This document shows positions 1 to 36,750 of a stretch of DNA of 36,750 nt, one piece after another. Below the pieces are notes generated by a model that saw nothing but the letters and a program-made list of their open reading frames with translations, did no database searches and was not told the DNA's origin. Position numbers and translations under genes: made by a program. The number at the start of each line of letters is the position of its first letter. Position 1 is the first letter of the stretch. The DNA comes from Deltaproteobacteria bacterium (lineage in GTDB: Bacteria; Desulfobacterota; Desulfarculia; Adiutricales; Adiutricaceae): assembly GCA_031269485.1 (NCBI GenBank), contig JAISZC010000079.1, positions 1-36,750 on the forward strand, given 5' to 3'.

Positions 1-72
1 CCAGCGCCGAAGCGTAGTAATGGAAACACCCAATGCTTTTGCAGCTTCGCCTATGGCAACAATAGTACCCAT
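1..72 (-). CDS. IS607-family serine recombinase TnpA, N-terminal fragment (cut by window edge)
   Basis: Reading leftward from an ATG at 72-70 gives a 24-residue open start containing IGEAAKALGVSITTLRRW. This is the MerR-type helix-turn-helix that opens IS607-family transposases (small serine recombinases that move the element without terminal inverted repeats). The rest of the protein, including the catalytic serine domain, lies outside the window, so intactness cannot be judged. IS607 elements often carry tnpB after tnpA, which would also be to the left. A TTGACA hexamer on the minus strand at 102-97 could be a -35 box, but no convincing -10 is seen. The alternative is a MerR-like or excisionase-type DNA-binding protein with the same motif. 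The call rests on the motif only. Confidence 0.65.
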   Translation of the reverse strand, partial: MGTIVAIGEAAKALGVSITTLRRW

Positions 73-275
73 AATGGATATTTAGGTATGGATAGATGTC
101 AAGAGAACTGTTCCAACCCCTCCCGGCAGAACACGCCGGAGAATTTCTTGACTGAGACTTTGGACAAGACGACTCGCAAGCGGGCGACAGGACAGCAGCA
201 TGGTCCCCAAGGCGATTTGTCGGCATAAGTTGCCTGGATTTCAGAAATTTTGCGAGCAGCAAAAAACGGGGCCGG

Positions 276-3200
276 TCAAAAATCCAAGCTGAGCCTCACG
301 CCGCCTGAAAACCCGCGATTTTGGCCCAAGAAGCCTTGAAACCCGGCTTCCAGGGACCAGGGAACTTCCGGGCTGGGCTTGAGGCTCAAGCCGATCTCGG
401 CGAGGCCGGTGTCGCCTTTGAGCTCGTCAGATCCGAACTCCTGGCCGAGAGCTCGGCCGAGGCTTTCGCCGTCGAACTCCCGCTCCCAATAAAGTCCGCC
501 GTACCAAGACAGGCGAGAGTCGGCCTTGAAGCCAGTGTAGCGCGCGCCGGCCCTGACCCGCTGAGAGACGACCGGCGCGAAGGTCACCGTCTCGCCGGTG
601 GACAACGCGAACGATTCGCCATTTTGCCGCGTCCAGAAGTACCGCCCGACAAAATCCAGCGCGGCGAATTCGCCGAGACGCCTCGTCCAGCCAAGCCCGC
701 CATGAACGGAGAAGAAGGGCGTATTGGTTTTGTAATGCAGCGAATCGCCCGCTTCGTTGTCAAAATACACGCTTTCAAATTCGTTGACGAGGCGACCGAC
801 GCGGCCTGAGGCCTCAAATCTCAGACCGGCGGGCAAGCTCAGCCTAGTCAGGGCGCCCCAGGCGATGGAGCTCAGCTTGCCTTCGGCCTCGACCACGGGG
901 GCGCCCAAAGTGCCGTATCCGGATTCCAGATCGTATTTGCCGTAGGAGGCTTCCAAAAAGCCGCCAACAAGCAGATTGGCTCGAGTTAAATTCGTGTGAT
1001 AAACTGCGCCGGCCAGAGCGGTGACCGACTCGACGGTCACGTCTGAATTTCGGCCGGTCTCCAGCCACGCGCCGTCCAAGCCGAAGACGGGCAGCCACCA
1101 GCCTTGGGCCTCCCGCTCGCAGCCGCCGCAGGCGGCCAAGGCCAAGTCGGCCTGGAGGTAGCTGTGGTCGGCCAGCCAGGCGCCGGCGCGGCTCAAGAAA
1201 GCGGCGCCAATGGCCTGGCCTTCGGTCAAGATGCGGCTTTCAGGCAGCAGATAGGGCTCGTTTTCGAGATAGAGAACCAAATTTTTATTGGCTTCATCAA
1301 AAAAATTATCTTCAAAACCTACGGTATCGATATTAAAATTGTAGACTTTCAGCAAACCTTGTCTGGCGCTGACCGTGGCATTGGCTGGTTGGCCGACTAA
1401 TCGTCCCACGCCAACCGTATCTATTAAATAGTATATAGCGTCATCAGCTTGGACTTGAGCGTTGACATTAAGACTATCCAATAAAATAGTCATTCCTTCG
1501 ATATTAATTGGATTTGGTGTATCAATTATTAGTAATGCATCGTCATTTTTCGGTAAATTTTCTCTATGATATTGCGTTGTAGCATTATTATTAATATTAA
1601 ACCATATAGTGCCAGCTAAACTTGCTTCATTCACTTTAATTTGATTGTGTCCGTCTATATTGAGGCGTGCACCTTGTTCTAGTCTAAAATTATGACCTTT
1701 AGCCTCCAAAGTCATTCCTGAAAGCAATGATGTCCTACTACCGCTCTGAAATATAACTAAATTATCTGCCGGATTTTGAGTGCCTGTCAGACTAAAGATA
1801 TTTTTGCCACCCCATAGGAATTCTCCGCCATTGCCCAAGATATTCATTTTAAAATTTTTATTATTATTTTGATTGACATTAATTGGATCAAATAAACCAA
1901 TATATCCGCCTTTTCTGGCGTCTATTTCTAGTTCAGCGTCTGAATCGGCGTCATCTTGACTAACCAATGCCTTGGAATCTATAAAATCTATTTCTGGAAT
2001 AATTCCAAAATATAATGAATTCGTACGATGGACCCCATTTTCATATATATTATTATTTGAAAAAACTGTACTATTGCCATCATTAGCGATTAATATTACT
2101 TTTTGGATTGGATTCTCTGCATAATTATTCCCTGTATCTATAGTAATAACTCCATATACCTTTGGATCTAGGGGATAATTATTATTTTTATTTTCTTTAT
2201 CTTTATAAGCGCTATTATCTGTAATATCTGAATAAAAATTGTTATTAACAAACCAACTATCATTTATAGTTAACCCACCTTGGACGCCATAACTAAAAAC
2301 TAAACCACCCATGATTATGCCATTTTTTGCTCTTATAGTATTATTAGTAAATAAAGTATCTTCTATCGAACGTATCCCAGCAAATAATTGATTTCCACCA
2401 GTTACACCGATAATACCGCCACCATCTATATATAAATCTACAGTTATATTTGAATTTTGAAATATATTACCAGCACTACGCCACAAAAATGACATATCAT
2501 CTTGACCAGAGCTAGAATTTAAGCCTATAATTCCTCCTCCTTCAATATATTTTGCTCTAATTGTATTATTAGTAAATATACTATTATCAATACCTCCAAT
2601 AAATGACATTCCGCTTTCCGTATTAGCCCCAATTATGCCGCCGCCATATAGGCCATTAGCTGAAGTCACGGTGAGTTGATTGAAATAATTATTATCAAGA
2701 CTACTAATTAATTGCCCTGTTACATCATCTATATCAACTACTAACATGCCGCTCAAACCGTCCTTACTGTTATTGCCAATTATACCACCACCTTTTATTA
2801 AATCACTATTAACCATTATATTATTAAATTTATTATTCTTTATTGGGCCAATTACGGCTGCAGTACCTTGATTTAAGCTCTCAACTACAGCTACGCCGAT
2901 GACACCACCACCTTCAAGATTTTTATCAACATTTATTATAATATCCTCAAAATAATTATTATTAATTAGAGTAATCGACGAATCTTTATAAGAGCGTGTC
3001 CCTATTATTCCGCCACCAATCAGATGGCCAAGATTCATTGGAATAAGTGTATCAATATCAATTTTTATTTTTTTAAATATATTACTTTCTATCGTACCAA
3101 TTATTGACATATTAGCATTTGACCTGACCCCAATAATTCCTCCGCCCTCTATCACTGAACCTGTGGAAATATTTATGTTATAAAATATATTTTGTTTTAC

Positions 3201-3998
3201 TAAACCCAAATAAGTTGAAACATAATCTGACGCTGGATCAATTACAAAAGTTGATGCTTCTTCGGTGTCAAACTTTGGTGTAGAGTTGTCATATATACTT
3301 TTAAGATCTGCCTCATCAGAATTATTGGTTTGAAGACCTACTATGCCGCCACCTTTGATATAAGATGTTTCTGATGTAACATTTATTCCAGCAAAAATAT
3401 TATTTGTTAATTCATTCAAAACACTCATTGAATTATTAAGGCCATTAAGACCAATAATACCGCCACCACGTATAGCATGTAAAGCATTGATAGTAATATT
3501 ACCAGTTTCTCCATTCCCAAAAATATTATTTCTAGCTGTATTGAGTAATGAACAAGTTGTATTATCTGTACTTGTACAATCATATCCAGGAATTTGTATT
3601 GAAATTGGAATAAATTTACTATTATTGTTTAATCCAATAATACCGCCGCCTTGTATTATATCACTTGAATCAACAATTATATTAGTAAATAAATTACTAT
3701 CTAAATCACCCAAAAATGCCTTCCCCTGATAATTTGCTGAAGAGGTGGCCACGGCATCTAAGCCTATAATCCCACCACCTTCTATATATGGGCTCATATT
3801 ATGATTGGTTGAAATTTTATTATCTGTTTTGATACTAATTTTATCAAAATAATTACCAGTAATGGAACCTATTGTAACCGAACCTCTAGTCGATCTTAAA
3901 CCTATTATACCTCCACCCGCTAAATAATTTTTATCTGATCGTCCCAACATTTCAATATTAATATCATGAAAATAATTATCGCCTATTGATTTTTGCAC
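276..3998 (-). CDS. Autotransporter adhesin, passenger repeats plus C-terminal beta-barrel (downstream part of a frameshifted gene)
   Basis: This is the bulk of a type V secretion (autotransporter) protein; its signal peptide is in the overlapping frame at 3983-4522. The passenger (roughly residues 1-830) has about 13 imperfect repeats of 45-90 residues. Each ends in a GGGIIG(L/V) motif followed by N/S/T-rich stretches with N-x-(F/Y/I)-F motifs, as expected for a stacked beta-helix. The last 310 residues look like a classical autotransporter barrel: alternating hydrophobic strands, GWTRRLGEF and LAEIGLSLKP segments, and a terminal aromatic residue (SLDF). A CGGC pair sits just before the barrel. 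The barrel DNA is GC-rich (276 to about 1270) and the passenger DNA is strongly AT-rich (about 1270-4300). The GTG at 3998 is only a formal start. The real gene begins at 4522 and loses frame in a run of five A (sense strand) near 3990-3994; six A would restore it. It could be a sequencing error, a recent mutation or phase variation. Confidence 0.85.
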   Translation of the reverse strand: MQKSIGDNYFHDINIEMLGRSDKNYLAGGGIIGLRSTRGSVTIGSITGNYFDKISIKTDNKISTNHNMSPYIEGGGIIGLDAVATSSANYQGKAFLGDLDSNLFTNIIVDSSDIIQGGGIIGLNNNSKFIPISIQIPGYDCTSTDNTTCSLLNTARNNIFGNGETGNITINALHAIRGGGIIGLNGLNNSMSVLNELTNNIFAGINVTSETSYIKGGGIVGLQTNNSDEADLKSIYDNSTPKFDTEEASTFVIDPASDYVSTYLGLVKQNIFYNINISTGSVIEGGGIIGVRSNANMSIIGTIESNIFKKIKIDIDTLIPMNLGHLIGGGIIGTRSYKDSSITLINNNYFEDIIINVDKNLEGGGVIGVAVVESLNQGTAAVIGPIKNNKFNNIMVNSDLIKGGGIIGNNSKDGLSGMLVVDIDDVTGQLISSLDNNYFNQLTVTSANGLYGGGIIGANTESGMSFIGGIDNSIFTNNTIRAKYIEGGGIIGLNSSSGQDDMSFLWRSAGNIFQNSNITVDLYIDGGGIIGVTGGNQLFAGIRSIEDTLFTNNTIRAKNGIIMGGLVFSYGVQGGLTINDSWFVNNNFYSDITDNSAYKDKENKNNNYPLDPKVYGVITIDTGNNYAENPIQKVILIANDGNSTVFSNNNIYENGVHRTNSLYFGIIPEIDFIDSKALVSQDDADSDAELEIDARKGGYIGLFDPINVNQNNNKNFKMNILGNGGEFLWGGKNIFSLTGTQNPADNLVIFQSGSRTSLLSGMTLEAKGHNFRLEQGARLNIDGHNQIKVNEASLAGTIWFNINNNATTQYHRENLPKNDDALLIIDTPNPINIEGMTILLDSLNVNAQVQADDAIYYLIDTVGVGRLVGQPANATVSARQGLLKVYNFNIDTVGFEDNFFDEANKNLVLYLENEPYLLPESRILTEGQAIGAAFLSRAGAWLADHSYLQADLALAACGGCEREAQGWWLPVFGLDGAWLETGRNSDVTVESVTALAGAVYHTNLTRANLLVGGFLEASYGKYDLESGYGTLGAPVVEAEGKLSSIAWGALTRLSLPAGLRFEASGRVGRLVNEFESVYFDNEAGDSLHYKTNTPFFSVHGGLGWTRRLGEFAALDFVGRYFWTRQNGESFALSTGETVTFAPVVSQRVRAGARYTGFKADSRLSWYGGLYWEREFDGESLGRALGQEFGSDELKGDTGLAEIGLSLKPSPEVPWSLEAGFQGFLGQNRGFSGGVRLSLDF

Positions 3999-4522
3999 AA
4001 AATATTGCCGGACCCGTTTGTTGGTAATTCAAGCCATTTATACGTGTTTAAATTTGATGTTCCACTTATATTTCTAGTCAAATTATTTCCACTTAAATAG
4101 CTTAACGTCGGTAAATTATTATTAAAATTATTTACTGGATTTTTAATAATTGTTTCAATATTTATTCCTGCTATAGTTTCAATGCTTACCTGATCATATA
4201 TATTTAATGACAAATTTTTAATTTTATCCGTAAAATAACTTTCATTTTTTCCTCTAATTGTCAGATTTTGCTTATTTATTGTTATAACAATATTATTAAT
4301 ACCAAAATTAATGCCTGAAACATTGAATTCAATGAAACCGTTGGCCGACGTCTGCGACAGGGCGGCGTCCAGGCCGTCTCTGGTGGGGGCCGTCACTGGC
4401 GCGGCGCCAGCCGGAGCGGGCAAGCCCGACCAGACGGCCGCCGTCAAAAGCAGCCACAGCCCCAGGAGACCCGAGGCCGAATGCCCGACCGGGCGCAAAA
4501 CGCAGCTCGAACGAATCCGCAT
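3983..4522 (-). CDS. Autotransporter adhesin, signal peptide and first passenger segment (upstream part of the frameshifted gene)
   Basis: The start is the ATG at 4522, chosen because AGGAGGG (minus strand, 4535-4529) lies 6 bases before it; an upstream in-frame Met at 4570 has no such site. The product begins MRIRSSCVLRP, then a hydrophobic core (LLGLWLLLTAAVW) and an Ala/Pro-rich cleavage region (APAGAAP), a normal secretory signal. After about residue 60 the sequence turns N/I/K-rich (INFGINNIVITINKQNLTI), matching the passenger. The frame ends in LCKNQ-stop just where the frame of 276-3998 opens with SIGDNYFHDINIE. One extra A in the local A run gives LCKKSIGDNYF, so these two ORFs are one gene of about 1,415 codons. 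GC content falls sharply at about 4320, inside the coding region. Confidence 0.75.
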   Translation of the reverse strand: MRIRSSCVLRPVGHSASGLLGLWLLLTAAVWSGLPAPAGAAPVTAPTRDGLDAALSQTSANGFIEFNVSGINFGINNIVITINKQNLTIRGKNESYFTDKIKNLSLNIYDQVSIETIAGINIETIIKNPVNNFNNNLPTLSYLSGNNLTRNISGTSNLNTYKWLELPTNGSGNILCKNQ

Positions 4523-4627
4523 AGGAAACCCTCCTGCGAAACATTCATCCAGCCCCCAGATCGACCCCAAACCTGCTCATGGCCCAAAAACGCAGGTCAA
4601 GGCCGAAAATGCCAATGTTCAACAGAT

Positions 4628-4655
4628 ATTATCAAACGAAGATTTCGGTCGTCAA
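4628..4655 (-). promoter_or_regulatory. Candidate sigma-70 promoter of the autotransporter gene
   Basis: On the minus strand TTGACG (4655-4650) is followed after 16 bases by GATAAT (4633-4628); TAATAT at 4631-4626 is an alternative -10. Transcription would begin near 4620, about 100 bases before the ATG at 4522. The call is by consensus match only. Confidence 0.45.
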
Positions 4656-5290
4656 GTTGAAAATGAGCGGCCCGCTTAAACCGACGCAGAGGGCGTTGCA
4701 AGCGCCGCGCCTGATTTAGTCCTGCCTCAGACGGCCGGCGGCGGCCGGAAACGCTTGGTTTTTCGGGAGCGAAGAAGAACCGTCACGGCGCTCGTCTGGG
4801 CAATTCGCCGCTCAGGGCGCCCCCAAAAAACCAAGGCCTCACAAAAAATTTTGCCTCTACGGTCGTGGAGCGACACGCAGTCGGCCGCGAAAGCCTCGTC
4901 TGGCGCCTGAAAAACCTGCTTCAGAGACGCCTTGGGCAACGGCCGAAAATGCCCGGTCTTGGCAGGGTTCGCCGCCTAGCGAGGCGGCCGCCGTTTCCAA
5001 AGCCGCCAGGCCGGCCCGGGCGATCCCGCCGCCTGGAGGTCGCTGCAGTTGACAGGGCCCGGCGACTAGAGGCCAGTTGGTCGCAAAATGAAATTTTTAC
5101 AATTATTTATAAAACTAGAAAGTAATTTTAGGCAAATTTCTTACTATTTTTATTGTTTCAAGATTCATTATTTTAATTAGTACAAATAAATCAAGAATAT
5201 AGCGTTTTTGATTATGTTATATAGTCCAATCGCTTTGATTATTTTTAACTTCGTTATTATTATTAATTTTACTTGATAACAATTTAAAAT
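4656..5290. other. Gene-free stretch, GC-rich then AT-rich
   Basis: About 430 GC-rich bases (4656-5090) hold short overlapping ORFs on both strands (for example 4727-4939 minus and 4865-5125 plus). They have arginine/proline-rich, low-complexity products typical of chance frames in GC-rich DNA. At about 5090 the sequence switches abruptly to AT-rich DNA that continues to about 6330. No RNA gene or repeat was recognised. Confidence 0.5.
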
Positions 5291-5293
5291 TAA

Positions 5294-5930
5294 TTATATA
5301 ATCGATTTAGAATTAATTATATAATCATAAATTACTAAAGCAATTACAAAAATTTTTTGCAGTTGAATTATATTAAATAGTATTTTTATTGTTTTTATTG
5401 ATAAACAAAGTTTATCAACAGTGAAATTGCCGTTATCCTTGCCCGTAATGGCTATGTCAGAGTATTGCCTTATAGTTTCATAATTTATATGAATTTTTGC
5501 CAAATCGCGGCCTATTTTAGATAAAATTATAAAATTATCTGGCATATCTACTAAAGATAATCTTGGAAGCATTTTTTTAAGGTGACTGAAAAAGTTATAC
5601 GGTAATCTTCAGAATAAATTAGACTATAAACATAAAAAAATATCATTTTTAGTAATTCTAGGACTATATTTAGTTTGATATTCTTTTAATATATAATCAG
5701 TAATGGCATCATGATGAACATAGTCATCTATCATATTTAGAGATGAAAAGAGTATGTTATATTTTTTATCATTTTCATAATAATAACGTGGAAAACATTG
5801 CGTGCCTACATTTAAACAATTTAGATCAGGAATTATATTAGATATTATTGTACTATTTTCTTTTGATCCCCCGGCTCCAAAGACATAGATAGCTAAATTA
5901 TGATATTTTTATATGGAAAAAGTTTCGTAG
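5294..5930 (-). pseudogene. Decayed C-terminus of a type ISP restriction-modification enzyme (LlaBIII-like specificity domain)
   Basis: Minus-strand translation gives, in two frames, YVFGAGGSKENSTIISNIIP, DLNCLNVGTQCFPRYYYEND, YILKEYQTKYSPRITKNDIF, then FYVYSLIYSEDYR, TFSVTLKKMLPRLSLVD and ILSKIGRDLAKIHINYET. These follow the conserved C-terminal order of type ISP single-chain R-M enzymes: (I/V)PDLxxxxxxQCFP, ITKxDIFYYVYxxLHSxxYR, LKKxLPRIP, AGRxLAxLHLNYE. The frame breaks in a run of seven A (plus strand 5634-5640); six would join the halves. Upstream the frame is closed by stops near 5905-5912, and the nuclease, helicase and methyltransferase domains are not visible. It is a 3-prime relic in AT-rich DNA, probably acquired and then inactivated. 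Family assignment is from remembered motifs, not a search. Confidence 0.7.
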
Positions 5931-7070
5931 TTGGCAAGTCATTTTACTAAATAAATGATTAAAATATAAATATTATTTAAAAAATAGACTATATTACGAC
6001 ATTATAATAGATTAATTGATAAAATCTGAGAATTTATTGCTTTTCAACAGTTTAATTAAACCTAGTCCAGCTTATTTTTATTAAACTCATAATTTATAAA
6101 TTATTATACTGATAAATTATTATCATTTAGTAAATTTAATTTAAACAACTTTCGTTGTTTATTAAAAATTTATTGACCTGCTGACAGTATTTTGTCGTAT
6201 AATATTTGATTAATTATAACACTAAATATCTCTTTGTGTTTTAAACCATTGTGATAATATAGTTAAAAATATTTTTATATTATGTTTATCGTCAAACGGT
6301 ATAAAATCTATAAAATTAATGGTCCACGAACGTCTTTGAGAAATCTGTTAGGCCGGCGGGCCTCCGCCGGCCCCAGGCCTGAAGGCCGCAATGGCGGGCA
6401 ATCAGCCCCGCGCGGCCGGAAGGCTCGCTGGCTCGCGCCGGCGGCGGAGCTCTTTCGCGCCTCGACTATTTGCCCGATAAAACCTCTGGGCGCCCCAGCT
6501 TGCTCCTCCAAGCTTTCGATGCGAGCAATCGTTTCTTCGGGGGCCCCGCGCAAACGCGCAGATCGCCCCTTCGGCCGAACGTCGCTCCCACGACGGTGAC
6601 AATCCAACCAGGCTTATTATCTCATAATATTGTCAAGGGTTCGCCGCCCAGTCTTTCCGCGGGCCGCCGCGCCAGACTCCGAGCGTCTTGGCCCGCCGAC
6701 AATCCGCGACTTCGTCGACGACGCGGCCTGGCCAGCCAAATTATGCCATTTCGCCAGGTTGGCCGTTTTTCGGCCGCTGGACTTTCGATAGCCTCTGAGG
6801 TAAAATCAGCGCGACTTGAGGCCGCCTCGGGGCCGACTCGGGGCGGCGTTTTTCAGCCCCAAGCCGGCGTGACTTCGCCGCCCAAGGGCTTAGGCCTTCT
6901 CAGGAGCGCCTCAGAGCGCCATGGAACGATCTGAAAATTTTTACGCCCAAAGCCCGGTTCAGAACATCACAATCAAAGCTGCAGGACTGGACCACGAGAC
7001 AACGCAACATCACGAGCAGAGCTAGGGGCCCGCGCCTTGGGCCTCGACGGCGACAACACAAGGAGACGGC
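5931..7070. other. Gene-free stretch: AT-rich island end, then GC-rich ssb upstream region
   Basis: From 5931 to about 6330 the DNA is very AT-rich with many stops in all frames. One minus-strand stretch near 6315-6227 reads FIPFDDKHNIKIFLTILSQW in open frame and may be a further gene relic, but I cannot name it. From about 6340 to 7070 the DNA is GC-rich. The short ORFs there (6282-6599 plus, 6308-6607 minus, 6470-6934 plus) overlap on both strands and look like chance frames. The region must hold the ssb promoter, but no clear -35/-10 pair was found. Confidence 0.45.
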
Positions 7071-7829
7071 ATGGCTGGAGTAAACAAAGCCATTTTGGTA
7101 GGCAACCTGGGCAGAGACCCTGAAATGAGATTTTCGGCCAACGGCAAGGCCATCTGCACTTTTTCCCTGGCCACCTCGGAACGCTGGGGCGGCGAAGAAC
7201 GAGTCGAGTGGCACAACATCGTCATGTTCGATCGGTTGGCCGAAATCGCCAACGAATACCTCCGAAAAGGGCGCTCGGTCTATCTTGAAGGCCGCATTCA
7301 GACGCGCACCTGGAACGATCAGGAAGGCAACAAGCGCTCCACCACAGAGATAGTGGCCTCCAACATGCAAATGCTGGGCGGGCCCAGAAACGACGACCGC
7401 CGCGACGATTCCGGAGGCGGCGGCTATTACGCCCGCAATAGGTCCTCCCAAGGCGAGGACCGCGACAGCGGCTACTCTCGCGGCCCCGGCCGAGAAAACC
7501 GCGACGACGGCGGATATTACGGCCGCGGCCGCCCGGCCGCCGACGCCTCTTCCACTTCTTCCTCCACGACCACCGCTTCTTCGCCCGCGCGCGACAGCGG
7601 GGATTATTACGCCCGCAGCCGGCCCGGCGCCAGCGCCACGCCCGCCCGCGACAACGGCGGATACTACGACCGCAGCCGGCCCGGCGGCCAAGCCGCGTCG
7701 CCGGCCTCGCCGACGGCTTCGGCGAGCAAGGACGCCAAGGACGACGCTCCGGAGGCGCCAAAATCCGTCTCAGCCAACGAAGACGCGGCGGAAGACAAGC
7801 TGCCCACCGACGAAGACATGCCCTTTTGA
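7071..7829 (+). CDS. ssb: Single-stranded DNA-binding protein SSB
   Basis: This protein coats single-stranded DNA in replication, repair and recombination and recruits partners through its acidic tail. Residues 1-110 form the OB-fold with family motifs: [61 protein letters not shown]. Residues 115-235 are a long disordered linker rich in Gly, Ser, Arg and Tyr, with four copies of a YYxRxRP-like unit ([35 protein letters not shown]). The C-terminus DEDMPF is the partner-binding tip (usual form DDDIPF). At 252 residues it is longer than the usual 160-180 because of the linker. An AGGAG-type site at about 7060 supports the start, and a strong terminator follows, so it is probably transcribed alone. 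Confidence 0.96.
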
Positions 7830-7872
7830 GGCCTTTGGCCGCCCCGCGGCCGGGCTCGGACTTGGATGCCTG

Positions 7873-7912
7873 AAAGCTGAAAGGCCCCCTCGCGGGGCCT
7901 TTCGGCTTTTTT
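7873..7912 (+). terminator. Intrinsic terminator after ssb
   Basis: The stem AAAGGCCCC/GGGGCCTTT (7880-7888 with 7894-7902) has a five-base loop. It is extended by G-C, T-G, C-G and further pairs outward (about 7873-7909), then a T-rich end near 7907-7912. It lies 45 bases past the ssb stop. Confidence 0.85.
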
Positions 7913-8165
7913 ATTTGCTCCGCTTACGGCCGGGCCTGCGGACCCCTGAGGCCGCCGTCGACGAGGCGACCATTTTCGAGCCGACGCTCTGAAAAGGCCT
8001 CCTGCAGGGTCAGAGATCGCCCGTTTCGTCCGCAGGCGTCCCCCTGCGCAGCAAAGGAACTCTGAATTTTGTCGAGGCGGCCAAAGACCTGTCTCCAGCC
8101 TGCTGGGCTTTCCGTTTCCGACGGACTTGGCCGGTTTTCGCGCCCTTAAAGCCAGCCTTGAGCCA
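7913..8165. other. Spacer between convergent ssb and coaBC
   Basis: About 250 GC-rich bases lie between the ssb terminator and the coaBC stop. Only chance frames are seen, and no second terminator for coaBC was recognised. Confidence 0.5.
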
Positions 8166-9566
8166 TCATCGGCCTCGACCTGTCCGCCCGCCCGTCGCCC
8201 GACCAGAGCCCTTCGCGCGCCTGGCGGCTTGAGCTCCTTCGGCCTGCCCGGCCGAAGGCTTCTTGGCGTCCACGACGCCTTCGGCGGCCGCGCCGCGCCC
8301 GGCTTTGGCCGCCTCGGTCGCCGCAATGGTCCCCCACAGGCTCCAAGCGGCCGCAAATTTGGAGCAAGGCCCGACGGCCTTTTCCCACCCTTCGGCCGCC
8401 AGCAGCCTCACGGCGACCGTCTCGGCCCCGAAGGCGCTGTCCGGCCCGCCGGCCTGATTGGCGGCCACGTAGTCCAGGCCTTTGTCCTCCAGCTTGCGCC
8501 GGGCCCTGCGGGCCCTTTCACCTTCTTCGGTCGCGTCCTCGGCCGCGAAGCCCACCATGAGCGTCGAGCCTTTGCGGGCGCGCACGCTCTTGAGGATGTC
8601 CGGGGTCCGAATCAGCGGGAGCGAAGGCGTTTTTTCGCTTTTCTTGATCTTCCCCTGGACCCTTTGCGCGGGCCGAAAGTCGGCCGGGGCCGCGTTCATG
8701 ACCAGAGCCCAGGCGCCGTCGAGCCTAGCCAAGACCTGGTCGAGCAGATCCTGGCAGGTCTCAAAGCGCGCCACCGTCAGGCCCTCCAAGGGCCCCGGCG
8801 GCTCGGCCGCGCCTGGTCCGGCCAGCAAAACCGTCTCGGCCCCCAAGAGCCAGGCCGCCAAGGCCAAGGCCGAGCCGAAGCGGCCGCTGGAGCGGTTGGA
8901 CAAAAAGCGGATGTCGTCCCAGGGCTCCCGGGTGGCGCCTCCGGCGACCACGACCTTTTGGCCGCGCAGCGGCCCGGCCGACAAAAGTCTGGCCGTCTCA
9001 AGGGCGATGATCTCCGGCTCGGCCAGCCGGCCCGGCCCGCTGGCGCCGCAGGCCAGCCGGCCCTCGGGGGCCGACAAAACCCTATGCCCTCGACGGGCCA
9101 AAAGAGCCAAATTGTCCGCCGTGGCCGGATTGAGGTACATGCTCGCATTCATGGCCGGCGCGGTCAGCCGGGGGCCGGAAAAGGCCAAGGCGGCGGTCGA
9201 GGGCCAGTCGTCGGCCAGGCCATGGGCCAGCTTGGCGACAAAGTCGGCCGACGCCGGGGCCGTCACCAGCGCCTCGGCCCAGTCCGCCCAGGCGACGTGG
9301 GCCGTGGGCTCCAGCTTGTCGGGCCGTTCCCACATCTCCGAGACCGTGGGCTGGCCGGTCAGCGCGCTGAAGGTCAGCGGGGCGACGAAACGCTGGGCCG
9401 CGGCGGTCAAAGCCGTCCTCACCAGCGCCCCCTGCCTGGTCAGCAGACTGGCCAGGGCGGCGGCCTTGTAGGCGGCCACGCCCCCGCAGACCGTGAGCAA
9501 GATCCGCCGGCCTCTCAATAATTGGAGCGGCTCGTTGTAAATCGCCGCTTGTTCCGCTAAAACCAT
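8166..9566 (-). CDS. coaBC: Bifunctional phosphopantothenoylcysteine decarboxylase / phosphopantothenate-cysteine ligase
   Basis: This enzyme catalyses two consecutive steps of coenzyme A synthesis: ligation of cysteine to phosphopantothenate, then FMN-dependent decarboxylation. The N-terminal CoaC flavoprotein has catalytic His90 (TAHVAWADWAE), the PAMNASMY motif (Asn140) and the substrate-flap Cys173 in LACGASGPGRLAEP. The C-terminal CoaB domain begins near residue 205 with VVAGGATREPWDDIRFLSNRSSGRFG (split as GGATREP, then the SNRSSG loop with Asn224), Asp296 in NAAPADFRP and the Lys-rich loop KIKKSEK (306-311). The start is the ATG at 9566, nine bases after AGGA; the TTG at 9569 is less likely. 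Past residue 425 the protein has an about 40-residue Ala/Arg/Gly-rich tail absent from typical homologues. It faces ssb and is flanked by non-coding DNA, so it appears monocistronic. Confidence 0.95.
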   Translation of the reverse strand: MVLAEQAAIYNEPLQLLRGRRILLTVCGGVAAYKAAALASLLTRQGALVRTALTAAAQRFVAPLTFSALTGQPTVSEMWERPDKLEPTAHVAWADWAEALVTAPASADFVAKLAHGLADDWPSTAALAFSGPRLTAPAMNASMYLNPATADNLALLARRGHRVLSAPEGRLACGASGPGRLAEPEIIALETARLLSAGPLRGQKVVVAGGATREPWDDIRFLSNRSSGRFGSALALAAWLLGAETVLLAGPGAAEPPGPLEGLTVARFETCQDLLDQVLARLDGAWALVMNAAPADFRPAQRVQGKIKKSEKTPSLPLIRTPDILKSVRARKGSTLMVGFAAEDATEEGERARRARRKLEDKGLDYVAANQAGGPDSAFGAETVAVRLLAAEGWEKAVGPCSKFAAAWSLWGTIAATEAAKAGRGAAAEGVVDAKKPSAGQAEGAQAARRAKGSGRATGGRTGRGR

Positions 9567-10110
9567 CAAGAAACATCCTGCGCCGTCAAGCGCTTGTCTG
9601 TCAGCGGCCGGACGCCTGACGCCCTGGACCGGACACCTGACGAAAGACGCGCTGCTCGTCGAATCAAAGATGACAAAAAACGACGCGCCGACCGGCTCCT
9701 CAGAATGATAGGCTCAGCAAGAGAGATTCAAGAAGAGAGGCTCAAGACGAGAGGCTCAAGAAGAGAGACTCAAGAAGAGAGACTCAAGAAGAGCCTTGCG
9801 CGTCGCCAAGCTAAAAAACGCCCGCCGGAGTTGACCGACCGACAGGCGGCCCAAGGAAAACCGATCCAGGCCGACAATTCGAGCCGGCTCGGCTTCGGCA
9901 AACCGCCGGCTCCGCCTTGCCCTCAGCTTCGGCTCAACTTCGTTTACGCGCTGGACAAGCGTCGCCCCGCCGCCGAAAGCCCGCTCTTTGGTCCGAGCCG
10001 CCGTAAAATTTCCTGTGCGCCCGCGGCTCCTCTCGCGACTTAAAGAGCCAAAAAAGCGGCGGACGGCCGCCTCCGACCACCGGCGGCGAACTTGCCGACT
10101 CCGAAGGCGA
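9567..10110. other. Gene-free stretch upstream of coaBC, with a 14-bp tandem repeat
   Basis: There is no convincing gene. The plus-strand ORF at 9594-10043 gives a charged, Arg/Lys/Pro-rich product crossing a tandem repeat, with no family resemblance. The region must contain the coaBC promoter, but no clear consensus was picked out. Confidence 0.5.
9719..9788 (+). repeat. Tandem repeat, five copies of a 14-bp unit
   Basis: Five successive copies of AAGAGAGNCTCAAG (9719-9732, 9733-9746, 9747-9760, 9761-9774, 9775-9788) differ at one to three positions. A partial sixth copy (AAGAG) follows. The unit length is not a multiple of three and the purine bias is strong. Confidence 0.9.
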
Positions 10111-10773
10111 TCAAATGTCCTCTTCGGTCACCGAGCCCTTAGGCTTGGACGAGCGCACTGGCGTGGTGCTGCGGGCTTTGCCGCCGGTCGTTTCGTAGAC
10201 CACGCGCTTGCCCAGATCGGACTTGAGGTGAGGCGGGGCCACCCACAATTCGAGCCGCACGTCGCCGCCAAGCGACAGCGTCACGGGAGAAGCGATCAAG
10301 GTCAAAACGGCCGCGCCCTTGGTCCAGGTGGAGACCAGCTTGACGTTTTGGGCCTCGGCCAGAGGCGACCAGCCGTAGCTCGGCAGATGGACGTCGAACC
10401 AGGCCCCCAATTCCTCGACGTTCATGCGGCCCACCACGGCGACCACCCCCGACAACACGCCCCGACGGGAGTAGGTGAAGGTGCCCGAAGAGTCCAGACT
10501 CATGGCCGAAGGGAAAGGGACGTCCATAAAATCATAAAAGCTTTCGCCGTCCTTGGCCGAGGCGCCGCCTGAGCCGCCGGAACCGTTCGAGCCGCCGAAG
10601 TTGCCGATGGTCAAACAACCAGCCAGCCACAGGGCGGCCCAAGCGGCGGCGAGGAGCCGCCAGCCGGCCGACCGAAAAAACGGCCGGCGAAAAGCCGTCC
10701 GGCAAAAGGCCGCTTCGCCCGCCGTCAAATCGCCGGCGCCGTCAAAGTCGACATTTATTGGTCCCCGCAGCAT
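10111..10773 (-). CDS. Predicted lipoprotein of unknown function
   Basis: The start is the ATG at 10773 after AAGGAGAG; the same frame is open to 10869, but that part crosses a tetranucleotide repeat. The product of 220 residues has a long N-region, then a hydrophobic stretch (LLAAAWAALWLAGC) ending in a lipobox with Cys53, so it should be lipidated and exported. A Gly/Ser-rich spacer follows, then a single globular domain of about 150 residues (VPFPSAMSLDSSGTFTYS, GRMNVEELGAWFDVHLPSYGW, an alternating beta region). The pattern of a P-x-P-x-x-M strand, a G-V-x-x-V-V-G strand and an amphipathic helix ending in YGW resembles small conserved deltaproteobacterial lipoproteins, but I cannot name the family. 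It lies 200 bases downstream of ispB in the same direction. Confidence 0.75.
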   Translation of the reverse strand: MLRGPINVDFDGAGDLTAGEAAFCRTAFRRPFFRSAGWRLLAAAWAALWLAGCLTIGNFGGSNGSGGSGGASAKDGESFYDFMDVPFPSAMSLDSSGTFTYSRRGVLSGVVAVVGRMNVEELGAWFDVHLPSYGWSPLAEAQNVKLVSTWTKGAAVLTLIASPVTLSLGGDVRLELWVAPPHLKSDLGKRVVYETTGGKARSTTPVRSSKPKGSVTEEDI

Positions 10774-10836
10774 GCCGCGCTCTCCTTGCAAAAAAAAATG
10801 AAAAAAGCCTGACCGAAAAAAGTCGCCGGCAACCAG

Positions 10837-10875
10837 ATCAATCAAACAAACAAACAAACAATCAATCAATCAATC
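10837..10875 (+). repeat. Compound tetranucleotide microsatellite (ATCA)2-(AAAC)4-(AATC)4
   Basis: A short simple-sequence tract in the leader of the lipoprotein gene at 10111-10773 (minus strand), about 65-100 bases before its ATG. On the sense strand it reads (GATT)4 then (GTTT)4. The lipoprotein frame stays open through it to 10869. Confidence 0.9.
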
Positions 10876-10975
10876 AACCAAACCAATTAGCCAGCCCACC
10901 AATTAGACCAGCGGAAATTGCAAGACGCTCCGAGCTTGACGCGCCGTCCCAACGCTCCCAGACCTTGGCGCTCGC

Positions 10976-11956
10976 TCAGCTGCTGCGTCTGACCGCGTAG
11001 CGGGCCACTTCGGCCAAAAGAGCCTTGGCGTCGGAAGGCGGCAACGGCCCCAAGGCCTCCGCCGCCTGCTCGGCCAGGTCGTCGGCCTCGTGTTGGGCGG
11101 CGGCCAGCCCGCCGCCTCTTTCGACCAAAGCCAGAACTTCGGTCCAGTCGGCCGCGCCGCGGACGATCTTGGCGCCCAGCTCCAAAAGACGCTCGCGCCC
11201 TGCCGGATCCAGGCGTTCCCGGGCCGCAATGAAGGGCAGCGTGACGCGGCCTTCGGCCAGATCCTGACCTGCCGGCTTGCCGAGCTTGTCTTCGGAGGCC
11301 TGGTAGTCGAGCAGATCGTCGGCGATTTGAAAGGCCAAGCCCACCAGCCGTCCGTAGTCGGTCAAGGCCCGGGTCGGCTCGGGGCCGGCGCCGGCCAGCA
11401 CGGCCGCCGTCCGGCCGACGGCCTCGATCAGCACGGCCGTCTTTTGACGCACGATCTCCAAATAGGCCGTCTTCGACAGCTCCACGTCGCCGCGAGCTCT
11501 CAGCTCGGCCAGTTCGCCCAAGCTCAAATCCCGCAAGACGTCGACCAAAATGACCATGCTCTCGAAATTGCGGCGGACCAAGCTCAACGAGGCGGCCTTG
11601 GCCAAAAGATAATCGGCGGTCATCACGGCCTCGGGGATTCCGAAGATGCGGTGGGCCGAGGGACGACCCCGGCGAGTGTCGGCCTGGTCGATGATGTCGT
11701 CGTGCATGAGGGTGGCCATGTGCAAAAATTCGAATGTCGAGGCCAGCTTTAAGATTTCCTCGTCGATCGCCCCGCCGAGAGCCTGGTGAGCCAGACAAAA
11801 TATCAAAGGCCTCAAGCGCTTGCCGCCCGCCAGAAGGCTGTAGACGCTCACCTCGCCGAAAAAGCCGCCGTCTTCGTCCAACGTCCGCCTCAAGGCGTCG
11901 TTGAGACGGGCCGTCAGCGGCGCCACGGCGCTTTTCAAGTCGTCGCGTGGGGGCAA
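10976..11956 (-). CDS. ispB: Long-chain polyprenyl diphosphate synthase (octaprenyl type)
   Basis: This is a trans-isoprenyl diphosphate synthase that elongates farnesyl diphosphate with isopentenyl diphosphate to make the quinone side chain. Key sites are GGKRLRP (44-50), the first aspartate motif MHDDIID (86-90) and the second IADDLLD (213-217). The fifth residue before the first motif is a small Ala, as in long-chain enzymes. I chose the TTG at 11956 because AGGAGGG stands six bases upstream and it gives 326 residues, the usual size; the longer frame to 12172 adds 72 low-complexity residues. The family is firm; the exact chain length is inferred. It lies downstream of rimO in the same direction but 369 bases away, so it may have its own promoter. 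Confidence 0.92.
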   Translation of the reverse strand: MPPRDDLKSAVAPLTARLNDALRRTLDEDGGFFGEVSVYSLLAGGKRLRPLIFCLAHQALGGAIDEEILKLASTFEFLHMATLMHDDIIDQADTRRGRPSAHRIFGIPEAVMTADYLLAKAASLSLVRRNFESMVILVDVLRDLSLGELAELRARGDVELSKTAYLEIVRQKTAVLIEAVGRTAAVLAGAGPEPTRALTDYGRLVGLAFQIADDLLDYQASEDKLGKPAGQDLAEGRVTLPFIAARERLDPAGRERLLELGAKIVRGAADWTEVLALVERGGGLAAAQHEADDLAEQAAEALGPLPPSDAKALLAEVARYAVRRSS

Positions 11957-12325
11957 GCCAAACCCTCCTGAAGGTCTCAGGCCTGAATTGGGGCCGGTTC
12001 GTCCGATCCCTCCGACCAAGCCCGGCCAATCAGCCTCCTCGGCCGCCGAGCCAGCCTGACTCCCCGGCCGACCGAGCCTTAGCGCCTTGACGGCCGCGCG
12101 GCCGAACGGCCGCCGGACAGCCTCGGGCGGAAGCCCCAAGCTCCCGGTCCGTTGACCGTCGCCGGCGAGCAAGCGCCTCGATCAAACCGGCCGGCCTGGT
12201 CCGGCGAGCAAGTTCTTCAGGCAAGTCCGGCGAAAAAGACCCGGCCCATTTGGCCGACTCCTAGGGCCAACCCATTGAGCCGACCCATTTGGCCATCTCG
12301 ACGCGAGCCGGCGCGTTGCGCCGGC
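11957..12325. other. GC-rich spacer between rimO and ispB
   Basis: There is no gene. It contains short direct repeats: CCGGCGAGCAAG twice (near 12162 and 12203) and (G/C)(A/G)CCCATTTGGCC twice (near 12241 and 12286) with a weaker third copy between. No terminator with a T run and no clear promoter was found. Confidence 0.5.
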
Positions 12326-13942
12326 CTACGAAGCGTCGCCCTCGAACTCCTCCAAGCAGGCCGTCAAATCGTAGGCCCCGGCCCCCGTCAGGCGGGCCTG
12401 GACCAGCTGGCCAGGCCGGGGCTGATGCCCGTCAAAATATATCAGACCGTCGACTTCCGGGGCCTGAAAAGAGGCTCGTCCGGTCATGACCAGGTCGGTC
12501 TCCGCCGCGGGGCCTTCGACCAAAATCTCGACGCGCTGGCCGACCCTGGCCCTATTGAGAGCCAGCGACACTTTTCGCTGGCGGGCCATCAGGGTTCGCC
12601 GCCGTTTCTCCTTGACGGCCGCCGGCAGCTGGCCGGCGAAGCCGGCCGCCCGAGCGCCCTCTTCGGGACTGAACTTGAAAACGCCGGCCTGATCGAAGCG
12701 GCCTTCTTCGACGAGGCGGACGAGCTGGTCGAAGTCTTCCTCCGTTTCGCCCGGAAAGCCCACCATCAAGGTGGTCCGCAAGGCCAAGTCCGGCCACCAC
12801 GACCTCAGGCGTCTGGTCAGGGCCAAAGCGTCGCCGGTCCCTCGGCCCATGCGCTTGAGCACGTTGGGAGAGGCGTGCTGGAAAGGGACGTCCAAATAAG
12901 GCGTCAGACCGTCGATCCGGGCCAAGGCGCGCACCAATTTTTCGGCGAGCCGCTCGGGATAGGCGTACATGAGCCGCAGCCAGCGCAAGCCCGGCACGGC
13001 GGCCAGCTCGCGGGCCAAGAGAGCCAAATCGCCCGCCGGCTCGGCCCGGACCGCCAGGCCCCTGGGGCCTTTTGGGCCGGCTTGAGCTTTTGGGCCGCCG
13101 GCCAAGCGGGCCTGGCCCGCCAGCCCGCCGCGCCAGGCGGTCAGATCCTGGGCCACCAGGGTCAGCTCCTTGACTCCTGACGCGACCAAAGCTTGGGCCT
13201 CGGCCAAAAGCTCGTCGAGAGGCCTGGGCCGCAACGGACCGCGAATGGCGGGAATCAGACAATAGGCGCAACGGTTGTCGCACCCTTCGGCCGCCTTGAG
13301 CCAAGCCCGCCACGACGGGGTGGCCGTCCGCCGGGCCCATTGCTCGAAAGACGCGGCCCACGGTCCGCCCGACGAGTCAGGCGGCCGCCGGCCCAGCAGT
13401 ACGGAGACTTTTTCGGCGAACTGGCCGTACTCGGCCGGCGCCAGAAGCAGATCGGCCTCCGAGAGTTCGCGGGACAATGACGCCCCGTAGCGGGCGGCCA
13501 GACACCCGGCCACGACCAGACGGGCTCCGGGCTTGCGCCTGGCGGCCAGATCGAGGATGGTCTCGACGGCCTCCTCGACGGCTGGCTGGATGAAGGCGCA
13601 AGTGTTGACCAGCAGCAAATCGGCTTGCTCCGGCTCGGCGGTGGGCCTGAGCCCCAGGCCATCGACGCATCTGCCCAAGAGGCGCTCGCTGTCAACCAGA
13701 TTTTTTGGGCAGCCCAAGGAAACCAGACAGACCGTCTGCGCCGCCAGGGCCGGCGCCGACCGGCCGGCCTGGCCGTCCTTTTGGCCTTTTTGAGGCGCTG
13801 GTGGCTTTCGTGGGGCTTGGGGCGTTTGCGGCTTCGGCGACTTCAAGGCCTCTTGACCGTCCACATGGCCCAAGGCGTCCAATTTTTCCTGGGCGATACG
13901 CTTTTTCTGACTTTGGGCCACTTTTGAAGCTTTAAGGTCCAT
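12326..13942 (-). CDS. rimO: Ribosomal protein S12 methylthiotransferase RimO
   Basis: This radical-SAM enzyme adds a methylthio group to the conserved aspartate of ribosomal protein S12. The family signature SLGCPKNLVDSE is present. The N-terminal cluster ligands are Cys78, Cys115 and Cys147, and the radical-SAM CxxxCxxC is Cys221-Cys225-Cys228 (CDNRCAYC). VPFQHASPNVLKRMGRG and GFPGETEEDF follow, and the last 65 residues form the TRAM domain. The ATG at 13942 lies 17 bases after the mazG stop with a weak AAGAAAG site; the frame continues upstream inside mazG but is not needed. At 538 residues it is about 100 longer than usual, due to a Lys/Gln/Pro-rich N-terminal extension of about 65 residues and a Gly/Ala/Lys-rich insertion (about 273-303) after AQDLTAW. 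The true start could be closer to the signature. Confidence 0.93.
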   Translation of the reverse strand: MDLKASKVAQSQKKRIAQEKLDALGHVDGQEALKSPKPQTPQAPRKPPAPQKGQKDGQAGRSAPALAAQTVCLVSLGCPKNLVDSERLLGRCVDGLGLRPTAEPEQADLLLVNTCAFIQPAVEEAVETILDLAARRKPGARLVVAGCLAARYGASLSRELSEADLLLAPAEYGQFAEKVSVLLGRRPPDSSGGPWAASFEQWARRTATPSWRAWLKAAEGCDNRCAYCLIPAIRGPLRPRPLDELLAEAQALVASGVKELTLVAQDLTAWRGGLAGQARLAGGPKAQAGPKGPRGLAVRAEPAGDLALLARELAAVPGLRWLRLMYAYPERLAEKLVRALARIDGLTPYLDVPFQHASPNVLKRMGRGTGDALALTRRLRSWWPDLALRTTLMVGFPGETEEDFDQLVRLVEEGRFDQAGVFKFSPEEGARAAGFAGQLPAAVKEKRRRTLMARQRKVSLALNRARVGQRVEILVEGPAAETDLVMTGRASFQAPEVDGLIYFDGHQPRPGQLVQARLTGAGAYDLTACLEEFEGDAS

Positions 13943-13959
13943 TCTTTCTTGCCGGGCCT

Positions 13960-14970
13960 CTAAGCCTTCGGAGATGTCTTCGAAGCTTTTTTCGCCGCCG
14001 TCTTCAGCGGCGTCTTGGGCGTCGGCTTCGCGGACGTTTGAGCTTTTTTGACGCCACGCCCTAGGACGGCCCCGGCCGCCGAACCTTCGACGTTCTTGGC
14101 CTCCTGCCACAGCCGCTCCAGTTCCGTCGGCCCGACCTCCTCAGGTTTCAAGCCCCGTTGCGCCAAAGCGGCCTCCATGGCCTCAAAGCGTCCAATGAAG
14201 CGTCGATTGTAGGCGTCCAAAGACTTTTCGGCCGAAAAGCCCAGCAAACGAGCCAAATTGACGACGCTGGCCAAGACGTCGCCTATTTCGTGCTCAACTC
14301 TGGCCGCGAGGGCCTTGTCCAAGCCCTTGCTCTTGTCGAAGGCGGTCAAATCCCCCAAAACGGCCAGCTCGGCGTCCAATTCGGCCAGCTCCAAAGACAA
14401 CGCGCGCCTGACGTCGGCCGCATGCGGAAAATCGAAGCCCGCCCGCCCAGCCTTCTGGGCCAGACGATGGCAGCGGGTCAAGGCCGGCAAGGCCGTGGGC
14501 ACCGAGGCCAGCACGCCGCCCTGAGGCTTGGCGGCCCGTTTGAGGCGGTGCCACAGCTTGAGGAAACTTTCCAAATCCTCGGCGACTTCCGTGTGGCCGA
14601 AGACGTGGGGGTGGCGACGCACCATCTTGTCGACGGCCGCGTCGAGCATCTGGGCCAGGCCGAAGTTCCAAGCGCTTTGAGTCAGACGGGCCAAAAAGAC
14701 CAGCAAGAAGGCCACGTCTCCGGCCTCCTCCAGCACGTCCGCGGGCCGGTCTTCCAGGAGGGCTTGCCGCAGCTCGTAGACTTCCTCCAAAAAATCTTCG
14801 GTCAAGCTCTTGGTGGTCTGGCTGCGATCCCACGGGCAACCCTGCGCCGGATCCAGCAGGGCGTCGAGGAGCTGGCCGAGGCGGGCCAAGGCCGCCGCCG
14901 CGTCGGGGCTGGGCCCGGCAGGCGGAGGCGACGGCGGCGAGGCCGCCGCCGCTGGACGTCTGGCGCTCAT
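13960..14970 (-). CDS. mazG: Nucleoside triphosphate pyrophosphohydrolase MazG
   Basis: It hydrolyses NTPs/dNTPs to monophosphates and PPi, a house-cleaning role. Two MazG domains are visible. The first (about 25-140) begins GCPWDRSQTTKSL and carries the metal ligands of EEVYEL and EEAGDV. The second (about 165-265) has ELAELDAEL and the EIGD site. The C-terminus after about residue 300 is a Lys/Ala/Thr-rich basic tail, unlike standard MazG. The ATG at 14970 overlaps the cvpA stop in an ATGA arrangement, implying translational coupling; the open frame beyond it is antiparallel-phase noise inside cvpA. It lies between cvpA and rimO in one operon. Confidence 0.94.
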   Translation of the reverse strand: MSARRPAAAASPPSPPPAGPSPDAAAALARLGQLLDALLDPAQGCPWDRSQTTKSLTEDFLEEVYELRQALLEDRPADVLEEAGDVAFLLVFLARLTQSAWNFGLAQMLDAAVDKMVRRHPHVFGHTEVAEDLESFLKLWHRLKRAAKPQGGVLASVPTALPALTRCHRLAQKAGRAGFDFPHAADVRRALSLELAELDAELAVLGDLTAFDKSKGLDKALAARVEHEIGDVLASVVNLARLLGFSAEKSLDAYNRRFIGRFEAMEAALAQRGLKPEEVGPTELERLWQEAKNVEGSAAGAVLGRGVKKAQTSAKPTPKTPLKTAAKKASKTSPKA

Positions 14971-15779
14971 TCTTGGGCCGGCCGCGGCCAAGCCGGGGCC
15001 GGCTCGGTTCTGACGGAGACGAAGAGGGCTCGGTTGTCCTGCACGAACTGCCGCAAAAGCTCGGAATCGACCTGCTCGGGGAGGAGCGAGGCCACGCGCT
15101 CGCGCCAAGCTGGCGACACGCGGTCGGCAAAGTTCTCCACGAGGGCCTTGAGGCTCGCGAAGTCGGTCGGCGGGGCCGGCGCGCCCGCCGGTCCTTGGCC
15201 AGGCGCCACGCGGCCCGGCGAGGGCCGGGCGGGCGGGACGGCGGCCGCGGGGGGCTGGGCGCCGCGCAAATCGCCGGAGACGACGGGGCCGCGCTGATTC
15301 ATCAGACGCCGGAGCGTTTCGGGGACCCAGGTTTTGACCTGCTCGCACAACGGGGCGATTTTGGTCCAGGCCGCCGACTCGGTGTAAAAGGGCATGTCGG
15401 GTTTGATGAAGGCCGTCGCGGCCGTCAGCAAGACGATCGACAGAGCCGCGCCCTTGATGACGCCCAAGACGCCGCCGGTCAGGCCGCTGCACAGCGGCGT
15501 GATGGTCACTTTGACGATCTTGTCGACGAAGAGCGACATCAAGCCTATGAGAAAATAAATAATGAGGTAAATGATCACGAAGCTCAAAACAGAGCGGTAG
15601 ATGTCGTTGTCAATGACCGGCCTGAGCTGCTCGGCGCCGGCGCGCCAATAGGCGCTGGCCGCCCAAAAAGCCACGAACAGCCCTAGAATGCCTACAATTT
15701 CCTTGACCAGACCTCTGAAAATGCCGCGTATGAAAAAATAGGAAAGAATGACGGAGAGGGCGATGTCCAGAGCGCTCAT
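14967..15779 (-). CDS. CvpA family inner-membrane protein
   Basis: The start is the ATG at 15779 (MSALDIALSVILSYFFIRG) preceded by GGAGA nine bases upstream. The product of 270 residues has the CvpA layout: a start LDIALSVILSYFFIRGIFRGLVKEI, then three more hydrophobic segments (about 28-45, 62-88, 103-125) in the first 130 residues. A cytoplasmic or periplasmic tail follows with a Pro/Ala-rich linker and a helical end. CvpA proteins are linked to colicin V production, envelope stress and bile tolerance in other bacteria; the molecular role is unclear. It is the first gene of the cvpA-mazG-rimO cluster and its stop overlaps the mazG start by 4 bases. Confidence 0.88.
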   Translation of the reverse strand: MSALDIALSVILSYFFIRGIFRGLVKEIVGILGLFVAFWAASAYWRAGAEQLRPVIDNDIYRSVLSFVIIYLIIYFLIGLMSLFVDKIVKVTITPLCSGLTGGVLGVIKGAALSIVLLTAATAFIKPDMPFYTESAAWTKIAPLCEQVKTWVPETLRRLMNQRGPVVSGDLRGAQPPAAAVPPARPSPGRVAPGQGPAGAPAPPTDFASLKALVENFADRVSPAWRERVASLLPEQVDSELLRQFVQDNRALFVSVRTEPAPAWPRPAQE

Positions 15780-16037
15780 GTGGGGCGGTCTCCATGGGTC
15801 GGCTTGAAGGCGCCGGCCGGGGCGGCCGCCCAGTCTGGCGGCGGATCTGATCGCGGCGGTTGCAAGCCGCGGCCTTGACAGGTTCCGGACCCGGAATCCG
15901 GAGGAGGCCCAAGCCGCGGCGAGCCGACTGAGGGCGCGGAACACGGAAGAAAACGACGGGAGCGCCGCCGCGAGGCGTCGGCCGCCCGCCGCTCAAGGCG
16001 CAGGATCTTGAACTGTCAGGAGGCGCCTGAAGCAATG

Positions 16038-16066
16038 AATATATCCTAACTTAAGGTAGCATTCAA
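16038..16066 (-). promoter_or_regulatory. Candidate sigma-70 promoter of the cvpA-mazG-rimO operon
   Basis: On the minus strand TTGAAT (16066-16061) is followed by exactly 17 bases and TATATT (16043-16038). Transcription would start near 16030, leaving a GC-rich leader of about 250 bases before the cvpA ATG at 15779. The leader itself (15780-16035) holds no evident gene. Confidence 0.6.
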
Positions 16067-16214
16067 GGCGCTTTCGACGGCAGATTTCGTTTGGGGGAGG
16101 CCGAAAGGCGACCAGGAGCAGATTTCAAACGCGGCGCCGGCCGGCCTCTTGTCGGACCGTCGCCCGTGGCCAGGCTTCCGGCGTCGCCTGGGGCGCCATC
16201 GCGCAACCAATTCT

Positions 16215-17215
16215 AAAAGGTTAACTTGTTTTATTCTGTACAAATAATAAAATTAATATACTAATGCCATAATTTCTAATCTTCGTGTTCAGATGACAAT
16301 GAACTTCATATGGTGATTATACGGAATATTGGCCAAGACGGCCCCAAAATTCTCTTAAAATAAATTGGCATCTTTGGCGGAAAAGGCCGACAACGCAGCC
16401 ATGACCTGAATCAGTGTCTTAGCGGATCATCAAAAGACTCTTTAAAATCGAGCAATAACGACGTCATAGATGCTTTAATTTTTAAATTTAATAATATAAA
16501 TGATATTTAGAGGCTAAATTTTCTATATCATCCAAACAGTCAGATAGCCGGGCTGAAATATTAATGCAGCACGCTTTAATTCACCTATATTTACAATATT
16601 AAAATTAATATTTCTATGATCGCCAATTTATTTTTAAAATAATTAAAATTTATTCTACGATCTTTAATTAATTTAATAAAAAAATGACAGCGAGCCTGAT
16701 TATAAAAAAATATCTAATTTACTTTTATTAGTAATTTAGAACTGATCAGTGATTAAATACTCAAGTTTCACCATCCCACGAGTAACTATTATAGATATCG
16801 AGAATTTTATTTCTCAAATCGGTCATAATGTCAGTTGGAAATAACCTTTTTCTGTTTATATTTATCAAATAAATCTTTCGAAATATTCAAAAAAAATTAA
16901 TTAATATATTGTATAACCGCAGATAGTTAGGTATTATTTTTATAATTATATTATTAAATTTATTAAAAGAAAAAAATTAAAAATATTTTGGCAAATCTAT
17001 TAATTTCAGTGTTAAAACAAACCATTTAGTACATTTAGTTGTTTTTAACATATAGGAAAAGTTTTTAAGAATTTCTCGAATATTATTAGTCAACTCATAT
17101 TAATTAAGTCAACGAGCTCAATTTAATCCATAATATTAGCATTGTATTCGTTTTATGTTCTAATTTTGCTAATTATGAGCTTCTCTTTTCGATAAAACAT
17201 CTAAAGTTAAAAAAC
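16215..17215 (-). pseudogene. Relic of an AAA-ATPase-like / PD-(D/E)XK nuclease family protein (PF09820 + PF08011 type)
   Basis: Minus-strand translation, reading through stops and a few frame changes, yields blocks in the order expected for this family. They are YELTNNIREILKNF with LKTTKCTKWFVLT (near 17105-17000); LRNKILDIYNSYSWDGET then stop, VFNH, stop, SVLNY (near 16830-16720), equivalent to WYNGYSWDG...VYNPFSVLNYF; ELKRAALIFQPGYLTV (near 16585-16535), equivalent to LLFQTGYLTI; SLLLDFKESFDDPLR (near 16465-16415); and LANIPYNHHMKF (near 16335-16300), equivalent to FFAGIPYD. At least eight stops and several frameshifts interrupt it. Intact members are common in gut anaerobes, often in many copies, and are thought to be mobile or defence-related. 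The identification is motif-based. 17216-17437 is AT-rich and may hold the unreadable N-terminus. Confidence 0.65.
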
Positions 17216-17437
17216 CAACTTAATAATTTTATTAACTTTAACATTTAAAGTTTTTATATTAGCCTTAATTCATGATCATCTAGTCCCTATTGTTGTTTTA
17301 TGTTAGCTTTTATTCTAATAAACATACAATTAAATTTCTTTTTTTTACATAAAAATACTCATTCTAGTTTTTATTAATCAAGTTGCTTTGAATAAAACTA
17401 TGTTTAACCCTCCAAGGCGAGCGATATGACAAAAATA

Positions 17438-17722
17438 TCATTTGAAGGCCGCTCTGAGTCGCACAATGTTGACTTTGGGCGGATCTAACCCATCTTCGGC
17501 TAGCTCAGCTGCGTAGGCCTCCAAAGCCGCCTCGGCGGCCACGAGTTCTAGATCGTTTTGGACTTCCAGTCGGAGGGCTCCTTCGGCTAGGAGCACGGTA
17601 TACTGATCACGTAGGCGTCCCAAGGCCTTAAGGACTCTCAGGGAGCCCTTTTCTGGATCTTCCAAGGCATTTTTAGCCTCTTGCAAAGTTATATCATCTA
17701 AACTATTGCCTGTATCGGACAT
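17438..17722 (-). CDS. Small helical protein of unknown function
   Basis: This 94-residue acidic protein starts at the ATG at 17722 after AAAGGCG (seven bases away). It has no signal peptide or membrane segment and no Cys. Residues 10-80 are Leu/Ala/Glu-rich (TLQEAKNALEDPE, LRVLKALGRLRDQYTVLLAEG, LVAAEAALEAYAAELAEDGL), predicting two or three amphipathic helices or a short coiled coil. The C-terminus is basic-hydrophobic (VNIVRLRAAFK). Its codon use is mixed, less GC-biased than the core genes. It sits between an AT-rich relic and a lipoprotein, all on the minus strand, with a (GATT)6 microsatellite in its leader. I do not recognise the family. The start site and composition make it likely real. 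Confidence 0.65.
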   Translation of the reverse strand: MSDTGNSLDDITLQEAKNALEDPEKGSLRVLKALGRLRDQYTVLLAEGALRLEVQNDLELVAAEAALEAYAAELAEDGLDPPKVNIVRLRAAFK

Positions 17723-17766
17723 TTTTTCGCCTTTCTAGGCCTGAACCGGCCGACAGTGGAATGAAT

Positions 17767-17790
17767 GATTGATTGATTGATTGATTGATT
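17767..17790 (+). repeat. Tetranucleotide microsatellite (GATT)6
   Basis: Six perfect GATT units lie 45-68 bases upstream of the ATG of the small minus-strand gene at 17438-17722. Read on the gene's sense strand the unit is AATC. Confidence 0.95.
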
Positions 17791-17885
17791 GTCGGCCATC
17801 TGTCCTGATCTGGTTAGATGGCGTTTCAGGCCAAAGTTATAACTTATAAAGCAGACTGCCTTAAAATAATAGCTCCCACGACGAT

Positions 17886-18473
17886 TTATTGATAAAAAGG
17901 CAAATCGTCCAAAGGCGCCGTCCGGAAGCTCTTCAGACGCTTTTCGGTCTCCCGGTCCAAGCCCAATGGTCTGGGCGAGCGCCAAGTTCCGACTTTGGTC
18001 TCGTCAACCACCCCCAAAATGTACAGAGGCGGTTCGACGTCGGTCCATTCCAAGCGGGGCGTCGCCAGCGCCAGCCGGCCTTCGTGGTCCAAGACGTACA
18101 CAGCCAAAGCCGCCCCGCCGTCGCCAAAAATGGTCCCCTGGCCCCGGCCGCGGACGGCGACCAGTCCCGCCGAGCCCTGCCAACGGCGCTCGGTCCAGTA
18201 ACGGTACCGGACCGCCGCCGACCTCGCCGGCCCCAAAAAAAGCATCTTCAGGTCGGGATCGCCCAAGGCCTTGGCCAGTTGAGCGGCCAACTCGGCTTGG
18301 GAGGCCGGGGCCGGATCTTGGCTCTGGCGGGCGGGCGGCGCCGGGCCGCAGTTGCCTCCGGGCGCGGCGCCCGGCCCGAAGCAGCCTGAGACGACCAGAC
18401 ACAGCGCCGCCGTCGAGAGCCTCTTAATTATTTTTTGGTTTAATTTTTTAATTTTTATTAAAATTTGGATCAC
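17886..18473 (-). CDS. Predicted lipoprotein of unknown function
   Basis: The product has a basic N-region (IKIKKLNQKIIKRL), a hydrophobic core (STAALCLVV) and the lipobox VSGC, then a Pro/Gln/Ala linker and a domain of about 125 residues rich in strands (VRYRYWTERRWQGSAGLVAV, LAVYVLDHEGRLALATPRLEW). It ends in APLDDLPFYQ. I chose the GTG at 18473 as the nearest start giving a normal lipoprotein signal. The ribosome-binding site is poor, and the frame is open to 18641, so the start is uncertain. The signal-peptide DNA is a short AT-rich patch inside GC-rich sequence. The family was not recognised; it is probably an envelope protein. Confidence 0.7.
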   Translation of the reverse strand: MIQILIKIKKLNQKIIKRLSTAALCLVVSGCFGPGAAPGGNCGPAPPARQSQDPAPASQAELAAQLAKALGDPDLKMLFLGPARSAAVRYRYWTERRWQGSAGLVAVRGRGQGTIFGDGGAALAVYVLDHEGRLALATPRLEWTDVEPPLYILGVVDETKVGTWRSPRPLGLDRETEKRLKSFRTAPLDDLPFYQ

Positions 18474-18681
18474 GACCGCCCCTGAGAGGCCTAAAAAAAC
18501 GAAGAACACCGGACAGACACGAAGGGAGACGCGACGGCAGAACGACGCCCAGCCGGCGTCCCTCCCCGGCGACTCCGCCTTGGGGCTGCATTCCTGGCGC
18601 CCGGTCGCCGGCGCGACAGCTGCCGCGGACGCCGCCGCCACATTGGTCGCCGTCGAAAACGTCGAATTTCCAAAACGGCAG

Positions 18682-18708
18682 TTTATAAAATTTACCTAAT
18701 AATTTCCA
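18682..18708 (-). promoter_or_regulatory. Possible promoter for the lipoprotein at 17886-18473
   Basis: On the minus strand TTGGAA (18708-18703) is followed after 15-16 bases by TATAAA (18687-18682). It would leave an about 200-base leader if the GTG at 18473 is the true start. The call is consensus-based only. Confidence 0.35.
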
Positions 18709-19045
18709 AAGCTTGAATTAAAAAACGCAATCAGGTCGACGCGCGGGCCGCCTCGACCGCGCCGCCCTGGGACGTTCTTCAAACTGGCGGGGTCCCCGCC
18801 GGCTCGCAGGCTCTCGGCAGGCGTCGCGCCAACGCCTCCGCCGGAGCGCGGATTTTATTCCAGCTTGAACATTATATCATAGAGCCGGCCGGCGGCGGGC
18901 GTCGTGTGGACATTGGCAGCCCTCTGAGGTAGAATCATCCAGCTCAGGCCCCTCGCCGGAAGGGAGCCAGGCGGGCCGCCGCGGCGGCCAAGTCGCTCGG
19001 CCGCCTCCGGCCGTCGAGCTCATCGAGGCCTGGCCGGAAACCCCA
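18709..19045. other. Divergent spacer upstream of lepB
   Basis: GC-rich DNA with only short chance frames (for example 18877-19062 minus). It should hold the lepB promoter; an AT-rich patch at about 18863-18880 (TTGAACATTATATCAT) is the most promoter-like spot, but spacing is not consensus. Confidence 0.4.
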
Positions 19046-19744
19046 ATGAAGAAAAAAGACAAAAAGAAAAAGTCGCTCCCAAACGCCGCCGCTCAGGCGG
19101 CGGCCGTCGCCGCGCCGGCGTCTGCGCCGCCCGTCGCCGGCTGGCGTCTGCAAGTTTGGGAATACGGCAAGGCCATCGCCCTGGCCGTCGTGCTGGCCTT
19201 GTTCATTCGCTCGTTCATCGTCCAGGCTTTCCACATTCCCTCCAGCTCCATGGTGCCGACCTTTTTGGAAGGCGACCGGGTGCTGGTGACCAAATTTTCC
19301 TTTGGACTGCGCAATCCTTTCACCAACCAAGTGCTGTTCGGGTCAGGCCGCCCCCAAAGAGGCGACGTGGTCATATTCAAGTTTCCCAAAGATCCCAAGA
19401 CCGACTTCGTCAAGCGAGTCATGGGCCTGCCTGGCGAAACGGTTCAAATCGTCGAGGGTCGCCTCCTCGTCGACAACGTCCCCATTGACGATCCTCACGG
19501 CCACTACGACACCCCTTACCGCGTCGTCAACCGAAACTTTGGCCCGGTGACCGTGCCGGAAGGCCATTATTTCATGTTGGGCGACAACCGCGACTTCTCC
19601 AACGACTCGCGCGGCTGGGGCTTTGTGGACGCTTCGTTGCTGCGCGGCAAGGCTTGGCGCCTTTATTGGTCCTGGGACTCGACCCGAGGCCTGCCATTTT
19701 TCCAAAGGCTCAGGCTCAATCGTCTGGGCCTCAAAATAGAATAA
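19046..19744 (+). CDS. lepB: Signal peptidase I
   Basis: This inner-membrane serine protease removes signal peptides from exported proteins. A very basic, Ala-rich N-terminus ([10 protein letters not shown]) is followed by a single membrane segment (about 41-58). Then come the catalytic box [10 protein letters not shown] with nucleophile Ser68, the general-base Lys123 in [12 protein letters not shown], and the family box [16 protein letters not shown]. With 232 residues it has one membrane anchor, unlike the two of E. coli LepB, as is usual in deltaproteobacteria. No strong Shine-Dalgarno is visible before the ATG. pyrB follows 152 bases downstream with a leader ORF and terminator between them. 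Confidence 0.95.
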
Positions 19745-19747
19745 CCG

Positions 19748-19837
19748 ATGACGCGGCTGAATCAACCGCTCGTCCACTGCCCGGCGCGAGCCGAGCGCTT
19801 TCTTTTTTTCGCCTTCGCGGTCTCGGACCCCTCCTGA
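19748..19837 (+). CDS. Candidate pyrL-like leader peptide of the pyrB attenuator
   Basis: An ATG three bases after the lepB stop opens a 29-codon frame. It runs through a pyrimidine tract (19799-19810, TTTCTTTTTTTC, coding FLFF) and stops at TGA 19835-19837, which lies in the loop of the terminator hairpin before pyrB. The C-terminal part reads [16 protein letters not shown]. This matches the logic of the E. coli pyrBI leader: polymerase slows in the U-rich tract when UTP is low, and a closely following ribosome disrupts the terminator. There is no clear Shine-Dalgarno, so initiation would rely on coupling to lepB. It could be a chance frame. Confidence 0.4.
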
Positions 19838-19852
19838 GAGGGGTTTTTTTTT
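19827..19852 (+). terminator. Intrinsic terminator / possible attenuator before pyrB
   Basis: A perfect stem ACCCCTC/GAGGGGT (19827-19833 with 19838-19844), loop CTGA, is followed by an unbroken run of nine T. It ends 45 bases before the pyrB ATG. It may simply end lepB transcription, but its position and overlap with the leader ORF suit attenuation control of pyrB. Confidence 0.85.
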
Positions 19853-19896
19853 GTCCGGTCCAACATGCGCCGCGGCACGGCGCCGGAGTAGAGCCC

Positions 19897-20859
19897 ATGT
19901 CTTTGGAGAGTCTGGTCTGGCCCAAGGATCTCATCGATCTCGATCAATTGACCGCCGAGCACATCCACGCGACGCTGGACGTCGCCGAAACCTTTCGGGA
20001 AGTCTCGGAACGCGAAATAAAAAAAGTGCCCACGCTGCGCGGCAAGCTCGTGGTGCTTTTTTTTCACGAAAACTCCACCAGGACCCGCTTGAGCTTCGAA
20101 GTGGCCGCCAAGCGCCTGTCGGCCGACACCACGGCCCTGTCGGCCTCCGGCTCGTCGATGGCCAAAGGCGAGACGCTGCTGGACACGGCCCGCAACATCA
20201 TGGCCATGAATCCCGACGCCTTGGTCATGCGCCACGCGGCCTCCGGAGCTTCCTCCTTTTTGGGCCAACGTTTGGCCTGCCCGGTTCTCAACGCCGGCGA
20301 CGGGGCCCACGCCCACCCGACCCAGGCCTTGCTGGATCTGATGACCATCAGGCGCCTCAAAGGTCGCGTCGCCGGCCTCAAGGTGGCCATCATCGGCGAT
20401 CTGGCCCACAGCCGCGTGGCCCGCAGCAACATGATCGGCCTGACCCGCTTGGGGGCCAAAGTGGCCGTGGCCGGTCCGCCCTCGATGCTGGTCGGCGGCT
20501 TGGCCGAAGAATACGGCGTTTCGGTCCACACCCGGCCCGAGCCGGCCGTCGAGGGGGCCGACGCGGTGATCATGCTGCGCATCCAGCTCGAACGGCAATC
20601 CGGCCGGCTCTTCCCTGGCGCCCGCGAGTACGCCCGAGTCTACGGCCTCAATCTCGAGCGCTTGGCCCTGGCCAAGCCCGACTGTCTGGTGCTGCACCCC
20701 GGTCCGGTCAACCAAGGCGTCGAGATGACCCCGGAAGTCTACGATCACCCGCGCTCGGTCATCCTCGAGCAGGTGACCAACGGCGTGGCGGTGCGCATGG
20801 CTCTTTTGTATCTGCTTATTGACAACGCCGAGCGCCGGACGCCGGCCGAGAGGTCATAA
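19897..20859 (+). CDS. pyrB: Aspartate carbamoyltransferase catalytic subunit
   Basis: It condenses carbamoyl phosphate with aspartate, the committed step of pyrimidine synthesis. The carbamoyl-phosphate motif is [12 protein letters not shown] (58-69). [11 protein letters not shown] follows, with the aspartate-side loop RIQLERQ and [13 protein letters not shown] near the end. The start ATG at 19897 is preceded by GGAG; the upstream open frame reaches into lepB and is not coding. At 320 residues it is a normal catalytic chain, and no pyrI regulatory gene is adjacent. pyrC follows 194 bases downstream in the same direction. Confidence 0.96.
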
Positions 20860-20936
20860 GCGGCCGAAGCCGGTCGTCGGTCAGCCCGCTTTTTTGCCGC
20901 TTCGAGGCGCCGGCCTTTTCCGCTCCGGTCTTTTTT

Positions 20937-20964
20937 CGCTCTTGCCTTTTCGCTCTTGCCTTTT
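20937..20964 (+). repeat. Direct repeat in the pyrB-pyrC spacer
   Basis: Two perfect tandem copies of CGCTCTTGCCTTTT lie in a pyrimidine-rich stretch (20890-20990) with several further CTTTT/CGCT words. No terminator hairpin is formed. Confidence 0.8.
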
Positions 20965-21022
20965 CGCATATGGCCTTTTTCGCTCTTTCGCCAGCCGCGA
21001 GACTTTCCCGCGGCCCAGCTTC

Positions 21023-21056
21023 AAGGAGGTGCGGCCCCCGCGGGGGCCGGCTTATG
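21023..21056 (+). promoter_or_regulatory. pyrC ribosome-binding site separated from the start codon by a hairpin
   Basis: A perfect AAGGAGGT (21023-21030) lies 23 bases before the ATG at 21054, too far for normal use. Between them CGGCCCC (21032-21038) pairs perfectly with GGGGCCG (21043-21049) around the loop CGCG. Folding the hairpin leaves five unpaired bases (G, then GCTT) between the Shine-Dalgarno and ATG, which is optimal spacing. No nearer Shine-Dalgarno and no in-frame start close to the AAGGAGGT is seen. Confidence 0.75.
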
Positions 21057-22349
21057 CCCCAACGCCCCATCATCGTCAAAAACGGCCGCCTGATCGACCC
21101 GGTCCAGGGCTTCGACGGACCGGCCGACCTGCTGCTGGCCGACGGGCGGGTGGCCGCCGTCGCCGGCCCCGGCGCCATCCCTGCCGAAGACCGCCTCGTC
21201 TTCGACGCCCAGGGCCTGTGGGTCTTGCCCGGCCTCATCGACATGCACGTGCACCTGCGCGATCCGGGCCACGAGCACAAAGAAGACCTGGTCTCCGGCC
21301 TGGCCGCAGCGGCCGCCGGCGGCTTCTGCGCCGTGCTGGCCATGCCCAACACCTCCCCGCCCGTCGATCAGGCTGACTTGGTCAAGAGCCTCGTCGCCCG
21401 CGGGGCCCAAGCCGGCGGCGCCCGCCTGATGCAAAGCGCGGCCTTGACCAAAGGCCGCCTAGGCCAGGAGCTGACCGAATACGACGCTCTCAAGCGGGCC
21501 GGGGCGGCCGCCCTCACCGACGACGGCAGCTGGGTGGCCGACGCCGCGGTCATGCGCCGGGCGCTGGACTACGCCCACGTCTGCGATCTGCTGCCGCTGA
21601 GCCATGCCCAGGAGCCCACGTTGGCGCCCGGCGGGCTCATCCACGAGGGTCGGGTCTCGACCCGGCTGGGCCTGCCCGGCCAGCCGGCCCAGGTCGAGGA
21701 AATGGCCATTTTCAGGGATCTGGCCCTGGTGAGGCTGACGGGCAAGCCTTTGCACATCTGCCACGTCTCGACCGCCTCGGGCCTGGCCCTCATCCGGGCG
21801 GCCAAGGCTGAAGGTCTGCCGGTCTCCTGCGAGACGGCCCCGCACTATCTTTTTTTGACCGACGAGGATGTAGGCGAATACGACGCCAACTTCAAAATCA
21901 ATCCGCCTCTGCGCGCTGCGGCCGATCGGGAGGCCTTGCGGCAGGGCTTGGCCGACGGAACCATCGACGTGGTGGCCACCGACCACGCGCCCCACTCGTC
22001 GCTGGAAAAGGAAGTCGAATTCTCCGACGCCGCCTTCGGGGCCATCGGCCTGGAAACGGCCTTGCCGTTGACGTTGGAGCTGTTGAGAGCTTTGGCGCTG
22101 CCGCCTTCAAGGCTGGCGGAGGCGCTTTCGGCCCAGCCGGCCAAGCTCTTGAAGCTCCCCGGCGGCACGCTGCGGCCTGGCGCCCCGGCCGACGTGACGC
22201 TGGTCGATCCTCAGGAGGCGTTCGTCTATCGAGTGGCGGAATCCCTCTCCAAGAGCCGCAACAGCCCCTTCGACGGCCGACGTTTCCAGGGCCGGGCCGC
22301 GGCCGTCATCGTCGACGGCGAAATTCGCTGGCGTCGGCCGACGCTTTGA
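21054..22349 (+). CDS. pyrC: Dihydroorotase (class I)
   Basis: This zinc enzyme cyclises carbamoyl aspartate to dihydroorotate. Metal and catalytic motifs of the class I family are present: DMHVHLRDPG (His65, His67), MPNTSPP, TDDG, the metal His in HICHVSTA, and ATDHAPHS with the catalytic Asp. It ends in NSPFDGRRFQGRAAAVIVDG as in other bacterial class I enzymes. It is 431 residues from the ATG at 21054; the frame is open upstream to 20970, but without motif support. It is downstream of pyrB, and in some bacteria class I PyrC assembles with PyrB. Translation initiation seems to depend on the hairpin-bridged ribosome-binding site. Confidence 0.95.
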   Translation: MPQRPIIVKNGRLIDPVQGFDGPADLLLADGRVAAVAGPGAIPAEDRLVFDAQGLWVLPGLIDMHVHLRDPGHEHKEDLVSGLAAAAAGGFCAVLAMPNTSPPVDQADLVKSLVARGAQAGGARLMQSAALTKGRLGQELTEYDALKRAGAAALTDDGSWVADAAVMRRALDYAHVCDLLPLSHAQEPTLAPGGLIHEGRVSTRLGLPGQPAQVEEMAIFRDLALVRLTGKPLHICHVSTASGLALIRAAKAEGLPVSCETAPHYLFLTDEDVGEYDANFKINPPLRAAADREALRQGLADGTIDVVATDHAPHSSLEKEVEFSDAAFGAIGLETALPLTLELLRALALPPSRLAEALSAQPAKLLKLPGGTLRPGAPADVTLVDPQEAFVYRVAESLSKSRNSPFDGRRFQGRAAAVIVDGEIRWRRPTL

Positions 22350-22478
22350 CGAACGCCCCGACGCCTTCGGCCGCCGACGCCGACAGAGTCTTGGCGGCCG
22401 GCTGACTGTCGAAGGTTTTGACTCAAACGCGCTTCCTGTTCAGGCCGGCGCCCAAACAAACGGCCATAAAAGCAAGAC

Positions 22479-22625
22479 GGCGGATCCTTTCGGATCCGCC
22501 GCTAAATAGGCAGGCGACGGGGCACGCCCCGTCTGTAATGGAATGGAATATGTGCAGTCGTATAATAGGCAGGATACCAATAAAGGTTGGTACTGAAATT
22601 GGATCGGAATAGGCGATCGGTCGCC
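22479..22625. repeat. Cluster of four hairpins joined by ATAGGC(A/G) links
   Basis: Four inverted repeats follow one another. GGCGGATCC/GGATCCGCC (22479-22487 with 22492-22500, loop TTTC); GACGGGGC/GCCCCGTC (22516-22523 with 22526-22533); TACCAA/TTGGTA (22575-22580 with 22587-22592); GGCGA/TCGCC (22612-22616 with 22621-22625). The word ATAGGC(A/G)(G) occurs near 22506, 22565 and 22610, once before each of the last three. None is followed by a T run on either strand, so they are not ordinary terminators. It lies 130 bases past pyrC and could be a structured RNA or a mobile palindromic element. Confidence 0.6.
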
Positions 22626-23209
22626 CGACCCCATTTCTCAGCCTTGAGCCTCGCCCGCAGGGCGCCCAGCCACGGCGCTCCGCTTGGGCCCTTGCGGGCC
22701 CCGGGTTCGGCCGGCAGCCTGAGAAAGACCTCGGGAGCCGCTGCCTTTCGGCCGTTTTTCCCTCCGTCAATTATAAGATAAACACTCTTTAGCCCAAATC
22801 AACCCCCGGCGAAAAATTTATTTTCGCCTGCTCGGACCAACCGGCGCCACGCCAGCCGCCAAAGTCCGCTCCCGTCGAGGCTTGCGGCGATTGGGGGGCG
22901 GCGACAGGCCGGCGACAAAAAGTCGTCGAGAAAGGCCAATGGCGCCCGGAGCCTTATGTCAAAGAGGCGCGGACAGCCCCCGGACCGCGCGGGGAGGTCC
23001 ATGGCGTTGAAAAACGCCCTGGATAGGCGGAAATGTGCTAGGATAAATCCCAGGCGCAACATTGAAATGGAGCCGCCGCCTGAGGCCGACCGTCAGGAGC
23101 CGACCGCTCGCCGCTTGCAGCCGAGCCAGGGCGCAACCTCGGCGGTAATTTTTTTACGCCTCATCCTTAAAATTTTTTAAATTCGCAAATTTCTATGCCT
23201 AGCGTGGAC
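22626..23209. other. Gene-free stretch between the hairpin cluster and the cupin gene
   Basis: No convincing gene. The minus-strand ORFs 22423-22770 and 22799-23062 look like chance frames. On the minus strand TTGATT, 16 bases, TATCTT (with an overlapping TATAAT) near 22800-22770 resembles a promoter that would read into the hairpin cluster. The last 60 bases before the cupin gene are AT-rich. Confidence 0.4.
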
Positions 23210-23221
23210 AAGGAGACCTTA

Positions 23222-23587
23222 ATGATTTTTAAAGATAAAGACGCCGTCAAGGCGACGATCGACAAAGCCAAAGGCGGAGTCGGCCAAATTTTTTCCAACA
23301 CTTTTTTGAACGACGCAAATCGTCCAGAGCGGACCAGAGCGGGCATGGTCGCCGTCAACACCTTGCCGCCCGGCGCGAGCCTGGGTTTTCACGTCCATGA
23401 GACCAACGAGGAAATATATTACTTCATCCAAGGCCAAGGCCTCTACACGGACGCCGACCGCCGGCAATATCCAATCGCCGCGGGCGATCTCACCTTGACG
23501 CGGCAAGGCGAAGGGCACGCTTTGGACAACGCTGGCGCCGAACCGCTGGTCTTTGCGGCCGTCATCATCGACGAAGGACGACCCTGA
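23222..23587 (+). CDS. Small cupin-domain protein
   Basis: The start ATG at 23222 follows AAGGAG by seven bases; an in-frame Met at 23195 lacks a site. The 121-residue product is a single cupin_2 barrel. The first metal motif is seen as GFHVHETNEEIYYFIQGQG (His, His, Glu pattern of G-x5-HxH-x3-4-E-x6-G), and the second as AAGDLTLTRQGEGHALDN with its His. Such proteins bind a metal and small ligands; the substrate is unknown. It is 361 bases before the alpha-2-macroglobulin gene and has no evident functional link with it. Confidence 0.88.
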   Translation: MIFKDKDAVKATIDKAKGGVGQIFSNTFLNDANRPERTRAGMVAVNTLPPGASLGFHVHETNEEIYYFIQGQGLYTDADRRQYPIAAGDLTLTRQGEGHALDNAGAEPLVFAAVIIDEGRP

Positions 23588-23948
23588 CCAGGACCGCGGC
23601 CGACCGCGCGACAACCGGACGCCGCCGATCGAACGGCCAACCGATCGAACGGCCAACGGAGGCGGCGGAGCGAAAGACAACTGGACGCCATGGCAGCCGC
23701 GCAAGCCAGAAACAACTTGTCGTCCGACAGACGTCGGGCCGACGGAGGTCCGGTCAAACGCGGCCCGGGCCCTGCCTCGACAGTTCGGCGCAGCCGCCGA
23801 ACGCGCTGAGCGGCGTGTTCGGCGGCCCTCGACGCGCCCGCCGGTCCGCCCGCGACGCTGGCCGCCTGGCTTGGCGCGTCGGGCGAGGCGGCCTCGCCAC
23901 CCAAACCAGACAATCAATAATATTACGCCATTTTATTTTGGAGTTTTT
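23588..23948. other. Spacer between cupin and alpha-2-macroglobulin genes
   Basis: The plus-strand frame of the macroglobulin gene is open through here from 23553, but the product is Arg/Pro/Thr-rich and lacks the signal peptide, so it is not taken as coding. It contains a perfect tandem 16-bp duplication, CCGATCGAACGGCCAA (23625-23640 and 23641-23656). The final 35 bases are AT-rich and may hold a promoter. Confidence 0.5.
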
Positions 23949-26900
23949 ATGACTTTAAATAAAATTTATTTAATGCTTTTTCTTGCCATGTTTTGGCTGG
24001 GCCTGCCGGCTTGCCAAGAGTCCGCGTCTACGGCCCCGTCGGCCGGCGACGCTCAAACGAGCTCTCAGTCGGCCGACGCCCCGCAGAAGAACAATTTGGC
24101 GGCCGCCTCCGCGCCTAGCCCGTCGGACGAGCTTTCAACCGCCGTCCAGTCGGCGCCGACGGCCGCGCCAGGCACGGGCCTCAAAATCCTCAACTTCCTG
24201 CCGGACGGCCAGGCGCAAAAGTTCAGCCAGCTGGTCGTCATGTTCAACCAGCCCATGGTCGCCTTGGGCGATTACGCCAATGTCGACCAAGACCTGATGA
24301 TCCTCGAGCCGCCTCTCCCAGGACGCCTCAGGTGGCTCAATCAATACGTCTTGGCTTTTTTGCCCGACAAGCCCCTGACCGGCAGCCTTGTTTTGAAGGC
24401 TCAGCTCAAAGCCGGCCTAAGAGCTCTTTCTGGCGACGTGCTGGAGGAAGGCAGCTCAGTTACGGTGACCCTGCCCTCCGTTGCCGTTAAAAACTCCTAT
24501 CTCTCCGGATCCATAACCGCCGAAACGCTAAAAAGACCGTTGTGGCTGATTTCCTTCAATCAAAAGATCAATCTAGATTCGCTCAAGGCCAAAAGTCGCT
24601 ACGTCTGCACGGATCAACAAGGTCAGAAAAGCGAAACGCCGGCCGAATTCCCGGCGGACGATGAAATTGATCGCCTAAACCAACGCTACGCTCAATTCGA
24701 TGTCCTGACGGCGCCCGTCCAAGATCTGCCCAGAGAAGCGGACTGCGCGCTCGTCATCGACGCCGGCCTGATCTCTCTCGACGGGCCGACGGCAACCTCG
24801 GAGGCGATCAAGGCTTTTTCTTTCCGTTCCCACGGCCCGCTGCTGGTCAGCCATCGCGGCCTAGAGGAGCGAGGCTCGCAGCTGGTGCTCGACCCGCCCG
24901 ACAGCTGGTTCTCCCTCAACTTTTCCAATCCTGTCGTTCTCGCCGAGCTTGTCGATCATCTCGAGTCCGAGCCGCCTCTGGCGGCGCTGACGGAGCTCAA
25001 GCGACGCCTGGAGGCGGAGCGGGCGGCTGAACGGCACGACGGCGCCGAAAAGAGCGGCGACGAGACCGAAGGGGCCGAAGGGTCCTATTCGGATGACAGC
25101 CACGAAAATTATTACGGCGCTTTCTCCGAGGCCAGAACTTCTATATCCTTCCACGAGCCCCTCCAAGGCGGGGCCGACTATCGGCTGACCTTGAAGCCCG
25201 GCTTGACCGACATTTTGGGCCAGAGCTTGGGCGAGGAAAAACGGCTGGTTTTTAGCGCCGCTCCTTACGCGCCCAGAGCCTGGCTTGATGACGGGCACGG
25301 CCTGTTCGAAACCGGAACCGCCCCCAAAACCGTGATCAAGACCGTCAATTTGCCGGAAATAAAGGTCTTGGGCTACGCCCTCGAACCGCGGCAGGCCATG
25401 GAACTGCTGCGGCTCAGCGGGGCCGATTTCGAATTCGGCAATTGGACGCCCAACGCCGTCGAGGTCCTCAAATTTCTCAAAAGTTCGGTTCAGCCCAAGA
25501 CCCTAATCCTCAAGCCGCCGAAGTCGTCCATGACCATGCCGACGACCCTGCCTCTGGATCTGGCCGAACTGTTCGGCCCGGATCTGATCGGCAAGTTTCT
25601 GGTGACGGTCCTGGAAAGCCAGGAAGCCTCCTTCACCATGCACCAAGTCTCCGATCTCGGTCTGACGGCCAAGATCGGCAGCGACAGCTCGACCGCCTGG
25701 GTCACTGATCTTTCAAGCGGGCGCGGCCTGGCCGGCGCCGAAGTGGAGCTTTTTTCGACCTCCGGTCGTTCGCTTTTCAAGACCGTCACTGGCGCCGACG
25801 GCTTGGCCCCCTTGCCCGGCGGGCTGGAGCTCAACGAGCTCGTCGCCGAATACGGCGGCCGGCCCCAAGAGGAGCTGGGCGACTCGTCCATGTCGTTAAA
25901 CGTCGTCGCCAGGGCCGCCGGCCAAATGACGCTGTGGAACGTCGCCTGGAACGACGGCTTTTCGCCTTGGCGAGTTGAGCTCGACGGCCAATGGCGTTGG
26001 CCTTTGGACGCAAGGCGCTCGGCGAGCTGGCTTTTGACGGCCCAGCCCATCTACAAGCCGGGCGAGACGCTGCGCCTGAAGATCATCAGTCGTCAGGAGA
26101 GCGGCGACGAGCTGGTCGATCTGCCGAGCAAGCGGGTCTCGGTCGTCTTGGCCGATCCCGATTATTCGATCATCGCCCAACGGACCGTCGACGTCAGCGC
26201 CTTCGGAACTTTTTCCTTCGATTACGAGTTGCCGTCCCAGGCCAAGACCGGCGACTACACGGTATATTTGGCCCCAGACCCCAACGTCGAGCTGGAGATC
26301 GCCGGACGCCTCGCCTACGAAATCGACGAGCTCGAATGGATCGGCTACCTCAGCGTCCAGCACTTCCGGGCGCCGGCCTTCGATCTGACCTTCCAAAAAC
26401 TTCCGGAAGCGGTCTACGACGGCCAGAAGGTCGCCGTCTCCGCGGAGGCCCGCTACCATTTCGGCGCCCCGGTGACCGAACAGCCGGGCGCCTACGAGGT
26501 AGGCGTCGTCTGGGCCAGCGGCTTCAGCTTGCCGGGCCTGGGAGGCTTCAGCGTCGTCAACGACCTGGCCAAGCTGGTCGACGGCGAGGAAGACGAGGAT
26601 TATTGGCCAGCCGCCCAAACGCTGGCTTCCGGCGCCGCCAAGCTCGACCGCGAGGGTCGGCTGACCTTCGAATTCGTCGCCGAGCCCGACCGCCGGCCCA
26701 AGCCGCGCCTGCTGTTGATCAACATCGGCGCCCAAGACGTGGACGGCCGCGAGATTCACCGCCGACAGGAGCTCCTCGTCCATCCGGCCGCCGTTTACCC
26801 GGCCCTCAAGCTCCGCTCCTTCCTCAACCGCAGCGGCCAGCCCATGGCGGTCGATCTGACCGCGGCCTCGCCAGACGGCCAACTGGTTCAAGCCGACGTC

Positions 26901-29900
26901 GAGCTGACCCTCTATCGCCGCTCCTGGAACACCGTCCGCCGCAAAGGTCCGGGCAGCGCCTTTCTTTACAGCTCCAAAGCCTCGGACCAAGAGATCCTCA
27001 AGCTGTCCCAGCCGGTGAACAAAGACGTGGCCCCCGTCGAGCTCACGCCCCCGGCCCCCGGCTTCTACTGGCTCAAGGCCGAGCTTAAAGACTCCGAGGG
27101 CCGGCGCAACGAGGCGGCCGTCTCCTTTTACGCCACCGGCGACGGCGCGGTGGGCTGGCGCTACTCGAACGACGAGCTCGTCGCCTTGGTGGCCGACAAG
27201 CCGGCATACGAGCCCGGCGACGTGGCCAAAATCCTGGTCCAAAGCCCCTTCGCCTCCGGCCAGGCCTTGGTGACGGTCGAACGGTCCGGCGTGCGCTCCT
27301 CCCAGGTCGTGGACGTCGTCGACCACAGCCCGGTCTTCGAGGTGCCCTTGACCGCCGCCGACGCCCCCAACGTCTTCGTTTCCGTCATTCTCAGCCGCGG
27401 CCGCATCGCCGAAAAGCCAGACGAAAACAACGTCGATCTTGGCAAGCCCGCCATCCGCAAAGGGTACGTCACGCTCAACGTCCCGCTCGATCTCGACGTC
27501 CTCAAAGTCGAGGTCAAGCCTCAAGCCCAGCAGTACCGCCCCGGCCAAGAGGCGGCCGTGGACTTTCAGGTCTTCGACCGCGACGGGACGACCCCTTTCG
27601 CGCAAGCCGAAGTCGCTCTGGTCGTGGTGGACGCCTCAGTCGTCCAAGTGGGCGGCGAAGACACCTATTTCCCTAACACCTTGTTTTCGCAGCTCCGACC
27701 CTTGGCCGTGCTGACGGCCAACCCCATCTCCGCGCTCGTCGGCCGCCGCAATTGGGCCGAAAAGGGCGCCTCGGAGGCCGGCGGCGGGGGCGAGCCGTTC
27801 GACAGCCAGGCGGCCTTGGCGCTGCGCTCCAATTTTAAAAATCTGGCCCATTTCGTCCCGGCCGCGGCCTTGGACGATCAGGGCCGCGGCTCGGCCTCCT
27901 TCAAGCTGCCCGACAACCTGACCACCTTCAAGATTTTCGCCGTGGCCACCGGCCACGGCCGGCGGTCCGGCACTGGCCAAGGCCAGCTGCTGGTCACGAA
28001 AGATCTCCTGCTGCGCAGTTCGCTCCCCGCTTACGCCGGCTTAGGCGACCGTTTCTTGGCCTCGGTCGTCGTCTCCAACCGCAGCCAAAACGCCGGCCGG
28101 GCCAAGGTGACCTTCAAGGCCCAAGGCCTGCGAAGCCTCGACGGACAACTGACGCGTGAAATCGAGCTATCGCCCGGCGAATCCAAAGAAGTCGGCTTTC
28201 CCGTCGCGGCCGAAACCTTGGGCCAGGCCGAAACGACCTATTGGGTCGAAATGGGCGACGAAACCGACCAAGTCCTCTGGCGCCTGCCCGTGCTACCCGT
28301 CAACCGCCAAACCTCCCAGGCCAGCTACCTCCAAATCGGCCCCGGCCTCTCCACGACGGTTTTGGCCCCGCCCGAAGGCCGAGATCCCAACCGAGGCGGC
28401 CTTTTCGTCGAGTTGTCGCCTTCCCTGGCCTCGACGCTGACCGCGTCCTTCGAGTGGCTGGCCAACTACCGCCACCAATGCGTGGAGCAGACGACCTCCA
28501 TGGCCTACTCCTCGCTTTTGTGGTTGCGGCTCAAGGACCGCTACCGTCCCGACCCCGAACGCGAGACGCGCAGCCGCGCCCAAGTCCAGCGGCACATCGC
28601 CTTCCTCCAATCCATCCAAACCAACGGCGGCTTTCCAATCTGGCCCGATTCCGACTCGTACAAACGACGTTTTTCGCCAACGGTCACGGCCTACGTCTTG
28701 GATTTTCTGCTGTCGGCTCGTCAAGACGGTTTTGAGATCGAACCCACGGCAATCACCTCTGCCACCAATTTTTTGTTGAACTTTTTGTCTAATCCCGAAG
28801 ACGAATTATTCCGGCACATCGACCAGCGTCCTTCGACATCTATTTACGTCAACTCCGTGCTGGCGAGGACCAATTACGTCCAAATCATCTATCTAGAACC
28901 GCACCTGGCCCAGGCGCACGCCCTGCCGACTGCCGATCTCCTCAATTTGACCTTGGCCGCGGCTTATTTGCCTAAATCCAACGCCAGAAGCCAAATGCTG
29001 TTGCAGCTTTTGCCTCTCGTCCTCAACCGCTTCGACGTGTCCGCCGGCCGGGTCAGAATCACCGGCGACAGAGCGCCGTGGCTGTGGCTCGACGAAGACA
29101 AGCTGACCGCCTTGGCTCTGCTGACATTGACCCAGGCCTCGCCTCACAACGAGCTTATGCCGGGCCTGGCCCGCGAGCTGGTCGACCGCACCAAGGGCGG
29201 CCATTTTTCCACCACGCAGTCCAACATTTACGGTCTTTTGGCCCTGTCGGCCTATCTGGAATTGACCGAACCGGAAAACCCAACCTTGGAGGCCTCCGTC
29301 CGCTTGAGCGCCCCGGAGGACGGCGACCAAGCCGGCGCTCGACCAAAAACCGCCTCCAACGGACCAGCGACCGAGCGCGAAATAATCTCGGCCTCCTTCA
29401 AATCCTTCCGGGACCGAGCGGTGTCCTTTGAGCTGCCCATGACCGAACTCGACGGCGCGGACGCCGTCAATTTCGACCTCGCCGGCCAGGGGCAGCTTTG
29501 GGCTTCGATTCGCCTCGCCTCGGCCCCCCTCGAACCCGACTTGACGCCGGAAATCTCGACGTCGCTGATGCTCTCACGCTCCTACGCCGTAGTGCGGCCG
29601 ACCGAAGAAAAGCCAGGTCGCGTCATTTTCAGCCGAGGTCAGGTGGTGCGCGTCACCGTCACCATGATGAACGCCGAAGACCGGCGCAACCTGGTTTTGG
29701 AGGATCGGGTGCCGGCCGGCTTTGAGACCGTCAACTTCACTTTGCTCGACCAAGACCAAACCCTGATTCCTCTGACCGACCAGGACGACGACTGGGACTT
29801 CCCCCGCAACAACTGGTACCAACGCCAGGAGTTTAGGCCTGAAAGCGTGGCCGTCTACGCCGATTTCGTCCCGGCGGGCGTTTACACCCTCTCCTATCTG

Positions 29901-30065
29901 GTCCGCCCGGTCACGCCCGGCCGCTATCCGACGCCCGGCCCCCAGGCCGAGGAAATGTACGCGCCGGAAACCTTCGGGCGCGGCGCCGGCCAGGTGCTGA
30001 CGGTCGACTCCGACCACAATTGGAGCGACGCCGACCAGTCCGTCCGCGAAGCGGAACAAGACTGA
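23949..30065 (+). CDS. Bacterial alpha-2-macroglobulin-like lipoprotein with thioester
   Basis: This is a large envelope protein of 2038 residues, expected to trap attacking proteases covalently in the periplasm. The start ATG at 23949 follows TTGGAG by five bases and opens a lipoprotein signal (YLMLFLAMFWLGLPAC, Cys22 then Gln-Glu). An Ala/Ser/Gln spacer leads to macroglobulin-type domains: an MG-like strand set with GLTAKIGSDSSTAWVTDLSSG (about 570), YKPGETLRLK (about 700) and YEPGDVAKILVQSPF (about 1087). The A2M domain includes FVPAAALDDQGRGSASFKLP (about 1300). The thioester motif CVEQ is at Cys1511-Gln1514 (RHQCVEQTTS), followed by a helical thioester domain. The end has MYAPETFGRGAGQVLTV, as in YfhM-type proteins. 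The usual partner gene for penicillin-binding protein 1C is not adjacent; a strong terminator follows. His-Gln precedes the Cys where Tyr/Phe-Gly is common. Confidence 0.94.
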   Translation: MTLNKIYLMLFLAMFWLGLPACQESASTAPSAGDAQTSSQSADAPQKNNLAAASAPSPSDELSTAVQSAPTAAPGTGLKILNFLPDGQAQKFSQLVVMFNQPMVALGDYANVDQDLMILEPPLPGRLRWLNQYVLAFLPDKPLTGSLVLKAQLKAGLRALSGDVLEEGSSVTVTLPSVAVKNSYLSGSITAETLKRPLWLISFNQKINLDSLKAKSRYVCTDQQGQKSETPAEFPADDEIDRLNQRYAQFDVLTAPVQDLPREADCALVIDAGLISLDGPTATSEAIKAFSFRSHGPLLVSHRGLEERGSQLVLDPPDSWFSLNFSNPVVLAELVDHLESEPPLAALTELKRRLEAERAAERHDGAEKSGDETEGAEGSYSDDSHENYYGAFSEARTSISFHEPLQGGADYRLTLKPGLTDILGQSLGEEKRLVFSAAPYAPRAWLDDGHGLFETGTAPKTVIKTVNLPEIKVLGYALEPRQAMELLRLSGADFEFGNWTPNAVEVLKFLKSSVQPKTLILKPPKSSMTMPTTLPLDLAELFGPDLIGKFLVTVLESQEASFTMHQVSDLGLTAKIGSDSSTAWVTDLSSGRGLAGAEVELFSTSGRSLFKTVTGADGLAPLPGGLELNELVAEYGGRPQEELGDSSMSLNVVARAAGQMTLWNVAWNDGFSPWRVELDGQWRWPLDARRSASWLLTAQPIYKPGETLRLKIISRQESGDELVDLPSKRVSVVLADPDYSIIAQRTVDVSAFGTFSFDYELPSQAKTGDYTVYLAPDPNVELEIAGRLAYEIDELEWIGYLSVQHFRAPAFDLTFQKLPEAVYDGQKVAVSAEARYHFGAPVTEQPGAYEVGVVWASGFSLPGLGGFSVVNDLAKLVDGEEDEDYWPAAQTLASGAAKLDREGRLTFEFVAEPDRRPKPRLLLINIGAQDVDGREIHRRQELLVHPAAVYPALKLRSFLNRSGQPMAVDLTAASPDGQLVQADVELTLYRRSWNTVRRKGPGSAFLYSSKASDQEILKLSQPVNKDVAPVELTPPAPGFYWLKAELKDSEGRRNEAAVSFYATGDGAVGWRYSNDELVALVADKPAYEPGDVAKILVQSPFASGQALVTVERSGVRSSQVVDVVDHSPVFEVPLTAADAPNVFVSVILSRGRIAEKPDENNVDLGKPAIRKGYVTLNVPLDLDVLKVEVKPQAQQYRPGQEAAVDFQVFDRDGTTPFAQAEVALVVVDASVVQVGGEDTYFPNTLFSQLRPLAVLTANPISALVGRRNWAEKGASEAGGGGEPFDSQAALALRSNFKNLAHFVPAAALDDQGRGSASFKLPDNLTTFKIFAVATGHGRRSGTGQGQLLVTKDLLLRSSLPAYAGLGDRFLASVVVSNRSQNAGRAKVTFKAQGLRSLDGQLTREIELSPGESKEVGFPVAAETLGQAETTYWVEMGDETDQVLWRLPVLPVNRQTSQASYLQIGPGLSTTVLAPPEGRDPNRGGLFVELSPSLASTLTASFEWLANYRHQCVEQTTSMAYSSLLWLRLKDRYRPDPERETRSRAQVQRHIAFLQSIQTNGGFPIWPDSDSYKRRFSPTVTAYVLDFLLSARQDGFEIEPTAITSATNFLLNFLSNPEDELFRHIDQRPSTSIYVNSVLARTNYVQIIYLEPHLAQAHALPTADLLNLTLAAAYLPKSNARSQMLLQLLPLVLNRFDVSAGRVRITGDRAPWLWLDEDKLTALALLTLTQASPHNELMPGLARELVDRTKGGHFSTTQSNIYGLLALSAYLELTEPENPTLEASVRLSAPEDGDQAGARPKTASNGPATEREIISASFKSFRDRAVSFELPMTELDGADAVNFDLAGQGQLWASIRLASAPLEPDLTPEISTSLMLSRSYAVVRPTEEKPGRVIFSRGQVVRVTVTMMNAEDRRNLVLEDRVPAGFETVNFTLLDQDQTLIPLTDQDDDWDFPRNNWYQRQEFRPESVAVYADFVPAGVYTLSYLVRPVTPGRYPTPGPQAEEMYAPETFGRGAGQVLTVDSDHNWSDADQSVREAEQD

Positions 30066-30075
30066 CGCAGGCCTC

Positions 30076-30119
30076 AAAAAAGCCGGGGCCGCCGACATCC
30101 AGCGGCCCCGGCTTTTTTC
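30076..30119 (+). terminator. Intrinsic terminator after the alpha-2-macroglobulin gene
   Basis: A 12-bp stem AGCCGGGGCCGC/GCGGCCCCGGCT (30081-30092 with 30102-30113) is followed by TTTTTCTT and preceded by five A, so it could act on both strands. It lies 15 bases past the stop codon. Confidence 0.93.
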
Positions 30120-30167
30120 TTATCGTTTTTCTTTCATGCCCCTTCCATCGCTTGGCGGAGGACAACC

Positions 30168-31055
30168 TTGACCCACGGCAACCAGCAACGGCTCGGCGTC
30201 GTCCTGACCCTGCTCGCCGCCACGGGCTTCGCCCTCAAAACCGTCTTGGCCAAGCTGGCCTACCGCCACGGCGTGGACCCCCTGACTCTTTTGACGCTGC
30301 GTCTCAGCGTGGCCGGCGCGGCTTTCAGCTCGGTGCTTTTTTGGCAGGCGGCCAACGGCCGCTGGAACCTCCGTCTGGGCGCCCGACGCTGGGCTCTCGT
30401 GGCCGTCTTGGGCTTCGTGGGCTACTACGGCTCGGCTTATTTGGATTTTTCCGGCCTGGTCCACGTCGACGCGACTCTGGGGCGCATGATCCTTTTTCTC
30501 TACCCCACGTTGGTGGTCCTCATCGAACTGGTCCTCACTCGCCGGTGGCCGTCGTCGTCCTTGCTCGCGGCCCAAGCCGTCTGCTACTCCGGCCTGCTTT
30601 TGATGCTCTGGCCACACCTGAGTTCGCCCGGCGCCGGCTACCTTAAAGGCTGCCTGTACATATTCGCTTCCGCCTCCCTATACGCCGCCTATCTCACGGC
30701 CGTGGACCGCTTTTTTCGCGCCGCAAACATGGTCATGTTCATTTCGCTGATCATGACCGTCGCCAGCCTCGCCGCCTTTGTCCATTTTTTCCTCGCTCGC
30801 GACTTTTGGGCTCTGCAAGTGCCCTTCGCCGTCTATCTGCTGGCTGGCCTGATGGCCGTCTTCTCCACGGTTTTGCCCTGCTACGCGCTCAGCGTCGGCA
30901 TCGCCTTGCTGGGAGCCTCCAAAGCCGCCTCTTTGAGCATGATCGGCCCGGCCGTCACGCTCCTGTTCGGTTTTCTCCTCCTCGACGAAAGCTTAACTGC
31001 CCTCCAAGCCGTCGGCTTGGCGCTGATCGTCGTCGGCGTCTCGCGCGTAAAATAG
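30168..31055 (+). CDS. EamA/DMT-family permease
   Basis: This inner-membrane protein of 295 residues has ten predicted membrane segments in two EamA repeats. The first runs from LGVVLTLLAATGFALKTVLAKLA and ends near MLWPHL; the second starts at GYLKGCLYIFASASLYAAY and ends GFLLLDESLTALQAVGLALI, with the usual glutamate before the last segment. The start is a TTG at 30168, chosen because GGAGGAC lies just before it and no ATG is near. Members export or import amino acids, nucleotides or metabolites; the substrate cannot be told. It is isolated by the upstream terminator and converges on ilvD. Confidence 0.9.
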   Translation: MTHGNQQRLGVVLTLLAATGFALKTVLAKLAYRHGVDPLTLLTLRLSVAGAAFSSVLFWQAANGRWNLRLGARRWALVAVLGFVGYYGSAYLDFSGLVHVDATLGRMILFLYPTLVVLIELVLTRRWPSSSLLAAQAVCYSGLLLMLWPHLSSPGAGYLKGCLYIFASASLYAAYLTAVDRFFRAANMVMFISLIMTVASLAAFVHFFLARDFWALQVPFAVYLLAGLMAVFSTVLPCYALSVGIALLGASKAASLSMIGPAVTLLFGFLLLDESLTALQAVGLALIVVGVSRVK

Positions 31056-31151
31056 CCTTGACGCCAGCGTCAACCATGGCGCCCGAGACTCGCGCCAAGA
31101 CCGCCTCAGGCGCCTCTCCGCCCTGAACGCTGGCGGCCATCTCTCCGACGT

Positions 31152-32819
31152 TCAATCCAAGTCGCCCAAAACGGCCCCCGTGTTGGCCGACGTCACCTGC
31201 CGGCGATAACGGCTCAGGCAGCCGCGCGTCACCGGCTTGACCTTGGGCCGCCAAGCGGCCCGACGGCGCTCGATGACCTCCGGCGGCACCAGCAGTTCCA
31301 GGCGGTTGTTGGGGATGTCTACGGCTATCTCGTCATTTTCCTCAATTAGGCCGATCAGTCCGCCGGCGGCGGCTTCCGGAGAAATGTGGCCGATGGAAGC
31401 CCCCTTGGAGGCCCCGGAAAAACGCCCGTCGGTGATCAGCGCCACGCTGGAGTCCAAGCCCAGCCCGGCCAACGTGGCCGTCGGCGTGAGCATTTCCCGC
31501 ATGCCCGGCCCGCCTTTGGGTCCCTCGTAGCGCACGACCACCACGTCGCCCGGCTTGACGCGTCCGGCCAAGAGGGCTTCCGTGCAGTCCTCCTCTTGGT
31601 CGAAAACCCTTGCCGGCCCGCGATGAGTCATCATTTCCGGCAGCACGGCCCCTTTCTTGACCACCGCCCCGTCCGGCGCCAAATTGCCCCACAGCACCGC
31701 CAAGCCGCCGTCCGCCGAATGGGCCCGCTCCAGGGTCCTGATCACATCGTCGTCGTAAACGGCCGCCGACCGCAAATTCTCTCCCAACGTCCGGCCCGTG
31801 ACCGTGAGACACTCGAGGTCCAGCAGCCCCAGCTCGGCCAAGCGCTTGAGCACGCCCTGAACGCCACCGGCCTGGTCGAGGTCGGCCAAGACGTCGGGCC
31901 CGGCCGGGCTAAGCTTGACCAAATGCGGGGTCGCCTTGCTCACGCCGTTGATGTCCTCCAATGACAGCTCCAAGCCCGCCTCATGAGCGATGGCCAACAA
32001 ATGCAAAACCGTGTTAGACGAGCAGCCCAAGGCCATGTCCGCGGCCAAGGCGTTGCGCAGGCTTTGCGCCGTCACGATGTCGCGGGGCCGCACGTTTTGA
32101 GCCAGCAGGCGCATCACTTGGCCGCCGGCTTGCTTGGCCAACCTGATTCGCCCGGCGTGGACGGCCGGAATGGTGCCATGCCCCGGCAGTCCCAAGCCGA
32201 TCGCCTCGGTCATGCAGTTCATGGAATTAGCCGTGAACATGCCAGCGCACGACCCGCAGCCGGGACACGACTCGTCCTCGATGAACTTGACCTCCTCGTC
32301 GTCGAGCCGGCCCAACGACGCCAAGCCCACGGCCTCGAAAGCCGACGACACCGTCAGCTTGCGGCCGCGCTTCCAGCTGGGCATCATCGGACCGCCGCTG
32401 ACGAACACCGACGGCAAGTTGAGCCTTATGGCGGCCATGATCATGCCCGGCACTATCTTGTCGCAGTTGGGCACGAAGACCAAGGCGTCGAAAGGATGCG
32501 CCATGGCCATTATTTCCACTGAATCGGCGATATGCTCCCGGCTGACCAAAGAAAACTTCATGCCCTCATGTCCCATGGCCAGGCCGTCGCAGACGCCGAT
32601 GGACGGAAAGGCCAGCGGCGTCCCGCCGGCGGCGGAGACCGCCGACTTGACCGCGTCGGTCACGTTGTCGAGGTGGACATGTCCCGGTATGACGTCGTTT
32701 TTGGCGTTGACGACGCCGATTATTGGTCTAGCCACTTCTTCGTCCGTCAAACCCATGGCCTTCAATAACGACCGGTGCGGTATCCTGGTCAAACCTTTTT
32801 TCATCAAGTCGCTGCGCAT
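31152..32819 (-). CDS. ilvD: Dihydroxy-acid dehydratase
   Basis: It dehydrates dihydroxy-acids to 2-oxo acids in valine, leucine and isoleucine synthesis using an Fe-S cluster. [11 protein letters not shown] (Cys119) and [18 protein letters not shown] (Cys185-191) carry the cluster ligands. [25 protein letters not shown] is the C-terminal signature (split as [10 protein letters not shown], then GHISPEAA). The third-ligand region reads IPGHVHL, the form found in oxygen-sensitive enzymes rather than the PC form of [2Fe-2S] types. The ATG at 32819 follows AGAGGAGA. It is 555 residues, a normal length. An aminotransferase gene lies 99 bases upstream in the same direction and may be co-transcribed. 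Confidence 0.96.
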
Positions 32820-32918
32820 TACGTCTCCTCTTAGACTTAAAGCAAAAAAATTTACGTCATTAAGTGTTCAGTCCCCGGCCGTCCCGGAGACCGAAATTTG
32901 GCCGGCCTCCCCCGGCCC

Positions 32919-34136
32919 TCAACTAGACTTATCTCCCCGGCCGCTTTGGCCTCGTCGGAGGGCCTCTGCCATGGCTTTTTCGAAACCGCCCAAGGAACGA
33001 GCGATCTTATCCTCGCTGAGGCACAGGCTGAGCCTAAAATAGCCACGCCGGGCAAAACCTGTCCCCGGCACGGCCAAAATCAGCTCTTTTTTCAAAAGCT
33101 CCACGAAGGCCACATCGTCGGCCAGCGGGCTTTTGGGAAAAAGATAAAAAGTCCCCTGCGGCTTGACCACCTCGTAGCCCAGCTTGGTCAAGGCCGACCC
33201 CAGCGACTCCACGCGCCGCGCATATTCGCCGACGTCCACGCTCTCGTCCACCAGTTCGGCCGCCGCCCTCTGCATCAAGGCTGGCGCGTTGACGAAGCCC
33301 AAAATCCGGTTGGCCAAAGCCGCCGCCGCCGCGAATTCCTCCGCTTGCGGAAAATTCGGATTGACGCACAGGTAGCCGAGGCGCTCGCCGGGTATGGACA
33401 GATCTTTGGAAAACGAGCTGACCGCCACCGTGGCCGGATAGGCGGCCAAGGCAGACGGCGCGGACGTCCCCCCGTAGACCAGCCTGCGGTACGGCTCGTC
33501 CGAGATCAGCGCGATCGGTCTCCCGTGGATACGGGATTTTTCGGAAAGCGCCTCCGCCAAGCCTTGCAGTTCTTGGTCGGTGTAGACCGCGCCCGTAGGG
33601 TTGTTGGGCGAATTGATGATTACGGCTCTGACGTCTGGCGTGAGAGTCTCGGCCAAGGCGACGGGGTCGGGCCTGAAGCTCGCGTCGGTCTCGGCCACGA
33701 TCGTTTGACCGCCATGATTTTCAACGTAAAATTTATATTCCATGAAAAATGGCGCCAGGACGACCGCCTTGTCGCCCGGGTCCAAGATGGTCTTCAATGC
33801 CACGTTCAAGGCCCCGGCCGCGCCCACGGTCATGACGATCAGCTCCGGACGAACCTCTACGCCGATGGCCTTTTGAAGGCTTTCGGCGAGCTTGGCCCGA
33901 ACGCCGGTCAGACCCGCGTTGGGCATGTAGGCGTGCGCGCCTGGCGGGTCCTCGTCAATCAAAGCAGTTAAAGTTTTTTTCAAGGCGGCCGGCGGCGGCA
34001 AATCTGGATTGCCCAGCGAGTAGTCGAAAACCTTCTCCTCGCCATGCAAGGCCTTGAGCCTCAAGCCCTCCTCAAACATTTTTCGTACCATCGAGCCGTT
34101 CTTGACGGCCGTCTTCATTTTCTCGCTGACCGGCAT
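32919..34136 (-). CDS. Class I/II pyridoxal-phosphate aminotransferase
   Basis: This is a fold-type I aminotransferase of 405 residues resembling aspartate, methionine or branched-chain-type enzymes. It has INSPNNPTG (174-182), Asp213 and Tyr216 (ISDEPYRRLVYGG), the Schiff-base Lys244 in SSFSKDLSIPGERLGY with Arg252, and the C-terminal substrate-carboxylate Arg in GYFRLSLC. The ATG at 34136 follows AGGGGGAA. It is upstream of ilvD with a 99-base gap, so a role in branched-chain amino acid metabolism is possible, but the specificity cannot be read from motifs. Confidence 0.92.
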   Translation of the reverse strand: MPVSEKMKTAVKNGSMVRKMFEEGLRLKALHGEEKVFDYSLGNPDLPPPAALKKTLTALIDEDPPGAHAYMPNAGLTGVRAKLAESLQKAIGVEVRPELIVMTVGAAGALNVALKTILDPGDKAVVLAPFFMEYKFYVENHGGQTIVAETDASFRPDPVALAETLTPDVRAVIINSPNNPTGAVYTDQELQGLAEALSEKSRIHGRPIALISDEPYRRLVYGGTSAPSALAAYPATVAVSSFSKDLSIPGERLGYLCVNPNFPQAEEFAAAAALANRILGFVNAPALMQRAAAELVDESVDVGEYARRVESLGSALTKLGYEVVKPQGTFYLFPKSPLADDVAFVELLKKELILAVPGTGFARRGYFRLSLCLSEDKIARSLGGFEKAMAEALRRGQSGRGDKSS

Positions 34137-34515
34137 GCTTGGTTTCCCCCTGACAGGCTGTCGCGCGGCCGCCTAACCGACGGATGCACCGACCTATGTC
34201 CGAAACCGCTTCCGTCCCAATCAACAGCTGGCCAGACCTAGGCGGGACAGCGCCAGACGAGCCCTTCGACGGCGTTCAATTCTCGCCTCCCTCAGGCGTC
34301 GCCCCTCAGCCAGACCGACAACTTCAGACGCGCCACTCGCCCTCCCGCCAAGAACCGCCGCGAACCCTAGGCAAGGCCTGGAGGCGCCACCAAAAACATT
34401 CAGCTGCAGACAACCGAACTCCGGACCAGTTGGCTCGGAGTTTGACTCGTAAGAGCAATTTAAAACCAAATTTACTTTTCATTCGTAAATATTCCATTAA
34501 CATCGTTTAGTAATT
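34137..34515. other. Gene-free stretch upstream of the aminotransferase
   Basis: GC-rich to about 34440, then AT-rich. Short ORFs on both strands (34184-34510 plus, 34221-34469 minus) overlap and look like chance frames. The aminotransferase promoter should be here; none stands out. Confidence 0.45.
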
Positions 34516-34760
34516 CTAGTTTGGTTTTTTCGCACGTTTGGTGAATATTTCCTCCTTAATTAGCTTTACATCAGACTTATTCACCAAATTGTTGAGCTCT
34601 ACACCGAAACAGTAGCGTTTTGTAGTGCAGTTTCGCACAAAAAATTTGCCTTCATCTTTTATTTTTAAACAATGATGTTTAATTTGTCCTATTTTATTTA
34701 TGTTTTAATACAATTTTATCTTCGTAACAATCAATATTCTCCATACCATTAAACTCGATT
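34516..34760 (-). pseudogene. Relic of an unidentified AT-rich gene (C-terminal part)
   Basis: Minus-strand frame 34704-34516 is open for 62 codons with coding-like sequence: IKHHCLKIKDEGKFF, RNCTTKRYCFGVELNNLV, KLIKEEIFTKRAKKPN then stop. Just upstream another frame reads ENIDCYEDKIVLKHK then stop, and joins sensibly after a frameshift. There is no start codon, so it is a decayed or truncated 3-prime end. I do not recognise the family. The composition matches the other AT-rich islands. Confidence 0.45.
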
Positions 34761-35439
34761 CAACCTCTTTTTTTTACTTTTAATAATTATTAGCTCGATA
34801 AACATAAAACGCACCGTCCTTCCCTAATTCTATTTTTCAGCCGGCGTGGCGTGGGGTGGGGCCGAGGTTGGGCGGACTTGTTCCAGCTTAACGAAGGTTC
34901 CCTCGGCCAGCTTTTGACGGCGCTGAAACGAGAGTTGGTTTGTCGCATGACCAATGTTTAACGTCCTGTCAGGCAATGTTCAGGATTCAGGCAATGTTCA
35001 GGATTTTTGCGATTGACTCCATTGTACCAAATTTTGACGGCGCTTGTCAGTTAAGAGGCGCGTTGCGGTCAATAGGCTACATGGCATTCAGTCGGTCCAG
35101 CCTGATAATTGAGGCGGCGCTTGTCTCATTGCTGAAATGATGACGCATAACCAGGCATTTGTCAAGTGCTCCACATGCGAACGGTTCCTCCAAGACGCTC
35201 AGCGTATTTCCGCATATTCATCATGAGACCTTAGACTCTCTTCTTTGGAACTGGCCTTTGCCTATTCGAGTCCAACTTGCTTGGCCTCAGAGCCAACCCC
35301 TTTTCTCCACCTTTCCAGTTGAACAATTATGATTTATATAGGTGGCTTCTCCGCGAGGCCGTTAGCAAGCCTCTGCAAGACCATTGTCCGTCGGGTCGCC
35401 AGTTCCTTGCTCCCTGCAGTTACGTCATGGATTACCTTA
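34761..35439. other. Left flank of the satellite array, non-coding
   Basis: No gene is supported; short ORFs (34940-35140, 35277-35471) have no coding character. It has a tandem 18-bp duplication, CAGGCAATGTTCAGGATT (34970-34987, 34988-35005). Words such as GACGGCGCT(T/G) recur near 34917 and 35037. It may be the most degenerate part of the repeat array that follows. Confidence 0.45.
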
Positions 35440-36750
35440 CGCTATGGTTTTTCCACCTGGAAAAACCATGAACTCTATGCCTTGCCTTAATTTCTTCTCA
35501 AATTGGCTAGATGCAACCCCACCTGATTAAACTGCCAGTTGACTCTACAGTTGCTGTTCCTCGATTTAATGCCTTCCTCGTGGAAAGCCTCAGAAGGCCT
35601 ATACGATCGTCGAGACATTGTTGGTTGTTTGCCGGCCGAGTCGGTTAAGAGGCTAGCGCAATAGACCTCAATCAGGAACCGCTTTGGCTTTCCACGTTGA
35701 AAAACTGGCTAGAGAACTTATTGGTTTTCTGGCCTGGTAAACGCCGGTTGTCTGCTAGATTGATTTCGTCAGAGCGGCCGAACTGACTGCCTCGCTGGTC
35801 CGAAAACCCGGTCATGAAACTGACCTTTGAACCATCCACGTGGAATTTTCAAGCAACCCTCTCGACTGTTTGGCCGGCGCCTGTTTTCAGCGGGACCAAA
35901 ATCAAGCATCAAACTGACCGCTGGGACTTTCCACGTGGAAAGTCCCCCGTAACCTATTTGACGTCTAGCCCGTCCCCATTTGCAGCTGACAGTTTGGCCG
36001 TCCCTGGCGGAGGCGATTGTACCGAGGGACCAAAATCAAGCAAAGAACTGACCGCTTGAACTTTCCACGGGGAAAGTGTTCGTAAAACCTGCCTGCCCTC
36101 TTGACTCCTTTTTTGTCAATTGTCCGCAAATCATTCCCTGTTGAGTTGACTGCTCAGCGGCCCCGAAAACTTACAAGTGACCGCCGCTGGGACTTTCCAC
36201 GTGGAAAGTCCCCCTTAACCTATTTGGCGTCTAGCCCGAGCCCATTTGCCGGCTGACAGCTTGACCGCTCCTGGCAGAGGAGGTTTCGCCGCGGGACCAA
36301 AATCAAGCAAGGAACTGACCGCTTGAACTTTCCACGGGGAAAGTGTTCGTAAAACCTGCCTGCCCTCTTGCCAGACTCCATTTTTGTCAATTGTCGCAAA
36401 TCATTCCCTGCTGAGTTGACTGCTCAGCGGCCCCAAAAACCTGACAAGGGACCGCCGCTGAAACTTTCCACGTGGAAAGTCCCCCGTAACCTATTTGGTG
36501 TCTAGCCTGAGCCCATTTGCCAGCTGACAGCTTGGCCGTTCCTGGCAGAGGAGATTTTACCGAGGGACCAAAATCAAGCAAGGAACTGACCGCTTGAACT
36601 TTCCACGGGGAAAGTGTTCGTAAAACTGCCTGCCCTCTTGCCAGACTCCATTTTTGTCAATTGTCCGCAAATCATTCCCTGCTGAGTTGACTGCTCAGCG
36701 GCCCCAAAAACCTGACAAGGGACCGCCGCTGAAACTTTCCACGTGGAAAG
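35440..36750. repeat. Palindrome-centred satellite array, 135-bp monomers in 270-bp A/B dimers (continues past the right edge)
   Basis: A palindrome related to ACTTTCCACGTGGAAAGT occurs at centres 35456, 35579, 35695, 35839, 35934, 36068, 36200, 36335, 36471, 36606 and 36742. The last seven are 132-136 bases apart. Type A (35934, 36200, 36471, 36742) has the perfect CACGTG centre; the first two extend to a 24-bp perfect palindrome (35923-35946, 36189-36212). Type B (36068, 36335, 36606) has CACGGG. A and B monomers share GACCGC(Y)TGAAC before the palindrome, CGTAA(AA)CCT after it and a CCAAAA(A/T)C block, but otherwise differ. Neighbouring A-to-A copies are near-identical over 266-271 bases. 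The first four centres are irregular and degenerate. No frame is kept, so it is non-coding DNA or structured RNA. Confidence 0.9.

Follow-up and report, generated by a model that had tools for sequence, protein, structure and literature searches.

The right-hand end of the window (the whole stretch of 36,750 nucleotides analysed here, which is one whole contig, G000:C200, of an Adiutricaceae metagenome-assembled genome, MAG) carries a tandem array that we believe, with a probability of about 0.88, to be a chromosomal parS centromere, predicted to bind ParB and built as satellite-like tandem repeats. Its recurring element is a 16-bp palindrome, CTTTCCACG[T/G]GGAAAG, of which there are seven intact copies; with four decayed copies on the left, the array holds eleven parS-like palindromes (Table 1).

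The intact palindromes are separated by 134, 132, 135, 136, 135 and 136 bp and alternate between an A type, the perfect CTTTCCACGTGGAAAG with a CACGTG core, and a B type, CTTTCCACGGGGAAAG, which has CACGGG and one mismatch. These coordinates bear out the first-pass annotation, which had described seven palindromes 132–136 bp apart that alternate between the two cores. That annotation had also begun the array at 35440, a position explained by the four decayed sites (35449, 35572, 35688 and 35832), which extend the array leftwards with spacings of 123, 116, 144 and 95 bp. The exact form TTTCCACG[GT]GGAAA was observed seven times, against a mean of 0.0 in 2000 Markov simulations, and all nine sites detected at ≤ 1 mismatch throughout the 2.59-Mb MAG fall within the array. 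A genome-wide search of the same MAG for canonical parS at ≤ 1 mismatch found none. The window motif, CTTTCCACGKGGAAAG, differs from consensus parS at position 1 (G to T) and position 4 (T to C). The A sites have the character of parS, being palindromes of 14–16 bp with a CACGTG core that resemble TGTTTCACGTGAAACA, while the B sites are imperfect; as with parS, the sites are concentrated in one region of the chromosome.

Table 1. Features at the right-hand end of the window (positions 1 to 36,750) and units of the tandem palindrome arrays at the same locus in relatives.
Feature	Position in window	Strand	Unit	Remarks
Dihydroxy-acid dehydratase (ilvD-type)	31152..32819	minus		
Aminotransferase class I/II	32919..34136	minus		syntenic anchor
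Spacer without convincing genes	34137..35448	.		45–51% GC; between aminotransferase and array; sole listed ORF 108 aa
Decayed parS-like palindrome	35449..35464	.		TTTTCCACCTGGAAAA; left edge of array
Decayed palindrome	35572..35587	.		CCTTCCTCGTGGAAAG
Decayed palindrome	35688..35703	.		CTTTCCACGTTGAAAA
Decayed palindrome	35832..35847	.		CCATCCACGTGGAATT
Homogeneous satellite part	35918..36750	.	AB dimer, 266–271 bp	3.1 copies; TRF and identity matrix
parS-like site A1	35927..35942	.		perfect CTTTCCACGTGGAAAG, within GGGACTTTCCACGTGGAAAGTCCC
parS-like site B1	36061..36076	.		CTTTCCACGGGGAAAG, one mismatch
parS-like site A2	36193..36208	.		perfect
parS-like site B2	36328..36343	.		
parS-like site A3	36464..36479	.		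perfect
parS-like site B3	36599..36614	.		
parS-like site A4	36735..36750	.		last base is the contig end
G000 array (window)			135 bp	
G001 array			58 bp	reaches contig end
G005 array			43 bp	23 sites; reaches contig end
G006 array			about 48 bp	
G011 array			106 bp	more than 20 sites
G013 array			about 94 bp	dimeric alternation
G019 array			40 bp	reaches contig end
G032 array			47 bp	reaches contig end

Over the homogeneous part of the array, TRF reported a period of 271 (92% matches, score 1414) and a period of 135 too, and the self-shift of the region was strongest at 271. Identities between centred monomers were 0.74–0.90 for A–A, 0.87–0.96 for B–B and 0.57–0.67 for A–B pairs. The homogeneous unit is therefore the AB dimer, in agreement with the earlier description of a dimer of about 270 bp composed of two diverged monomers. 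The same higher-order arrangement is evident when neighbouring and next-but-one monomers are compared, identity at lag 2 exceeding that at lag 1 both in the window (0.74 versus 0.58) and in the relative G013 (0.69 versus 0.58). The array had also been said to reach the right edge of the window, and the contig indeed ends on the last base of A4. Because the final 85 bp recur exactly 271 bp upstream, assembly stopped inside the repeat, and the copy number is at least that seen. A search of the contigs of this MAG for a continuation of the array at another contig end found none. The array region has a GC content of about 0.52, compared with 0.58 for the rest of the window, a reduction that is common to the locus in relatives; it contains no long ORF, the longest stop-free stretch being 90 aa.

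Conserved blocks around each palindrome had been taken in the first-pass annotation as a sign of selection for a protein-binding site or an RNA structure. Those in the window mostly reflect recent copying, whereas selection is indicated for the columns of the palindrome itself. Mean column identity of the palindrome and of the rest was, respectively, 0.84 and 0.51 in the window, 0.91 and 0.72 in G005, 0.96 and 0.68 in G011, and 0.89 and 0.54 in G013, for sites chosen by motif match, a bias that favours the palindrome; in G005 and the intact part of the window array, the copies follow without gaps at the period, so that few sites can have been missed. The palindrome is thus far better conserved than the spacers, decayed copies included. 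The idea of a protein-binding palindrome is supported by these results; that of an RNA structure is not, since a search of the array region against Rfam gave no match and the arrays of relatives share the palindrome and not the spacers.

The array lies upstream of the aminotransferase gene, the start codon of which is ∼1.3 kb from the nearest decayed site. In G011 too, an ORF of about the size of the ilvD-type gene follows the aminotransferase. Neighbouring genes in the window have core roles in metabolism and replication (ssb, carbamoyltransferase, dihydroorotase-like and ilvD), which places the array on chromosomal DNA. Nothing points to a plasmid: core chromosomal genes are on the contig, the array DNA had no matches among plasmids and phages, and the parAB genes of another family member, G026, are on a 4.48-Mb contig. 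Two array patterns likewise had no matches among viral contigs. Elsewhere in the window we observed a 1240-aa ORF (276–3998) with no Pfam match that is mostly AT-rich (31% GC from 2001 to 4000), further AT-rich stretches at 5–6 kb and 16–18 kb, a 14-bp tandem repeat, AAGAGAGACTCAAG (9702–9793, 5.4 copies), adjoining or within overlapping ORFs, and a 2170-aa ORF (23553–30065).

When compared with 60 related genomes, the array DNA matched itself alone, because spacers are not retained from one genus to another; the locus was traced through gene synteny and not through searches with the array sequence. Of 37 family genomes, 23 contain an orthologue of the aminotransferase. In all four relatives in which the locus is spanned (G006:C112, G009:C23, G011:C53 and G013:C6), parB lies 4–8 kb from the aminotransferase gene and is divergent from it, and parS-like palindromes sit between the two. 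The order in G006 is aminotransferase, array, two small ORFs, parA (PF13614), parB (ParB_N and HTH_ParB) and a glycosyltransferase, with parA adjoining parB. From the orientation in these relatives, parAB would be expected to the right of the window array, past the contig end; proximity to parAB is thus seen by synteny in the four relatives, the window contig itself ending within the array. The G013 locus has two different ParB genes in tandem (L074, G013:C6:86436–88189), each sharing about 50% identity with the ParB of G006, which represent either a duplication or a Noc-like second protein. G003 and G020 have no array upstream of the aminotransferase, and in G002, G025 and G029 the 394–677 bp that remains upstream is too short for the presence of an array to be judged. 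Synteny is lost in genus g5, in which parS sites are few and dispersed and there is no array (G026); in the near-complete G026 genome, the aminotransferase is 1.8 Mb from parAB, where three dispersed parS sites are found. Hence not all members of the family are in the satellite state.

Tandem palindrome arrays occupy the locus in eight genomes belonging to four genera (G000, G001, G005, G006, G011, G013, G019 and G032), with monomers of 40–136 bp, and two or three palindromes are present there in G009, G015 and G021. The motif itself varies, being TGTTTCACGTGAAACA in genus g6, TGTGCCACGTGGCACA in G011, TGTTTGACGTCAAACA in G006, TGTCAGACGTCTGACA in G032, AGTTCCACGTGGAACT-like in g10, and CTTTCCACGKGGAAAG in the window. 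Genome-wide searches in three genomes found the motif confined to its own array (22/22 sites in G011, 5/5 in G006 and 9/9 in the window genome), and a genome-wide search of G006 gave no canonical parS at ≤ 1 mismatch. BLAST comparison between arrays revealed similarity within genus g6 only, the best-scoring pieces being anchored on the shared palindrome. We conclude that monomers have been replaced, even inside genera g2 and g7, while the palindrome was kept. Perfect and imperfect sites also alternate in G013 (TGTTTCACGTGAAACA/TGTTTCACGTGGAACA); as a speculation, such alternation may provide graded loading.

An orthologous ParB was not found in the window's MAG, which gave no ParB_N match and one weak, unrelated match (E 4.6e-6). 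This MAG is 75.7% complete and, as noted, its contig ends in the array. Among genomes outside g5 that have the aminotransferase, the orthologous ParB is absent from 10/10 in which the contig ends ≤ ∼3.2 kb upstream and present in 4/4 in which it is unbroken (Fisher P 0.001, from a table entered by hand that omits G003 and G020, which have longer upstream sequence and no array there). The simplest reading is that the parAB contig was lost through an assembly break at the array. Such a break at a centromere suggests why parAB may be absent from many metagenome bins of this kind. The argument that a contig break upstream of the aminotransferase proves an array is weakened because g5 genomes break there too, while the near-complete G026, which lacks an array, has its aminotransferase far from parAB.

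A neutral tandem repeat, in which slippage or unequal exchange amplified DNA that chanced to hold a palindrome without any binding function, would also have homogenised spacers and decayed edge copies, as these fit any satellite, and would account for spacers that are unrelated between relatives outside genus g6. We nevertheless consider it very improbable, since the independent arrays of eight genomes share one locus beside parAB and are all centred on parS-like palindromes, and since the palindrome outlasts the spacers even in decayed copies. There is still less to recommend an assembly artefact or chimaera, whether from collapsed reads or from a bacterial contig fused to foreign satellite DNA, which we regard as improbable in the extreme. 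The contig does end inside the repeat, and the GC content of the region departs from that of its surroundings, but the copies differ among themselves and so do not represent one collapsed read, the reduced GC recurs at the locus in relatives, and relatives assembled independently have that type of palindrome at that locus, four of them with assemblies that span into parAB.

Palindromic sites upstream of a metabolic gene pair might also be operators at which a transcription factor regulates the aminotransferase–ilvD genes, the nearest decayed site being at the distance from the start codon given above. More than seven sites over 1.3 kb would be excessive for this purpose, however, and the G026 aminotransferase, away from parAB, is without such an upstream array, while the parS sites remain with parAB. 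The motifs, moreover, match parS and are found beside ParB genes of other phyla as well, which together leave operators highly improbable. If the sites instead nucleated another protein of the ParB family, either Noc-like or a duplicate of ParB, and not the segregation ParB, the tandem ParB genes at the G013 locus would be accounted for, as would the B palindrome, CCACGGGG, which goes one step in the direction of the Noc site (TTTCCCGGGAAA). G006, G009 and G011 have a single ParB gene beside the array, however, and Noc has been described as confined to Firmicutes (PMC7383237), so that we rate a second ParB as quite improbable.

The ParBs of the family contain the CTP-binding motifs NPDQPRK, G[EHQY]RR and EN..R..LNP.E, and match structures that we take to be those of Caulobacter, Thermus and Myxococcus ParB; residues are numbered here by alignment with the Caulobacter chain. 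R173, which hydrogen-bonds to G1 of parS, and G201 were reported in 2020 to be absolutely conserved in extant ParB orthologues (PMC7383237). In the family, residue 173 is S in G009 and T in G016, and residue 201 is S in G006, which has GACGTC sites, and A in G024; residue 178 is G in G011 and G024, and residue 204 is L in G006 and G024.

A scan of 84,980 species genomes identified ten loci with pairs of TTTCCACGKGGAAA about 135 bp apart. Six of these have a ParB gene 0.8–1.1 kb off and belong to Omnitrophota or, for two loci, probably to Elusimicrobiota, one of the latter being labelled just 'uncultured bacterium'. Clusters of GTTTCCACGTGGAAAC lie 0.8–1.1 kb from K173 ParB genes at L019, L021, L023, L024, L025 and L026 (Omnitrophota and probable Elusimicrobiota). 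Outside the family, K173 is present in 6/6 ParBs beside the inner 14-mer, TTTCCACGTGGAAA, as opposed to 0/17 ParBs of the window's class, the K173 set having been found via the motif and therefore not being an unbiased sample. Canonical ParBs have Arg at 173 (PMC7383237). Loci that combine GTTTCCACGTGGAAAC with K173 apparently constitute a distinct parS/ParB specificity class. The window array has the same inner 14-mer as the K173 loci, with T and not G as base 1, which would agree with a lost R173 contact. Because the inner 14-mer is shared, we predict that the absent ParB of the window genome has a residue other than Arg at 173, probably Lys. Two Kiritimatiellae loci (L018:7300–7910 and L022:2311–2924) have six GTTTCCACGTGGAAAC sites within 0.6 kb and no ParB gene in the 8-kb stretch, and a Roseivivax locus (L020:5715–5864) has two GAGTTTCCACGTGGAAACTC sites 136 bp apart with similar flanks and no ParB gene in 8 kb.

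The first-pass annotation knew of no named bacterial element with this architecture. This is only half right: the palindrome resembles the ParB site parS, its locus is that of parAB in relatives, and closely packed parS sites on a chromosome (Myxococcus) as well as plasmid centromeres of tandem repeats (F sopC) have been described. The sopC centromere of plasmid F has 12 copies, each with an inverted repeat. Like it, the arrays of the window and its relatives consist of short units in tandem that each contain a single inverted repeat of ParB type, and the G005 unit is of the same length as the 43-bp sopC repeat (cited in PMC9499535). They differ in that sopC is on a plasmid and has one fixed sequence, whereas the family arrays are chromosomal, with units of 40–136 bp and dimeric higher-order units. 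In Myxococcus xanthus, a 3-kb cluster that lies about 4 kb upstream of parA holds 22 parS sites (PMC3899335), which amounts to about one site per 140 bp in the same position relative to parAB as the window array; from that paper's description, these are clustered canonical sites (gTTCCACGTGGAAc) and not a homogenised higher-order satellite. The canonical ParABS systems of Bacillus and Caulobacter (PMC7333895) share with the family a CACGTG-core palindrome near parAB and a ParB with CTPase and HTH domains, but their sites usually number one to a few, are scattered and share a conserved sequence, in contrast to dense arrays whose motifs have diverged in related genera.

On the basis of ParABS biology, in which ParB clamps are loaded, slide and condense DNA and the complex is moved by ParA (PMC7333895), we propose that each palindrome would nucleate one dimer of the cognate ParB CTPase. 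With the sites so clustered, many ParB clamps would be loaded and would slide into flanking DNA to form a partition complex; ParA would move this complex, so that sister chromosomes are drawn apart, and SMC may load at the array, which would lie just upstream of a parA–parB pair to the right of the contig end. Slippage or unequal exchange may have spread the satellite monomers, with homogenisation of the interior as the AB dimer and decay of the copies at the edge. DNA between sites would be free to turn over, while selection for ParB binding would keep the palindrome. Since clustering would raise loading and tolerate the loss of single sites, slippage or unequal exchange could expand, homogenise and replace monomers.

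The eukaryotic alpha satellite, with its CENP-B box, likewise has monomers in tandem, higher-order repeats and decayed edges, with a short protein-binding box that is conserved while the monomers turn over fast. The likeness of the family arrays to it is one of analogy only, with no homology and no common proteins, and the arrays measure kilobases or run off the contig end. We give even odds to the proposal that the centromere of this family evolves like a eukaryotic one, its satellite monomers being replaced in full both between genera and inside them, its array length perhaps varying by unequal exchange, and its parS having switched several times together with the ParB residues that contact DNA (173, 178, 201 and 204). 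A literature search that covered few subscription papers turned up no account of a chromosomal centromere built as a satellite, with higher-order repeats and with turnover of monomer and motif alike, or of a comparable change of parS within one family. Chromosomal parS is held to be among the most conserved DNA sites in bacteria. Here a single family has several parS sequences, and ParBs that break both the R173 and the G201 rules, in satellite-like arrays. It would thus offer a natural series in which to follow the joint change of a DNA-binding protein and its essential site, and would bring the 'centromere paradox' of fast-changing DNA with conserved function into a bacterial setting where copy number and sequence can be engineered.
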